From: a virus
Direction: 5' to 3' (one strand)
Length of the DNA: 51,695 nucleotides
IMG/VR virus record: IMGVR_UViG_3300048930_000724
Span: 1-51,695 of that record
A model generated the notes under the pieces. The model had not been told where the DNA came from. It saw only the letters and a program-made list of their open reading frames with translations, and did no database searches. This document shows, in pieces, positions 1 to 51,695 of the stretch. The stretch's first letter is position 1. The number at the start of each line of letters is the position of its first letter. The translations under genes and the position numbers were made by a program.

Positions 1-2340
1 TGCTTCATTGAACTGCGGGGCTTCGACCTGGCTGGCCTGCCCCAACAACCCATTGATTCGCACCATCAAATCTTTCAGGGAAACATCCTGCTCCTGGTTC
101 TTCCGCGTGATTTCACCGAGCGCTCCCTGCACGTCCTGGGTCATCTCGCCGATCTGTTGCTGGAGCATCTGTGTCATCTCCTGCATGGCGGACATGATTT
201 CGTCCCGTTGCGATTGGGTCTGTCCGGTGTTGGTCAGTTTGAAGTCGCGCGGGAATCCAGCGAAGCGAGCAATCTGGTTCAGGATTTCGATCACTTGATC
301 CACCCCGAGAGCCGCATACAGGTCCTGGTGGGCAATGACTTTCTCGAGGAACGCCGTCATGGCGGTGGCGGTCTGGACATCATCCACCCGGTCCATTCCG
401 TCCCGATCCGAAGCAAACGATTCGTAGGCGATGGCAGTTTTATTCATCACCTTCACATGCGCGCGCCGACGCTTGGAATCGTAATCGCCCTGGTAGGTGA
501 ACCCGAGTTGGGTCAGCCTTTGTTCATCCAACGGTTCTTCCATCGGCACCTGGGCCCAGAATTCGTCCTGCCCGTAAGCCATCAGGTAAACGTAGATTTG
601 CTTCTTCCACGCATCGCGGGACGTGTCGATCCCGATGGCGGTGAAGGTGACGCGCGTGGAGGTGTTCTGTGAAATGTGCCGGACTTCCTCCCGTGTTTGC
701 TCGTGGGACGCTGCCTGCCCCACTTCCTGGGACGACATGACCAGCACGCGCTCGAGGATGTCGAGGATGGAATTCATGGCCATCACCATCTGGGTGGTGT
801 CGCCCATGGGGAACTTGTGTGATACCACCGATTGCTTCAGGTCGGAGTTCTGTTTGCCGGCCGTCCGCTTGAAGGAAATCGGCACCAGATTGACCACATT
901 GCGGTACCACTTCTCACCCCAACCTGAAATCTTTTCGATGATGTTCTGATCGAACACATCCGAATCGATCAGGGTGACATTGGCCAGGTTCTGGCGGGTG
1001 GTGAGCAGGACTTGGGTGAGCAGATTGGAGAACTGGTCCTGGAACGGCAGAACCTCGAGCGCCATGGACGCGTTGTGCGTTCTCCCTTCCGCGTAATCGT
1101 AGCCCGTCCATGTCATCGGGCAACCCGGGAGTGGGGCGGCATAAATCACAGTGTCATCGGCCGCCAGCACGAACCGGAACCAAACTTCGTAAGGATAATC
1201 GCCCAGGTCGTGATCTTTTGGCACCAGCTTTTCGAAGTGTTCAGTAATGACGATGGGTTTGTCCGCCATGTCCTTCGAGTACCAGTTGGCGACGTGGGTT
1301 TCGCTGTCGTACGTCCCGCCGGCAGTGGATACAGTCGAGTTCGGGAAATCCATCGAGCAACCGCCCAGCACATTCTTCCAATAGGAATGCGCGCGCTTGT
1401 TTTGAAACCACTTCTGGAAATCGTCAAAGCCGATGATGTCCTTATTGTAAAAGGCTTCATTGGCCATGATGTCCTTCCACAGCATCACCTTCCAGTACCC
1501 GGCATATTTGCAGCCGGTGTCGGTGTTCATGGTGGAGGGAAAATGGGCGCGGTCGTAATAGGTCCGGGTCGGATGCGGCAAGTGATAACGCAACCCTTCC
1601 TTGACGATGATCTTCTTGACCTGGTGTTCGGTCCCGTCCGGATCGGTCACAGTGACCATCTCCACTTCTTTGAAGGGGGAATCAGCCTCCACTTCCGAAC
1701 ATTCGGTGTACCATTCCTCCTGGATGAACTTGATGCACTCGGAGTAGAGGAGCACCCGGAAGATTTCCTGCTTGAGCACTTCGAAGTAACCCATCTGCCG
1801 GGACATGCTTTCCACGCGATGGGTCAGGGCATCGCACTTCAACCGGGAGTAAGCATCGGAGATGACCGGTTCATACTTGAGAAGCGGCACCATCTTCCGG
1901 TCGTTGGTCAAACGCGCCCAGCGAATCTTCAGGTAGGCCATGACCAGCGGGACCATGATCCGGAAGAAAGCAGGCGCATTGATCCGGTTGATCTTCTTGT
2001 TTGGGGACTTGTCATCCGGCACTTCCTTGATGACCTCACTGGGATCGAGCCCCCACTGCCGCAAGGTATCCATCAGTCCTTCCTCGGTAATGTCCTTGTC
2101 CTGCAGGGTGGATAGAAGGGTGGGAGTGATCTGCTTGAACCCGACGTCATACGCCTGGTCCATCGAGTAATACACCTGGTAGGTTTCGAGGTTGAGATCC
2201 CGGCCCGCCTGGGCACGGTTCCGGAAGCGTTCGGTCAGTCTCTGTATCTTCTCAGACTGCTCGTTCCGCGGCTTGTTAAAACGCTTCTTCAGCCCTTCAG
2301 CGTCTATTCCGTATAATTTAAGAACCTCAAGATCGACCAT
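1..2340 (-). CDS. Portal-like protein, partial (C-terminus off the left edge)
   Basis: The reading frame is open for 780 codons from an ATG at 2340 down to base 1 without a stop, so the C-terminus is missing. The product would be a phage portal: the dodecameric ring at the head vertex through which DNA is packaged. Support comes from size, position beside the terminase and composition: a mixed alpha/beta core with many Trp and Tyr residues, then a Gln/Met-rich helical C-terminal part (MQEMTQMLQQQIGEMTQ near residue 725) typical of long portals. The start has no Shine-Dalgarno and sits in an ACCTATGG context. It is transcribed away from the terminase, which is unusual. The function is inferred from context; I recognise no single catalytic motif. 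Other open frames inside these bases are shadows. Confidence 0.72.
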   Translation of the reverse strand, partial: MVDLEVLKLYGIDAEGLKKRFNKPRNEQSEKIQRLTERFRNRAQAGRDLNLETYQVYYSMDQAYDVGFKQITPTLLSTLQDKDITEEGLMDTLRQWGLDPSEVIKEVPDDKSPNKKINRINAPAFFRIMVPLVMAYLKIRWARLTNDRKMVPLLKYEPVISDAYSRLKCDALTHRVESMSRQMGYFEVLKQEIFRVLLYSECIKFIQEEWYTECSEVEADSPFKEVEMVTVTDPDGTEHQVKKIIVKEGLRYHLPHPTRTYYDRAHFPSTMNTDTGCKYAGYWKVMLWKDIMANEAFYNKDIIGFDDFQKWFQNKRAHSYWKNVLGGCSMDFPNSTVSTAGGTYDSETHVANWYSKDMADKPIVITEHFEKLVPKDHDLGDYPYEVWFRFVLAADDTVIYAAPLPGCPMTWTGYDYAEGRTHNASMALEVLPFQDQFSNLLTQVLLTTRQNLANVTLIDSDVFDQNIIEKISGWGEKWYRNVVNLVPISFKRTAGKQNSDLKQSVVSHKFPMGDTTQMVMAMNSILDILERVLVMSSQEVGQAASHEQTREEVRHISQNTSTRVTFTAIGIDTSRDAWKKQIYVYLMAYGQDEFWAQVPMEEPLDEQRLTQLGFTYQGDYDSKRRRAHVKVMNKTAIAYESFASDRDGMDRVDDVQTATAMTAFLEKVIAHQDLYAALGVDQVIEILNQIARFAGFPRDFKLTNTGQTQSQRDEIMSAMQEMTQMLQQQIGEMTQDVQGALGEITRKNQEQDVSLKDLMVRINGLLGQASQVEAPQFNEA

Positions 2341-2415
2341 AGGTGCTGGCCTAGATAGGCATCGTGTAAAGCACTATCCCATTGTCGGGGTTGTCCGCAA
2401 TGCTAATCTCCGGGC
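2341..2415. promoter_or_regulatory. Divergent promoter region between portal and terminase
   Basis: This 75-bp gap separates two divergent genes. On the plus strand TTGTCG (2382-2387) and TAATCT (2404-2409) are 16 bp apart, and the terminase ATG follows only 6 bp later, so the message would be nearly leaderless. On the minus strand TTGCGG, a 16-bp gap and GATAGT form a weaker candidate for the portal gene. The 16-bp spacing recurs at other candidate promoters in this window. Assignment is by eye. Confidence 0.4.
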
Positions 2416-3948
2416 ATGGATGAGACTGATCAGATCGTAGATGCATGGCTGCCGCCGCTTTCACCAAAGCAGAAACAGCTATTCGACTGCTACAAACGTT
2501 ACATTCTTTGCGCAGGCGGGAGAAGAAACGGAAAAACGCTAGGGGTTTGTCATAAGGTGTTCCGGCACCTCATCGAAACCCCGGGAGCCCGTGTGGCCCT
2601 CATCGCCACCACCATCAAATCCGCCAAGGAAGGTGGCTCTTTCGCTGACCTAATCGATTATGCTTACCCGATCTGGTATGACGCCAACATTTGGGGTGCA
2701 GGCGGGCGTATCGAATACACCAGTAAAAGCGGTAATGGCGAGCCCGGTCCCCGCATGGATGCTGCCACCCGCACTTCGAGTTTCCGTATTCGAAACCTTT
2801 ATGGGGGCGAATCAGAGCTAGTCTTGTTCTCGATCGACAACGAAAACCAGATTGAGTCCATCACCAAGTCCAAACGGTTCTCCATGGTCTGGCTTTCAGA
2901 AGGATCGAACTTCAAATCGGACAAGGTCTTCAAAAACGTGGTGCAGATGCTGCGCATGACCCACCTCCGGAGGGAGGATCACCAATTGATCATCGACACC
3001 AATCCTGCTGAAGAAGGCGATGAACATTGGATTTACAAGAAGTGGTACGTGGATCGCCTGCGCGACACCCCTCCAAAAGAAATGGCTGAAAGTGACCACC
3101 CTATCACCCAGGCGGAATGGGAGATGAGCCGGCAGGAGTATGAACTGTTCGAGTTCCAGTTGGAGGATAACCCGTTCCTGACCCCATTCGAAATCGCGGA
3201 ACTGAAAGCAACCAACTGCGATAACCAGGGCGAGTATGACCGGAACATTCTGGGCAAATGGGTCAAAGGATTCGGACTCCGCGGGAAGGTCTTCGCAGAC
3301 ATTCTCCTGCCGGAAAAACATTTCCTCGGGGGCGACGATGAAGGGATCGATGTTGACGAAGCGGCGGTCGACATGATCGGCGGCTGGGACATGGGGAAAA
3401 AGAATCATGCCGGGGTGATTGTCGAGCCTCGCATGTATAACGGTCGCATCCATTACATGGTGCTGGATGAATGTGTCGTGCTGGATGAACAGATGAGCAT
3501 CCACGAGTTCGCCTACGAAATGTGGGAGAAGATCCAAAAACTCGAGCGGTTCTACCAGAAGCGATTCAACTGGCGCCACTGGTCGGATAACTCCGCGTTC
3601 AATTACAATCCCCATTCCGGTGACCTGGATTCCACCATCGTGTTCAACGCCACCGAAGGGAATGTCATCCTGGAAGCCGCCCATAAACCAAACAACTCCG
3701 TGGAAACCGGTGTAAAGTTCATGCGGCAACTCCTGTTCGAGCAGCGCCTGTTCGTGGGTGGAAACTGCCCGCGCATCCGCGAGATGCTCCAGGGGATCAC
3801 CGAGAAGGACGTGGAAGACGATACCCACCTAAAGCATCCGTTCGACGCCTTGCGTTACGTGATCTACATGGAGGAACGGAAGTATTACTTCGAAACCGCC
3901 CCGCGCGCTATTCACCGATCCTCCACCAACTTCATTCACGTTTCGTGA
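2416..3948 (+). CDS. terL: Terminase large subunit (TerL)
   Basis: This is the ATP-driven DNA-packaging motor and headful or end-cutting nuclease. The 510-residue length fits the family. Near the N-terminus is a Walker A loop, GGRRNGKT (residues 34-41). A Walker B-like stretch ending LSEG follows (SMVWLSEG, near residue 160). The C-terminal half has the RNase H-fold nuclease pattern, with acidic residues in GGWDMGKKNHAG (about 324), HWSDNSAFN (about 390) and HPFDALRY (about 476). The start at 2416 has no Shine-Dalgarno and lies just downstream of a candidate promoter. The last 17 bases overlap the convergent HTH gene. No obvious small terminase lies directly upstream; the HTH gene at 3932-4261 or the coiled-coil protein at 16364-16879 could fill that role. 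Confidence 0.93.
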   Translation: MDETDQIVDAWLPPLSPKQKQLFDCYKRYILCAGGRRNGKTLGVCHKVFRHLIETPGARVALIATTIKSAKEGGSFADLIDYAYPIWYDANIWGAGGRIEYTSKSGNGEPGPRMDAATRTSSFRIRNLYGGESELVLFSIDNENQIESITKSKRFSMVWLSEGSNFKSDKVFKNVVQMLRMTHLRREDHQLIIDTNPAEEGDEHWIYKKWYVDRLRDTPPKEMAESDHPITQAEWEMSRQEYELFEFQLEDNPFLTPFEIAELKATNCDNQGEYDRNILGKWVKGFGLRGKVFADILLPEKHFLGGDDEGIDVDEAAVDMIGGWDMGKKNHAGVIVEPRMYNGRIHYMVLDECVVLDEQMSIHEFAYEMWEKIQKLERFYQKRFNWRHWSDNSAFNYNPHSGDLDSTIVFNATEGNVILEAAHKPNNSVETGVKFMRQLLFEQRLFVGGNCPRIREMLQGITEKDVEDDTHLKHPFDALRYVIYMEERKYYFETAPRAIHRSSTNFIHVS

Positions 3949-4261
3949 ACATCCTCTTGAAAAACTCCTTTTGAGCAGGAGTCGCATTCTGCAGGTGCAC
4001 CCGCTTGTACCGGCGGAGGTACTCCCATGTCCGCCCCGGCCTCAACAAGTCCACCCCGCACGCTTTGGAGAACGCTTCCACCACATCGATCGGCACCCCT
4101 TCCCATGATCGGCGCAGGGACAGTTCCGCCACCTTTGTTTTGGATAACCCGGAAGCGGCCGCCAGGTCGCGATGGCTCATAGGTAGATGCCCGTTTTTCT
4201 TTCGAGCCAGGAACCGGCAGGCACATGGCGGGAATTGGTTGGCGACTTCAAGTAAGGTCAT
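3932..4261 (-). CDS. HTH DNA-binding protein
   Basis: A 109-residue basic protein with a helix-turn-helix around residues 30-60 (SHRDLAAASGLSKTKVAEL), followed by a second helical segment and a KR-rich tail. Similar short HTH proteins are common in phages and may be regulators or small terminase-like factors. I cannot tell which. It converges on the terminase gene and overlaps it by 17 bp, and it starts back to back with the sorting-tag gene at 4330. The 68-bp gap between them contains a small inverted repeat (TCAGG-AATCC-CCTGA) that could be an operator. Confidence 0.7.
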   Translation of the reverse strand: MTLLEVANQFPPCACRFLARKKNGHLPMSHRDLAAASGLSKTKVAELSLRRSWEGVPIDVVEAFSKACGVDLLRPGRTWEYLRRYKRVHLQNATPAQKEFFKRMFTKRE

Positions 4262-4329
4262 AAATCAGTGAACGCTCTGAATTTATTTCAGGAATCCCCT
4301 GATGTCGCAAATCCGAAAGGAAAGGCTAA

Positions 4330-4797
4330 ATGCCCTCACGTATGAAAAAAATCATTCTTTTAACGGTGCTCCTCGCGTCCTTGAACGCTCACGCTGTCCC
4401 CAGCCTGGAATTGACCAAGTTCGTGCAGGGCAATTGGTGGTTGGAATACAATGTCACCCTGATCGATGGTCCCGAGGGATACCGGTGGTACTACATGGAC
4501 GACCAGATGGTGGGACATGGAAACGGAGATGGATTCGGCTGGCGCGGATTCCTGATGCTGGATCACTTTTCCTCCACCCCGGGCGAGCATGTGGCCAAGG
4601 TGGTGATCGACCTGGAGGAAGGCGGTAATCTGACATTAACAGCCGCCCCATTCACCATTCTGGAACCCACCGGGGAAAGGCCTTCACATCAAATTCCAAT
4701 ACCCACTCCGGACGGTGGATCCACTCTCTGGCTTTTTGGCGCCGGGATAGTGGCTCTGATCGGAAAACGTCAGTTCACCCGGCCGTTGATTCGGTAA
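4330..4797 (+). CDS. Secreted protein with a VPDSG-CTERM-like sorting tag
   Basis: A 155-residue exported protein. From the second ATG (4342) it opens with a clean Sec signal peptide, MKKIILLTVLLASLNAHA, with an AHA cleavage site. The mature part is small, acidic and aromatic. The C-terminus has the tripartite layout of an exosortase substrate: TPDGGST, a hydrophobic segment (LWLFGAGIVALIG) and a basic end (KRQFTRPLIR). This resembles the VPDSG-CTERM tag of Verrucomicrobiota, which directs proteins to the envelope and is usually tied to exopolysaccharide production. An AAAGGAAAGG Shine-Dalgarno precedes 4330. It converges on the depolymerase-like gene with a 28-bp overlap. The role of the mature part is unknown. 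Confidence 0.78.
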   Translation: MPSRMKKIILLTVLLASLNAHAVPSLELTKFVQGNWWLEYNVTLIDGPEGYRWYYMDDQMVGHGNGDGFGWRGFLMLDHFSSTPGEHVAKVVIDLEEGGNLTLTAAPFTILEPTGERPSHQIPIPTPDGGSTLWLFGAGIVALIGKRQFTRPLIR

Positions 4798-7700
4798 GCG
4801 CCGCGGCGAGCAGTTCCATGCGGGCGGAGGGCAATGTCACTCAGGATAAAAACATTACCCACGTCCACGCTGATAAAGGCAAGATTGTTCAGTGTGGCCA
4901 CCGAGCTTTGGGTGGATCGAAAAGCGTAGTCGGTGGCAATCGTTGTTGGGGATCCTCCATCTGGAGTGACAATCACAGAATAAGTGTGCGTTGCCACACT
5001 CCCTACCACTTCCACGCGATAAGATGTCCCCTGTGTATAGGCAAAGGTTGTGTCTGCATCGTAGGCAGCTCCATTACGAACATCCACTTCTCCATCGTTG
5101 AAGAATCGCACGGTGATTGCTTGGTCGTTAAAATCATCGGCTTCCCCGAAGCTCAAAGAAACGAGTCCGTTCACTTTGGCGGTATCCGGGATAACCGTGA
5201 ACGCCAGGGTGAATCCTCCGGTGACGGGAGAAACGGAAAGATTCTGCCATTCCTCGCTGACCGCAAAATCCCCGATGTTAAAAAAGGCACCTTCTACATC
5301 GCTGTTATCCAATCCTTCTTTTGCGGCAATAGCTTGCACTAAGGCACTGTTCGCCACCGTGAATGTGCCGGTGTACAGCGTGGAACTAGTTGTCGGCGTT
5401 GAGCCATCCGTAGTGTAATAGATCGATGCCCCGGAGGTGGTGGTCGCTATGCCTACCGCAATGTCAGTTGCACTCGATGCGCCATCGGGTGAGAACGTGG
5501 GAGAATCCGCCTTCAGTGTGAACGTCGCCTGTGCAACCGCGGAATCCGCCTCACCGCTCTTGAATGCCCGCGCCTTGATGGTCGTTGTGCTGCTGACGCT
5601 CAGGGGCGCTGTGTATTGCGTTGACCCGCTCGTGGGTTCGCTTCCATCGGTAGTGTAGCGAATGGTCGCCCCACTGGTCGCGGTCGAGATGGTGACGGTA
5701 ATCGTTTCATCGTCCGTGGCTCCATCCGGTGAAAAGGTCGGCGTGGCAACCTGCGCGGTGCTGAACACGAAAGCGGCGCTTGCGGTCGCGCTGTCCGTGT
5801 AATCGGTCTTGGCGGCAAAGGCCCGCACGGTCAGCGTCGATGAAACTTCGAACGGAGCGGAATAGAGCGTCGAGCTTGTCGTCGGCGTGGTTCCATCGGT
5901 GGTGTAATAAATCGCAGCGCCATCGGTTGAGCAGGCCAGCGTCACATTCTGCGCCGAACCGAAGCTGCCGCCGTTTGGGGAAATAGTCGGGGTTTCTACT
6001 TGTGGGGTGGGATCCTCGAGGGTCGGAGTGTAATAAAAGAAATACTCCTGGGCTACAAACGCGCGCTTGCTGAAACTCTGACTGGATGATGAGGAGAGTG
6101 CCTTGAAGATCGGAATAGCCACCGCTGCCGGTTCGTAAAAGTGTTTGTTCCACGTCATGGTAACGTTGTAGCGCACCGGACCAGTGCCTTGTGTTCCCAT
6201 CATGGTTCCTTGCGCCATCCGCATCAAAGCCAGTTCGTAATTCGGAAAGCGAATCCCTTCGTGCAGGTAAAAGAGATAGGCCCCCACACTGAAGCAATGG
6301 CCCATCAGGTGCATGTCGCAATAGCTGGTTTTGTCGAGGAAATGCCCGTCTGAATCGAAATTGTATTCGTCGATGCCAAGCCGTTTGGAAAGGTTCGGAT
6401 ACCCCATCAGAGTCAAGTCATTATCGATCCATACTTCCTTCCATGTGATCGCCTGGCCGGGGTAAGGACGGTTGGAAACCGCCACCGTATCCGTGTAACC
6501 GCTCGTGCCGTAATAAGGCGTGGAGTAATCCTTCAGGCACATGGTAATCAAAGCCGATCCCACGATCTTCCGGGCGGTGTCCCACATGCCTCCGGTGTCG
6601 GTGGTGAGGGTGACTTCGCTCCACGCGCCATCTCGGATGAGTTCATCGAAAACGTATCCAGCCAGCAAGTCGCGGACGTAGTAGTCCTCGATGGTGGTAA
6701 TGCCGTCGCTGACCTGGTTGCTGCGATAATTGGCGATGAGAATGTCGTAAGTCAGGAGCATATCACGGATGGGCTCCACGTCATAATACCCACGATACAC
6801 ATGGTCCCGGCAGGGCAGGGCGGTTCCGGAATGGTTCTGTTCGTGCCCCACGTTGTCACTCGTGCGGATATTGTCGAGCAGGGCGCGTTTCGCATATTGC
6901 GCGTATGAAATCGTTTTTCCGGAGGGTTTGACCGTCCAGTTATTCAGGTATTTGGCGATGACCGCATTCCGCACCCCTGCGCGTCGATGCTTCGTGCGCC
7001 TCCCTGATAGCCATCCGCTGTCGATCGCATCGCGCGCGCCCGCGTCACTGCTGGCGTCTGTCATCCACAGGTCGAGGTAATAATCACTCGTTTCCGGAAG
7101 GTGCCCACCCAAGCGATTGCTGTAACCCTGCCATTCCGATTCCAGCCCACCCCACATGAAAAGCCCGTGAGTTTCGCCGGCACTCGGATAATCCGGGTTT
7201 TTCCAAATGGTCCGGGTTTTGGTGTAGGCTACATCCACGCTCCAATATTCAATGGTGTTTTCTCCATCTGCCAGGTCACCGCTATCAAAAGTGTACGGTT
7301 CGGCATACTCATTCCAACTGCCGCCATTGATGCGCAGATTGATGTTGTTCCCGTAAAGGCAATCCAGCCGAATGCTCACATCGTCGCCCGTCAGGTAGGT
7401 TGTCTGGTCGAAAATTTCGGGGAAGAAATAATGCTTGGCTGGGGTGGTGTAGAATTGGCCACTGACCCCATTCGTTGTGAACGTAATGCAAGGGGTCTTT
7501 GGGTTGACGACAAAGAGAACCTCTTTGGCATCGGACGCCCAGAATTCATCATTGGCGCCAGTGGATGAAAGGTGGGAATCGTCGTCCCCCACACAGATGA
7601 CGTGCCACTCGTCGCCTACAGTGTCGAGGTGGCCGCGATAATAGAAGGTTGCTTTGTTGGCGTGGTTCTGCGTGATGGATGGTTTCGCGCCAGTCGTTCC

Positions 7701-8108
7701 AACAACCGGGTCGCCGTTCTCATAGGTCAAGTCCGCGAAAGAAAATGGTGCTGAATAAGCCGGATAGAGGTTGCCACTGTCGCCCCACCGTTCTCCACTC
7801 CAATTGACATCCTGATCGACTTTGTAACGAATGATCCCGGCATCATCTCCCACCACCGCGTAACCCGCACCGCTGGCAATGGAGTTCAACGAATTGTGCG
7901 CCATGGTGATGTCGGTGGTGTCCTTGATGTAAACCACCTTCTTGGGATACATCAGCTTTGACCAATGGAAGTATTCCTCCTGGTAATCCGTCCCTCGGGT
8001 GCCGCTGAAGGTCAGAGAAATCCCGCTCTTGTAGTTCGCCATCTCCGTATCCGCCGGGAACACACTGGCCGCGAAAAGGAGAAGAAAAGGAATGAGCTTA
8101 ATACGCAT
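4770..8108 (-). CDS. Exported polysaccharide-lyase-like protein with chitobiase C-terminal repeats
   Basis: About 1112 residues from the ATG at 8108, which overlaps the upstream stop by 11 bp. The frame extends further upstream, but MRIKLIPFLLLFAASVFPA is a good signal peptide, so this start is preferred. After an N-terminal beta-rich part, a long helical region (roughly residues 330-680; motifs such as MLLTYDILIANY) is reminiscent of alpha-toroid alginate lyase or heparinase-type enzymes. This is a weak resemblance. Three tandem CHB_HEX_C-type repeats follow (each carrying YYTTDGTTPT, RYTTDGSEPT or YYTTDGSTPT), then a C-terminal beta-sandwich domain. Likely role: glycan binding and possibly cleavage outside the cell, or as a virion fibre. 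The signal peptide is odd for a virion protein. Confidence 0.7.
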   Translation of the reverse strand: MRIKLIPFLLLFAASVFPADTEMANYKSGISLTFSGTRGTDYQEEYFHWSKLMYPKKVVYIKDTTDITMAHNSLNSIASGAGYAVVGDDAGIIRYKVDQDVNWSGERWGDSGNLYPAYSAPFSFADLTYENGDPVVGTTGAKPSITQNHANKATFYYRGHLDTVGDEWHVICVGDDDSHLSSTGANDEFWASDAKEVLFVVNPKTPCITFTTNGVSGQFYTTPAKHYFFPEIFDQTTYLTGDDVSIRLDCLYGNNINLRINGGSWNEYAEPYTFDSGDLADGENTIEYWSVDVAYTKTRTIWKNPDYPSAGETHGLFMWGGLESEWQGYSNRLGGHLPETSDYYLDLWMTDASSDAGARDAIDSGWLSGRRTKHRRAGVRNAVIAKYLNNWTVKPSGKTISYAQYAKRALLDNIRTSDNVGHEQNHSGTALPCRDHVYRGYYDVEPIRDMLLTYDILIANYRSNQVSDGITTIEDYYVRDLLAGYVFDELIRDGAWSEVTLTTDTGGMWDTARKIVGSALITMCLKDYSTPYYGTSGYTDTVAVSNRPYPGQAITWKEVWIDNDLTLMGYPNLSKRLGIDEYNFDSDGHFLDKTSYCDMHLMGHCFSVGAYLFYLHEGIRFPNYELALMRMAQGTMMGTQGTGPVRYNVTMTWNKHFYEPAAVAIPIFKALSSSSSQSFSKRAFVAQEYFFYYTPTLEDPTPQVETPTISPNGGSFGSAQNVTLACSTDGAAIYYTTDGTTPTTSSTLYSAPFEVSSTLTVRAFAAKTDYTDSATASAAFVFSTAQVATPTFSPDGATDDETITVTISTATSGATIRYTTDGSEPTSGSTQYTAPLSVSSTTTIKARAFKSGEADSAVAQATFTLKADSPTFSPDGASSATDIAVGIATTTSGASIYYTTDGSTPTTSSTLYTGTFTVANSALVQAIAAKEGLDNSDVEGAFFNIGDFAVSEEWQNLSVSPVTGGFTLAFTVIPDTAKVNGLVSLSFGEADDFNDQAITVRFFNDGEVDVRNGAAYDADTTFAYTQGTSYRVEVVGSVATHTYSVIVTPDGGSPTTIATDYAFRSTQSSVATLNNLAFISVDVGNVFILSDIALRPHGTARRGAYRINGRVN
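5330..6010 (-). repeat. Three tandem CHB_HEX_C-type coding repeats
   Basis: Within the preceding gene three imperfect units of about 80-85 codons each encode a core of the form ATIYYTTDGSTPTTSSTLY. The DNA copies have diverged, so selection appears to act on the protein fold rather than on the DNA. Confidence 0.7.
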
Positions 8109-8772
8109 AAGTGCTGATGTCGTCCCACTGTGCGGTGGGTTGGCTGGTGGAGTTTCCACCAATGGTGAATTCTGCAATCCCGGAAGTGCTGGTACCGTTG
8201 CTGATCGTCACATCCGGACTGCCTGGCTGAACATTGGATGCAGCGGTGTAGAACCGGAGAATGCCGTCATCCGCACCGCTGCTCACCTCATACTCGATCC
8301 ACCAGTAAACGCGTTGCGGGGCAACAAAGGTCAAGCCGGTAACCTGGCTCGCGGTCCCATGTGTCACGGTCACCACCCCGGATCCATTGACCTGCACCGT
8401 AGCCAGTTCCGTGGTCCCATCGGTGGCGAGCAGCTTCAGGATGGAGCGGTTAGCTGCACCCACTGTGGAAACACGCACCGTGCCGATCCAGCGATATTTG
8501 GTGGCGGCCGCGTGCGACGGGGAATTTGCTCCACCAGTTGAACCGTCATGGCCGAAACAATGAGAACCCGTCTCGGGCGCTGTGGTGCTGTCCGGGTTGC
8601 CATCACCCAGGGTGGTCCATCCGACATTCTCGTAACCCGTCCCCTCGAATCCTTCCTGCAGGAGTAGGGTGGGTTCTTCTCCTCCCCCGCCGGCGGGTGG
8701 TGACGGGGTCAGGAAAAAGAGCGGGTTCGCGCTCGCTACCGTCAATGAACAGAACAGGAGAAACCATTTCAT
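8098..8772 (-). CDS. Exported beta-sandwich (LamG-like) protein
   Basis: 224 residues starting at the ATG at 8772, which forms a TAATG junction with the upstream stop; the frame upstream of it is not needed. MKWFLLFCSLTVASA is a signal peptide with an ASA cleavage site, followed by a Pro/Gly linker (PSPPAGGGGEE). The rest looks like a concanavalin/LamG-type jelly roll, with alternating hydrophobic strands and a YWWIEYEV strand, ending WDDISTYAY. Likely a carbohydrate-binding accessory fibre. It is translationally coupled on both sides. The fold is inferred by eye. Confidence 0.65.
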   Translation of the reverse strand: MKWFLLFCSLTVASANPLFFLTPSPPAGGGGEEPTLLLQEGFEGTGYENVGWTTLGDGNPDSTTAPETGSHCFGHDGSTGGANSPSHAAATKYRWIGTVRVSTVGAANRSILKLLATDGTTELATVQVNGSGVVTVTHGTASQVTGLTFVAPQRVYWWIEYEVSSGADDGILRFYTAASNVQPGSPDVTISNGTSTSGIAEFTIGGNSTSQPTAQWDDISTYAY

Positions 8773-10517
8773 TAGCTGCCTTCGGTTAGAGTCCCTTTGT
8801 AGCCGAGTGTCACCCATCTCGCGCCATCACTGAGAAGTGCCACATAATTGCCGGCACCGCTGGAAAGGGTGAATGTCACTCCGCCTGTCTGCACGGTCCC
8901 GTCACGAACGATTACCTCGCTGCCATTCGGATCGATCGTAATGGTGAACGCCCCTGTGTTGTAGATCAGGATGCCGCGGCCGGTGTAGCTGGCGGCTGCA
9001 GGGAGGTCGATTTCTCCCGTGGCCCCATACCAGACTGTATGTGCCTGCGCATCCCATGTAGGTGTCAGGGGGTTGGTCGTGGATGGGCTGGCATGTGTTC
9101 CGGTCATCGTCATCTTGGCAGTGGTCTGAACAAATGCAGTGGTCGCCAGCGAGGTGTCGTTGTCCCCGGCGCTTGGCGTGGAAGCGGTCGCGGAACTGCC
9201 GAGACTCACACTGCCCTCATGGGTCACATTCGAACGGAACAGATACGGAATGTCATTGGTCAAGCGAACGTCATTGGCCGCATTGGTGAATGTCCCGCCA
9301 AGATCCAACTGCAACAGAAAAGGCTCAGAACTTTGGCTACGGAATCGATCGGCAATCACTTCTCCAGGGACCGACAAATCGTTTCCGTCCGAGGATGATT
9401 TGATATTGGTGGCAACGTAGTTCGTGCCGGTAAGGTCACTCGCCATGGGTAAGGCGTACAATTCCGGGGCAGGCGCTGTGAAAACCATCGTTCCTGAAGG
9501 TGCGGAACTCCCGTTATTGTCATACCAGGCAAATCCACTGGCTGAATCGTTCCAACCTAAAACCTTGTCTGCGTCCGGATCGCTCAAATCAGATATGCCA
9601 TCCAGAAGCGTATCCCATGCCTGCAGCGTCGACCCCCTCTCGCCCATCACCCAACTTGTGTTGGCCACCCTTGAACTACTGTCCCCGGAAGTTGGTGTGG
9701 CTGCAGTCGCACTGCCTACATTGCCGTGCTGAAAAACTAATGACCCCGTGCCGGTTTCATCGGTGAGAATGGAAAGCAATTCTGCGGATGTATCAATGGC
9801 GGTGGTATCAATTCCTCCGCCCCCACCCCCTTCTGGCAAGGTGAACAAGAGAGATTCAAACTCCGCTTCGGTATCGATCTCGGTCTTGATTATGATGTCC
9901 ACCCCTAACAGTGTTTCGAGTTCCGCGATGGTGTCTCTGGCAGCCTCGGACGCAGCCAACTCGGTCTGGACATAAGCGGTCGTTGCCACCTTTGTGCTGT
10001 TGTCATCCGCCGATGGTGTGGTCGCGGTCGCTGCCCCGATGTCCCCGCCGGCAAAGACCAGCGCACCAGTCCCGGTTTCGTCATCCATGATCGCGCGCAA
10101 TTCCGCAGAACTATCAATCTCGGTTTCCAGCAGAATATTCACGGCGCCAGCCAAAGCCTCGAGTTCGGCCATGCTGTCAATCTCGGTGGATGCAATGATA
10201 TTGACCGCTCCCATCAATGCTTCCAGTTCCGCCAGGGTATCAATCTCGGTGGCGACAATGATGTTGATCGAGCCCCACAAGGATTCGGCCGCGGCAATGG
10301 TCGATAACCCCATTTCCGTCCGGAGGTTGGCTGGGGTGATCTTTCGATCCTTCAACCCGGAAGCGATTGTGGGGTCGTAAATGTGCAGGATGGATCCCGC
10401 CCCGGGATCGGTGGTTTCGGTTAGGTCATTCAAGTCGGCCCCACGCGACCACACCCCCGCCATCAGGAAAAGGGTCAGGAGAAGAAAAATTGAACGGGGC
10501 GCGCAGGACGCTCTCAT
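8772..10517 (-). CDS. Tail-fibre protein with N-terminal signal peptide
   Basis: 581 residues. The N-terminus (basic MRASCAPRS, then IFLLLTLFLMAGVW) reads as a Sec signal peptide. Residues of about 85-260 hold tandem units of the form TEIDTLAELEALMGAVNII, a pattern common in phage fibres. Two copies of a DETGTG-LVF motif are present. Three copies of a Phage_fiber_2-like collar motif occur (for example DDNSTKVATTAYVQ). A Gly-rich linker (LPEGGGGGG) splits the shaft. The C-terminal part is beta-rich and may be a trimerising or receptor-binding tip. The fibre call is strong. Export of a fibre is unusual, since virion fibres normally fold in the cytoplasm. Confidence 0.8.
   Translation of the reverse strand: MRASCAPRSIFLLLTLFLMAGVWSRGADLNDLTETTDPGAGSILHIYDPTIASGLKDRKITPANLRTEMGLSTIAAAESLWGSINIIVATEIDTLAELEALMGAVNIIASTEIDSMAELEALAGAVNILLETEIDSSAELRAIMDDETGTGALVFAGGDIGAATATTPSADDNSTKVATTAYVQTELAASEAARDTIAELETLLGVDIIIKTEIDTEAEFESLLFTLPEGGGGGGIDTTAIDTSAELLSILTDETGTGSLVFQHGNVGSATAATPTSGDSSSRVANTSWVMGERGSTLQAWDTLLDGISDLSDPDADKVLGWNDSASGFAWYDNNGSSAPSGTMVFTAPAPELYALPMASDLTGTNYVATNIKSSSDGNDLSVPGEVIADRFRSQSSEPFLLQLDLGGTFTNAANDVRLTNDIPYLFRSNVTHEGSVSLGSSATASTPSAGDNDTSLATTAFVQTTAKMTMTGTHASPSTTNPLTPTWDAQAHTVWYGATGEIDLPAAASYTGRGILIYNTGAFTITIDPNGSEVIVRDGTVQTGGVTFTLSSGAGNYVALLSDGARWVTLGYKGTLTEGS
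10100..10275 (-). repeat. Tandem repeats of about 60 bp in the fibre gene
   Basis: Units centred on TCAATCTCGGT (plus strand; at about 10110, 10179 and 10239) are spaced 60-69 bp apart and encode the TEID-AELEAL-GAVNI fibre repeat. Such coding repeats allow length variation by recombination. Confidence 0.65.
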
Positions 10518-10538
10518 GATCAGCGTCCTATCAGGGAA

Positions 10539-11006
10539 TCACCTAAATCGCAATGGTAATTTCCCCGGCGTGTCGATCATGTCGTGCTGAATGGCGAGCC
10601 GTTCTTTTTCCCGCTTGTGATCGTTCCAGGCTTTTTTCCCGAAGATGCAGACCGCCCGGTACATGACCTGGCGTTTCCAAAGCGGGGCACCATGAGCCAG
10701 CAATGCCTCGAGGAAAATCTGGTCAGCCACCTTCTTGGGCCAAATTTGACGGTTGTAAAGGTCATCATGGACAATGGCGGGCATCCGCACGTCATCATCC
10801 ATCGGTGTGAGTATGCGCCAGAAGAAACGCGGCACACTGGCAAAGTCGGTGATGGTCCCGGGTTCGACTGTATGGGTTCCGATCTTTTTTCCTTTGTGCT
10901 CCAGTTCGGATTGGAACATGACCGGTTCCTCGATCTGGAACTTGCGGCCAGGAAGGAAGAACCCACTCGGTTCTTTTCCGTCCGGAGGTAGGATGAATTT
11001 ACCCAT
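10539..11006 (-). CDS. DUF1353-family protein
   Basis: 155 residues with the DUF1353 signature: ITDFASVPRFFW (about residues 52-63) and AIVHDDLYN (about 81-89), where conserved Asp and His residues suggest a metal site. The family occurs in many phages beside tail-fibre or lysis genes, and its function is not established. It lies between two large fibre genes in the same transcription unit, 3 bp after the tailspike stop. Confidence 0.75.
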   Translation of the reverse strand: MGKFILPPDGKEPSGFFLPGRKFQIEEPVMFQSELEHKGKKIGTHTVEPGTITDFASVPRFFWRILTPMDDDVRMPAIVHDDLYNRQIWPKKVADQIFLEALLAHGAPLWKRQVMYRAVCIFGKKAWNDHKREKERLAIQHDMIDTPGKLPLRFR

Positions 11007-11009
11007 AGG

Positions 11010-14000
11010 CTAAAGGGCGCTCTGCTCCGTGCTGCTTTCCGTGTACTCCACCCAGGCGCCAAGCAGGTATTCGTCTGAGGTGGACAGGTCCGCGGCATCC
11101 GCTCCCAAGCGAGTCACCCGGAAGTAGAGCAGGTCCGTGGCGGCCGGGGTGTTGCCGATCGTGAAGTCACCAATATCCAGCGTGGTCAGGCCATCCGCGG
11201 AAGCGCTGGCTTTTACAGTCGTGGTGGAGGCGCTCCCGAGGATATTCCCGAGGGTGCTTCCGGAAGTGATCGATCCCGCTTCGATCGTCCAGGAACTCGC
11301 TCCGGTGGCGATGGAAGCGATCACTAGTTGCACCGTCACATCCGTGGCGGACGCGTTCCAGTGATCGAGTTTCATGTTCCATTGCGCGCGCTCCGTGGAA
11401 CCGCCATCAAAAGCAATGGAACTGGCGCTCATGCCGTCCGTGGTGACCGATGGGGCGTAACTGACGATGGCAGCTGGTGACACCGGATTCATGTCTTTCG
11501 CCCCCACCCACACCCGGCGGATGACTCCCACCCGGCTGGCGCCTTCCACACCCACCACGTTCAAAGTCGTTCCCGACATGGAAAGCCCGGAACCCAGGGT
11601 GATTTCCTGCACATTCCCGGAACCACTGTCACCGCGACCCAGAATTTTGGACGCGGCACTGACCTGCTGGATTTGATTGTAATCAACCGCATTGGAGCGA
11701 ATGAAGGCGGTTATCTCATCCGGATCCGTGCTGGATTCCACTTCGAAATCAATATCCGAACTCTGCACGAAATTAGCCCCAGCCACTTCCGTGTCGTTCA
11801 CTTCGATGCTGTCCGCCCCGGATACATCAGAGATGTCTTCACCCCAGACAAATTCGCCGCTGACATACTTCAGGACTTCACCATCTCCCGGCAGTTCGGA
11901 CGTGGAAATTCCCACCAGGTAGGTCAAACCCACGTTCTGATCCCCCGCCACAATGGCGCCGGTATTCAGGTCGATCAGGTTGTGGTCCCATGTCAGTGAT
12001 CCCGGCAGGGTGGCGTGTGTGTCGCTCACTGGCAGCCGGAAGGATGTTTTACCGGAAAGGTCCAACTCATCCGCCAGGGACAGGGTAACATCGGCGTCTT
12101 CCCCGCCGGAACCGGTGACAGTGATTTCGCCCGATGTGCCGGTGACTGTGGCAATAAAATCCCCGGTGGTGTCAGTTCCGAGGGCGACTGCGTCTGCGTC
12201 GATGCTCCAAACTGTTCCTGAACTAGAAACAGCAACATCGCCTTTGTCGCCATCGGCCACCCCGGAAGCGGAAACAGAATTGATCAATTCCAAGAGGTTG
12301 GTGCCATTGACGGAAACGTTGTTGGTGAAATTCGCCGCATAACCAGAGACGCCGTTCTCATCGATCCGCAAGAATTCACTACCCTGCAGCATGAATCGAT
12401 ACCACTGATTCGTACTAGGCAGGCTGAAGAAATACCCATTCAACCCAGACGATCCAGTGAAGAACGCTTCATTCGGTGCTGCGGCGTAGCCGCTTCCAGT
12501 GATCCCGAAAGTCGCGGTGCTATCCAAATCATTCTGGAGTATCCATCCCGCCCTGGCCGATGTTCCGGCTGATTGGTTGTGGACTTGTGCTCCATAAAGA
12601 AAATCGGCAGACCTTCGGAGTCTTAACCCTCCACCCGATCCTGGGGCAGCGTCGTCAATTCCGATTGATGTAGCCTGAAGATTGGTGGTCAGGACTCCAT
12701 CCTTTAGGACCGGCTGACCGCTGGTGCTAAGTGCAAATTGATTTGCGGCCCATCCGGTATCGGAAGTCGAGAGGTTTCCGTATTGCGAAATGTTAGTTGA
12801 ACTGCTGACGCCAAGTACTGTTCCGCTTCCATTCAACGTGTTCCCGAACACCGCAAAACTGGTCGCTTCGGAAAGTGAAATCGGCGTTCCGGTGATGTCG
12901 TAAAAATTATTCCCGAAAATGGAACCCGAGGTTGGATAGTAGGTCGTTGAGCCAATAGTTTGAGCCGCCAGCTTGATTGCGTTCTGCGCTGTATCTTCGA
13001 TGCGGTTTCCGCTAATCGTCGTGCCCCTCGCATTACCTGTGACATGGATACCATTTCGCGCACCACGGACGGTGTTGTTGACGAGGCTGGCGCCAACCAC
13101 GTTTGTTCCAAGAAGGCGAATACCATCTCCCGTGCTCGCAACATCTGCGCTTGGATCTCGGTAAACAAAGTTGCCGTGAATCTTTACATTCTCTTGCGGG
13201 AGAACATTACTGCCGAGTTCAATTCCCATGTCACCGCTGTGATTCGTAATCGTGTTCCCGATGGCCTCGGTGTCTGAGCCGTAAATGGAAATGCCAGCAT
13301 AGGCGGAGGAGAAAATGGTGTTCTTTTCCATCTTCACGCCGGGGGACATCGACTTAATCCCGCGCTTCGCCCCAGCCAAGTTCATGTCCCGGATGATGAC
13401 GTTTACGCTGTTCGTCCAGTCGTTCTGAATCCTGATGGCGTCCCCGTCTGTTGTCGGCGTGACATTCGTGATGCTACCGCCAGCAATCAGGATGCGCTTC
13501 GGTGGTCCTTCCGTGGAAATTTTGGAAATATAAATGCCCACCGCGCTCCCATCTTCATCAGCATCTACACCATTGATTTCCGGGTTGAGGATCGTGATGT
13601 CAGTTTCTCCGCCGATTCGGATTGCAGTCGGTGTGAGTGATTGCCCTTCGGGCTGCAGGAAGTTGAATCCCTTTACGTTTTCTGCAGTCACCTGAGAGTT
13701 GGGGGCAAAATAGAATCCGCGCAACGCAAGGTTTGCGCCATTCAGCGTCAGCCCTTGGATAGTCACGTTCGTCCCGGTAAACGTGAGCATCGCCCCTTCG
13801 ATTACCTCCGTGGCAGTGATTTCCCCACCGATAACTCTGATATTGCTGGCGCTAATGGTAACTCCGGAAGAAATCTGAAGATCCTTGCCCAAATAAAAAA
13901 CGGACCCGTCCGACAATTCAATCGCCGCATCCCCGATCGCATCTGCATCATCCTCTCCACCATTAGTCGCTCCGTAATTCAGGACATTCACAATTCCCAG

Positions 14001-14300
14001 GTTGGTGGTCGCATTGTCGCCATTAGCTGAAATCTTCACCCACCGTCCGGTGTCGCTGCGATCCGACTCCACGTAATCGTCGTCATCCGCGGTTTCTGAA
14101 CTGCTCGCGTCCCAGAAGTACAGCCCACCCCCGCCGTCACCTTTAGCACTGCCACCCAACACCTGGATGGTCTTGTGAATGTCGTTCACGTTCTGCGCCT
14201 TCAGGGCATCGATGGTGTCCACCGACTTCACGAACTGTTGCTGCCCGATCGATGTGGTCACCGCCAGCAAGGCCAGCAAAAAGATGCAAACAAATCTCAT
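11010..14300 (-). CDS. Beta-helix tailspike/depolymerase-like protein with signal peptide
   Basis: 1096 residues from the ATG at 14300, chosen because GGAGGA lies 8 bases upstream and the codon overlaps the previous stop (ATGA). MRFVCIFLLALLAVTTSIG is a signal peptide. A tailspike head-like motif follows (KGDGGGGLYFWDASS and GRWVKI, about residues 55-95). Residues of about 110-500 show regular Asn/Gly-rich turns (ISGNRIEDTAQNAIKL, IFGNNFYDITG), the right-handed parallel beta-helix pattern of pectate lyase-type tailspikes. The distal half contains fibre-like repeats and ends in a beta-rich domain. Expected role: recognition or cleavage of surface polysaccharide. Catalytic residues cannot be assigned by eye. 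Confidence 0.82.
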   Translation of the reverse strand: MRFVCIFLLALLAVTTSIGQQQFVKSVDTIDALKAQNVNDIHKTIQVLGGSAKGDGGGGLYFWDASSSETADDDDYVESDRSDTGRWVKISANGDNATTNLGIVNVLNYGATNGGEDDADAIGDAAIELSDGSVFYLGKDLQISSGVTISASNIRVIGGEITATEVIEGAMLTFTGTNVTIQGLTLNGANLALRGFYFAPNSQVTAENVKGFNFLQPEGQSLTPTAIRIGGETDITILNPEINGVDADEDGSAVGIYISKISTEGPPKRILIAGGSITNVTPTTDGDAIRIQNDWTNSVNVIIRDMNLAGAKRGIKSMSPGVKMEKNTIFSSAYAGISIYGSDTEAIGNTITNHSGDMGIELGSNVLPQENVKIHGNFVYRDPSADVASTGDGIRLLGTNVVGASLVNNTVRGARNGIHVTGNARGTTISGNRIEDTAQNAIKLAAQTIGSTTYYPTSGSIFGNNFYDITGTPISLSEATSFAVFGNTLNGSGTVLGVSSSTNISQYGNLSTSDTGWAANQFALSTSGQPVLKDGVLTTNLQATSIGIDDAAPGSGGGLRLRRSADFLYGAQVHNQSAGTSARAGWILQNDLDSTATFGITGSGYAAAPNEAFFTGSSGLNGYFFSLPSTNQWYRFMLQGSEFLRIDENGVSGYAANFTNNVSVNGTNLLELINSVSASGVADGDKGDVAVSSSGTVWSIDADAVALGTDTTGDFIATVTGTSGEITVTGSGGEDADVTLSLADELDLSGKTSFRLPVSDTHATLPGSLTWDHNLIDLNTGAIVAGDQNVGLTYLVGISTSELPGDGEVLKYVSGEFVWGEDISDVSGADSIEVNDTEVAGANFVQSSDIDFEVESSTDPDEITAFIRSNAVDYNQIQQVSAASKILGRGDSGSGNVQEITLGSGLSMSGTTLNVVGVEGASRVGVIRRVWVGAKDMNPVSPAAIVSYAPSVTTDGMSASSIAFDGGSTERAQWNMKLDHWNASATDVTVQLVIASIATGASSWTIEAGSITSGSTLGNILGSASTTTVKASASADGLTTLDIGDFTIGNTPAATDLLYFRVTRLGADAADLSTSDEYLLGAWVEYTESSTEQSAL

Positions 14301-14605
14301 GTCAGTTTCCTCCACGCAGACCGGCCATCATTGACGATGATGTAGCTGGCATCATCCCCGAGAGCGGTGTTCAAACTGGCTGGTGGGACATAGGTGTAGA
14401 TGCCCTGCAGCAATCCATCAAACGCCTCATCCTGGCCGGTCAAAATCAAAAGCCGGCTTTCGTTCACTTCCCGGCTGGGCATCGCCTTCACTTCCGCGAC
14501 TGCGTTCTTCCGGTACCAATGCGTGACGAGAAAGATGTCGTCGTTGGATCCCGGCGGGGGACCGTTCTGCACCAGTCCTGGCGTCCAGACATCGCTCTGT
14601 AACAT
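14297..14605 (-). CDS. Small protein coupled to the tailspike
   Basis: 102 residues from the ATG at 14605 (TAATG junction with the lipoprotein stop); it ends in an ATGA overlap with the tailspike. The C-terminal part (GIYTYVPPASLNTALGDDAS, then NDGRSAWRKL) resembles the short beta module that precedes many tailspikes. It may be a connector or a chaperone. I do not recognise a family. Confidence 0.6.
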   Translation of the reverse strand: MLQSDVWTPGLVQNGPPPGSNDDIFLVTHWYRKNAVAEVKAMPSREVNESRLLILTGQDEAFDGLLQGIYTYVPPASLNTALGDDASYIIVNDGRSAWRKLT

Positions 14606-14943
14606 TACGGTTTTCCTTTGGTTGCGGCTTCCACCGCGCGTTCCGTGATTTCCCCGGCCACCCCTTTGACTCCCGCCCAATGCGCCTGAATCTGTTCGTT
14701 GCTGGCGGTAATCGCGTCCGGGTTGTTGCGCGATTTCGAACGAATGCTCTTGGCGGTCAACACCACCGCTCCGTTGGTTCCCTTCTGGAACTGCAATCCT
14801 TCAATCTCGAGTTCCATATCCTTCGGGCCCTTGAACTGACCGAACGGTGTTTCCAGCACGGTTTGTGGGACGCGTGGTGCCATGCAACCGGTGACAATCA
14901 CGGCCAGCAAAAGGACGGGGATAAGGCGAAGTGCGGTTTTCAT
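14605..14943 (-). CDS. Small lipoprotein, possible outer spanin
   Basis: 112 residues with a signal peptide ending in a lipobox (AVIVTGC, Cys20), so the mature protein would be lipid-anchored. The remainder is polar and helical. It overlaps the upstream membrane protein by ATGA. A membrane coiled-coil protein followed by a small lipoprotein is the order of two-component spanins (Rz/Rz1), which fuse inner and outer membranes at lysis. This is an inference from architecture, and no endolysin is recognised nearby. Confidence 0.6.
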   Translation of the reverse strand: MKTALRLIPVLLLAVIVTGCMAPRVPQTVLETPFGQFKGPKDMELEIEGLQFQKGTNGAVVLTAKSIRSKSRNNPDAITASNEQIQAHWAGVKGVAGEITERAVEAATKGKP

Positions 14944-15302
14944 TCGAATTCAGAAGTGGTTTTGGGCGGGGTGATCCCTTGTTTTTTGGCGAGTTCCTCG
15001 ACCACCCATGTCACGCGATCGAGGTTGCGTTCGAACCGCCCCATGGCTCGTTCGCTTCTGAAGATGAATTTCTTCATCTCCGAAATATCATTGGTATGCG
15101 TCACGACTGTCGCTTCCAGGGTTCGCAGGGGAGCGCTGCCGAACTGGCGAAGTTCACCGACCGCCGAGCGGAGTTCAGTGATTTCACGGGCGCTGTCCCG
15201 CTGCGCGTAGTTCATGGTGTAGTAGCCGTGGATCAGCATCCCGATCATCGTGAGGATCGGAAACCATGACTGGCGGATAAAGCTGGTCAGTTTTTGAGAC
15301 AT
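14940..15302 (-). CDS. Membrane-anchored coiled-coil protein, possible holin or inner spanin
   Basis: 120 residues with one N-terminal membrane segment (WFPILTMIGMLIHGYYTM, about residues 13-30), then a long charged helical region with heptad-like spacing. This fits an inner spanin or a class III-type holin. It is coupled to the lipoprotein by an ATGA overlap. The assignment is architectural only. Confidence 0.55.
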   Translation of the reverse strand: MSQKLTSFIRQSWFPILTMIGMLIHGYYTMNYAQRDSAREITELRSAVGELRQFGSAPLRTLEATVVTHTNDISEMKKFIFRSERAMGRFERNLDRVTWVVEELAKKQGITPPKTTSEFE

Positions 15303-15420
15303 AGGCGCTGTTCAAAAAGAGAGCGCGCCTTTCCCGACTGCCAACCACCCACGAGTGCGACACTCACTCATGGGAGGATTTTTATAGGGGAAACTACCTA
15401 ATCAGCAAGAGGAATTAACC
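15303..15420 (-). promoter_or_regulatory. Intergenic gap with a 10-bp hairpin
   Basis: The 118-bp gap between the fucose-synthase stop and the membrane-protein start contains an inverted repeat at 15348-15357 and 15365-15374. Read on the minus strand all ten positions pair (one T-G wobble) around a 7-base loop; on the plus strand one pair is lost. No T-run follows on the minus strand, so it is more likely an attenuator or processing site than a simple terminator. Confidence 0.45.
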
Positions 15421-16356
15421 TTACGTATTTCTAGTGTTCATCTGATACCACTCATACGTCCGGCGCAACCCTTCTTCCAGTGGCACTTCCGGGCACCAGC
15501 CCATGCCTTTGATCTTGTCCGAGTTCAGCAGTTTGCGTGGGGTGCCGTCGGGCTTGCTGTCATCCCAGATAATCGACCCTTTATAGCCCACCACCGCCCG
15601 GATCGTTTCCGCCAGTTCGCGGATGGAGAGGTCTGAGCCGTAGCCGACATTGATGATGTCCCCGCTGGAATAGTTCTCCATCAGGAAAAGGCACGCGCGC
15701 GCGAGGTCATGCACGTAAAGAAACTCGCGGTACGGCAACCCCGTGCCCCACACCGTCACCGAGGGACACCCGCGCATCTTGGCTTCGTGGAAGCGGCGGA
15801 TCATCGCTGGCAGGACGTGAGCGGTTTCCAGATCGAAGTTGTCATGGGGTCCGTAAAGGTTGGTGGGCATGATCGAGATGAAATCGCATCCGAATTGCTT
15901 TCGGTACGCCTGGCATAGTTTGATTCCAGCTATCTTGGCGATGGCATAAGCCTCATTTGTGCGTTCCAGCGGACCAGTCAAAAGGTATTCCTCTTTGATC
16001 GGCTGAGGGCACTCGCGCGGATAGATACAACTACTCGCAAGGAACAATACTTTTTTGGCCTTCTTGAGATGTGCCGCCCGTAGGATATTTGTTTGTATCT
16101 CCAGATTGCTGTTTAAGAAATCAACCGGGTAGGTATTGTTTGCATGAATTCCACCCACCTTCGCGGCCGCCATGAAAACGTATTCCGGCTGCTCGTTAGA
16201 GAAAAATTCCCACACCGGATCCCATGCACTCAGGTCGAGTTCAGATCGATACCTTGTGATGATGTTGGTGAATCCGTTCAGTTGCAATTCGCGCACGAGG
16301 GCGCTTCCGACCAGTCCATTGTGACCAGCCACGTAAATGCGGGCATTCTTGTTCAT
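15421..16356 (-). CDS. fcl: GDP-L-fucose synthase
   Basis: 311 residues from the ATG at 16356; upstream in-frame codons are not family-like. It catalyses epimerisation and NADPH-dependent reduction of GDP-4-keto-6-deoxymannose to GDP-L-fucose, in the cytoplasm. Seen directly: the short-chain dehydrogenase glycine motif GHNGLVG (11-17), the active-site serines in LASSCIYP (about 108-109), YAIAK giving Tyr137 and Lys141, and the family motif GTGLPYREFLYVHDLA. Length and residue spacing match the E. coli enzyme closely. The partner GDP-mannose dehydratase is not in this window, so the substrate must come from the host or another part of the genome. It sits 7 bp after an unknown phage gene in the late block, so it behaves as an integral phage gene. 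Confidence 0.93.
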   Translation of the reverse strand: MNKNARIYVAGHNGLVGSALVRELQLNGFTNIITRYRSELDLSAWDPVWEFFSNEQPEYVFMAAAKVGGIHANNTYPVDFLNSNLEIQTNILRAAHLKKAKKVLFLASSCIYPRECPQPIKEEYLLTGPLERTNEAYAIAKIAGIKLCQAYRKQFGCDFISIMPTNLYGPHDNFDLETAHVLPAMIRRFHEAKMRGCPSVTVWGTGLPYREFLYVHDLARACLFLMENYSSGDIINVGYGSDLSIRELAETIRAVVGYKGSIIWDDSKPDGTPRKLLNSDKIKGMGWCPEVPLEEGLRRTYEWYQMNTRNT

Positions 16357-16363
16357 ACAGGGT

Positions 16364-16879
16364 TTACACCGGGATCGGCGGCTGACCAGATTGCGGCATG
16401 GCTGTGATTCGCTTCCCGGGCGCGAACACATGCCGTTTCTGTTTGTCCTGCTCGATGACCACTTCGGCTACATCCCGGTCCATCTTCACGACGCCTTGCG
16501 ACAGCCGGATGTAGGCATTGGTCAGGTAGGTCAAAGTCTTGGTGAGTTCGATCCGTTCCTTCAGTTTGAGTTCTTTATTCTCCAACTGCTCCTGGGTCTT
16601 GCCGATGGCGTGCACGAGGGAATCCGCGCTGACCATGGCGCCACCTTTCAAGGATCGGATCACACCGAGTTGTTCCGCGGCCACACCCAATCCGTGCAGC
16701 GCCCGCAGGCGCGCGCCGGTCACATGCACAAGGCCGAGTTCCTTCAGCATCGTGTCCATCTGTTCGGGAACGAGTTCGTGATCGGACGTCAGGGGGACGG
16801 GCACCTTCACCTGGTCCTGCATGGTTTCGCGGCTGCGATCCATGTGGTCCGGCAGGTTAATGTCTTGTTCATTCATCAT
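16364..16879 (-). CDS. Helical coiled-coil protein, unknown
   Basis: 171 residues, mostly helical, with a heptad-like stretch around residues 95-130 (KTQEQLENKELKLKERIEL) and a Pro-rich tail. It could be a structural or packaging accessory (small terminase-like), but I recognise no family. It overlaps the upstream Cys-rich gene by 11 bp. Confidence 0.55.
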   Translation of the reverse strand: MMNEQDINLPDHMDRSRETMQDQVKVPVPLTSDHELVPEQMDTMLKELGLVHVTGARLRALHGLGVAAEQLGVIRSLKGGAMVSADSLVHAIGKTQEQLENKELKLKERIELTKTLTYLTNAYIRLSQGVVKMDRDVAEVVIEQDKQKRHVFAPGKRITAMPQSGQPPIPV

Positions 16880-17222
16880 TCAGTTCCTCGGGCCAGCCAT
16901 GCTTGCCGTCCGTGTGGATATAAGCCCAACACTGCACCCCGTTACAATTATTTTTGAACGGAAGATAACAGAAACAGCCAGCCGATTTTTCTTCACCTGT
17001 CTCTGGATCACGGTACCGGTTCAGTCCCGGTGTCCCGCAGGTCCGACGCTCCCGATTGTAAAGCTGGCATCCCCGGCAATGACGCAGCCTCGCTTTCCAC
17101 CGCGCTCTCGTCACCTTCCTCGACAGGGCGCATTTCAACACTTGTGTCGCGTGGATCACCGCCCGGGCCAGCCGCACGGGAACCGTTGTACCATTCCCAT
17201 TTGCCTCGAGCGCGATCATACT
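16869..17222 (-). CDS. Cys-rich small protein overlapping its neighbour
   Basis: 117 residues if translated from the ATG at 17222; an earlier ATG at 17276 is possible. The C-terminal half has seven Cys residues in a zinc-ribbon or Fe-S-like layout (CRGCQLYNRERRTCGTPG, then CFCYLPFKNNC and QCW). The N-terminal half is strongly basic. It shares up to about 215 bp in another frame with the 3' end of the 350-residue gene, whose own tail there is low-complexity. The Cys-rich part alone begins near 17075, so at least about 67 bp of overlap is needed. Function unknown. Confidence 0.6.
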   Translation of the reverse strand, partial: SMIALEANGNGTTVPVRLARAVIHATQVLKCALSRKVTRARWKARLRHCRGCQLYNRERRTCGTPGLNRYRDPETGEEKSAGCFCYLPFKNNCNGVQCWAYIHTDGKHGWPEELNDE

Positions 17223-18060
17223 CATAGCAAGAAATGTTCGCAGTCGGGTGAGTCGCTTCTTCCAGGTAATGAGCATAGCACCGGATAACCCGCCGCAATT
17301 GAAACCTCAACAACCGAATCATCCCGTTGTAGCCGTCGCGCGCTTTCAACCGTTCCTGGCCCAGCTTGCCGACAAACTCCTTCCACTTCTTGTTCGTCCG
17401 GATGTCGATGGTGTATTCGAACGTGCCGCTCTTTTCGTCGAACGCCGTCAATTCCCGGTGGGTCAGCACTTCCGACATGCGATCGGCGATGTTCTGCATG
17501 TCCGGACTGAACAGGTCGCGATCCTTGATTTTGCCCGCGCGCCAGAGTTTCTGTTCCATGCGCGCCGCGGTCCCCTGCCAGTTCCGACGCAGCGCCAGGG
17601 CGTCCATCTCCGCGAACAACAGGTCGACTGTGCCCCGCTCGTTGAGCATCCAGTGCATCATGAATTTGCAGAAGGACGCGTAGACCGCTGTGGCCAGCAG
17701 GGGATTGCGGATGATGGCGAAGTGGCATTCGCAGTAGGACTGGATGAATTCACTCGCCTGGAAACCGCCGCTGGAAACTTTGACCGGCGGACGCAGGGGT
17801 GTCCACTCGATTACCTCCTCTGGATCTTCGTATCGAGACAGGACTGCGACTTTCCCCAGGGCTTCCCTCGAAGCCCAGAAATTACTTCCCTTGGGCGTGG
17901 CCACCGTCAATAGCTTTTCTTCCGCCACCGCCCGCATCTTGCGCGTAAGCGCAGCACCCGCACCCACCCGCACTTCCGCTAGTTCCGCATACCAGACCAC
18001 CCGCAACGGCAACCGCCAGCACGGACCAATCAATTCCCAGAGTTCAACGCGCGGGGTCAT
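17008..18060 (-). CDS. Unknown phage protein, 350 residues
   Basis: A mostly helical protein with many Trp, Arg and aromatic residues (for example YASFCKFMMHWMLNERG, about residue 130). The last 60-70 residues are acidic and disordered-looking (VEEGDESAVESEAAS). It overlaps the RNase HI stop by 17 bp and the Cys-rich gene at its 3' end. I recognise no domain. Given its place between RNase HI and the fibre block it may be a late morphogenesis or regulatory protein, but this is a guess. Confidence 0.6.
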   Translation of the reverse strand: MTPRVELWELIGPCWRLPLRVVWYAELAEVRVGAGAALTRKMRAVAEEKLLTVATPKGSNFWASREALGKVAVLSRYEDPEEVIEWTPLRPPVKVSSGGFQASEFIQSYCECHFAIIRNPLLATAVYASFCKFMMHWMLNERGTVDLLFAEMDALALRRNWQGTAARMEQKLWRAGKIKDRDLFSPDMQNIADRMSEVLTHRELTAFDEKSGTFEYTIDIRTNKKWKEFVGKLGQERLKARDGYNGMIRLLRFQLRRVIRCYAHYLEEATHPTANISCYEYDRARGKWEWYNGSRAAGPGGDPRDTSVEMRPVEEGDESAVESEAASLPGMPALQSGASDLRDTGTEPVP

Positions 18061-18511
18061 TTTCTTCCACCAAGGAAAGTCTCGCCTTTGTCGCCAATGC
18101 GTCGCATCGATTATTCATTGCGTTGTCGCCATGGCCACGCACCCAATACCACACGATTTCATAAATCATGATCAACTTATCTAACTCGCGCCACAAATCG
18201 TGATTGGGAATTTGCTGGATTCTCCCGGTGTGATCCCGCCTTTGAAAATTTTTCCTTCTCCATCCTCGTATCCAATTCGTGATTCCCTCCACTAAATATC
18301 GAGAATCGCTATAAATGTGAACATTGGCACCTTGCGGAATTGCAGATAACGCGCGTATTGCCGCCGTCAACTCCATCCGATTGTTGGTTGTTTCTTTTTC
18401 CGCTCCAAAAATTTCAATCTCTTTTCCATTCGGATTCACAATAATGGCCGACCATCCACCATTCCCTGGGTTTGGGCTGCACCCGCCGTCAGTATAAACT
18501 ATGTATGTCAT
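18044..18511 (-). CDS. rnhA: Ribonuclease HI
   Basis: 155 residues. It cleaves the RNA strand of RNA-DNA hybrids, removing primers and R-loops in the cytoplasm. All catalytic positions are visible: Asp8 in YTDGGCSPNPGNGGW, Glu47 in NNRMELTAA, Asp69 in YSDSRYL, His127 and Asp137 in RGHGDNAMNNRCDALA. Spacing matches bacterial RNase HI and the length is normal. It starts within the stop of the Xre gene (ATGA) and overlaps the next gene by 17 bp. Base composition is more AT-rich than its neighbours, which may mean later acquisition. Confidence 0.93.
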   Translation of the reverse strand: MTYIVYTDGGCSPNPGNGGWSAIIVNPNGKEIEIFGAEKETTNNRMELTAAIRALSAIPQGANVHIYSDSRYLVEGITNWIRGWRRKNFQRRDHTGRIQQIPNHDLWRELDKLIMIYEIVWYWVRGHGDNAMNNRCDALATKARLSLVEENDPAR

Positions 18512-18735
18512 TTCAACGCCTTTCGATAATCTGCAATCAACGCATCATTCCAGTTCCGCATTCCCCGCTCCAGGTGCGACACGAACATCGCACTTTTATC
18601 CATCCTCCGCGCGACCTCCCGAAGTGAAATGCTTTTTGATTCCCGTAGTCGGCGCATGGAAATCCCTATCTCGTACGGATCGTCCACCTCACCAGTGCCG
18701 CCGCAGCAGGGACATTTTCTTTGTGGTTTCTTCAT
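18508..18735 (-). CDS. Zinc-knuckle Xre-family regulator
   Basis: 75 residues. A CPCCGGTG zinc-knuckle motif (residues 8-15) precedes a Cro/C1-type HTH (REVARRMDKSAMFVSHLERG, about 38-57). Such proteins are frequent phage regulators. It is the first gene of the minus-strand block and faces the plus-strand replication genes across a 173-bp gap, a layout typical of a genetic switch. A TTGACT-N16-TTACAC candidate promoter ends about 10 bp before the ATG. Confidence 0.75.
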   Translation of the reverse strand: MKKPQRKCPCCGGTGEVDDPYEIGISMRRLRESKSISLREVARRMDKSAMFVSHLERGMRNWNDALIADYRKALK

Positions 18736-18908
18736 TCTCTCTCGGTGTAATCAAATGTAAGCACAAAGTCAAAAGTTTTTGTTGACACATCCCGCTTTCT
18801 CCCTGAAACTGTTCGCACTGAATGACTGTATCGATGGATGAACTTCTTTTGCTTCGCCTGTGTGGGCCAGCCATCCCTTGCATCGGTCTGTAACCAAATA
18901 AAACGTTT
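18736..18908. promoter_or_regulatory. Divergent control region
   Basis: This 173-bp AT-richer gap separates the leftward block from the rightward replication genes. Minus-strand candidate: TTGACT (complement of 18767-18772), 16 bp, TTACAC (complement of 18745-18750). Plus-strand candidates: TTGACA at 18782-18787 with no good -10 at the usual distance, and TTGCAT at 18878-18883 with TAAAAC at 18899-18904, just upstream of the ATG at 18909. The Xre protein is the obvious candidate to bind here. No perfect operator palindrome was seen. Confidence 0.4.
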
Positions 18909-19556
18909 ATGGGATTTGAACATTCAACCAAGTCGGGTTCGTTCTCGCTCGCTCCCGCCGGCAATCATCCGGCGCGCTGCTACGGCGTGATCGATCTGGG
19001 TCATCACCTGGAAACTTATCAAGGCAAGGAAATCGGCGAGCGCAAGAAAGCGCTGCTCCTTTTCGAGTTCCCCACCAAGAAGCACGTCTTCGATGAAAAG
19101 AAAGGTGAGGAGCCCTACACCCTGTCCATCAAGGTCACCAACTCGCTCCACGAAAAGGGCAAGCTCCGACCGCTGCTCGAATCGTGGCGCGGTGCTCCCT
19201 ACACCAACGAATCGATCAAGAAGTTCACGATCGATAAACTGATCGGAAAGACGGCACTGGCCAACGTCGCCCACAAGGACAAGACCGATGGGGACAAGTT
19301 CGCCAAGATTGTGGCGTTGACTCCCGTGCCGGATGGGATGGTGGTGCCGGACGCGATCCTGCCGACACTCCTGTTCTCGGTGGATTGGGGGCGCAACCAT
19401 GAAACCTTCAAGCTCCTGCCGAAATGGATTCAGGAGGAATGCAACAAGTGCATCGAGTGGCAGCCGAAAACCGAATCCCAATCGGAAGTGGAGAACGGCG
19501 CCCCGGACGCTGCTGGCGCTGCCGATTCCGAAGACAAGGAAGATCATCCCTTCTGA
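18909..19556 (+). CDS. SSB-like single-stranded DNA-binding protein
   Basis: 215 residues. It belongs to a phage family that opens with a Gly/Pro segment and YGVIDLGHH, contains LLESWRGAPYTNE, and ends in a long acidic tail. The last residues (EDKEDHPF) mimic the acidic Pro-Phe tip of bacterial SSB (DDDIPF), which recruits replication and repair partners. Its place as first gene of the replication block, ahead of the SbcC-like ATPase, fits. The OB-fold is inferred from the family and tip, not shown directly. Confidence 0.65.
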   Translation: MGFEHSTKSGSFSLAPAGNHPARCYGVIDLGHHLETYQGKEIGERKKALLLFEFPTKKHVFDEKKGEEPYTLSIKVTNSLHEKGKLRPLLESWRGAPYTNESIKKFTIDKLIGKTALANVAHKDKTDGDKFAKIVALTPVPDGMVVPDAILPTLLFSVDWGRNHETFKLLPKWIQEECNKCIEWQPKTESQSEVENGAPDAAGAADSEDKEDHPF

Positions 19557-19589
19557 TTCACCGGCAATCGCAACATCGTTTATTGACGT

Positions 19590-20099
19590 ATGAAGAAAAA
19601 GGAAACCAAGCCCAAAAAGGCCAAGGCAGCAAAGAAGCCTGAACCGGTAAAGATCGAGACGATTGCTGCCCGTCACGATTTCTCGGAAGCGGAGAAAAGC
19701 CAGCTTGGCTGCAAACTGGCGGAACTCACGCAGCACAAGACCCGCACCGAGGAGGAAAAGAAAGTGGTCATGGGGGAATGGTCCAACCGGATCAAATCCA
19801 TCCAATCTGAAATCAGCACGGTGTCCGGCAAAATCTCCTCCGGATTCGAGATGCGCGACACCGAATGCGAAGTGTCCTTCGACTGGAAAGCCGGGAAGAA
19901 AACCTACACCCGTAAATCGGATGGCAAGGTGATCGAAACCCGCTCCATCACCGATCCTGAACGGCAACAAAAGCTGTTCGAAGAAGAACGGGAGAAGAAG
20001 GCCAACGAACCCGCCCCGCTCAAACCCGGCGATAACATCGTCTCGGTTGAGGAAGCGGTGCGCCAGGCGGAATCATCGGCTGCTCCTGTCGAGGAATAG
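19590..20099 (+). CDS. Lys-rich coiled-coil phage protein, unknown
   Basis: 169 residues. A very basic N-terminus (MKKKETKPKKAKAAKKPEP) leads to a coiled coil (about residues 30-90) and a short beta segment containing FDWKAGKKTYTRKSDG, then an acidic tail. Proteins of this build often sit beside phage recombination genes. I know of no assigned function. The start (GACGTATGAAG) lacks a Shine-Dalgarno. Confidence 0.65.
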   Translation: MKKKETKPKKAKAAKKPEPVKIETIAARHDFSEAEKSQLGCKLAELTQHKTRTEEEKKVVMGEWSNRIKSIQSEISTVSGKISSGFEMRDTECEVSFDWKAGKKTYTRKSDGKVIETRSITDPERQQKLFEEEREKKANEPAPLKPGDNIVSVEEAVRQAESSAAPVEE

Positions 20100-20124
20100 T
20101 CCTTCCCGTAAACGAACAAACCCT

Positions 20125-20160
20125 GCCGGTGGTGACCTGTGAAATCCCGCCGGCTTTTTT
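20125..20160 (+). terminator. Possible Rho-independent terminator
   Basis: GCCGG (20125-20129) pairs with CCGGC (20150-20154), followed directly by six T residues. The loop is long (20 nt), so strength is uncertain. Its position after the Lys-rich gene and before the ATPase gene is sensible. Confidence 0.5.
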
Positions 20161-20175
20161 CCGATTATCTAATTT

Positions 20176-22089
20176 ATGAAACCTGTAAAATTATTGTGTG
20201 AAAACTTTAAAGGTCTGGACTTCGAGCATGAACTGAAACTGGTGAATATGTTCACCGGACCGAACGAGTCCGGCAAAACCGCGCGCCTCCGCGCTGCCAT
20301 TGTCGCTCTCCTCGGGCACGACCCGGAGATTGGCAAGCAACCATCCGCTACCATCGGGTTCGCCAGTGATCGGCGCATGGACATGACCATCCACATGGAG
20401 TTCGACAATGACCTGTTCATCACCCGCACCTTCAAGCGGAAGCCCAATGGCGATGTCAGCCGCACCAACAAAGGCGAGATCCCGGAAGTGCCCGCTGTCA
20501 TCTTCGATGCGGAAGATTACCTCGCGGCCACCGCCCAGGAACGCATCAAGACCGTCTTCAACCGGATCGACGTTTCCAAGATCGGCATCAAGGACGATGA
20601 CCTGATCGAGAAGCTGTCGAAGATCGAAGCGATCCCTGCCGCGGAATCCCAGAAAGCAGTCGCGGAATTGCTGGACCTCGTGAAGAAGTCGATCAATCGC
20701 CGCACCCAACTCAAGTCCACCATCCAGGCGTGGCTCGAGGAATTGGTGAAGACACTGCAGGATGCCGCCAAAGGCCAGAAAAGTTTGATGGACGGTGTCA
20801 GTGGCCAGTTGCAGGCGCTGCGTCCGCAAGGCAGAACCCCGGAATCCGCCGAAGCGAAGATCAAGGAAGTCGCGGAGAAAATTCAGAAGCTGACCCAGCA
20901 GGAGTCGGAGTACAAAGCCGCCCGGGAAAATTTCCTGCGGACCGATTCCCGCCGGACTTCTCTCCGGGAACTGCTCAAGAAACCAGCCACCGACATCGCC
21001 GCACTCGAAGCGAAGAAAGCCGCGATCGAGAAGGAATTGGGCCAGCACGAGTCCACCACCGCCTCGCTCCGCGCCAACGTGGAGGCTCTTTCCAAGGAAT
21101 GGCACCGGCTGGATTCCGGAATCAAGAAGATGCAGGCGGACATCGCTGCCTACGAATCAAAGAAGACGGACCTCGCGGAGAAGCAGAAGTGCCCGTACTG
21201 CAAATCCAACCGGCAAGGATGGAAGGAGGAGTATCGCACGGAACTGGACGCCAAGATTGAGTCCACCAAAACCCAGATCACCGAGAACACCAAGCAACGC
21301 GACCTGGTGGCGGATGAAGGACGCAAGGTGAAAGCGGACCTCGCGGCTGCGGAGAAGGCGGACGAACGCCAAACCCAGAAACAGCACGAAATCGATGTCC
21401 TGACCGACCAAATCGCCAAGGCCCGCAAAGAGGAAACAGAGCGCGCCCAGGCGGAGGGTGAACTGAAAGGACTGGACCAGATCACCGCCCCGGACGAAGC
21501 GGCTGTCAACCACCTCCGGAACGAACTGTTCCTGGCGCAACAGGAACTGACCACCCACCAACAGGCGGAAGTCGCCTACCAACAATTCATCCGCAACAAG
21601 GACCAGTTCGATGCGTCCGAGAAGAAGATGATCGAGCACCAGGTTCGCGTCGAAGTTTACAAGCAGGCCGCCGCCCTGGTCATCGCCGAACAAAAGGCCA
21701 TCGTCGCCAAAGCGTTCGACTCGATCCTCGCTCCCGCGCGCCGGTTCACAGACGGCATTATCGGCGGTCACCTGGACTACCAGAACGACGAACTCGGCAT
21801 CAGCACGGACAACGGCTGGGTAGGGCACAAGTTCATGGCCGGACGCGGCAAAGACCTCGCTTACCTCGGCCTGCAGGTCGCGCTCGCCCAGCAGTCACCC
21901 ATCAAGGTGATCGTGCTCGACGAATTCGGTGACTTCGATCACCCCACCAAAGTGCAGGTGGTGGATCGGTTGTTAGAACTTGCCAAGGAAGGGTTTATCG
22001 ATGCCGCGTTCTGCGCTGATCCCGACCCGGTTCCTTACCGGGAAATCAAGGACGAAAACTTTTTTCTCGTGGAACTTGCTGTCCGATAG
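20176..22089 (+). CDS. SbcC/Rad50-like ATPase
   Basis: 637 residues with SMC-like layout: N-terminal Walker A GPNESGKT (28-35), a long coiled coil, a zinc hook CPYC (Cys339 and Cys342) near the middle, a second coiled coil, and a C-terminal ATPase half with Walker B VIVLDEFGD (Asp582-Glu583) and a signature-like segment just before it (GRGKDLAYLGLQVALAQQ). It is shorter than SbcC and nearer to phage gp46/D13-type subunits. Those work with an Mre11/SbcD-type nuclease in recombination and end processing. No such nuclease is recognisable in the window. The start (AATTTATGAAAC) lacks a Shine-Dalgarno. Confidence 0.88.
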   Translation: MKPVKLLCENFKGLDFEHELKLVNMFTGPNESGKTARLRAAIVALLGHDPEIGKQPSATIGFASDRRMDMTIHMEFDNDLFITRTFKRKPNGDVSRTNKGEIPEVPAVIFDAEDYLAATAQERIKTVFNRIDVSKIGIKDDDLIEKLSKIEAIPAAESQKAVAELLDLVKKSINRRTQLKSTIQAWLEELVKTLQDAAKGQKSLMDGVSGQLQALRPQGRTPESAEAKIKEVAEKIQKLTQQESEYKAARENFLRTDSRRTSLRELLKKPATDIAALEAKKAAIEKELGQHESTTASLRANVEALSKEWHRLDSGIKKMQADIAAYESKKTDLAEKQKCPYCKSNRQGWKEEYRTELDAKIESTKTQITENTKQRDLVADEGRKVKADLAAAEKADERQTQKQHEIDVLTDQIAKARKEETERAQAEGELKGLDQITAPDEAAVNHLRNELFLAQQELTTHQQAEVAYQQFIRNKDQFDASEKKMIEHQVRVEVYKQAAALVIAEQKAIVAKAFDSILAPARRFTDGIIGGHLDYQNDELGISTDNGWVGHKFMAGRGKDLAYLGLQVALAQQSPIKVIVLDEFGDFDHPTKVQVVDRLLELAKEGFIDAAFCADPDPVPYREIKDENFFLVELAVR

Positions 22090-22309
22090 GTCTTTAACGT
22101 TATGGGAAAACTTTTCCTATTGTAAGCTAGGATATTCCCTCATACAACTGACCACGTAAGCACGTAAGACGTTGGCCCTCAGAAAGCCAAGAATGAACCT
22201 GAGTTTAACGATTTCCCTGTCAGCCGCGGATGTATAAGGTTGGCGCCCGCCTTCCGAATTTCTGAGCTTCCGCGTGCTGGCAGGGGATTTTTTCGAAATC
22301 AAGCCCTGT
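22090..22309 (+). other. Non-coding gap with short repeats
   Basis: 220 bp without a gene. It contains a GGAAAA-C-TTTTCC inverted repeat (around 22110-22122), a direct repeat of CACGTAAG (around 22152-22167) and a small hairpin TTGGC-N9-GCCAA. It precedes an HNH nuclease gene. It may hold a promoter or structured leader. I could not identify a named RNA family. Confidence 0.4.
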
Positions 22310-22786
22310 ATGAGCAAAACGACCCCCAGCGCCTACGCGCTCAAACTCAAGGATCCCCGTTGGCAGAGAAAGAGATTGGAGATTTTCAACAGGGATGGTT
22401 TCGCTTGTCGATTCTGCGGGAACAAAGAATCCACACTTCACGTCCATCACCTTCAATATCAATGGGGTAAAGACCCGTGGGATTACGAATCCGGTCACCT
22501 TCTAACACTGTGCGCAGACTGCCATGAAACCGAAACCGCGCTCCGTAAAGAATCTGAGCAAAAACTTTTAGAACTTCTTCGTATTACTGTATTTGCGACT
22601 GCCACGGATGTCGACGAACTAGCGAACACCATCTACATGCGCGCAAGCAACACCGGACTTCCATTCGGAACGGTTGTTTCTGCGATCGAATTTGCCCTTC
22701 GTGATGGTGAATACATAAACAGATACCTCGCTCACAGGGAACAGGTTAGGGGTAAAAAATCATCCGAAAATGGAGGCGGTAAGTGA
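22310..22786 (+). CDS. HNH endonuclease
   Basis: 158 residues from the ATG at 22310 (CTGTATGAGC). Classic HNH layout: a CRFCGN zinc pair, the VHHLQY histidines, then LCADCHE closing the second zinc pair and supplying the last His. A helical C-terminal tail follows. It could be a free-standing homing endonuclease or a replication or packaging nicking enzyme. It overlaps the next gene by GTGA, so it is not a simple insert between transcription units. Confidence 0.85.
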   Translation: MSKTTPSAYALKLKDPRWQRKRLEIFNRDGFACRFCGNKESTLHVHHLQYQWGKDPWDYESGHLLTLCADCHETETALRKESEQKLLELLRITVFATATDVDELANTIYMRASNTGLPFGTVVSAIEFALRDGEYINRYLAHREQVRGKKSSENGGGK

Positions 22787-23583
22787 GCATCCAAAGAGAA
22801 GATCTCAGAAAGGTGAACGTTATCTTTGTCCATTCCGACATTGATGACCTCGGCCTAAGTCTCTACGAATTCAGGATTTACGCCCACATCGCAAGGAGAG
22901 CGGGGGACGGGGAATGCTTCCCTTCCATTTCGGCAATTGCAAAACACTGCAAATGCTCCGAGGACACCGCCAGGGAAACGATCCAGCATTTGATCAACTA
23001 CAAGCTGATTTCCCGGGAAGATCGACCAGGAACGTCCCCCCTCTACAGGCTGACATCCTCGAAGGAGTGGAACCGGGAACTGGTTGGCACTTTTGAGTCC
23101 AAAAGGAACACCCGAAGGAGAGCACCAAAAACCGACACCCCTCCGGACATAGGGGAGGGGTTGTTTACCCCTCCGGACATAGGGGAGGGGTGCGGACATG
23201 GGGGAGGGCACCCCTCCGGACATAGGGGAGGGCACCCCTCCGGACATAGGGGAGAGGAAGTACATCCAATTAAGTTAATCCAATCTGAGGTAATCCAAGA
23301 TAGCCCCAAGGCGACGTTCCACGCCCAGTTCATCGACATCTGGTGCAGGCGATTTCAGGAGAAGTTTGGATTCAAATATTTGTTCCAACGGGACAAAGAC
23401 GGCAAAGCGGTAAAAAATCTTTCCTCTGCTGGCGAAGACCCCAAAACCCTTGTCGACATCGCTGAACGGGGTTGGTTCCTGAAGGAAAACAATTTTCTGC
23501 AGGACCAGAGCAGAACGATCTGTGGGTTTGCCAGCAAGATCAACGAGATACGAACCGCAACAACCAAAAAACAAGTCTGGTAA
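22783..23583 (+). CDS. Winged-helix replication initiator-like protein
   Basis: 266 residues, GTG start overlapping the HNH stop. The N-terminal part (about residues 25-90) is a winged helix-turn-helix (ISAIAKHCKCSEDTARETIQ, then LISREDRPG), as in phage O-type or DnaD-like initiators. A low-complexity linker (about 119-160) is encoded by a DNA iteron array. The C-terminal domain (about 170-260, WCRRFQEKFGFKYLF) resembles loader-interacting tails. The gene immediately precedes the primase-helicase. The same layout, with the origin inside the initiator gene, is known from lambda O. The initiator role is inferred. Confidence 0.72.
   Translation: MSIQREDLRKVNVIFVHSDIDDLGLSLYEFRIYAHIARRAGDGECFPSISAIAKHCKCSEDTARETIQHLINYKLISREDRPGTSPLYRLTSSKEWNRELVGTFESKRNTRRRAPKTDTPPDIGEGLFTPPDIGEGCGHGGGHPSGHRGGHPSGHRGEEVHPIKLIQSEVIQDSPKATFHAQFIDIWCRRFQEKFGFKYLFQRDKDGKAVKNLSSAGEDPKTLVDIAERGWFLKENNFLQDQSRTICGFASKINEIRTATTKKQVW
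23137..23256 (+). repeat. Iteron array, probable replication origin
   Basis: Five copies of a unit close to CCCCTCCGGACATAGGGG. The GGACAT cores lie at 23145, 23175, 23194, 23218 and 23242 (spacing 30, 19, 24, 24). The third copy is degenerate. Each unit is itself an inverted repeat (CCCCTCC / GGAGGGG). The 19-bp step shifts the reading frame, so copies 1-2 encode PPDIGEG while copies 4-5 encode HPSGHRG. The DNA, not the protein, is therefore what is conserved. Confidence 0.75.
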
Positions 23584-23589
23584 CTCATC

Positions 23590-25473
23590 ATGCTGTCGGC
23601 ATCTGAAATCAAAGTACGGCTCGCGGCGCGCGCGGGGGAAGTGGCGCGGCACCTTCTGCCCGGTGGGCGCATGGAAGCCGGCAATTGGTGCGTGGGCTCG
23701 CCCGCCGGGGAAAAGGGTGATTCCATGCGGGTCCAGATCACCGGCAGCCACGCGGGGCTCTGGGCGGATTTCGCGGGCAGCGACAAAGGCGACCTCCTGG
23801 ACCTGTGGGCGTGCGTCCGCGGGATCAGCCTTGGGCAAGCCCTCAAGGAAGCGAAATCATGGCTTGGCATTGCGGATCCCATCTCATCCGTGCCGGCCAA
23901 AAAATTCTCCCGCCCGAAACCGGAGAACATCATCCGCCTGCGCGAGACACCGGAAACCAAAGTCGAAAAGTATCTGACCGACGAACGCAAGCTGAGCAGG
24001 GACACCATCCTCAAGTTTCTCGTGGGGGCGAGGAATTCCCCGTCCGGCAAAGGGATGGAAATCGTCTACCCCAGCTTCGAGCCCGGGAAGATGGCGATCC
24101 CGGGAAAAGAGAACGAGCAGGCGATCGGGAAACTGGCATCGGTCAAATACATCGCGCTCAATCGGACACCGGATGGGAAGAAGATCATCACCCAGGAACC
24201 GAATTGCGCGCCGGTTCTGTTCGGCTGGCAGGCGTTCACTCTGGGTTCACGCACCGCCATCATCTGCGAGGGCCAGATCGACGCCATGACGTGGCACCAA
24301 TGGGGCTACGAAGCGTTGTCCGTCCCGAACGGCACAGGCGACACCGAGAACTGGATCAGCTACGAGTGGGACAACCTCGCGTGCTTCGACACCATCTACC
24401 TGTCCTTCGACATGGATGAACCCGGGATGGATGCGGTAGTCAAGGTGGCCAAGCGTCTCGGGATCCATCGGTGCCTCATCGTCAAACTGCCGATGAAAGA
24501 CGCGAACGAATGCCTGACCAAAGGGGTGCCGTTCGAGCAAATCGTCCAGGCGATCAATGGCGCGCGTGCCATCACCCCGAATGAAATCAAGAAAGCCTCT
24601 GATTTTCGCGCACAGGTCCATGCCCAGATTCGAGGCGAGGAAGAAGAAAGTGTCGGGCTGAAAACCAAACTGTTCGGACCACGATTTCGGTTGCGGCCGG
24701 CGGAAGTGACGATCTGGACGGGACACACCTCGCACGGCAAATCATCCGTGCTCAAGCAATTGATGGTGGAAGCGCTGATAGCCGGGGAAGGAGTGGCGAT
24801 CGGGAGCTTCGAGGAGAAGGGCCCGACAATGGTGAAGAAGATGGGATGCTGCATCGCCTTCAAGGGGGAGAAGGAAATCACCCATGAGGAAATGGACCAG
24901 ATCATCGACTGGATGGGGGACAAGTTGTGGATTTACGATGTGTTCGGGGTGATGAAGCGGGATCGGCTCGAGGAGTTGATGAAGTATTCCGTGCAGCGCC
25001 ATGGCGTGAAACACATCGTCATCGACTCGATCATGAAGTGCGACCTGTCGAGTGAGGATTACGAGTCACAGCGCCAGTTCCTGAACTTCCTGTGCGGGTT
25101 CGCGCATGATTACGATGTCCACATTCATGTGGTGGGGCACCCGCGGAAAATGAGCGGGGACGACACACCCCCAGGGGTGCTGGACGTGCATGGCGGCCAG
25201 GCGGTGACCGCACAACCCGACAACGTGGTGATCGTCTGGCGCAACAAGGAGAAAGAGAAGGAACGCGAAGACGGGAAGTTGCCCGATCACCGGGAGAACA
25301 CTGTGCCGGACACAGTGGTGTATGTCGGCAAGCAACGGGAAACGGGCGTGGAATTCCGGGTGAAATTGTGGATGAAGCAGAAATGCTTTCGGTTCACCCA
25401 GCATTACGGTGAGGGCCAACCCACATTCGAAGATTTCGGGATCATCCAACAACGAAGTGAAGAACCGTCATGA
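23590..25473 (+). CDS. TOPRIM primase-helicase (Twinkle/T7 gp4-like)
   Basis: 627 residues, replicative helicase with a primase-type N-terminal half. After a DNA-primase-like start (GDLLDLWACVRG, about residue 75) comes a TOPRIM domain: Glu227 in ICEGQIDAM, and Asp274 and Asp276 in FDMDEPGMD. The C-terminal RecA/DnaB fold has Walker A GHTSHGKSS (378-386), Walker B VIDSIMK (Asp479) and a motif-4-like GGQAVTAQPDNVVIVW. The N-terminal zinc finger with paired Cys residues of T7 gp4 is absent, as in Twinkle, so primase activity is uncertain. It follows the origin-bearing initiator gene by 6 bp and overlaps the next gene by ATGA. No DNA polymerase is found nearby. Confidence 0.9.
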   Translation: MLSASEIKVRLAARAGEVARHLLPGGRMEAGNWCVGSPAGEKGDSMRVQITGSHAGLWADFAGSDKGDLLDLWACVRGISLGQALKEAKSWLGIADPISSVPAKKFSRPKPENIIRLRETPETKVEKYLTDERKLSRDTILKFLVGARNSPSGKGMEIVYPSFEPGKMAIPGKENEQAIGKLASVKYIALNRTPDGKKIITQEPNCAPVLFGWQAFTLGSRTAIICEGQIDAMTWHQWGYEALSVPNGTGDTENWISYEWDNLACFDTIYLSFDMDEPGMDAVVKVAKRLGIHRCLIVKLPMKDANECLTKGVPFEQIVQAINGARAITPNEIKKASDFRAQVHAQIRGEEEESVGLKTKLFGPRFRLRPAEVTIWTGHTSHGKSSVLKQLMVEALIAGEGVAIGSFEEKGPTMVKKMGCCIAFKGEKEITHEEMDQIIDWMGDKLWIYDVFGVMKRDRLEELMKYSVQRHGVKHIVIDSIMKCDLSSEDYESQRQFLNFLCGFAHDYDVHIHVVGHPRKMSGDDTPPGVLDVHGGQAVTAQPDNVVIVWRNKEKEKEREDGKLPDHRENTVPDTVVYVGKQRETGVEFRVKLWMKQKCFRFTQHYGEGQPTFEDFGIIQQRSEEPS

Positions 25474-25685
25474 TTGTCGAACACAAAACCACCGAGAATC
25501 TCCGGGACGATATTGACTGCCTGTTCTGCGCGTATTGCCACGAACGGTTTTGTGATCCACGAGAACATCCGGACCTGGTCCTGCCAGTGATCGAGATACA
25601 CCAGACAAGCGAAAACATTTTTCTCCACCGCAACTGCGTGGTGGCATTCGCCAGCCGCATCCTCAACGAATTTGAAAAGCTGTGA
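25470..25685 (+). CDS. Small zinc-binding protein
   Basis: 71 residues with a CLFCAYCHERFC cluster (about residues 17-28) and a later HRNC, a plausible single zinc site. Coupled on both sides (ATGA with the helicase, GTGA with the methyltransferase). Function unknown. Confidence 0.6.
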   Translation: MIVEHKTTENLRDDIDCLFCAYCHERFCDPREHPDLVLPVIEIHQTSENIFLHRNCVVAFASRILNEFEKL

Positions 25686-26530
25686 ATTGGTACAACGAGA
25701 ACGATCCGAAGGCGGCCGCATGGTTGCGGGAACTGATCAAGCAAGGATGGATTGCGCCCGGGATCGTCGATGAAAGGAGCATAGTAGATGTCAAAGCAGA
25801 AGAACTCACACAATACCGACAATGCCACTTTTTCGCTGGAATCGGAGGTTGGTCATTTGCCCTCCGTCTCGCCGGGTGGCCGGACGATCAGGAAGTCTGG
25901 ACCGGTTCCTGCCCATGCCAACCCTTCTCCGTCGCAGGCAAAGCTGAAGGAGTGGGCGACGAGCGGCACCTATGGCCCGCTTTTCATCGGCTCATCGCCC
26001 AGCGCCGTCCTGCAGTCGTCCTTGGAGAGCAGGTTGCGAGCAAGGATGGAAGGTTATGGCTCGCTGGAGTACGAGTTGACATGGAAAGAACTGGATATGC
26101 CCTCGGGGCCGCCGATCTGTGCGCTGCGGGCGTCGGCGCGCCCCACATCCGCCAGCGACTATTCTGGGTGGCCGACTCCACGAGCAGAGGACTCGGAATC
26201 GACGGGGGCGCATCGCGGCAAGCCGGACACACTGACCAGTGCAGCAAGGATCGCGGGATGGCCCACACCAATGGCGGGGAACCCTGGAACGGAGGAATAC
26301 AATCCTGCCGGGAATACCGATGCGAGCAGGAAGGTGGTCGCTTTGTGTTCTGGGACCGATACGAATTCATCCCCTGCCGCGACAACAAACAAAGGCGCAC
26401 TGAATCCGGCCTTTTCCCGTTGGCTCATGGGATACCCGCCCGCATGGGACGATTGCGCGGTTACGGCAATGCCATCGTCCCGGCGCTTGCCGCGGAATTC
26501 ATCCAAGCCTACTGCGAAACAAAGTTGTAA
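25682..26530 (+). CDS. DNA cytosine-5 methyltransferase
   Basis: 282 residues, GTG start overlapping the previous stop. It transfers a methyl group from SAM to C5 of cytosine in DNA. Motif I FFAGIGGWSFAL (about 49-60), catalytic Cys79 in motif IV GSCPCQPFS, Glu in a GEQV variant of motif VI, QRLFWVA for motif VIII, and RGYGNAIVPALAAEFI for motifs IX-X. The target-recognition region is short. Likely role: protection from host restriction or marking of phage DNA. A second long frame with its own strong Shine-Dalgarno overlaps nearly all of it. Confidence 0.9.
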   Translation: MNWYNENDPKAAAWLRELIKQGWIAPGIVDERSIVDVKAEELTQYRQCHFFAGIGGWSFALRLAGWPDDQEVWTGSCPCQPFSVAGKAEGVGDERHLWPAFHRLIAQRRPAVVLGEQVASKDGRLWLAGVRVDMERTGYALGAADLCAAGVGAPHIRQRLFWVADSTSRGLGIDGGASRQAGHTDQCSKDRGMAHTNGGEPWNGGIQSCREYRCEQEGGRFVFWDRYEFIPCRDNKQRRTESGLFPLAHGIPARMGRLRGYGNAIVPALAAEFIQAYCETKL

Positions 26531-26534
26531 GTAG
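25788..26534 (+). CDS. Long overlapping ORF inside the methyltransferase gene
   Basis: 248 codons in a different frame across almost the whole methyltransferase gene. Unlike the other shadow frames it has an ideal Shine-Dalgarno (AAAGGAG, 25773-25779, 8 bases before the ATG). It also encodes motifs that I recall, from memory and unsearched, in other proteins annotated next to phage C5 methyltransferases: TSGTYGP, SLESRLRARM, LEYELTWKE, repeated GWPTP, and NPAFSRWLMGYPPAW near the end. If translated, this is a dual-coding locus. It may still be a conserved but untranslated shadow frame. Confidence 0.5.
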   Translation: MSKQKNSHNTDNATFSLESEVGHLPSVSPGGRTIRKSGPVPAHANPSPSQAKLKEWATSGTYGPLFIGSSPSAVLQSSLESRLRARMEGYGSLEYELTWKELDMPSGPPICALRASARPTSASDYSGWPTPRAEDSESTGAHRGKPDTLTSAARIAGWPTPMAGNPGTEEYNPAGNTDASRKVVALCSGTDTNSSPAATTNKGALNPAFSRWLMGYPPAWDDCAVTAMPSSRRLPRNSSKPTAKQSCK

Positions 26535-26565
26535 CGTTTCCGCATTGTAAAACACTGACTCCTGA

Positions 26566-27093
26566 ATGAACGCATTGCCGCACCAGTACGCCCCGCTCTT
26601 TCGCCGCTTCGCTGAAGGGATCATCTACAAGCCGTCCCAGATGATCATCAAGGAGCTTCGCCGCCCGGACTTTGCCTCCCTTTTGGTGGCGGTCCACGCG
26701 GAAGACATCGGCATTCTATGCGGCGCCCATGGCAAGGTCATCAAGTCCATCCAGACCCTGTTCTCCGAGATTGGCCGGCAACATGGCGACAATGTCCGCA
26801 TCTCGATCGACAAGTTCGGAGAACGAAAGCCAGCGCCGGACGCCTTCCGCACGGTCGATTCGTGGGACCGATCCGGGGAAGCGGTCGAACTGGTGGAGGA
26901 CACCTTGCGGGAGATGAAGCAGAAATGGCGCAGCATCGAGCACCACGACTCCTACGACACCACCATCATCACGGTGAACAGTGACCTGCCCAAGCCGCTA
27001 TTCGACGCTCTGGACGTGGCGATGCACGCGTGGGGCAAAAGCCTCGGCCGCAAAATCCTTCTGGCCAGCCCCGACCAGGTGGTGACCGCATAG
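26566..27093 (+). CDS. KH-domain protein (KhpA-like)
   Basis: 175 residues. Residues of about 38-75 read as a KH nucleic-acid-binding fold: VAVHAEDIGILCGAHGKVIK with a GxxG loop (GAHG, 53-56), then a helix and RISID strand. The rest (KWRSIEHHDSYDTTIITV, ALDVAMHAWGKSLGR) is a second alpha/beta unit. It would bind RNA or ssDNA. KH proteins are rarely noted in phages; this one sits between two DNA methyltransferases. Confidence 0.65.
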   Translation: MNALPHQYAPLFRRFAEGIIYKPSQMIIKELRRPDFASLLVAVHAEDIGILCGAHGKVIKSIQTLFSEIGRQHGDNVRISIDKFGERKPAPDAFRTVDSWDRSGEAVELVEDTLREMKQKWRSIEHHDSYDTTIITVNSDLPKPLFDALDVAMHAWGKSLGRKILLASPDQVVTA

Positions 27094-27108
27094 ACTTTTA
27101 TCAACCGT

Positions 27109-28347
27109 ATGACACCTGAACGAAAAATACTTCTGGGCGATTGCCGGGAAACACTGAAACAACTGCCGGACGAATCCGTGCAATGCGTGGTCACCAGCCC
27201 GCCCTACTTCAATCTCCGGGCATACGGGGACAGCGACAAGGAAATAGGGCGGGAACGAACCCCGGAGGAGTTTGTGGCTGGCATGGTGTCGGTGTTCAGT
27301 GAGGTTCGCCGCATTCTCCGGAAAGACGGGACATTGTGGTTGAACATGGGGGATTGCTATGCAACCGGTGCGGGATCAGGAAGATCGATGGGTGGAAAAT
27401 GTTTCGGTAAACAGAACGCTGTCATCGATGAAGGAGCGTATCCCGAATGTCAGGCCAATCGGATGCCGCTGCCGGGACTCAAACCCAAAGACCTGATCGG
27501 CATTCCCTGGATGCTGGCGTTCGCGCTCCGGGCGGATGGATGGTACCTGCGGAGCGACATCATCTGGAACAAGCCCAACCCCATGCCGGAATCGGTCACT
27601 GACCGCCCCACCAAGTCCCATGAATACATTTTTCTGCTGACAAAAAATCGGGACTATTTTTACGACGCAGAAGCGGTGAAGGAATCTGTGTCCGGGACTG
27701 CTAACCCGAGGGGGAACGGTGTGAACCCAAAAGCTAAAACACCCGGGAAGAATTCCCGGGTGTTTCAAGACCGTGATCCAAATCATCCATCCGAACGCAA
27801 GACCCCTCGACCAAAACAAAACGAATCCTTCTCTGCTGCTATCTCTGGCAACTTGGTGACAAGCCGGAACAAGCGTTCCGTCTGGAGCGTGGCGACAGCA
27901 CCATTCGCTGATGCCCACTTCGCCACCTACCCACCCGACTTGATCAAACCCTGCATCCTTGCGGGCACATCCGAACGTGGCTGCTGTGCGGATTGCGGTG
28001 CGCCCTACGAACGCATCCTGGAGAAACCGGAGTTCCAGAACAAAGGTGAATCATCCACCAAGTATGACGGACAAAGCACAGCAGGAAGACTTGCTAAACT
28101 TCGCCAAGCAGCACGCGAGGCTGGAGTTGAATATACCGGCACCAAAAAAACCCTCGGATGGAAGAAGACGTGCCAGTGCACAACCGACCTGACAAAACCT
28201 TGCACTGTGCTCGATCCTTTCGCCGGCAGTGGCACCACCGGTGAAGTGGCGGGGGAACTCGGTCGCAATTTCATCGGATGCGAACTCTACGAAAAGTTTC
28301 TCCCGATGATCGAACGCAGAACCTCTCAACCCGGGCTGATGCTGTGA
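27109..28347 (+). CDS. Beta-class DNA methyltransferase (N6-adenine or N4-cytosine)
   Basis: 412 residues. Catalytic motif IV TSPPY (29-33) precedes SAM-binding motif I DPFAGSGTTG (from about residue 369), the beta-class order. The spacer contains target-recognition sequence and a zinc-like CCADCGAPY...CQC cluster found in many phage members. The start (CCGTATGACA) has no Shine-Dalgarno. It would modify adenine or cytosine amino groups, complementing the C5 enzyme. TSPPY alone does not decide between A and C. Confidence 0.9.
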   Translation: MTPERKILLGDCRETLKQLPDESVQCVVTSPPYFNLRAYGDSDKEIGRERTPEEFVAGMVSVFSEVRRILRKDGTLWLNMGDCYATGAGSGRSMGGKCFGKQNAVIDEGAYPECQANRMPLPGLKPKDLIGIPWMLAFALRADGWYLRSDIIWNKPNPMPESVTDRPTKSHEYIFLLTKNRDYFYDAEAVKESVSGTANPRGNGVNPKAKTPGKNSRVFQDRDPNHPSERKTPRPKQNESFSAAISGNLVTSRNKRSVWSVATAPFADAHFATYPPDLIKPCILAGTSERGCCADCGAPYERILEKPEFQNKGESSTKYDGQSTAGRLAKLRQAAREAGVEYTGTKKTLGWKKTCQCTTDLTKPCTVLDPFAGSGTTGEVAGELGRNFIGCELYEKFLPMIERRTSQPGLML

Positions 28348-28348
28348 A

Positions 28349-28609
28349 ATGGAATGCACCTTCTATGACCTCGGCCGTTACTTTGTCGCATCCGAATCCG
28401 GCGAGGGAGAATATCTGGTGGACGTGGCACCGGACGGGGGCTGTGACTGTATCGATTACCGGATCCGCGTGGACGCGCGTGGCGAAAAAACAGATTGCAA
28501 GCACCTTCGCGCTGCGCGTGAGCGATGGACCCGGGATTTCCCTGACTCTGTCCGCGCCAGCATCCTTGCCGCCCAAAAGCTGAAACGGAAAACTTTCGCG
28601 CCGGAATGA
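28349..28609 (+). CDS. SWIM-type zinc-finger protein
   Basis: 86 residues with the SWIM signature CxC...CxH (Cys32, Cys34, Cys50, His52) after a three-strand beta segment. SWIM modules mediate DNA or protein contacts in recombination and regulatory proteins. As a stand-alone protein its role is unknown. Follows the methyltransferase by one base and overlaps the HNH-like gene by ATGA. Confidence 0.7.
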   Translation: MECTFYDLGRYFVASESGEGEYLVDVAPDGGCDCIDYRIRVDARGEKTDCKHLRAARERWTRDFPDSVRASILAAQKLKRKTFAPE

Positions 28610-28971
28610 ACAACCCCAAACCCAAGCCAAAGAATGAACGAACCCGAGTTAAACCCATATCCCAATCCCGAAGCGTGCAATTGCGGGAATACGCCCAACT
28701 CAAACGCGCCTGGTGGAAGGATCCTGCCAACCAGTTCTGCTGCGTGGATGGCTGTCAAAAGCCGGCGTGCCACATCCACCACACGTTTGGACGCATTGGA
28801 AGACTCCTGTGCTTATCGCAACATTGGGCACCTGTTTGCTCTACCCATCACAGCCGCTGCCATGGTGACATTGGCTGGGCAAGACAACAAAAGCTGCTCC
28901 CTGCATTTGGCTTTAACCGGATCGAAGTTGCACTCGCCACCGATCCCATCTTCACCAAAAAATTAGCGTGA
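28606..28971 (+). CDS. HNH-like nuclease or zinc protein
   Basis: 121 residues. A basic N-terminus (NNPKPKPKNERTRVKP) is followed by CCVDGC, HIHHTFGR and CSTHHSRCHG, which together give an HNH/treble-clef pattern close to phage DUF968/NinG-like proteins. Likely acts on DNA during recombination or repair. Coupled to the SWIM gene. Confidence 0.7.
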   Translation: MNNPKPKPKNERTRVKPISQSRSVQLREYAQLKRAWWKDPANQFCCVDGCQKPACHIHHTFGRIGRLLCLSQHWAPVCSTHHSRCHGDIGWARQQKLLPAFGFNRIEVALATDPIFTKKLA

Positions 28972-29002
28972 CCGTGATCGGTGTGGGCGTGCTCATCAAC
29001 CT

Positions 29003-29731
29003 ATGAACCACATTGTAGCCTTGTCTGGCGGTAAAGACTCGACCGCAATGGCGCTTCGTTTGGCGGAGATTGAACCACGCGATTACGTTTACGTGTGCAC
29101 TCCCACCCAGAACGAACTCCCAGAAATGAAGGCGCATTGGGATCGGATGGAACAGTTACTCGGAAAGGAACTGATTCGCGTTCATGCCAAGCTCGACCTG
29201 AAAGGTTTGATCGAATTTTTCAAAGCCCTACCCAACAATCGCCAGAGATGGTGCACCCGGATGCTGAAGATTGTTCCTTACCAGAAATGGCTCGAAGGAA
29301 TGACCCCGGCAGTGAGTTACGTGGGGTTGCGTGCGGATGAAGACCGGCTGGGGGTGGTTTACGATGAACAATCCGGGGTCACTCAGGATTATCCCATGAA
29401 GCGTTGGGGATGGAACCTGGATGATGTCATTCATTACCTGTCTGAAAAACGCATTCGCATCCCGAAACGAACTGATTGCGCGTGGTGCTACGACCAGCAG
29501 CTTGGCGAATGGTTCCGTCTCTGGCGCGATCACCGCGATTTGTTCGACGAAGGCGACGAACTGGAGCAGAAATATGGGCACACCTTCCGTAGTCCCACCC
29601 GAGACACATGGCCGGTGGCGCTGCGTGATCTGAGAAAGAAGTTCGAAGCGGGGATCACTCCGCGCGGTGCCGCCCAGGAAACAATGGATTTCAGTGACGA
29701 CATGGCAAGGTGCCGTGTTTGCAGAATGTGA
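29003..29731 (+). CDS. PP-loop (PAPS-reductase/DndC-like) protein
   Basis: 242 residues. The PP-loop SGGKDS (8-13) marks an ATP-pyrophosphatase that adenylates a substrate. RWCTRMLKI (Cys84) is close to the CTxxLKI signature of DndC-like PAPS-reductase relatives. Additional Cys pairs (Cys159/Cys162 in CAWC; Cys237/Cys240 in CRVC) could hold an Fe-S cluster. True assimilatory PAPS reductases have a different C-terminus. Possible roles are DNA sulfur or base modification or tRNA thiolation; the adjacent methyltransferases favour DNA modification, by inference. Confidence 0.75.
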   Translation: MNHIVALSGGKDSTAMALRLAEIEPRDYVYVCTPTQNELPEMKAHWDRMEQLLGKELIRVHAKLDLKGLIEFFKALPNNRQRWCTRMLKIVPYQKWLEGMTPAVSYVGLRADEDRLGVVYDEQSGVTQDYPMKRWGWNLDDVIHYLSEKRIRIPKRTDCAWCYDQQLGEWFRLWRDHRDLFDEGDELEQKYGHTFRSPTRDTWPVALRDLRKKFEAGITPRGAAQETMDFSDDMARCRVCRM

Positions 29732-29734
29732 CCT

Positions 29735-29908
29735 ATGAAACCCGCTGACATTCCCGGCTACGAGGATGCCTACACCCGCTGGGCCAAGTTGAAGAAGGAG
29801 GGCAAACTGTACCCGACCGACACCGAACCGCGAGCCCAGGATTTCGGGCTGATCCATTGGGCCGCCGAACAGGTGAAGAAACGCATCGACCGGGAGATGG
29901 CACGATGA
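29735..29908 (+). CDS. Small unknown protein (57 residues)
   Basis: MKPADIPGYEDAYTRWAKLK begins a short, helical, charged protein, starting 3 bp after the PP-loop gene in the context ACCTATGAAAC. It ends in an ATGA overlap with the next gene. Supported by tight packing and coding-like composition only. Confidence 0.55.
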   Translation: MKPADIPGYEDAYTRWAKLKKEGKLYPTDTEPRAQDFGLIHWAAEQVKKRIDREMAR

Positions 29909-30147
29909 GCCCGGAAGACGAGAAGCGGTCAGATGACCTGCAGGAGATGCTCCAAAGGGAAGCGGATCGGATTGGTGAGCATTTCGATTCGGTCATCATC
30001 ATCGCCACGAACAACTACGGCGAAGATTCTGTGCGCCACAAAGCCAGTTCGGGATCGATCTTCACAAATTACGGGGCGACAAAGGAGTGGGTCATCACCT
30101 ACGAGGAAAAAATCAGGGCCCGCGAACACAAATCCGAAGACGAATGA
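29905..30147 (+). CDS. Small unknown protein (80 residues)
   Basis: Start chosen at 29905 (ATGA overlap). A helical acidic N-terminus (SPEDEKRSDDLQEMLQREAD) precedes a beta-rich stretch (DSVIIIATNNYGEDS...IFTNYGA). Similar short phage proteins with a T-N-YG pattern exist; function unknown. Confidence 0.6.
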   Translation: MSPEDEKRSDDLQEMLQREADRIGEHFDSVIIIATNNYGEDSVRHKASSGSIFTNYGATKEWVITYEEKIRAREHKSEDE

Positions 30148-30148
30148 T

Positions 30149-30313
30149 ATGAGTGAACGAGGCAGACACAAAATCCATAATCGTAATGCCGGGAAGGGAC
30201 CAACCCCGCGTCCGATCAAATACGATCAATACGGTCCCGCGCACGAACGCATTTTCGGGAAGTGGGAAAATCGAACCTATCGCAACTTCCGAATGAGAAA
30301 GGTCTATCCATGA
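30149..30313 (+). CDS. Small basic protein (54 residues)
   Basis: A short Arg/Lys-rich protein (MSERGRHKIHNRNAGKGPTP at the start) that ends in an ATGA overlap with the next gene. It may bind nucleic acid by charge. No family recognised. Confidence 0.5.
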   Translation: MSERGRHKIHNRNAGKGPTPRPIKYDQYGPAHERIFGKWENRTYRNFRMRKVYP

Positions 30314-30597
30314 GCATCCTCCAGGAAGCGGAACAGATCATCAACGGTCCCCGCCGGGAAGCGTATGGACCGGTGAAGGCGTCGTTCGAGCGCATCGCCA
30401 CTGTTTGGAGCATTCAACTCGGTCAGAAGTTGAAAGAGCCGATCACTGCATTGGATGTCGCCAACCTGATGATGGGGTTCAAACTGTGCCGTCAGGCCAA
30501 CAGTTACAGCCGGGACAATCTTGTGGACATCTGCGGATACGCCGCACTTGCCCAGAAGATCGTGGATAAAGCAGAACCCAACGAATCGATCCAATGA
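30310..30597 (+). CDS. DUF6378-like phage protein
   Basis: 95 residues, all helical, with the pattern ILQEAEQIINGPRREAYGP, FERIATVW, and MMGFKLCRQAN...DNLVDICGYAALA. This pattern is widespread in phages; I associate it with DUF6378. It somewhat resembles MazG-like helical proteins, but no function is established. Confidence 0.72.
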   Translation: MSILQEAEQIINGPRREAYGPVKASFERIATVWSIQLGQKLKEPITALDVANLMMGFKLCRQANSYSRDNLVDICGYAALAQKIVDKAEPNESIQ

Positions 30598-30791
30598 CAA
30601 ACGCCGAACTCATTGAAGAGCTGCAAAAGCGGCCACCAGCCGAGGAAGTTAAAATCTTCGACGGATTCCGATCACGATCCGTGAAAGACGTTCTGGATGG
30701 TGGGATACCAAGGACGAACGCCGAGAGATGGCAGTCCGATTACGATGTCCCCATTAAGCGAGTCACATTCATCAGAACCAACGACAAATGA
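30594..30791 (+). CDS. Small phage protein of a common type
   Basis: 65 residues starting MTNAELIEELQKRPPAEEVK, an opening seen in many phage small proteins of unknown role. ATGA-coupled on both sides. Confidence 0.6.
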   Translation: MTNAELIEELQKRPPAEEVKIFDGFRSRSVKDVLDGGIPRTNAERWQSDYDVPIKRVTFIRTNDK

Positions 30792-31426
30792 GCAACAACC
30801 CTTTTGCTGGATGGACTCTTGCCGACGCAGAGGAGCACAATCGCCGGGTGGCGCTGGGGCGGATGCGCGGCAATCCCACGTCCGACCTGTTCGAGAAAGC
30901 GCAGCGGGACAAAGCCAACGGCATCCGCATCTCGAACTTCAGTGATCCGATCAGTGCTGCCATCCGGGCGGGACTCGCCAATGAATCCACTCAATACGCC
31001 CCCGAGAAAAACAGCATTCCAGGCGCAGTGGAGGTCAGCAAGAACGGCCGGCGCAAAGTCACCATCGGCGGGAAGGAATACTCGTTCCGGTCCCATTGGG
31101 AAGTGAACTATGCTTACTATCTCCAGTTCCTGAAGACACGCGGGGACATCGTGGATTGGGAATATGAACCCCAGGTGTTCTACTTCGACGGGATCCGCCG
31201 CGGCACCACCAACTACACACCGGACTTCAAGGTGACCTACCCCGGCGGGAAACACGACTGGCGGGAGGTGAAGGGGTTCATGTCACCGAAGGACAAGACC
31301 AAGCTGAAACGGATGAAGAAATTTTTCCCGGAAGAAACGATCAAGGTGATCGGCAAGGACTGGTTCAAACTGAATGGACCGCGACTGTCCGCGATCGTGC
31401 CGGGATGGAGCAGGAAGAAAAAGTGA
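30788..31426 (+). CDS. PD-(D/E)XK nuclease (DUF1064-like)
   Basis: 212 residues. The C-terminal two-thirds show a restriction-endonuclease fold: FRSHWEVNYAYYL (conserved Glu), DIVDWEYEPQVF, TNYTPDFKV (metal-binding Asp) and WREVKGF (the ExK pair). This pattern marks DUF1064-type phage nucleases, thought to resolve or trim branched DNA, like T7 endonuclease I. The N-terminus is a variable helical extension. Confidence 0.8.
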   Translation: MSNNPFAGWTLADAEEHNRRVALGRMRGNPTSDLFEKAQRDKANGIRISNFSDPISAAIRAGLANESTQYAPEKNSIPGAVEVSKNGRRKVTIGGKEYSFRSHWEVNYAYYLQFLKTRGDIVDWEYEPQVFYFDGIRRGTTNYTPDFKVTYPGGKHDWREVKGFMSPKDKTKLKRMKKFFPEETIKVIGKDWFKLNGPRLSAIVPGWSRKKK

Positions 31427-31428
31427 TT

Positions 31429-31677
31429 ATGGCCGACATGGAAGCAGACGAAAATTACTCCTGCATCATGGAGCCCGTTGAAGGGACAATTCTAGTGAGC
31501 GAGACTCACCTCGTTGATGTTGAGACACGGGAGATAATCGGCACGCAACGATCCATTCCTTGCCCGGGGATTGTAAGCGATGAAGGCGAGCAGGGGCCGA
31601 TCATGTATTTCTTTGATGACAACGAAATGGGAAGAATGCGCCACCAGTCGTGGCTTCGACGGATTGGTAAAAAATAA
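31429..31677 (+). CDS. Small acidic protein
   Basis: 82 residues from the ATG at 31429; an alternative ATG at 31405 would overlap the nuclease gene. Acidic, beta-rich, ending HQSWLRRIGKK. No family recognised. Confidence 0.5.
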   Translation: MADMEADENYSCIMEPVEGTILVSETHLVDVETREIIGTQRSIPCPGIVSDEGEQGPIMYFFDDNEMGRMRHQSWLRRIGKK

Positions 31678-31680
31678 TCA

Positions 31681-31708
31681 TTGTCAACCCATAGCATCGC
31701 TGTATTGT
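31681..31708 (+). promoter_or_regulatory. Candidate promoter upstream of the dUTPase
   Basis: TTGTCA (31681-31686), 16-bp spacer containing ATAGC, then TATTGT (31703-31708). The sequence aligns closely with 36901-36928, sharing both hexamers, the spacing and the ATAGC. The ATG at 31731 follows 22 bp after the -10. Confidence 0.6.
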
Positions 31709-31730
31709 CCCTATCGACTTAATTACGTAT

Positions 31731-32123
31731 ATGAATGAACCAACACATTCCCCACTCCATGTCATGTTCCGTCTGCAGGAAGAACTCAACATCCGCGTTG
31801 GGTGCAACATTCCTGCCATTCGAATCGATCCGATAGCGCAGAACCACTGGATTCTCGATTTCTGCCGCGCTATCGATCACGAAAGGTCTGAACTCGAGGA
31901 TTCCGCCGACTGGAAATGGTGGCGCCCAGCCAAAGGATTGGACGTGCAGAACGCACGCGTGGAAGTGATCGATCTGTTCCACTTCGTCATCAGTGCCGCA
32001 CAGGTTCTCGGGATGACCGCCGATGACGTCTTCGAAGCCTACCTCAAAAAGAACAAGGTCAATCACCAGCGCCAGGACACCGGCTACGTGGTGAAGGACG
32101 AAAACGACTGCAAACACATTTGA
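31731..32123 (+). CDS. All-alpha dUTPase (dUTPase_2/MazG-like)
   Basis: 130 residues. It hydrolyses dUTP (or related dNTPs) to the monophosphate, keeping uracil out of new DNA. Metal-binding acidic pairs are visible: Glu51/Glu54 in HERSELEDS and Glu78/Asp81 in EVIDLFHF. Also present are WKWW and the C-terminal KNKVNHQRQDTGY typical of the dimeric all-alpha family. Preceded by its own candidate promoter. Confidence 0.85.
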   Translation: MNEPTHSPLHVMFRLQEELNIRVGCNIPAIRIDPIAQNHWILDFCRAIDHERSELEDSADWKWWRPAKGLDVQNARVEVIDLFHFVISAAQVLGMTADDVFEAYLKKNKVNHQRQDTGYVVKDENDCKHI

Positions 32124-32126
32124 CCC

Positions 32127-32285
32127 ATGACACTCTGCGATGATGGTCACCAGGAAGTGTGCTTTGACGGTCGTACCTGCCCGGTCTGCACACTGATCAA
32201 GGAGAAGGACGCGGAACTGGAAGGCAAGGACAACGAAATCCAGTCCCTGCACGCCCGCATCGATGAACTGGAGAACCAGGGGTAG
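32127..32285 (+). CDS. Zinc-motif coiled-coil protein, first half of a TAG-split frame
   Basis: 52 residues: CDDGHQEVCFDGRTCPVC (a zinc-like Cys cluster) then a short coiled coil ending in a TAG at 32283. Stand-alone proteins of this form are common in phages, so termination here is plausible. The same frame continues open for another 67 codons. Confidence 0.65.
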   Translation: MTLCDDGHQEVCFDGRTCPVCTLIKEKDAELEGKDNEIQSLHARIDELENQG

Positions 32286-32489
32286 CTTACGGGTGCAAGA
32301 GTTACCAAGGTAATCGTCCCGACCGCGGACATCCTCGAGTGCCCGCATTGCCGCTCCAGCGATGTGGGGATTAAACAGTTGGGGCATTTTGTGAATTGCC
32401 TGCAGTTGCAGTGCAGAACGTGTCAGGGGATCGCATGGTTCACCGGGCCAACCATCAAAGAAAAACCAATAATCGAACCACCATTCTGA
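32286..32489 (+). CDS. Zinc-ribbon frame lacking its own ATG/GTG start
   Basis: In frame with the preceding gene across its TAG. It encodes ECPHCRSSDVG...VNCLQLQCRTCQGIAWF, a convincing four-Cys zinc ribbon, and ends in TGA (32487-32489) directly before the next ATG. No ATG, GTG or TTG lies in frame between the TAG and the first Cys pair. Expression would need TAG readthrough or a rare start codon. Confidence 0.45.
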   Translation, partial: LTGARVTKVIVPTADILECPHCRSSDVGIKQLGHFVNCLQLQCRTCQGIAWFTGPTIKEKPIIEPPF

Positions 32490-33026
32490 ATGAAAAAACT
32501 CATCACCATCCTACTCACGGTCGCCGCGCTCCATGCCGTCGAAATCACCGAAACAAACTGGCTCGAATACCTTATCGAGGAAGACGCGAGCCTCATCGAT
32601 GTTGGCTCCAAAGTGACCGACATCATTGATGCGAACGGACCCGGCCTTATCCTGGCGAGCGACGTTGGTTACACGGAGAGCAGTGGACTCGAATTCACCT
32701 TCACGAAACAGCCTGTCACCAACTTAACCTGGTGGACGGGTGACAATGAAAACATCGAGTTGAGCATCGCCACGGGCACCACGACCAACTGGACGGTGAT
32801 CGATGCAATCCACGACCAGACCCCAGCCAGCCTGGCCGTGCTGACCTACGACCAGATCAAGGAAGTGGGGCAGGTCCAGACCAACCGCGTGCTCACCATC
32901 GTTCACGCGGGCAAGACCAACGAAGTGATCCTGGCGGTTCTCGGGAAGGAAGAATGGCCCTCCCAGAAACGCACCCGATCCGTTCCGTCACTTCGCCGCC
33001 CACACCACGGAGGAATCCTCCAATGA
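32490..33026 (+). CDS. Exported protein, unknown
   Basis: 178 residues with a Sec signal peptide (MKKLITILLTVAALHA). The mature part is beta-rich and acidic with WWTGDNENIELS and no Cys. It is the only apparent secreted protein in the plus-strand small-gene block. It ends in an ATGA overlap. Function unknown; possibly an envelope or superinfection-exclusion protein. Confidence 0.6.
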   Translation: MKKLITILLTVAALHAVEITETNWLEYLIEEDASLIDVGSKVTDIIDANGPGLILASDVGYTESSGLEFTFTKQPVTNLTWWTGDNENIELSIATGTTTNWTVIDAIHDQTPASLAVLTYDQIKEVGQVQTNRVLTIVHAGKTNEVILAVLGKEEWPSQKRTRSVPSLRRPHHGGILQ

Positions 33027-33508
33027 AAACCGCAGAGGAAATTGCAGAAGAAATCGCGACAAGAAACCATCTGTTCACTGAGGATATTGACAGGTGCGAT
33101 GTCGATAAATTGGTGGAAGAAATCACCGTCGCAATCGAGGCAGAGAGGAAAGAATCAGGACTCGCTCACAGAGAAGCATCCCGGCTCTGCACTGTTATGG
33201 CTAAACAATGGGCCAACAATCACCCAGATTTTGACCTGGCGAAGTGGGGATTGTGCGACACAACCGCTGGCATAATCTCGCAAATTGATAACATCTATGC
33301 AGGTGTTCGCAATGAACGCGACTCAGCATTGCAGGAGTTGAAGGAGGCGAGGGAAGAAACGCAAAAAGCGATGATGGATTGGGAGGCTGAAATCTCTGCT
33401 GAAATGATTGCTGAAAACATCGTGAAGGAACACTACGCCCGAGGTGTTGTAAGCGGATTGCGTATGATCGAATCCTTCCTCACCAAGAAAGGCCCACAAA
33501 ATGACTAA
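33023..33508 (+). CDS. Helical unknown protein
   Basis: 161 residues from the ATG at 33023 (MKTAEEIAEEIATRNHLF). Highly helical and charged, with a coiled-coil segment (RNERDSALQELKEAREETQK). No family recognised. The next gene starts inside its stop region (8-bp overlap). Confidence 0.55.
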   Translation: MKTAEEIAEEIATRNHLFTEDIDRCDVDKLVEEITVAIEAERKESGLAHREASRLCTVMAKQWANNHPDFDLAKWGLCDTTAGIISQIDNIYAGVRNERDSALQELKEAREETQKAMMDWEAEISAEMIAENIVKEHYARGVVSGLRMIESFLTKKGPQND

Positions 33509-33731
33509 CCAAAACGAACAAATAGTCCGCCTCTGCAAAGACTGTAAGCACATCTGGAAGCATTACTCTCGCGAGCTTGGCGCGGTGGTAAATAAGTGCC
33601 TCATTTCTCGTGAGCCGTGCTGGATTACGCGCTCTACTGGAATCTGCGGTGAGAGCGGCAGGCTATTCGAAGTAAAGGTAAATCTCATCATCAAAAACAA
33701 ACCTCTAGCGTGGAGCACTAAAAAACAATGA
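33501..33731 (+). CDS. Cys-containing small protein, first MTNQNEQ gene
   Basis: 76 residues. RLCKDCKHIW, NKCLISREPC and GICGESG form a likely zinc site, a pattern seen in phage proteins. It begins with the same 20-base coding leader as the next gene. AAAGG-CCCAC lies just upstream of the ATG, a variant of the GAAAGGACAC leader used further right. Confidence 0.6.
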   Translation: MTNQNEQIVRLCKDCKHIWKHYSRELGAVVNKCLISREPCWITRSTGICGESGRLFEVKVNLIIKNKPLAWSTKKQ

Positions 33732-34279
33732 CTAACCAAAACGAACAGCCAAGCGGGGCGGCGAGAGAGAAGGCAAAAAGCATCTTCTACGCCTTTGTGA
33801 ATAACAGATTAGAAGTCGATTGGGATTCGTGTTGCTGTGCTCCGGGAACACCGTGCGACTATTGCAACGATAGAGACAAATACAATAGCGACGCCATTAA
33901 CAGTATCGCCACCCTCATTGACCAATACGAGCAGGAAATTCAGAGGCTTCGCAACGCATACTCAAAAGAGAACGACGAAATCTCACAGATAGCTGGAAAA
34001 GTTCTTGACTATCCGTGGTTCAAAGATGACCAACAAAACTTTCCAGGTGCTACTGAGAAGGATGGCGTTTGCGTTGGCGACCATGTTGCTGCGTCAATTG
34101 TGATGGAATTGGCAAACAGATTCGTTGAATACGAGCATCGACTAAAACAGGCGGAGAAGTGGATGAGGCACAGCATAAATTGCGAAATGGAAATCATCCC
34201 AATCCTGTATTCCAGTGGGTCTATTACGCGACCACTGAATTGCACCTGCGGACTCAGCGAGTGGAAAGGAGAGAAGTGA
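33728..34279 (+). CDS. Cys-rich/coiled-coil protein, second MTNQNEQ gene
   Basis: 183 residues. Same first seven codons as the preceding gene. Contains CCCAPGTPCDYCNDRD (zinc-like) and a helical middle (TLIDQYEQEIQRLRNAY). The C-terminus has NCTCGLSEW. Function unknown. Confidence 0.55.
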   Translation: MTNQNEQPSGAAREKAKSIFYAFVNNRLEVDWDSCCCAPGTPCDYCNDRDKYNSDAINSIATLIDQYEQEIQRLRNAYSKENDEISQIAGKVLDYPWFKDDQQNFPGATEKDGVCVGDHVAASIVMELANRFVEYEHRLKQAEKWMRHSINCEMEIIPILYSSGSITRPLNCTCGLSEWKGEK

Positions 34280-34473
34280 TCGAATACTCAATGAGGGCAA
34301 TCTGCGATAAATGCGGGGCAGAGATTGAACCAACTGTCTCCGTTTTGAAAACGCAGATTGACCCCAAAAGACGGGATTGGGAAATGAAGTGGAAAACAAG
34401 CGGCGTCATGCTCGGACTCCCCAACCGATTCGGAAAACGAAAACTCTACTGCGCGACGTGTGCAGGAACTTAA
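34276..34473 (+). CDS. Zinc-ribbon protein, GTG start
   Basis: 65 residues from GTG 34276, which overlaps the previous stop (GTGA) and has AAAGGAG 5 bases upstream. Two Cys pairs, CDKCG and CATC, form a zinc ribbon. An upstream in-frame ATG at 34159 would lie deep inside the previous gene and is less likely. Confidence 0.55.
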   Translation: MIEYSMRAICDKCGAEIEPTVSVLKTQIDPKRRDWEMKWKTSGVMLGLPNRFGKRKLYCATCAGT

Positions 34474-34492
34474 TCAAAACCAAAGGCCACAA

Positions 34493-34828
34493 ATGAATAA
34501 ATGCCCGAAGTGTGGAAGTGAACTTAATCGGCGAGGTATAACCGGCAATAAGATATTCGGATGCGGCACCATAGTCTCTTTCGACAACATTCCTTTAGAG
34601 TTCTCGCGCAGATGTGCTGATTTCCGCATCACCGAACTCGAAGCCAAAGTCAAACGGCTGGAGGAGGCGTTGAAGCCGTTTGCGAGATGGGCTGCATATT
34701 ACAATCGGCCCACACCGAAACACGACAGTGCCAGAATCCACTTTTCGGTTAGCGATTTAGGAACAATCAGAATCACCGTCGGCGACCTTCGCAAAGCCGC
34801 CGCAGCTTTGGAGGATAAAAAACCATGA
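34493..34828 (+). CDS. Zinc-ribbon plus coiled-coil protein
   Basis: 111 residues from the ATG at 34493. CPKCGSEL opens the protein, a second Cys pair spans GCG and RRCADF, and a coiled coil (TELEAKVKRLEEALKPFARW) follows. Preceded by AAAGGCCACAA, a variant of the repeated leader. Function unknown. Confidence 0.6.
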   Translation: MNKCPKCGSELNRRGITGNKIFGCGTIVSFDNIPLEFSRRCADFRITELEAKVKRLEEALKPFARWAAYYNRPTPKHDSARIHFSVSDLGTIRITVGDLRKAAAALEDKKP

Positions 34829-35253
34829 ACCCTTTCACCTACTTCTACTTCGAAACCGAACAGTCAAAAATCCTGACCCCACCAGGCATCTTCATCCGCC
34901 GCGACCAGATCCTCGCGATCGTTCCCGGCGACGAAACCTGCTGCGTCATCGCCCTGCCCGCACCGTTCCAGGATCACACAGTCCTGCACGAGTCCGCCCA
35001 GGATGTCCTCCACCGACTCGCCCACACCTTCATCGCCAGGGTGATCCCCTGCCAGCAATGTAAAGACCCCACCCAATTCGCAGACGTCCTCAACCCCATC
35101 TGCCGGCAATGCAAAGAAAAGAACGCCCTCACCGAAAAACAGAAATCCGACCAGGAGGAAAACGCCCGCATCCTCGATAAAATCCTCCCACCGCTGCCCC
35201 AACACGATCCCCAACCCAACACCTGCCCAACCTGCGGTCACGAACCAATATGA
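34825..35253 (+). CDS. Unknown protein with two zinc ribbons
   Basis: 142 residues. An N-terminal beta domain (FIRRDQILAIVPGDE) precedes CQQC...CRQC (about residues 75-95) and a terminal CPTCGHE. The coding strand is strikingly rich in C and A and poor in G, which continues to about 36140. Function unknown. Confidence 0.6.
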   Translation: MNPFTYFYFETEQSKILTPPGIFIRRDQILAIVPGDETCCVIALPAPFQDHTVLHESAQDVLHRLAHTFIARVIPCQQCKDPTQFADVLNPICRQCKEKNALTEKQKSDQEENARILDKILPPLPQHDPQPNTCPTCGHEPI

Positions 35254-35615
35254 AAGACCCACAAGCCCATCTCTGCGCCGGATGCGGAGAACCCATCCCC
35301 AAAAAGGGCCAGCACTGCGCCTGCAAAAAAGAACAACGCGTCGTCTGTGCCGCCAACCGATCCAAGGTCACCGGCAAAATCATCTGCGGAGCCCGCCATT
35401 GGGATAACATCATGCGCCAGCAGGTCCAATGGCTCGAAGGCCAACCCGGTGACCGCAAAATGCCCGACGAATGGATCGGCGCCGAACAAGGCTTCATCGA
35501 TCAGTTCGGACAATTCCTCACCCGCGAAGAAGCCTACCAAATCGCCGCTAAACAAAACCAAATCCTCTACCCAGGATTCGACAAGGGAACCCTCTACTCC
35601 GAAGACATCTACTAG
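35250..35615 (+). CDS. Phage zinc protein with EQGFIDQFG motif
   Basis: 121 residues. An N-terminal ribbon (CAGCGEPI...CAC) is followed by IICGARHWDNIM and EQGFIDQFGQFLTREEAYQI, a motif common in small phage and prophage proteins of unknown function, ending LYSEDIY. Recognised as a widespread family but with no assigned role. Confidence 0.65.
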   Translation: MKDPQAHLCAGCGEPIPKKGQHCACKKEQRVVCAANRSKVTGKIICGARHWDNIMRQQVQWLEGQPGDRKMPDEWIGAEQGFIDQFGQFLTREEAYQIAAKQNQILYPGFDKGTLYSEDIY

Positions 35616-35618
35616 CCC

Positions 35619-35714
35619 ATGAACCCCATCTACAAAGCCGGTAACAAATTCATCGACCTCCTCCACGCCATCCGCACCGCCACCATCAAAGCCAAATCCC
35701 CTGTTACGCATTAA
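35619..35714 (+). CDS. Tiny ORF (31 residues)
   Basis: MNPIYKAGNKFIDLLHAIRT opens a short basic peptide, 3 bp after the previous stop. It shares the C-rich composition of its neighbours. Coding status is uncertain. Confidence 0.35.
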   Translation: MNPIYKAGNKFIDLLHAIRTATIKAKSPVTH

Positions 35715-35763
35715 CGAAACCACATCCTTGACCATTAACGAAAGTCCCCCATCATTAACGAAA
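35709..35763 (+). repeat. Three direct repeats of CATTAACGAAA
   Basis: Identical 11-mers at 35709, 35733 and 35753 (spacing 24 and 20) fill the short gap before the gene at 35766. They may be binding sites for a regulator or initiator. They do not match the GC-rich iterons at 23137-23256. Confidence 0.6.
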
Positions 35764-35765
35764 CT

Positions 35766-36143
35766 ATGGAACAAACATCATCACCATGCCTCTGCGGCTG
35801 CGGCTCACTTGTCCCACAACCTCCCACCGGCCGCGCCAAAAAATACCTCTCCGACTCCCACCGAGTCGCCCACTTCAACCGCAATAAAGCCGCCCTCGCC
35901 GCCGCTAAACAACCCAAAACCACCCCAACCAACCCCACCCAAACACAATCACAACACACTGCAAACACCAGTCTTACACACCAAAACGGCATAGACTACT
36001 CAGTGCCAGAAAAATCCCTCCCAAAAGAAATCTGGCCCTACATGCCTGTCCAATCCCACCAATCCCTCCCCTCCCTCCTCCAGTTCGAACAAGTCCTCCA
36101 CCACCGCAAACCACTCCGAGACGAATCCAAATGCCAGTTCTAA
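35766..36143 (+). CDS. Zinc-finger protein with low-complexity tail
   Basis: 125 residues. CLCGCGSLVPQ...GRAKKYLSDSHRVAHFNR is a compact treble-clef-like zinc unit seen in phage small proteins. The tail is Thr/Pro/Gln-rich. This is the last gene before the long gap. Strong C-over-G skew on the coding strand. Confidence 0.6.
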   Translation: MEQTSSPCLCGCGSLVPQPPTGRAKKYLSDSHRVAHFNRNKAALAAAKQPKTTPTNPTQTQSQHTANTSLTHQNGIDYSVPEKSLPKEIWPYMPVQSHQSLPSLLQFEQVLHHRKPLRDESKCQF

Positions 36144-36458
36144 CTGCCTAAGACCCAAGCCATTCCCCATAAATCCCTCCAAAAAAAATTCCGCCCAAAA
36201 AAATATTCGGAGTGTGAAGGGACTGGATCTAGTAGATTAAACGCTTGCCCACCCCCACCCCCGCTTCGCCTGGCTCGCCCGGGCCGATCCCAACGCGTGC
36301 GCGCGTGCGCCTGCGCGATATGTTCGCCTGGATTCGCCTGATTCGGCCCTAGACGGCCATTGAACACCAAGGACTTAACCCCATTTTGTGGACTATTGAA
36401 ACCAAACCCCACAGAGCATTTTCAGGACTTCACCCCGCTTTTTCCTCCCCCGATAAGA

Positions 36459-36476
36459 TTGTTCCACGTGGAACAA
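36459..36476. other. parS: parS-like centromere palindrome
   Basis: TTGTTCCACGTGGAACAA is a perfect 18-bp palindrome. Its central 16 bp match the ParB-binding parS consensus (TGTTTCACGTGAAACA) except for a symmetric T-to-C / A-to-G change that is known in natural parS sites. It lies in the largest gene-free stretch of the window. No ParA or ParB gene is visible here, so the protein would come from the host or from outside the window. Confidence 0.75.
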
Positions 36477-36900
36477 CTTTGTGAAGGCAGGACAAAACCG
36501 CATCCCCCCGTTTTCTTTGTTCTTCGTTTGTCCTCCATGTTCCTTGCTGGGTTTGATCCTGTTCTTTCCGGGTGAACACTTCTCTTTGATTGTGTCTTAT
36601 TTGATCGGGGTCTGGAGAATTTGGCCAAAAGGTGAAGTCGGCGGACTATTCCCGGCAACCACCCAGCCCCTACAGAATCGCCTTTGCTGGCCTGTAATCG
36701 CTGGATCGATCTCTTTGCCTGGTCTCTGCCCTATTCGGTCCTTTCCTTCACTCAGGCCAGCATCCTATGGGATTGTCCTCTACTGCGCCGGATGCTTTCC
36801 GGGCCTGAGAAATTTGCCTCTTTAGCTTTTACGGTGAACTTTTTTGCAAGTTTATTTCATTGATACACAACGCACTTACAGAACCGGAGAAAGTTTTTTG

Positions 36901-36928
36901 TTGTCAATATATAGCGGCGTGATATTTT
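36901..36928 (+). promoter_or_regulatory. Candidate promoter for the 36.9-40.5 kb array
   Basis: TTGTCA (36901-36906), 16-bp spacer with ATAGC, TATTTT (36923-36928). Near-identical in layout to 31681-31708. A 30-bp leader with GAAAGGACAC leads to the ATG at 36959. Confidence 0.65.
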
Positions 36929-36944
36929 GCTCTCACGTATGAAC

Positions 36945-36954
36945 GAAAGGACAC
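36945..36954 (+). promoter_or_regulatory. GAAAGGACAC leader, copy 1
   Basis: Ribosome-binding element repeated before six genes in 36.9-40.3 kb. Here it sits 4 bases before the ATG at 36959. Confidence 0.75.
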
Positions 36955-36958
36955 AAAA

Positions 36959-37693
36959 ATGAGTGAACGTATAAGGTTTGAATCAGTGCTAAACCCTGAC
37001 AAGTACGGGTTTATTTACGAGTCATCAGCTACGGAAAATTGGAATCTTTGCTACAATCGGCCGGGAATCTTCAGTTACCAGAGTTTTTACTTTGAGACAT
37101 ACGGAGACAAAGGGGTGCAACACTCCGGCTTGGCCAATATCCCGGCGAATAACGAATTGACGGTAGATTGGCTCTTATCGCTGGCAAAGCATCTCCTGGA
37201 CAATCCTGGAGCGTACAATTACACGCTTGAATCGTTTTTCGGCTCGCATGGCTTAACGCAGGAGCGGGTGAAGTTTTTGGATGGAATCAAAGAGGGGCAA
37301 GGTTACTACTCCCTGCAGGAATGCAAAACCAGCAAAGCCGGGAGCAAACAATACGATAAACGGTGGCACGCAATCCCAAGCCGAGCGTTTCTTTTCTCCT
37401 ACCGTATTGAACGGTTGAGCGAATTGTATTTTACGGCGGAATCCGGGCGCCAGTTTACATTTGCAGAACGGATCGGTGCTTTGCTCCACATCTCCAAGGG
37501 GCTGGGCGATTGCGGAATCAGCTTGGCCGCAGCGGAAACCTTTTCCGGGTGGTTAAGTGAAGATGTTTTGACGGCCTCAAAAGCATTATTTCAGGCCATA
37601 GAATCGATCCGGGAAATGGACTGCGCGAAGCGGTGCGTTGACTGCCACATTGGAAACATCCAGCGAGCCGCAAGTTTAACGCAGGCAGCCTGA
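36959..37693 (+). CDS. Unknown protein, first gene of the leader array
   Basis: 244 residues, alpha/beta, Tyr-rich (FSYQSFYFETYGDKGVQHSG), with a C-terminal CAKRCVDCHIGN that could bind metal. No family recognised. It directly follows the parS-like gap and the candidate promoter. Confidence 0.6.
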   Translation: MSERIRFESVLNPDKYGFIYESSATENWNLCYNRPGIFSYQSFYFETYGDKGVQHSGLANIPANNELTVDWLLSLAKHLLDNPGAYNYTLESFFGSHGLTQERVKFLDGIKEGQGYYSLQECKTSKAGSKQYDKRWHAIPSRAFLFSYRIERLSELYFTAESGRQFTFAERIGALLHISKGLGDCGISLAAAETFSGWLSEDVLTASKALFQAIESIREMDCAKRCVDCHIGNIQRAASLTQAA

Positions 37694-37770
37694 TTCCTTC
37701 CCTACACTGCTCCGAGCGCGCTACGGGGCAGGCAGGGCCGGAAATGGCCTGTTAAAATCGAAAGGACACA
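37694..37770 (+). promoter_or_regulatory. Structured leader A with GAAAGGACAC copy 2
   Basis: Hairpin CAGGGCC/GGCCTG (37733-37751, one bulged G, loop GGAAAT), then GAAAGGACAC (37760-37769) one base before the ATG at 37771. Confidence 0.6.
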
Positions 37771-38184
37771 ATGCAGACTCAACTTAACTTTGCTGGATCG
37801 GAACCCGCGCGGGTGAATGCGGGCCAGTCGTCTCCGCCGGCGATTACAGCCCAGCCCGTGAAACCTGAACCGAAGATTTTCGGCTGGATCGGCCGATGCT
37901 CTGCCAAAGGTTGCACCATGGCCTTGCGCGCGGACGTTCCTGGAGTCGTTCGCAGGGCATACGATTATTTCGGCAAGCCATGGTGGAAGTCCGAAGCCAT
38001 TAACCCCCGATACGACAAGGGCGCAATCTACTGCGCCAAACATCGGCGGGAAATCGCCTGGGGACGGGTGGAGGGGACATACTCCGAAAAGCATAAATGC
38101 GATGATCGGTGCATCTATGCCCGCGGACGGTCTTGTGAGTGTTCTTGCGGGGGGAAAAATCACGGCCACGGATATTCCATCTAG
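37771..38184 (+). CDS. Cys-rich phage protein (CxCxCGGKNHG family)
   Basis: 137 residues. The C-terminal part has CDDRCIYARGRSCECSCGGK followed by NHGHG, a motif I recognise from many phage small proteins of unknown function. An upstream GRCSAKGC and YCAKH may complete a metal site. Preceded by leader A. Confidence 0.65.
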   Translation: MQTQLNFAGSEPARVNAGQSSPPAITAQPVKPEPKIFGWIGRCSAKGCTMALRADVPGVVRRAYDYFGKPWWKSEAINPRYDKGAIYCAKHRREIAWGRVEGTYSEKHKCDDRCIYARGRSCECSCGGKNHGHGYSI

Positions 38185-38263
38185 CCCCCATTGCGGCCGC
38201 CGGATCGAATGCCGGCGGAACAATGCGGGAAAGACTTCCGCAGGATTGAAAGGACACAAACAA
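38185..38263 (+). promoter_or_regulatory. Structured leader B with GAAAGGACAC copy 3
   Basis: A 7-bp stem CCGCCGG/CCGGCGG (38197-38203/38212-38218) is enclosed by CATTG/CAATG (38189-38193/38221-38225). A second hairpin TGCGG/CCGCA (38224-38228/38238-38242) shares two bases with the first, so the two cannot fully coexist. GAAAGGACAC (38248-38257) lies 6 bases before the ATG at 38264. Confidence 0.65.
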
Positions 38264-38878
38264 ATGAGAAAGAAAGCACTTGCCCTGGTTGCCGGATCAC
38301 CGGCTGACATTCACCCCGAACACTTCCCAGCATTCCGCGCGCTTCTGGATTATGCTGCGCAGGGTCCGGGACTGGATTACGCCAACTACGGAGAGCCGAC
38401 AAGCTATCGGGCCGAACAGCGCAACATCCTGAGAGATTGGGAGCGGGTATGCAATCTGGCGCGCGAAGCGATCCGCCTGGGCGTGACTGATGCCGAAGTG
38501 ATTGAATGTGCCAAACACGCATTCTCCGGGCGCCTAGTCTGGAATGGAAAGGACTGGGATTATTGCACCGGGCAATATTGGCCGACTGAATACCGGAAAG
38601 CAGTGGCCGCGGTTCTGGATCGGGCGGTGCATGATCGTAAGCGCGCCCAAAGGTTTGAACCATTGCCGGATCGGGAATACTCCATTGCGGAAATGCGGGA
38701 GATTGCGGAGCAGCGTGGCAGCTATTTCTTCAGCAATGCGCGCCGCGGGGAACGGATGAAAAAACTTTCCGGCAACCGTATCAGGGTGACAACTCCGGGC
38801 GCTTATTCCAACGGAGGCGCTCACGAAGCGGTTTTCCAGTTCAACCTGGCCGATGGATCCTTTAACGTGGAAAGATAA
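38264..38878 (+). CDS. Unknown protein of the leader array
   Basis: 204 residues from the ATG at 38264, chosen by the leader element; longer in-frame readings run into leader B. Helical, with LDYANYGEPTSYRAEQRNIL and a C-terminal beta part (NRIRVTTPGAYSNGGAHEAV). No family recognised. Confidence 0.6.
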   Translation: MRKKALALVAGSPADIHPEHFPAFRALLDYAAQGPGLDYANYGEPTSYRAEQRNILRDWERVCNLAREAIRLGVTDAEVIECAKHAFSGRLVWNGKDWDYCTGQYWPTEYRKAVAAVLDRAVHDRKRAQRFEPLPDREYSIAEMREIAEQRGSYFFSNARRGERMKKLSGNRIRVTTPGAYSNGGAHEAVFQFNLADGSFNVER

Positions 38879-38956
38879 TCCCCCGCACCATCCCCGCCAG
38901 TTCAGGCAGGCGGGGAAATGCGGTGGAGAATCCACCCACTAAACGAAAGGACACGC
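38879..38956 (+). promoter_or_regulatory. Structured leader C with GAAAGGACAC copy 4
   Basis: Inner stem CCCCGCC/GGCGGGG (38892-38898/38909-38915) is enclosed by CCGCA/TGCGG (38883-38887/38919-38923). A competing hairpin GGTGGA-GAA-TCCACC begins at 38922, overlapping the outer stem. GAAAGGACAC (38945-38954) lies 2 bases before the ATG at 38957. Confidence 0.65.
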
Positions 38957-39286
38957 ATGGAAATGACAATAACAGAGAAAAGGTCAGTGGTTATCGTGGA
39001 GAATGAAAGGGAGTTCTCCGCAACCCTGTTCAAACCGATTAACGGGCGGACCGCTGACGGATACGTGCGGAAGCGTGGCAAGCGGTTCTGTGATGTTTTT
39101 ATAGCTGGCAAAATTTGCAGAATTAACCGCTTCGGGGTTTGGTGCGAACAGGGGAGCGATGGACGATGGACTTTCGCTAATCTCTCCCAGTTTGGTTACG
39201 CGGCTTTGTGTGATGCGGCCGACGCTTTAGCCGTTAGCACAAGTTGGGAACGCAAGGAAAAAGAATACACGTTTTCCCGCTACTAG
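38957..39286 (+). CDS. Unknown protein of the leader array
   Basis: 109 residues from the ATG at 38957 (MEMTITEKRSVVIVENEREF). A small beta-rich protein with VFIAGKICRINRFGVWCEQG. No family recognised. Confidence 0.55.
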   Translation: MEMTITEKRSVVIVENEREFSATLFKPINGRTADGYVRKRGKRFCDVFIAGKICRINRFGVWCEQGSDGRWTFANLSQFGYAALCDAADALAVSTSWERKEKEYTFSRY

Positions 39287-39366
39287 CCCCCATCGTCACC
39301 GCTTCCACTTACCAGGGAGGGGGCGGGACAATGCGGGAACCCGCAGAAACCAGAAAGGACACAGAA
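39287..39366 (+). promoter_or_regulatory. Structured leader D with GAAAGGACAC copy 5
   Basis: Outer pairing GCCCCC/GGGGGC (39286-39291/39319-39324), then a tight hairpin TGCGGG-AA-CCCGCA (39332-39345). GAAAGGACAC (39353-39362) lies 4 bases before the ATG at 39367. The stretch GGCGGGACAATGCGG is shared with leaders B and C. Confidence 0.65.
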
Positions 39367-39696
39367 ATGAAAGAACTCAGCACAGATGAATTGTTGAAAG
39401 CAGCAACGCCGCGGCCGTGGCAAATACTGGATACAGTTGATCGTTCCCTAGCGATTGGCACCGAAACCACTAACGTTTGCGTGCTTGCTCATGGTGACAC
39501 CAGGGAAGAATCAGAACCCGACGCCGAACTAATCCGCCGCGCCGTGAATTCCTTTGAGGCGATGCGGAACGCGCTCACAGTGGCAAGCGCAACCATTGAT
39601 CGACTACACCGGCACGCCCCATGCAGCGCAAAGGGCACGCTAGATGTAATCGCTAACGCACTCGCCCAAGCCGAAGGAAAGGCGGTGGTGAAGTGA
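39367..39696 (+). CDS. Unknown protein of the leader array
   Basis: 109 residues from the ATG at 39367. ATPRPWQI and DAELIRRAVNSFEAMRNALT match a pattern common in small phage proteins (TPRPW near the N-terminus, then an AN/AV helix). Function unknown. Its stop overlaps the next GTG start. Confidence 0.65.
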   Translation: MKELSTDELLKAATPRPWQILDTVDRSLAIGTETTNVCVLAHGDTREESEPDAELIRRAVNSFEAMRNALTVASATIDRLHRHAPCSAKGTLDVIANALAQAEGKAVVK

Positions 39697-40229
39697 GCGC
39701 ACTGTTCAAAGCCGACGAAGTGACACCACTGTGCGCCATGCAATACGGCAAGGTTGACAAGCTGAAAGGCGAACCGCCGACCAGGTTCTCAGCGAAGCCA
39801 CATCCAGGCCCTATCCCGATCCCGGAAGGACATTGCGGGTGCAGCCAAACAGAAGCGGACCACTGGAAAGACATTCAGGCCGCTTACTTTGCTGGTTACA
39901 ATAGCGAACGCGCGCCCGGACCTTCCCCCGAAGTGCAGGCATTGATCCAGGCGGCGAAACTAGCGGAGGAATTGATAACAGACGCGAAGTGCGTGCAATC
40001 GGTGAAATGGACAAATGCCAGAACTGCATTGCGCTCCGCCCTGAAACCCTTCGCCGAGTCGGCACCGGAACCGCTTAGGCTGGAAATCACAGACGAGGAT
40101 CGAACCATGCGATGGACCATTGAAGACTGGCAGCACGAGGTCCGAAACGGTGACACCAAACTCGGATGGGATGAGTGGATCCTGCACAAGAAAGAAGATC
40201 ATTTATTTTCCCCCGCTCCCGGAGAGTAG
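39693..40229 (+). CDS. Unknown protein of the leader array
   Basis: 178 residues, GTG start with GTGA coupling. Contains AAYFAGYNSER and a C-terminal Trp-rich part (MRWTIEDWQHEVRNGDTKLG). It has no GAAAGGACAC leader because it is coupled to the previous gene. No family recognised. Confidence 0.55.
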   Translation: MSALFKADEVTPLCAMQYGKVDKLKGEPPTRFSAKPHPGPIPIPEGHCGCSQTEADHWKDIQAAYFAGYNSERAPGPSPEVQALIQAAKLAEELITDAKCVQSVKWTNARTALRSALKPFAESAPEPLRLEITDEDRTMRWTIEDWQHEVRNGDTKLGWDEWILHKKEDHLFSPAPGE

Positions 40230-40313
40230 GGGGTGTGTCCATCCCGTCCAAACTCGAAAGGGATTGGCCGGGAGTGGGCGCACAACGCGACCCGTTAAAA
40301 CGAAAGGACATGA
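40230..40313 (+). promoter_or_regulatory. Leader E with GAAAGGACAT copy 6
   Basis: A less regular GC-rich spacer with possible CGGG/CCCG pairing, then GAAAGGACAT (40302-40311) 2 bases before the ATG at 40314. Confidence 0.5.
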
Positions 40314-40556
40314 ATGAACGTTTACAAGTTCAGTTTGGATTCGTCCCATAAGTATGCCGCCGGCGAATTGATTGTGGGTGCGAGATCCAAAGCAGAAGCA
40401 ATCGCCTGCATTCAGAATAAGATACCGCGGGCGAAGATCGAAAGCGGATACTTCAGCCAGGTTTCCGACTGGTCCCCCGATCCAGAGAAACTACCGCACC
40501 TGACCTACACCGGGAAGCGGGCGAAAATCATCACCGGAATCGTTTACATTGAATGA
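40314..40556 (+). CDS. Small unknown protein
   Basis: 80 residues, alpha/beta, last gene of the leader array (MNVYKFSLDSSHKYAAGELI). ATGA-coupled to the next ORF. Confidence 0.55.
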   Translation: MNVYKFSLDSSHKYAAGELIVGARSKAEAIACIQNKIPRAKIESGYFSQVSDWSPDPEKLPHLTYTGKRAKIITGIVYIE

Positions 40557-40717
40557 AACACCAGGCCCAACAGTTTGAACTTGGCTGGAAAGAGGAACCG
40601 TTCGCGCTCATCCAGGAGCAGGGGACCGACTTCGACCGCATCAAGGCCGAACAGGAAGCGATCGAGAAAGCCCGGGCTGAACAACAACGGAACCACTTAG
40701 ACCTGTTCCAAAAATAA
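40553..40717 (+). CDS. Small helical protein (54 residues)
   Basis: MKHQAQQFELGWKEEPFALI opens a highly charged helical protein with a short coiled coil (FDRIKAEQEAIEKARAEQQ). Coupled to the previous gene by ATGA. Unknown. Confidence 0.5.
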   Translation: MKHQAQQFELGWKEEPFALIQEQGTDFDRIKAEQEAIEKARAEQQRNHLDLFQK

Positions 40718-40731
40718 TTCACCAAAATCTC

Positions 40732-40759
40732 TTGCGTTGTATTTTGACAGCTATATTCT
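40732..40759 (+). promoter_or_regulatory. Candidate promoter upstream of the helicase operon
   Basis: TTGCGT (40732-40737), 16-bp spacer, TATTCT (40754-40759), 19 bp before the ATG at 40779. Weaker -35 than the other candidates but the same spacing. Confidence 0.4.
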
Positions 40760-40778
40760 GACACGCACTTAAACCTGT

Positions 40779-40934
40779 ATGAACCGTATCAATCAAATCA
40801 CTCGCCACCTGATTGGCCCGCGGGAACTGCACGCGATGAACAGCCGGCAATTAGCGGTCTATATCGCGGTCCTGTTCGCCGCCAGCATCACCTGCACCAT
40901 CGCTCTTATCACCCTGATCTACGGGGGGCGCTAA
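40779..40934 (+). CDS. Single-pass membrane protein (51 residues)
   Basis: Basic N-terminus then one membrane segment (LAVYIAVLFAASITCTIALI). Start context CTGTATGAACC. TAATG junction with the next gene. Could be a small holin-like or regulatory peptide; not assignable. Confidence 0.55.
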   Translation: MNRINQITRHLIGPRELHAMNSRQLAVYIAVLFAASITCTIALITLIYGGR

Positions 40935-41176
40935 TGGAACCGGGTGAAACCATTGAACTCGGGTCTGTTGTGTACTACGTGGACACTTCCACGCGCGACC
41001 TGCCCATCATCCAGACCACTGTAACCGGGATCGTTTACCGACAGAAGACGGGGAAAACCTTTTGGGATAAGCGAGCCTATCTGCTGGCCACGGGGATCAG
41101 GCTCCCCAAGTCCGACCTGCACTTAATGCTTTCTCGGGCAGTGACTCAAAGGCAGTGGATTTGCAACGGCGTTTGA
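40934..41176 (+). CDS. Small beta-rich protein
   Basis: 80 residues (MEPGETIELGSVVYYVDTST), mostly beta with a VTGIVYRQKTGKTFWD stretch. Unknown; coupled between the membrane peptide and the helicase. Confidence 0.5.
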   Translation: MEPGETIELGSVVYYVDTSTRDLPIIQTTVTGIVYRQKTGKTFWDKRAYLLATGIRLPKSDLHLMLSRAVTQRQWICNGV

Positions 41177-41177
41177 A

Positions 41178-42575
41178 ATGATTTCCGAGACACTCAAGGC
41201 AAAGCTGCGCCCGTGGCAGCACTCCATCCTGGAGGCCAGTCTATCCGGGATGGATACCGGCAATTTCCTCAATGCTTCCGGGCTGGGGAGTGGTAAGAGT
41301 TTTGTGTCCCTCGCCACCACTTACGCCCGGAAGCGCAAACCCATCTTCATCTGTCGCCTGGCGATGAAAGAACGGATGCGGGAGATTGCCGTGAATCACT
41401 TCGGATTTGCTGATGCGGACGTTTGCACCACCAATATCGAGGCGATCCGCACCGGCAAACATTTTCTCGGGTCATGGACCTACGGGGAGGCGCACCCGAA
41501 CACTGGCAAGCGCGAAAAGATTTTCCAATGGAATGTTCCCTCCGATGCGGACGTGATCGTAGATGAAATTCACTCCTGCTCATCCATGACTTCCCAGAAC
41601 AGCATTCTCTTGCGATCCGCGGTGGAGCAAGGCGTTAAGCTGATGGGGTTGTCCGGCACAGCGGCTGATGATCCCAGGAGAATGCGGGCCATTGGCTACA
41701 TGCTGGGCCTGCACAGCGATTACGATTTCTGGGGGTGGATGAGCCTGTACGGTGCCACCGAGGAATCATGGACCTTCGGGTTGAAGCCGGCGTATCTCGA
41801 AACAAGGAAGGGCCGCGAGGAACTAGAGCGCAAGCGCCGTGAAGCCATGGCGAAGATCCACCAGCAGTTAATCAAAGCTGGCCGGATGGTGCGTTTGCGG
41901 ACCAGCGATATACCCGGCTTCCCTAAGTCCTCCGTTCACCCTATGGCAGTCGATTTCAATTCCAAGGAGATGGCTTCCATCCTTGAGGAAATGAAGTTTG
42001 AACTGGCGGAACTGAAACGCAAAGGCACCGGCCGCTCGCAGTTGGAGATTATGATGCGCGCGCGGCAACGTTCCGAATTACTGATGGTGCCCACCCTGGC
42101 GGAGATGATTTCTGACGCGATCGAGGAAGGGAATTCTGTGGCCATGTTCCTGAATTTCACCGCCACCATCCGGGCACTCGGGGAACGGTTGAAGACTAAT
42201 TGCTTTTATACCGGTGAAGAATCGGTCGCGGAACGGCAGCACAATCACGCGCGGTACATGGCGGACAAGGAGCGGGCCATCCTGATTAACTCCGCGGCCG
42301 GATCGGAGTCCATCGGGTTCCAGGATGAGCATGGTAATTACCCGCGGCTGGGGATCGTGGTGCCAGATTTCCGGGCTGTGATGCTCAACCAGATTTTAGG
42401 GAGGTTGCCGCGGGATGGAGCGAAGACCCCGTCCACATACTGGCTGATCTTCCCACGCGGAACAGTCCTGCACCATGCTTACCTGGCCTGCCAAAAGCGG
42501 ACCGAACTGTATGGGGCATTCAACGGGGACATCACCTTCACCGACGACGATTTAACCGCAGGATTACCGATATGA
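41178..42575 (+). CDS. SF2 DNA helicase (SNF2/DEAH-like)
   Basis: 465 residues. Walker A GLGSGKS (35-41), Walker B VDEIH (Asp129-Glu130), motif III SGT (159-161) and a QILGRLPRDG motif VI in the C-terminal RecA lobe identify a superfamily 2 ATPase that translocates on or remodels nucleic acid. Helicases of this sort in phages act in replication, recombination or anti-defence. It overlaps the next gene by ATGA. Confidence 0.85.
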   Translation: MISETLKAKLRPWQHSILEASLSGMDTGNFLNASGLGSGKSFVSLATTYARKRKPIFICRLAMKERMREIAVNHFGFADADVCTTNIEAIRTGKHFLGSWTYGEAHPNTGKREKIFQWNVPSDADVIVDEIHSCSSMTSQNSILLRSAVEQGVKLMGLSGTAADDPRRMRAIGYMLGLHSDYDFWGWMSLYGATEESWTFGLKPAYLETRKGREELERKRREAMAKIHQQLIKAGRMVRLRTSDIPGFPKSSVHPMAVDFNSKEMASILEEMKFELAELKRKGTGRSQLEIMMRARQRSELLMVPTLAEMISDAIEEGNSVAMFLNFTATIRALGERLKTNCFYTGEESVAERQHNHARYMADKERAILINSAAGSESIGFQDEHGNYPRLGIVVPDFRAVMLNQILGRLPRDGAKTPSTYWLIFPRGTVLHHAYLACQKRTELYGAFNGDITFTDDDLTAGLPI

Positions 42576-43075
42576 TTGGCTATTCAGATGAAGGATGGGG
42601 CCAGACCTTTGGCCGAAAGAAACCGGATTTGACCAACCTGAAAACCGGCCAATGGGTGATGTTCTGTGGCCATTGCGGATACACGCACAAACCAGATTGC
42701 ATGATTAAACCGGAATGCCCGGAATGCCGTAGTCGGATGCAACAAATCCACGCACCAGCCAAACCTGACATGCTCCGCGTTTCCATAGAGAACGGCAAAT
42801 ACACCGTCATCCAGGATGGTGCGGGCAGGCTGAAGGCACTGCGTCACGGCGAGGAATGGCGGGATTGCGTGGGTGACAACCTGATCTTTCACCTCGCCCA
42901 TTACGTGGATGATTTGCGGAAACTGGCGGAAGACGCTGTGACCGCCGAGGAATCGCAGTATGTGGATTGGGCCAAGCTGAACAAGGAATCACCCGACCAC
43001 GATCCCAACTACAAAATTGAATACCCGGAAAGCGTGAAGAAACTCCGGGAACGATTGGAGGCTTTGAAGAAATGA
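42572..43075 (+). CDS. Zinc-ribbon protein coupled to the helicase
   Basis: 167 residues with a rubredoxin-like ribbon (CGHCGY...CPECRSRM, about residues 32-55), then a mixed region with GAGRLKALRHGEEWRDCVGD. Coupled by ATGA to both neighbours. It may be a helicase partner or transcription-type zinc factor. Confidence 0.6.
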   Translation: MIGYSDEGWGQTFGRKKPDLTNLKTGQWVMFCGHCGYTHKPDCMIKPECPECRSRMQQIHAPAKPDMLRVSIENGKYTVIQDGAGRLKALRHGEEWRDCVGDNLIFHLAHYVDDLRKLAEDAVTAEESQYVDWAKLNKESPDHDPNYKIEYPESVKKLRERLEALKK

Positions 43076-43263
43076 ACTACTACATCTGGTCCATGGAGCA
43101 TGGGGCGTATTGGCGCCCGAACGGCAACGGCTACACCACTGATCGGTCCCAGGCTGGCATCTACACCGAAGCAGAAGCCATCGACTATTGCGAGCGCGCC
43201 AATCAATTCGTCGAGGAAGGCCAGCCCCATGAGGCCATGATCCCCGTCACCTGCTGGAAGTGA
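43072..43263 (+). CDS. Phage YYIWS-type small protein
   Basis: 63 residues; YYIWSMEHGAYWRPNGNGYT is a pattern seen in many phage proteins (IWS-EH-A-WRPN-GYT), followed by AIDYCERAN. Function unknown. Confidence 0.65.
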   Translation: MNYYIWSMEHGAYWRPNGNGYTTDRSQAGIYTEAEAIDYCERANQFVEEGQPHEAMIPVTCWK

Positions 43264-43264
43264 T

Positions 43265-43747
43265 ATGAGCCATCACCTGGTCAAGATTAAGTGGTCCAAG
43301 AAGTTTGTCGGGTCCGATCTGCAGGACTGTGATCGGGACAATGCCCCCCTGGAATCACTTGAGGAAGCGCAGCAACGCGCCCAGGAACGGTTCGGGAAGG
43401 ATTGGCCGAAGTCAGCCGAGGTCATCAAAGCCACGCCATCGGACTGGTGCAGGCACATTGCCCGCAAACCCCGGGAGATGACCAACAAACGGAGAAGGCA
43501 TCTGGAACGGTTGCACGCGGATCGGTACCCGCTCCGGCGCTACACATGGCAGGAGAACGGGCAGGTGTATTACATCTTTTCCCGGGCCGCCCAGAAGTCC
43601 GAGGAAATGCTGGCCAAGGCCGGCGTCAAAGTGAACTGGCGCACCTTCATGCGACGCGCCAAACCCATCGGCAAATTTCCTTTCCGCACAGAGAACGAAC
43701 CCGGTGTCTGGGTGAAACGCGGAAAGGATTGGAGAAAAATTGTATGA
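43265..43747 (+). CDS. Basic unknown protein
   Basis: 160 residues, rich in Arg, Lys and Trp (RKPREMTNKRRRHLERLHAD). Likely binds nucleic acid by charge. No family recognised. Confidence 0.55.
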   Translation: MSHHLVKIKWSKKFVGSDLQDCDRDNAPLESLEEAQQRAQERFGKDWPKSAEVIKATPSDWCRHIARKPREMTNKRRRHLERLHADRYPLRRYTWQENGQVYYIFSRAAQKSEEMLAKAGVKVNWRTFMRRAKPIGKFPFRTENEPGVWVKRGKDWRKIV

Positions 43748-43992
43748 ACGGAAACGAACCAGCATTCCCAAGTGGCCCTGAAGATAAACCAGCACTAACC
43801 AAGCGTGAATACGCTGCCATACAGATTGCAACAGGACTCGCTCAAGGGATGTTCACTGAATCAGGAATGAGAGTGATCCAGACTTTTATGGACATGGGCA
43901 ATGTCAAAGATGCGGGTGACTGCATAACCAATATGGCTGTCAACCTTTCGGGACAACTGATGGAGAAACTTGCGAAAGGAGAATCCAAGTGA
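43744..43992 (+). CDS. Small phage protein with LTKREYAA motif
   Basis: 82 residues from the ATG at 43744 (ATGA overlap). ALTKREYAAIQIATGLAQG is typical of a common prophage small-protein family of unknown function. Ends in a GTGA overlap with the first glycosyltransferase. Confidence 0.65.
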   Translation: MNGNEPAFPSGPEDKPALTKREYAAIQIATGLAQGMFTESGMRVIQTFMDMGNVKDAGDCITNMAVNLSGQLMEKLAKGESK

Positions 43993-44855
43993 AGTGCGCG
44001 ATTGTCGGATACGTTCCGCCCCCGTCCTTCCGCGGGGCCAATGCGTTCATCAAGAACATCATGAAGTTCCATCCGGTCAATGACCTGGTGCTGTTCTCGG
44101 ATCATCACGATTACGGGTTCACCCGCATCTTCAACCCCGAGAAAGTGGTGGGGATCGAGAAGAACCCGCGCTGCGGCATCTCCAACGCCGTGTTCATCAC
44201 CGGCCTGCGACTGGCGGTGAAGAAAGGTTACACTCACATGCTGTACCTCGAGGCGGATTGCCGGGTGGGCGTGAAGAATTGGGATGAAATCATGTTCGAG
44301 GAATACTTTTCCTTCACGTTTCCCAAGGTGGCCGCCGGTTCCCTCGTGGCGCACTCCTGCACCAATGGCGGGTTCGAGTTCTACAAGCGGTTTACCGCGT
44401 TCCTGCATAGCCACAGCAAGAGCAAGCATGTCATCCCGCTCTACGGTATCCCAGTCATGGCGGGCGTGGCCATGGGTGAATTCAGCAAGGACATCCCGCA
44501 AGTGGTCCTGCCCGGGGACGCGCGCCTGCGTTACAAGCCATCGGTCTATCCAAACGGCGCCCTCGGGATTTACGATGTGAACTGGCTGTGTGAACTGTTC
44601 GGGATCAAACCGGACGGGGACTTCAAGGAAGGCGTGGATATGGTCCAGCACGTCCAGAACAGCGCCTGGGACCACATGATCGGCGCGCATCTGTATGACC
44701 GGTTCGGGGACCAGGTGTTCGACATGGTGGGGCACCTGGACTCTGTCTTCAGTTCATACGGTGACACAGTCACCACCGAAGCCCAGCGTTTACAGATGCT
44801 GCGGGACGGTGACTGCACAGCCATCCATCAGGTGAAGTCGGAAGCCCTTCCATGA
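43989..44855 (+). CDS. GT-A-type glycosyltransferase-like protein
   Basis: 288 residues, GTG start. It opens MKCAIVGYVPPPSFRGANAF and has HMLYLEADCRV (about residues 83-93), an acidic motif in the place of the DxD that binds the metal and sugar nucleotide in GT-A enzymes. The rest is alpha/beta with a WDHMIGAHLYDRFG segment. It would transfer a sugar to DNA, a virion protein or a host glycan. Substrate unknown. Confidence 0.65.
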   Translation: MKCAIVGYVPPPSFRGANAFIKNIMKFHPVNDLVLFSDHHDYGFTRIFNPEKVVGIEKNPRCGISNAVFITGLRLAVKKGYTHMLYLEADCRVGVKNWDEIMFEEYFSFTFPKVAAGSLVAHSCTNGGFEFYKRFTAFLHSHSKSKHVIPLYGIPVMAGVAMGEFSKDIPQVVLPGDARLRYKPSVYPNGALGIYDVNWLCELFGIKPDGDFKEGVDMVQHVQNSAWDHMIGAHLYDRFGDQVFDMVGHLDSVFSSYGDTVTTEAQRLQMLRDGDCTAIHQVKSEALP

Positions 44856-45142
44856 GTTGCCAATGTTATTACTGTGCCGGCGGAACTTATTCCGAAGATG
44901 TTTGGGAGGGAGATTACCGATGCGCAAGGTGTGGCCATATCGTCTGGCACTCAGATTGTTGGGGCGGGTGTGATGATGGTTACTTTGATGCATACGAGGA
45001 AGACCCGATTTACTATCAACCGGGAGAAATGCGTCCATGCCATGCCTGCGGTGGGGCAGGCATAATTCGTTTTTGCCCCGCCTGCGAAAAGCAAGCTGAA
45101 GATATTTACGAAGCGCAATTAGCAACCAGAACCTTCTGTTGA
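44852..45142 (+). CDS. Multi-ribbon zinc protein
   Basis: 96 residues with many Cys: CQCYYCAGG, YRCARCGH, CHACGGAG (a DnaJ-like CxxCxGxG half) and FCPACEK. Likely binds two or three zinc ions. Function unknown. It sits between a glycosyltransferase and the recombinase. Confidence 0.65.
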   Translation: MSCQCYYCAGGTYSEDVWEGDYRCARCGHIVWHSDCWGGCDDGYFDAYEEDPIYYQPGEMRPCHACGGAGIIRFCPACEKQAEDIYEAQLATRTFC

Positions 45143-45143
45143 A

Positions 45144-45995
45144 ATGATCTACCTTTACCTTGATGAAATTAAGGGGGTGCTTTCGGAGAGCACCGTCGAG
45201 CAGTACACCGAACGGTTGCGCCGATTCGATTACTGGATGACCGCCAATGCCCGCCGCGATTACAACCGGGAAACGGTGGTCGAGTTCATCAAGCACATGC
45301 AGCGGAAGGAAGTCGGCAAAGCCTCCATCGCCCTGCACAAAGCCGCGGTGTCCGCGTTCTATTCCTGGCTGGTGGAGAACGGGAAGATCAAATCCAACCC
45401 CGTCAAGAACCTGCGCATGGGGCGTTACCGCTCCCAGAAGAAGCAGGACGATTGCCCGATCACCAAAGAGGAATACGAGAAGATCAAAGCGGCCTGCCGG
45501 CAGAGCAAGATACGATTCGATTTCTGGGAAGGGGCCACCATCATCGGCTGGAACACCGGCCTGCGACTCGGGGACATTGCCTGCATGGAATGGCAGAGCA
45601 TCAGCCTGGCCTACGGCAAGATCGAACTCGAGCCGAACAAGACCAAGCGATTGCAGAAGCGAGTCGAGATCCCGATCGCGCCAGAACTGAACCGCTGGTT
45701 GCAGATGAACTACCCGCTCCGGATCGATGACAAGTTGTTCCCGGCCATGTATGCGGAATACGCGGAGAACGGCGCCAAGCATCTCAGCCAGCAATTCACC
45801 CGCATCTGCGAGAAAGCGGGGGTGGAAGGGAAAACATTCCATCTGTTGCGGCACTCACTGGTGACGCGGTTACTGAGCAATGGCGTGCCCGCATCGATCG
45901 TGTCCGGGATCACCGGCCAGACATTGCCCGTGATCGACCGCTACAATCACCCCAGCTTTTCGGACAAAGCCAAAGCCATGATGCACCTGGTATGA
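45144..45995 (+). CDS. Tyrosine recombinase (integrase-like)
   Basis: 283 residues. The N-terminal SAM-like domain (about 1-90) is followed by the catalytic domain with Arg141 (NTGLRLGD), a KTKR lysine, His233-x-x-Arg236 with His237 (HLLRH) and nucleophile Tyr267 (DRYNHP). The usual His before the Tyr is Gln (GQ, about 259), tolerated in some members. It could integrate the phage, resolve dimers or invert DNA. It is embedded in an operon and no attP-like repeat pair is seen next to it. ATG overlap with the next gene. Confidence 0.9.
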   Translation: MIYLYLDEIKGVLSESTVEQYTERLRRFDYWMTANARRDYNRETVVEFIKHMQRKEVGKASIALHKAAVSAFYSWLVENGKIKSNPVKNLRMGRYRSQKKQDDCPITKEEYEKIKAACRQSKIRFDFWEGATIIGWNTGLRLGDIACMEWQSISLAYGKIELEPNKTKRLQKRVEIPIAPELNRWLQMNYPLRIDDKLFPAMYAEYAENGAKHLSQQFTRICEKAGVEGKTFHLLRHSLVTRLLSNGVPASIVSGITGQTLPVIDRYNHPSFSDKAKAMMHLV

Positions 45996-46228
45996 ACATT
46001 GAGGAAACAGCATTGGCCGAGATGTATATCGCCACCACTATCCGGACGATGAAGGATTCGATGGAGAAGGGTGTGCCGCACGACGAAATTATCCGGCGCT
46101 ACAAGAAGTCCATCATGGAATCAGTGGAAGAATGCAGCAACCCGGAGAACGCCAGTGATTATCTAGGCACGATTCTGTCCCGGACGATGTATCACCTGGC
46201 CAACATGCAAACCAATAGCACCAACTGA
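45992..46228 (+). CDS. Small helical protein
   Basis: 78 residues, all helical and charged (MNIEETALAEMYIATTIRTM), ATGA-coupled to the recombinase. It could be a recombination directionality factor by position, but it shows no HTH. Confidence 0.5.
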   Translation: MNIEETALAEMYIATTIRTMKDSMEKGVPHDEIIRRYKKSIMESVEECSNPENASDYLGTILSRTMYHLANMQTNSTN

Positions 46229-46230
46229 TT

Positions 46231-46341
46231 ATGCTCAAGAAGATCATCCTGGCTCTGTCCGTGCCCGTCGCGGTCCTGCTCTTAATCGTGCTGGCGGTGA
46301 TCGGTGCGGAAATCTACCTGACTATTCTGTTTGGATTTTAA
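46231..46341 (+). CDS. Tiny membrane peptide (36 residues)
   Basis: MLKK then one hydrophobic helix (LLLIVLAVIGAEIYLTILF). Tightly packed between genes, 2 bp after one stop and 2 bp before the next ATG. A plausible small membrane protein. Confidence 0.5.
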   Translation: MLKKIILALSVPVAVLLLIVLAVIGAEIYLTILFGF

Positions 46342-46343
46342 TT

Positions 46344-46988
46344 ATGGCAAAACCTAAGCCCGTATATACCTATCACGAACCGCTTCCCGAATCGAACCCG
46401 GACCATGCCACCCGCTTGCTGCTGCTGTGGAAAGCGAACTGGTCCAGCCGGGGTTACGATCCCATCGTCCTGAACGAATGGCACGCGCGGAAGCACGAGC
46501 TATTCGAGTTCCTGGATAAGAAAGTCCGGCAACTGCCCACCATCAACCTGTTCGCCTACGAATACGCCTGCTGGATGCGTTGGCTGGCCATGGCGACCAT
46601 CGGGGGCGGGATCATGACGGATGCGGACGTGATGATTTATGGGGACGTGGATGAATTCACCCGTGCCGGCCAGAAGACCACGCTGACCTCCCTGCAGGGG
46701 CATGTGCCGTGCTGCGTGTTCGGATCGAAAGCCGCCTATGAATCAGTGGTGAAGCAGATGATCGAATACACGGTCACCGAGAAGGACATCGAGGAAGGCC
46801 AACAGGTGCCGCATGTCAGCGATATGTATATGTTCTACCGGGGCGGGATCAAGTTCACCTCCCGGGACATCGTGAAGAACCATGGGGACGAAGGCTGGGA
46901 ACAAGCCCCACTGGTGCACTACGCCAACAGTTCCATGCGCAGCCGCCAGCCCAGGCACGAATGGATCCCCAAACTCCGCAGCTTTTAA
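46344..46988 (+). CDS. Glycosyltransferase with sugar-binding DxD motif
   Basis: 214 residues. YACWMRWLAMATIGGGIMTD followed by ADVMIYG carries the DxD (DAD) of the Gly_transf_sug/Och1-like family, preceded by the expected R-W helix. Short for the family but with intact core. Likely transfers a hexose in the cytoplasm. Neighbouring glycosyltransferases suggest a stepwise pathway. Confidence 0.8.
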   Translation: MAKPKPVYTYHEPLPESNPDHATRLLLLWKANWSSRGYDPIVLNEWHARKHELFEFLDKKVRQLPTINLFAYEYACWMRWLAMATIGGGIMTDADVMIYGDVDEFTRAGQKTTLTSLQGHVPCCVFGSKAAYESVVKQMIEYTVTEKDIEEGQQVPHVSDMYMFYRGGIKFTSRDIVKNHGDEGWEQAPLVHYANSSMRSRQPRHEWIPKLRSF

Positions 46989-46992
46989 TCAA

Positions 46993-47724
46993 ATGAAAAC
47001 ACTCATCACTATCATGGCGCACCGGGAGGCGCAGGAAATATTCACCCGCCATTTCCCGGTCTGGTGGGACCTAGGGCACGACCTGATGATTGCCTGCCCA
47101 GCCCAGCAATCAGTGGCCCTCCCGGAAATCCGCCGGCATGGGCGCCACATCCAAACCCTCGAGGTGGGGAAGGCGGAACATCATGGGTTCCAGTCTATCG
47201 TCCGGTTCCGGACCATTCTGGAAATCATGAACGGCCAGGGCTACGACCGCTACGCCTTCTTCGAGTATGACGCGCTCTGCCTCGGTCATGACCTGCCGGA
47301 ATTCAAAGGGGACGTGGCTGGTAATGTCTTCCGGGACAACAGCCCGGACCGCGGGTTCGAAGGGACGATGTTCTCCCACCCACCGCTGGTGTTCACCGCG
47401 GCCGGACTGGCGAAGATCGTGGAGGTCATGACCCAACTGCCATTGAGCGCGGAGAAGTCCGTGTGGGATCGTTGGTTCGGCTTGGCGGTGGAGAAGTCCG
47501 GGCTCGCCATCCACAACTTCCTTGAGCATGAGCAGGGGTTCAGCGCGAACACCATTGAGAAGAATCAACTCGATCAACTGTTCCGCTCGATCCGCGGCGG
47601 GGTGAGCATGGTACATGGAGTGAAGTCACCGGAATGCTTCCAGGTGTGCATGGCCGCCCGGGCATTGCAACGATCGGTGGAGCACGTCAAATCCAATCAC
47701 GGCAAGATTATCTGGGAGGAGTAA
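46993..47724 (+). CDS. Glycosyltransferase-like protein
   Basis: 243 residues from the ATG at 46993 (TCAAATGAAAAC). FFEYDALCLG (about residue 85) is an acidic motif in GT-A position, and the N-terminal TIMAHREAQEIFTRHFPVWW resembles nucleotide-sugar enzymes of phages. It contains HGVKSPECFQ near the C-terminus. Family assignment is by context and motif only. Confidence 0.6.
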   Translation: MKTLITIMAHREAQEIFTRHFPVWWDLGHDLMIACPAQQSVALPEIRRHGRHIQTLEVGKAEHHGFQSIVRFRTILEIMNGQGYDRYAFFEYDALCLGHDLPEFKGDVAGNVFRDNSPDRGFEGTMFSHPPLVFTAAGLAKIVEVMTQLPLSAEKSVWDRWFGLAVEKSGLAIHNFLEHEQGFSANTIEKNQLDQLFRSIRGGVSMVHGVKSPECFQVCMAARALQRSVEHVKSNHGKIIWEE

Positions 47725-47727
47725 GCG

Positions 47728-48600
47728 ATGGACCTGAGAGGAAAACCAATGGCGGTCATTCACAAGGCACGCAAACATCTGCGAAGAGAGAACGCAAAGC
47801 ATACGGATGAATTCGTTCCTATCCCGAAGTTTGTGTGGCCAACCAATTTTGATCCCCGCAATTGTGGATTCACTGCCATTCCTTTGGGGAAAATAATGAA
47901 GAACGTCATCAGCTTCTCGTTGTGGGGCGATTCTCCCCGGTATTGCCGCGGGGCGGTCATCAACGCCATCCGGGCCAAACAATTCTATCCGGATTGGGTG
48001 GTTCGGTTTTACATCGACTTCAACACTGTGCCCACCACCACCTGCCTGGAACTGTCCATCCTCGGGTGCGAACTGTTCCCCATGGTGAAAGGGATTCCAT
48101 TCATGATGAACCGGTTCCTGGCGGGCGACGATCCCGATGTGGGGCGGTTTATATCCCGCGACACCGACTCCAGGATTGGCCCAGAGGAAGCCGCGGCCGT
48201 CCGGGAATGGATCAGTGACGACACCATCCTGCACACCTGCAGGGCCCATCCAGCGCACGCCAGGCCGATCAACGGCGGGATGTTTGGATTGATGACCAAG
48301 CGGGACAATTGGCAGGCGCCCAACATGGCCGCCTTGATCAAAGACTTCCTTGCGGTGAACCGGGTGGACCCGAACGGTTACTCGGTCGACCAGTCCTTCC
48401 TTGGGGTCAGCGTCTGGAGTTGGGTGCGGAAGTCCGCCACCCAGCACGATGCCGTGAGTCGGGACGCATACCCGGGATCGAAACCTTTCCCCGTGAAATG
48501 GCCATGGCCGCGTTTCATGGGCGAAGTTTTTCTGTTTGACGAACAGGGGAACGAATACCCGCGGCCAGGAGACTACGAAGCAATCAAGCAAGAACAATAA
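47728..48600 (+). CDS. Glycosyltransferase-like protein
   Basis: 290 residues; an internal ATG at 47896 (MKNVISFSLWGDSPRYCRGA) may be the true start, because family-like sequence begins there. It has YPDWVVRFYID, RFLAGDDPDVGRFISRDTDS (the DTDS acidic motif) and HPAHARPINGGMFG, a pattern I recognise from a family of capsule/LPS-type transferases. Likely adds sugar to a surface or virion glycan. Confidence 0.72.
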   Translation: MDLRGKPMAVIHKARKHLRRENAKHTDEFVPIPKFVWPTNFDPRNCGFTAIPLGKIMKNVISFSLWGDSPRYCRGAVINAIRAKQFYPDWVVRFYIDFNTVPTTTCLELSILGCELFPMVKGIPFMMNRFLAGDDPDVGRFISRDTDSRIGPEEAAAVREWISDDTILHTCRAHPAHARPINGGMFGLMTKRDNWQAPNMAALIKDFLAVNRVDPNGYSVDQSFLGVSVWSWVRKSATQHDAVSRDAYPGSKPFPVKWPWPRFMGEVFLFDEQGNEYPRPGDYEAIKQEQ

Positions 48601-48612
48601 AACTCAAGCCCT

Positions 48613-49629
48613 ATGAAAGTTAAGACGATCAACAAAACCATCAATAAGAAGTTCGATGAATGGCTCGCCAGTATCACCGATGAGAATGTCCGTAAACTGG
48701 TGGAGAAAGGTTCCATCCTGACCGGCGGTTCCATTGCGTCCATGCTGCTGCGCGAACCGGTGAACGACTTCGACTTCTACTTCAAGGATCTCGATACAAC
48801 CAAAGCGGTGGCCGAATACTACGTTGCCAAGTTCAAGGAGAACCCGCCGCCTACCATGAAGTTCCCGGACGGAAAGGAAGTTGAGATGGGCGTGAAGGTT
48901 ATCAGTAATTCGCATAGTTATGAAGATATTATTACCGGTGGAGCATCTGCCCCTCCGCGCGTCCGCATCTTCATCAGGTCTGCCGGTGTGGCCGGTGAAG
49001 CCACCAATGACCAGGAACTGAATGGAGAAGAAGGGGACAGCCGGGAAACCGGCGAGAACGAGCACCCGTATCAATATTTCGAGCAACAGGCGCCGGAAGC
49101 CGCTGAGGAGTATGTCGACCAGGTGATGGCATCCAAGCAGGAAAAACCGAAGGAGAAGTACGATTACCGTCCCATCTTCCTGACGGACAACGCCATCAGT
49201 TTGAACGGGGACATTCAGCTTGTGATCCGTTTCTACGGCAAGCCGGAGGAGATACACGAGAACTACGATTACGTACACGCCACCAATTACTGGACGTCCT
49301 GGGACCGGCAAGTGACGCTCCGCACAGAAGCGCTCGAGTGTTTGCTGACCAAGGAACTCCGTTACATCGGCTCGAAGTATCCCATCTGCTCACTGGTGCG
49401 TGCCCGCAAGTTCATTCAGCGCGACTGGACCATCAACGCCGGCCAGTTCCTGAAGATTTCCATGCAGATCAGCGAGTTGAACCTGAAGGATTATGAAGTC
49501 CTGAAGGAACAGCTTGTCGGCATGGATGTGGCCTACTTCATGCAGGTTCTTTCTGCCCTCAAGGAGGAGGATCCGGAGAAGATCAATGCCGCCTACCTCA
49601 CTGAAATCATTGACCGCATCTTTGGCTGA
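48613..49629 (+). CDS. Nucleotidyltransferase-like phage protein
   Basis: 338 residues. Near the N-terminus LTGGSIASMLLREPVNDFDF shows the GGS and DxD elements of the polymerase-beta nucleotidyltransferase fold (CCA-adding or poly(A)-type), which would transfer a nucleotide to RNA, protein or a small molecule. After an acidic insertion (about 130-180), the C-terminal part (FLTDNAISLNGDIQLVIRFY, HATNYWTSWD) matches a widespread phage family of unknown role. Start context CCCTATGAAAG. Confidence 0.7.
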   Translation: MKVKTINKTINKKFDEWLASITDENVRKLVEKGSILTGGSIASMLLREPVNDFDFYFKDLDTTKAVAEYYVAKFKENPPPTMKFPDGKEVEMGVKVISNSHSYEDIITGGASAPPRVRIFIRSAGVAGEATNDQELNGEEGDSRETGENEHPYQYFEQQAPEAAEEYVDQVMASKQEKPKEKYDYRPIFLTDNAISLNGDIQLVIRFYGKPEEIHENYDYVHATNYWTSWDRQVTLRTEALECLLTKELRYIGSKYPICSLVRARKFIQRDWTINAGQFLKISMQISELNLKDYEVLKEQLVGMDVAYFMQVLSALKEEDPEKINAAYLTEIIDRIFG

Positions 49630-49630
49630 T

Positions 49631-50230
49631 ATGATCACACAAGGACAAATCACCCTGGACACACCGATGGGTCGGTTCCTAAAGGAGCAAGCCATTCACG
49701 CGGAAACCATCGTCGAGATTGGCACTGGTTCCGGACTTGGCTCCACCCGCTGTCTAGCGGAAGGGATGAAGTGCTACGCATCACTGCATACCTACGAGGC
49801 AGACCCGGGCCAGATTGACGTGGCGCAAAAGAACATCATCCCGTGGAACTCCAAAGGGCAGTATCGGATTGTGTTTCACAACACCATCTTTCACCGATCC
49901 ATCCTGCCCTACTATCACCCGCTCCCGTCCCCGCAAGTGCGGGAGCTCTGGGACCGGGAGTATCTCATTTCACAGAAGGGACACCTCGACATTCCGCTCC
50001 ACAAGATTGATCTCCTACTCCTGGATGGCGGGGAATTCACTTCGCTCGGGGATTTTCTCCTGTTGTGGCACCGCGCGCGGGTGATCGTGATCGATGACTG
50101 CAACGAGAAGAAAGCGGTCAAGAACCGGGATGCGTTCCGCACCATGAACGAGAGCAAAGATCAATTCGAACCGCTCCGGATTGAACTGGAAGAACGCAAC
50201 GGGTGGGCGGCATTCAAAAGAAAGGACTGA
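49631..50230 (+). CDS. SAM-dependent methyltransferase
   Basis: 199 residues from the ATG at 49631. Rossmann motif I is VEIGTGSGLGSTRCLAEG (about 24-41), followed by TYEADPGQIDVAQKN for motif II and LLLLDGG for motif III. No DNA-methylase TSPPY motif, so it is a small-molecule or sugar/protein methyltransferase. Its place among glycosyltransferases suggests it methylates a sugar. Confidence 0.78.
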   Translation: MITQGQITLDTPMGRFLKEQAIHAETIVEIGTGSGLGSTRCLAEGMKCYASLHTYEADPGQIDVAQKNIIPWNSKGQYRIVFHNTIFHRSILPYYHPLPSPQVRELWDREYLISQKGHLDIPLHKIDLLLLDGGEFTSLGDFLLLWHRARVIVIDDCNEKKAVKNRDAFRTMNESKDQFEPLRIELEERNGWAAFKRKD

Positions 50231-50231
50231 T

Positions 50232-50840
50232 ATGACTAAAACATTCTGCGACTGCTGCGGTAAAGAGGTAACCAAAGATCAGCGCTTTGTAGCTGAACAC
50301 TTCGGTGTTGAAATCGGGAATCAACGTCGCCAATTGATTCTTCAGTTCCACGAATTAGGCGCAAGTGTCCCGCAAGACATCTGCCGGCGGTGCATGATTT
50401 CAAAGTGCATAGAATACCTTCGTGGTAGCATTGACGCCAACGACAAGGTGAAGATCACACCGCCACCGGAAGGAACGTTCAAAACATCCACACCGTTCAC
50501 CTTGAAAGCGGACGATCGGCTGGCGCTCCTTTCCACCGCCATCGAGGAGGCGACCGAGGAAGCGTACAAAGCACAGGACAAGCTAACCCGGGACCAGTTT
50601 GTGGATGCGCTGGTGCAAGCCATCAAGAGCGGGGATTTCGTGCGGTATGTGCGAATAGATGAACGCACACAGACGGTCACCTACGAGCCTTTCCGTCTGT
50701 TTGCTGAATTGAAAACCAATCTGGATAGGGCTATGGCAATTCTTGACCGCGTGGAACCGGCAACTATCGGTCGAGATATTCGATCCGCATCAATCGAGAG
50801 CATCTGCCGCGATATTCGCTTGCTCAAGGAGGGGCTCTAA
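50232..50840 (+). CDS. Zinc-ribbon protein
   Basis: 202 residues from the ATG at 50232. CDCCGKEV and DICRRC (with HELG between) form a zinc ribbon near the N-terminus. The rest is helical (IEEATEEAYKAQDKLTRDQF). Unknown; tightly packed between the methyltransferase and the GT9-like gene. Confidence 0.6.
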   Translation: MTKTFCDCCGKEVTKDQRFVAEHFGVEIGNQRRQLILQFHELGASVPQDICRRCMISKCIEYLRGSIDANDKVKITPPPEGTFKTSTPFTLKADDRLALLSTAIEEATEEAYKAQDKLTRDQFVDALVQAIKSGDFVRYVRIDERTQTVTYEPFRLFAELKTNLDRAMAILDRVEPATIGRDIRSASIESICRDIRLLKEGL

Positions 50841-50843
50841 ACC

Positions 50844-51593
50844 ATGACCCGGAACAACCTTCTCATTTTAACTCATCTCGGGTTGGGGGATGCCATCATT
50901 ATCAACGCCATCGTGCGGGAGAAAGCCAAGGTGCACGACCTGGTGTGCCTGCCGGTGAAATATCACAACGTCCCGTCAGTGGTTTACATGCTGCGTGATC
51001 TGGACAATGTGACCATTCGCCCGGTCGAGCACGACGAAGACATGCTCTACTTCGCCCAGAATGTGTGGAAGTGGAACACGCTTTGGCTGGGTCAATTCGG
51101 GCCAATGTTCGATCCGACCAATTGGGACGTGTCCATGTTCCGCCAGGCACAGGTGGAGTTCTCGGACCGGTGGGGCAAGTGGGAATGTCCCCGGGATGAG
51201 AAAGCGGAGCATAGAATCTTTGATCAATACGGAGAACTCAGAAGGGACGACAAGGATCGGTGGGTCATATTCCTGCACGAAGACCCGAGTAGAGGTTTCA
51301 AGATCAACAGGGGGCGATGGGGTAAGTTACCAGAAGCAATCTTTGACCTGTCTGAAATGCCGGGAGGAATCAAAGGCGTCCGGACAATCGCTCCGATCTC
51401 CCTATCAAATGTCCTGTTCCACTGGCGGAAGGTGATCGAAGCGTGTGACGAGATACATTGTATCCCGTCCAGCTTTGCAGCGTTCATCGATTCGATCCCG
51501 CTTCCAAAGAACCCAAAACTGTTCCTGCACGCCTATGCACGGCCAAGGGAAGCGTTGATGAAGGTGCAGAAAAATTGGGAGATACTGACTTAA
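50844..51593 (+). CDS. GT-B glycosyltransferase (GT9/heptosyltransferase-like)
   Basis: 249 residues. LLILTHLGLGDAIIINAIVR (about 6-25) is the nucleotide-binding N-terminal signature of GT9-type enzymes, and the C-terminal part has EACDEIHCIPSSFAAFID, the expected donor-site segment (normally S/T-rich). Shorter than LPS heptosyltransferases (about 350), so probably a compact relative. It would add a sugar to a surface or virion glycan. Confidence 0.72.
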   Translation: MTRNNLLILTHLGLGDAIIINAIVREKAKVHDLVCLPVKYHNVPSVVYMLRDLDNVTIRPVEHDEDMLYFAQNVWKWNTLWLGQFGPMFDPTNWDVSMFRQAQVEFSDRWGKWECPRDEKAEHRIFDQYGELRRDDKDRWVIFLHEDPSRGFKINRGRWGKLPEAIFDLSEMPGGIKGVRTIAPISLSNVLFHWRKVIEACDEIHCIPSSFAAFIDSIPLPKNPKLFLHAYARPREALMKVQKNWEILT

Positions 51594-51695
51594 ACTTTCT
51601 CTTTCCCGGTCAATAGGAACACCCGGGGGAGGGACGGGGTTACCCGTGTGGGTGACCCCGACAATCTGTAAAAACCTGAATGAAATGATTATGGG
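51594..51695 (+). other. Right-edge non-coding end with a hairpin
   Basis: GGGGTTACCC-GTGT-GGGTGACCCC (51636-51659) is a strong hairpin with one G-T pair. Only a short A/T-rich tail follows, so it is a possible terminator or processing site. ATG codons at 51685 and 51691 may begin a gene beyond the window. Confidence 0.5.

Follow-up and report, generated by a model that had tools for sequence, protein, structure and literature searches.

What is an array of inverted repeats doing in the middle of a phage gene for a replication initiator, and why do its copies not keep to one reading frame? The window, by which we mean the whole 51,695-bp stretch of viral DNA analysed here, contains a single tandem array (23136-23254, Tandem Repeats Finder), and this array lies inside the initiator gene. 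The source is a tailed, probably temperate phage, because genes for a terminase large subunit and an integrase are both present. No phage match was found for the terminase, and among the bacterial sequences closest to the initiator are several from Verrucomicrobial metagenome-assembled genomes (MAGs).

Table. Coordinates of genes and repeat elements in the window.
Feature	Position	Strand	Remarks
Terminase large subunit gene	2416-3948		
HNH endonuclease gene	22274-22786	+	phrog_119 6.1e-15; directly upstream of the initiator gene, 4-nt overlap
Initiator gene	22783-23583	+	Pfam HTH_36 1.3e-14, DnaD_N 1.9e-6; PHROG replication initiation families
Iteron 1, CCCCTCCGGACATAGGGGAGGG	23138-23159	+	exact unit
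Iteron 2	23168-23189	+	exact copy, 30 bp on
Iteron 3, right half CGGACATGGGGGAGGG	23193-23208	+	19 bp on; frame changes at this step
Iteron 4	23211-23232	+	exact copy, 24 bp on
Iteron 5	23235-23256	+	one mismatch, 24 bp on
Second repeat, weak first copy AAGTACATCC	23258-23267	+	3 mismatches to AAGGTAATCC; next copy 14 bp on, in a different frame
Second repeat AAGTTAATCC	23272-23281	+	1 mismatch
Second repeat GAGGTAATCC	23287-23296	+	1 mismatch; 15 bp on
Toprim primase/helicase gene	23590-25473	+	phrog_239 8.3e-104; Toprim_2, AAA_25; directly downstream of the initiator gene
Integrase gene	45144-45995		

The initiator and its iteron array

The protein matches HTH_36 at 54.2 bits, against a Pfam cut-off of 25, and the replication initiation families phrog_270 (the best match, 4.4e-13), 1032, 428 and 391 of PHROG, whose models align to its winged-helix region; O-like PHROG matches extend from the winged helix into the linker. 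With its winged-helix domain and an adjoining helicase/primase gene, it belongs with the HTH_36 phage replication initiators of PHROG. No plasmid Rep family (TrfA, RepE and similar) matched it in Pfam or NCBIfam. Foldseek returned MarR-type winged helices with weak E-values as the best solved structures, and phage HTH proteins as the best viral matches. The winged-helix domain spans roughly residues 15-100, of which an AlphaFold2 model shows about 18-92 with confidence. It is followed by a disordered linker (about 110-172) and then by helices that form a C-terminal domain (about 175-264); pLDDT is about 90 or more in both domains and about 50 in the linker. Both of the repeat elements described below fall in the linker of this model, the iterons at codons 119-158 or so and a second repeat at about codons 159-171, and the linker peptide is therefore probably little constrained.

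The nearest homologues of the primase often adjoin initiators unrelated to that of the window, so the primase is no guide to the initiator. The HNH endonuclease gene is probably a neighbour and not part of any origin; HNH-like genes also directly precede the gene at the initiator position in L010, L011 and L020.

The iteron unit is 22-24 bp long and contains an inverted repeat (CCCCTCC...GGAGGGG). Its core, CGGACATRGGGGAG, begins at 23144, 23174, 23193, 23217 and 23241, at steps of 30, 19, 24 and 24 bp. A sequence-only reading of this DNA had counted five copies. There are indeed five core sites, but the third copy has lost its left arm CCCCTCC, carries 6 mismatches in 22 positions and keeps only its right half, so that the array (23138-23256) consists of four full copies and one half copy. 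Iterons 1, 2 and 4 are identical across 22 bp and iteron 5 differs by one mismatch. The same reading held that a 19-bp step shifts the frame and makes the repeats encode two peptides, and this is what we find: relative to the gene, the cores lie in phases 1, 1, 2, 2 and 2, with iterons 1-2 encoding TPPDIGEG and iterons 4-5 encoding HPSGHRG. Three out-of-frame pairs of 14-mers were observed; synonymous-codon shuffles averaged 0.18, and none of the 300 reached as many. In-frame pairs (3, against 1.57 in the shuffles) are unremarkable on their own.

A search of the whole contig found the unit nowhere outside the array, and a mobile repeat was rejected because the unit is confined to this one place. 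The sole other contig with a 17-mer match to the iteron core was L016, an unrelated viral contig in which a single CCCTCCGGACATAGGGGGAGGGG (L016:4921-4945) follows an HNH gene; we judged this match to be probably due to chance. From the window alone, a recent tandem duplication followed by an indel could not be excluded, and relatives were therefore needed.

Iteron arrays in related initiators

A single-sequence search of IMG/VR found no relatives of the initiator, and searches of Verrucomicrobial genomes gave few matches (3 of 388). Among the relatives that were recovered, those with a 35-50% identical winged helix have repeat arrays at the same place in the gene, in various frames and encoding different peptides. 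The earlier claim that the DNA is kept rather than the peptide is thus borne out by comparison. Frame-crossing arrays at this place occur in phages, on Deinococcus and cyanobacterial plasmids and in Verrucomicrobia; examples are L008, the Deinococcus plasmids L025 and L026, Nostoc L027, Verrucomicrobial L060 and L044, and viral L069, L070, L072 and L073. Out-of-frame copies exceeded shuffled expectation in L008, L025-L027, L030, L033, L035, L038-L040, L044, L057, L060, L070, L072 and L073; some relatives, L031 and L071, had in-frame repeats alone.

The iterons themselves diverge. On two Deinococcus plasmids that are near relatives they are of the ACCCCCCCGAAACGAAGGG type, and in viral L069, whose winged helix is 48% identical, they are of the ACCCCCCCGAAACAAAGGGAGGGG type and occupy three frames. 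The best matches to the 24-bp unit of the window were in L075 (20/24), L025 (18/24) and L069 (18/24), moderately above synonymous shuffles; the matches in L116 and L026 were not significant by the same comparison. In more remote relatives this position in the gene is also taken by iterons, but of quite another sequence.

Two groups of genes stand somewhat apart. In a Verrucomicrobiia MAG, G002 (L075, L078 and L080), several initiator-like open reading frames are about 495-599 residues long with two winged-helix matches per frame, and one genome has eight matches. Short cyanobacterial winged-helix genes of about 380-500 nt (L045, L047, L053, L055, L058, L061, L062, L066 and similar) have neither iterons nor the second repeat, and are possibly regulators derived from initiators.

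A second repeat beside the iterons

Directly 3' of the iterons, the window carries a second repeat at the DNA level, AAGGTAATCC, with copies at 23258, 23272 and 23287. The iterons reported by the sequence-only reading are real, but it overlooked this more conserved element next to them. The cluster (23258-23296) is the only one of its kind in the window on either strand, and it has the arrangement of the AAGGTAATCC subgroup defined here, in which two or three copies at intervals of 13-16 bp follow the iterons directly on the 3' side. Its GC content is 34%, compared with 64% in the 100 bp upstream, placing it at the 96th percentile of weak pairing within the initiator gene.

In a de novo search of 19 non-redundant relatives, AAGGTAATC ranked first of 12,018 9-mers as a local repeat, occurring in 10 of them. 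No 9-mer exceeded 3 loci in 20 synonymous-shuffled control sets, and in 500 shuffles the AAGGTAATC motif itself reached a mean of 0.89 loci and a maximum of 4. Because the same 19 relatives had defined the motif, it was then tested elsewhere. IMG/VR was scanned at the DNA level alone for AAGGTAHTCC occurring twice, 3-5 bp apart; of the 27 loci returned, 13 lie in winged-helix open reading frames (HMM E about 1e-19 or better), mostly directly 3' of repeat arrays. About ten of these 13 are independent, since L104 and L072 are one contig, and L091/L098 and L090/L109 are near-identical pairs. A permuted pattern of the same composition gave 16 loci, none in a winged-helix initiator. Finally, 14 further viral relatives were fetched by protein similarity only, and eight of them have the cluster (500 shuffles: mean 1.01, maximum 4). 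At these 14 loci it was absent from 112,764 bases of flanking DNA and from the minus strand of the genes.

Across 42 loci, whose members are not all phylogenetically independent, 27 have an array of the second repeat at two mismatches or fewer and 15 do not; looser versions can be seen by eye in several relatives, for example L119, L125 and L134. The steps between copies are 13 bp (10 cases), 14 bp (13), 15 bp (13) and 16 bp (2), and the consensus across loci is GAAGGTAATCCA. Copies lie in more than one frame at 18 of the 27 array-bearing loci, with all three frames used overall, and the encoded peptides vary accordingly (EGNP, EGIP, KVLP, KVIP and others). Mean GC content is 42% in the arrays, 55% in the gene as a whole and 58% in the upstream sequence. 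Within their genes the arrays occupy the stretch where pairing is weakest (mean percentile 0.97), and this holds for the Deinococcus genes too, at 65-69% GC.

A candidate replication origin

On these sequence comparisons, we consider it highly probable that positions 23138-23296 form a replication origin of the lambda/SPP1 type inside the linker-coding part of the initiator gene, in which variable iterons adjoin a conserved unwinding element. We infer that the winged helix would read the iterons and that the AAGGTAATCC side would open. Some observations weigh against this reading: iteron 3 is degenerate, all three copies of the second repeat in the window depart from the consensus, that repeat is missing at 15 of the 42 loci at the threshold used, the short cyanobacterial genes have neither array, the GC-skew minimum at 21-24 kb is only local, and the resemblance of iterons between relatives exceeds shuffles only moderately.

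The repeats might instead be operators by which the initiator controls its own operon, with replication beginning elsewhere. Winged-helix proteins of this fold are mostly regulators, as the MarR-type structural matches recall, and binding of the initiator to the repeats is required under either reading. Yet the array begins 355 bp and ends 474 bp into the gene, no promoter-like site was found on the plus strand between 22000 and 24000, and relatives repeat the arrangement of a mid-gene array, a weak-pairing repeat after it and adjoining helicase genes; we regard an operator as improbable. It is less probable still that the repeats belong to the protein, as a disordered linker of repetitive sequence, or that they arose by neutral slippage and do nothing as DNA. 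Linkers do tolerate repeats, copies 3-5 are spaced by exactly 24 bp, and L031 and L071 repeat in frame only, but the excess of out-of-frame copies over synonymous shuffles in the window and many relatives, and the occurrence of the AAGGTAATCC repeat in all three frames in several phyla, speak against both versions. That the array is a structured mRNA element controlling translation seems to us scarcely credible: the window array folds better than shuffled sequences (z = -3.6), as do those of L025 and L128, but relatives do not keep this folding strength (z = -0.2 in L117, -0.85 in L118 and -1.4 in L069), and where it occurs it follows from the dyads, as expected for protein-binding sites.

If the region is an origin, the N-terminal winged helix would bind the four to five dyad iterons as double-stranded DNA, and the resulting complex would strain the adjacent weak-pairing stretch until it opened at the AAGGTAATCC repeats spaced 13-16 bp apart. 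The toprim primase/helicase, the product of the next gene, could then be loaded onto one of the melted strands, which the initiator complex or the helicase would read; the C-terminal helical domain of the initiator may deliver it. Selection would act on the DNA and leave the linker peptide free, which is why the array could change frame.

The arrangement fits the plan of lambda, SPP1 and RK2, in which iterons lie beside an AT-rich unwinding element. In lambda and Stx phages, iterons and an AT-rich tract, the site of unwinding, lie in the middle of gene O, and in the Stx phages P27 and 933W two extra iterons add 13 residues to the O protein (PMC7466680). The annotated lambda iterons start at 39034, 39054, 39078 and 39101; the intervals of 20, 24 and 23 put them, too, in more than one frame. 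The likeness to lambda O proposed earlier therefore holds for the layout, with dyad iterons in mid-gene, repeats that cross frames and an adjacent AT-rich tract, but not for the protein, which matches only HTH_36 and DnaD_N in Pfam and no lambda O family model. The window also differs from lambda in iteron sequence, in having a toprim primase/helicase gene next instead of a P-type helicase loader, and in the conserved 13-16 bp repeat of its AT-rich side; no tandem cluster of AAGGTAATCC was found in lambda O or the lambdoid genes checked. With these differences, the region would be best described as working like ori-lambda.

In SPP1, oriL lies within gene 38 and pairs an AT-rich unwinding element with direct repeats to which gp38 binds (PMC6316719). 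The resemblance drawn here is one of layout; SPP1, unlike the window, also has oriR, a second origin, as well as a separate helicase loader. At RK2 oriV and at oriC, binding sites adjoin three to four AT-rich 13-mers (PMC4081077, PMC5043065), and TrfA of RK2 binds double-stranded iterons and, in a sequence-specific manner, one of the two strands of its four 13-mers (PMC4081077). Those origins share with the window the pairing of binding sites and short AT-rich repeats, but they lie outside the initiator gene and have other sequences.

A frame-crossing array inside a gene is thus already known from lambda. The constancy of the second repeat while the iterons vary suggests a conserved reader, the alternatives being a host factor or a purely physical role. 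We tentatively propose, as a possibility that falls somewhat short of an even chance, that a large family of initiators from phages and plasmids shares an unwinding element that is sequence-specific and so far undescribed, namely AAGGTAATCC every 13-16 bp. The iterons would change along with each initiator's recognition helix, but the opening sequence hardly varies among Verrucomicrobia, cyanobacteria, Deinococcus and environmental phages, and for that reason some conserved component of the machinery would read it in single-stranded form. Earlier descriptions of this repeat were not found among the matches listed in the open-access literature, nor in the descriptions of the PHROG replication initiation families, which are defined by protein. 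Variable iterons followed by AAGGTAATCC every 13-16 bp in a winged-helix gene may offer a signature, readable from sequence, for origins in uncultured phages and plasmids, and raise the question of whether a conserved strand-opening code exists separately from a variable iteron code.

Cumulative GC skew across the contig has a local minimum at 21-24 kb and its global minimum near 36-38 kb, the latter arising from a C-rich coding stretch (34800-36130) with the strongest skew dip of the contig (-0.2 to -0.3). Within that stretch, three ATTAACGAAA repeats lie near 35710-35766, shortly before a short gene.

Follow-up and report, generated by a model that had tools for sequence, protein, structure and literature searches.

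Sequence comparisons across phage homologues indicate that a C5 cytosine methyltransferase gene in a virus record from IMG/VR (51,695 bases, here called the window) is truly dual coding, with both frames behaving as selected protein-coding genes that have their own start signals. The first frame, alpha, encodes the methyltransferase, while the second, beta, is read in the +1 frame and overlaps almost the whole alpha gene. We consider it probable that the locus is a gene for a two-polypeptide C5 cytosine methyltransferase whose subunits share the same DNA. The features on which the argument draws are the following.

25682-26530, + strand: alpha, C5 cytosine methyltransferase ORF of 282 aa with a GTG start
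25788-26534, + strand: beta, second ORF of 248 aa (248 codons) with an ATG start, +1 relative to alpha
25773-25779, + strand: beta Shine-Dalgarno AAAGGAG, 8 nt before the beta ATG and within the alpha codons for D-E-R-S
25682-25685, + strand: GTGA start/stop overlap, formed by the alpha GTG and the TGA of an upstream 71-aa ORF (25470-25685)
25829-25849, + strand: alpha motif I, FFAGIGG, from the translation; kept in A2, A4 and A6
25913-25921, + strand: alpha catalytic PCQ (motif IV), from the translation; P78 and C79 invariant, Q80 nearly so
26166-26180, + strand: beta GWPTP, copy 1; the same DNA encodes the end of alpha motif VIII, FWVADST
26256-26270, + strand: beta GWPTP, copy 2, from the translation; its DNA lies within the stretch for alpha residues 172-222
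26195-26347, + strand: alpha residues 172-222, predicted disordered (pLDDT <50), in the usual place of the TRD
26400-26447, + strand: beta LNPAFSRWLMGYPPAW, proposed motif IX, from profile alignment; AF2 helices 207-214 and 219-223
26465-26482, + strand: alpha motif X, GNAIVP; of the canonical motifs IX and X, the alpha profile aligns to X alone

Judging from the GTGA, alpha is likely translationally coupled to the upstream 71-aa ORF. The initial annotation had described a 248-codon frame lying over almost the whole methyltransferase gene and preceded by AAAGGAG, and the beta ORF and its Shine-Dalgarno site agree with that description; the motifs that it quoted (TSGTYGP, two GWPTP and LMGYPPAW) are all found in the second frame.

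In the window sequence the +1 frame of alpha contains no stops where 3.3 are expected, but it is open in about 2% of codon shuffles, so this sequence alone is only suggestive. Homologues were recruited with alpha-frame peptide patterns only, keeping the best 80 matches per search, and the set is thus not selected for an open second frame. Clustering at 70% identity gave 136 non-redundant genes, analysed from motif I to motif X against a null in which the synonymous codons of each gene are shuffled, preserving its own codons and GC. The +1 frame is stop-free in 132 of these genes against 6.7 expected, with a mean of 0.04 stops versus 3.1 in the null, and a chance ORF was rejected on these counts. 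Stops are not depleted in the +2 frame or in the three antisense frames of the same homologues, and an antisense gene was likewise rejected. Among homologues of 45-55% GC, 17 of 18 are open in the +1 frame (0.2 expected). Canonical Dcm/restriction-type C5 methyltransferases from the same host genomes have 12, 4, 6, 16 and 8 stops in this frame, near or somewhat below their null, against 0 in the phage-type copies. A distant family, recruited with enzymes of a Paenibacillus phage and a spring-water podovirus and ranging from 41 to 64% GC, is also open in 25 of 37 members where 0.3 are expected (30 stops versus 208 expected), which indicates that the phenomenon is wider than the family of the window; its query sequences show the motifs LTWK, WPTP and LNPxWVExLMGFP.

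Four copies carrying an indel in both frames may be errors or pseudogenes and were left out of consideration: Krischvirus LF73P4 (L417), Pseudomonas phage PACT201 (L418), L033 and L034. The indels shift the two frames together, and in L033, L034 and LF73P4 the N-terminal frame of beta thereby runs into the C-terminal frame of alpha; these four copies may represent error, decay or chimera.

Codon usage provides additional clues on the extent of the second gene. Where two homologues share an alpha amino acid inside the overlap, they use the same codon in 65% of pairs at residues 101-165, 67% at 223-245 and 66% at 246-270, against 32-38% in the null for these stretches. Before the beta start (alpha residues 3-35) codon identity is 42% versus 39% in the null, and past the end of most betas (alpha residues 271-282) it is 44% versus 41%. 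Codon choice is thus frozen inside the overlap and at the null level outside it, so that the frozen codons delimit the second ORF. Alpha residues D165 and S166, under the first GWPTP copy, reach codon identities of 0.97 and 0.92, against null values of 0.52 and 0.25. In effect, alpha third codon positions are beta second positions, and they are slowed inside the overlap only. The dN/dS of beta (dNN/dNS, 77 disjoint pairs) is 0.64 in the overlap (bootstrap 0.59-0.69) and 0.93 (0.84-1.04) in an alpha-only control region, both being simple counts without multiple-hit correction, so that the contrast with the control weighs more than the absolute values. Purifying selection acting on the second frame in addition to that from the methyltransferase, which the initial annotation had proposed looking for, is therefore present. 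The start signals are conserved as well: the alternative-frame ATG occurs in 95% of homologues versus 55% in the null, and 76% versus 20% have it together with a Shine-Dalgarno match of 4 nt or longer. The earlier suggestion that both frames may be genes is thus backed by stops, synonymous sites, alternative-frame dN/dS and start signals. The proteins beside other phage methyltransferases that the initial annotation mentioned are, among the homologues examined, nothing other than the methyltransferase gene read in the +1 frame, in some cases under the label 'DNA methyltransferase'.

Alpha matches PF00145 (2e-14) and phrog_363 (1e-75), and carries motifs I, IV, VI, VIII and X of a monomeric C5 methyltransferase in a single chain (FFAGIGG, PCQ, GEQV, RQRLFWVA and GNAIVP, respectively). 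GEQV is a variant of ENV in which the E is invariant. Neither the profile comparison nor the AF2 model places a TRD and motif IX in this same chain. The model is confident for most of residues 1-165 and for 267-281, whereas 172-222 and 246-262 come out as disordered; the folded part retrieves M.HaeIII and M.HhaI as top Foldseek matches. Beta matches phrog_1008 (1.5e-27) and phrog_31772, both named 'DNA methyltransferase' by annotation, and searches of its sequence against Pfam and PDB gave nothing usable. A tblastn search retrieves beta from 228 phage records, and alpha from 412. AF2 models most of beta with low confidence (mean pLDDT 61, pTM 0.26), predicting a helix-hairpin at 71-117 and, across the proposed motif IX, a pair of short helices. 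Foldseek returned no usable match for this model in the PDB, and mainly other beta copies among viral models.

A clue to the role of beta lies toward its C-terminus. Beta terminates in GALNPAFSRWLMGYPPAWDD and shows the pattern LNPxxxxWLMGYPxxW, to be compared with LTPRECARLMGFE or LTPREGARIQSFPDTF in motif IX of the canonical C5 methyltransferases used for comparison. When 88 betas are combined in a profile and set against canonical motif IX-X segments, the alignment falls at motif IX only and in exact register, with a score of 18.4; none of 150 column permutations reaches this value (mean 9.3, maximum 14.2). The alpha profile aligns with the same segments only at motif X. Against canonical enzymes HHalign gives the short motif IX low probabilities (3-41%), and the case for it thus rests on register and permutation. 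Beta also matches mycobacteriophage Winget gp5 with an HHalign probability of 90.5. In Winget gp5 the motif shares its frame with motif X and is located past the end of the alpha ORF, indicating that the motif is not a shadow of alpha. Loci recruited by beta have alpha in the same place every time, and no locus with beta but without alpha was found among them. From these profiles we infer that beta carries the motif IX that alpha lacks. A role as partner subunit goes beyond the initial annotation, which assigned no function to the second frame.

In this context, we put forward the following scenario. Alpha, made from the GTG at 25682, would provide a large catalytic domain with the cofactor and PCQ motifs (I-VIII) plus motif X. 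Independent initiation at the ATG at 25788, directed by AAAGGAG, would allow the same mRNA to be read in the +1 frame to give beta. This chain would contribute the motif IX helix and, probably, some or all of the domain that recognises DNA, a domain that could sit in either alpha or beta. The two chains would then join in a 1:1 complex, the active enzyme, and methylate phage DNA. Phage methyltransferases have a role in evading restriction, and evasion of host restriction would most simply be the purpose of the methylation here. The binding of beta to alpha, the need for both chains, the target and the role are the parts of this scenario that we infer.

Comparable arrangements provide a frame for this proposal. 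In M.EcoHK31I the coding frame of the small chain lies, out of phase, within the gene of the large chain, and the window locus has this same arrangement. M.EcoHK31I is a two-polypeptide C5 methyltransferase whose large chain has motifs I-VIII and X and whose small chain has motif IX (PMC3404938); compared by published layout, alpha and beta divide the motifs in the same way. In contrast, M.EcoHK31I is a characterised enzyme with the target YGGCCR and a TRD predicted in the large chain, whereas the present case is phage-borne and its beta is nearly the full length of alpha. In M.AquI, a split C5 methyltransferase recognising CYCGRG, catalysis and recognition fall to separate chains (PMC3404938). 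The window locus would resemble it in such a split; however, M.AquI has both IX and X on its small chain, whereas in the window locus motif X stays in alpha. Among mycobacteriophages, cluster O gp6/gp7 (Corndog; genes 5/6 in Winget) also have a +1-frame ORF with the motif IX region overlapping a catalytic ORF, but the overlap is partial (~210 nt) and it is the second ORF that carries motif X. Cresawn et al. reported an HHpred match of Corndog gp6, the homologue of Winget gp5, to the C-terminal helices of M.HaeIII, and did not decide whether the two products assemble (PMC4351075). Escherichia phage K1G has the same locus type, with both overlapping CDS annotated as ORF31 ('C-specific methylase') and ORF30 ('Mte8-like protein'), a parallel known from annotation only. 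A search of a literature library found no analysis of the K1G-type overlap, and the name 'Mte8' leads nowhere; a search for descriptions of the overlap returned only the cluster O discussion and mentions of M.EcoHK31I.

Alternative scenarios deserve consideration. Both frames could be genes with beta a separate protein overprinted on the methyltransferase, for example a regulator, an inhibitor or an anti-restriction factor. A beta of this kind would fit the lack of Pfam and PDB relatives, the large disordered parts of its model and the shortness of the motif IX match. Yet that match is in register and absent from alpha, the Winget gp5 motif is in frame with motif X, and beta was not found apart from alpha in the loci that it recruited; we thus regard a separate protein as unlikely, though it is the most credible of the alternatives.

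Programmed +1 frameshifting, yielding a single protein that begins at the alpha start and continues in the beta frame, is an option listed by the authors of the mycobacteriophage cluster O study (PMC4351075). It appears very improbable at the window locus, given that alpha stays open as far as motif X in the tested homologues, and that a conserved ATG and Shine-Dalgarno of its own lie near the 5' end of beta, whose frame is conserved from that ATG onward. We give still less credence, indeed hardly any, to an untranslated second frame kept open as a by-product of codon bias, GC content or RNA structure. High GC and the roughly 2% of shuffles in which the window sequence stays open are in its favour, but the excess of open frames over a null that keeps codons and GC (132 versus 6.7 of 136), its persistence at 45-55% GC and in the distant family, its frame specificity and the conservation of ATG and Shine-Dalgarno all argue against it. 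A two-polypeptide methyltransferase sharing one stretch of DNA therefore remains the reading that we prefer.

Judged by frame conservation, well over a hundred divergent lineages of phages and prophages share the double coding. This breadth seems to be undescribed, although some records annotate both ORFs, as in K1G and PhiXhv-28; some others annotate alpha only, and the records of PhiXhv-7, Cr-LKS3 and FoX4 annotate beta only, two of them as a methyltransferase. In Acidovorax phage Alfacinha3 (L283:1029-2195), the CDS named 'cytosine-specific methyltransferase' is a beta-type frame, and the catalytic motifs lie in another, unannotated frame. We hold as evenly balanced the broader possibility that these loci form an old and large class of phage C5 methyltransferases, with catalytic and recognition/motif IX subunits in overlapping frames, present in phages of Proteobacteria, cyanobacteria, Firmicutes and Actinobacteria; specificity and the catalytic frame would then be mutually constrained, and many 'DNA methyltransferase' or 'hypothetical' entries would be the second frame. 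It is rare in DNA phages that a long same-strand overlap is proven to encode a full protein in each frame, and a near-whole-gene overlap that recurs so widely offers a natural laboratory for the evolution of dual coding. If beta is the second subunit, this would explain why so many phage C5 methyltransferases look incomplete, and would correct a systematic annotation error in which gene-calling programs retain just one frame or the second is named after the first.

Further genes were noted in the surroundings of the locus. Directly downstream of the dual-coding gene, 26566-27093 (+) encodes a 175-aa protein with a KhpA/KhpB-type KH domain (PF13083, 4e-11), placing a KH-domain RNA-binding protein in a phage replication/modification region. 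A second DNA methyltransferase, of the N6/N4 type (PF01555, 5e-45), follows at 27109-28347 (+), and a PAPS-reductase-family protein (PF01507, 1e-8) is encoded at 29003-29731 (+); a member of the latter family is also found near the Alfacinha3 methyltransferase. Finally, the genome of the Morganella locus L132 carries a canonical C5 methyltransferase on two ORFs (G002:C9:1508-2047 and 2259-2489), an AquI-like split in which the ORFs cover PF00145 positions 2-182 and 252-323.
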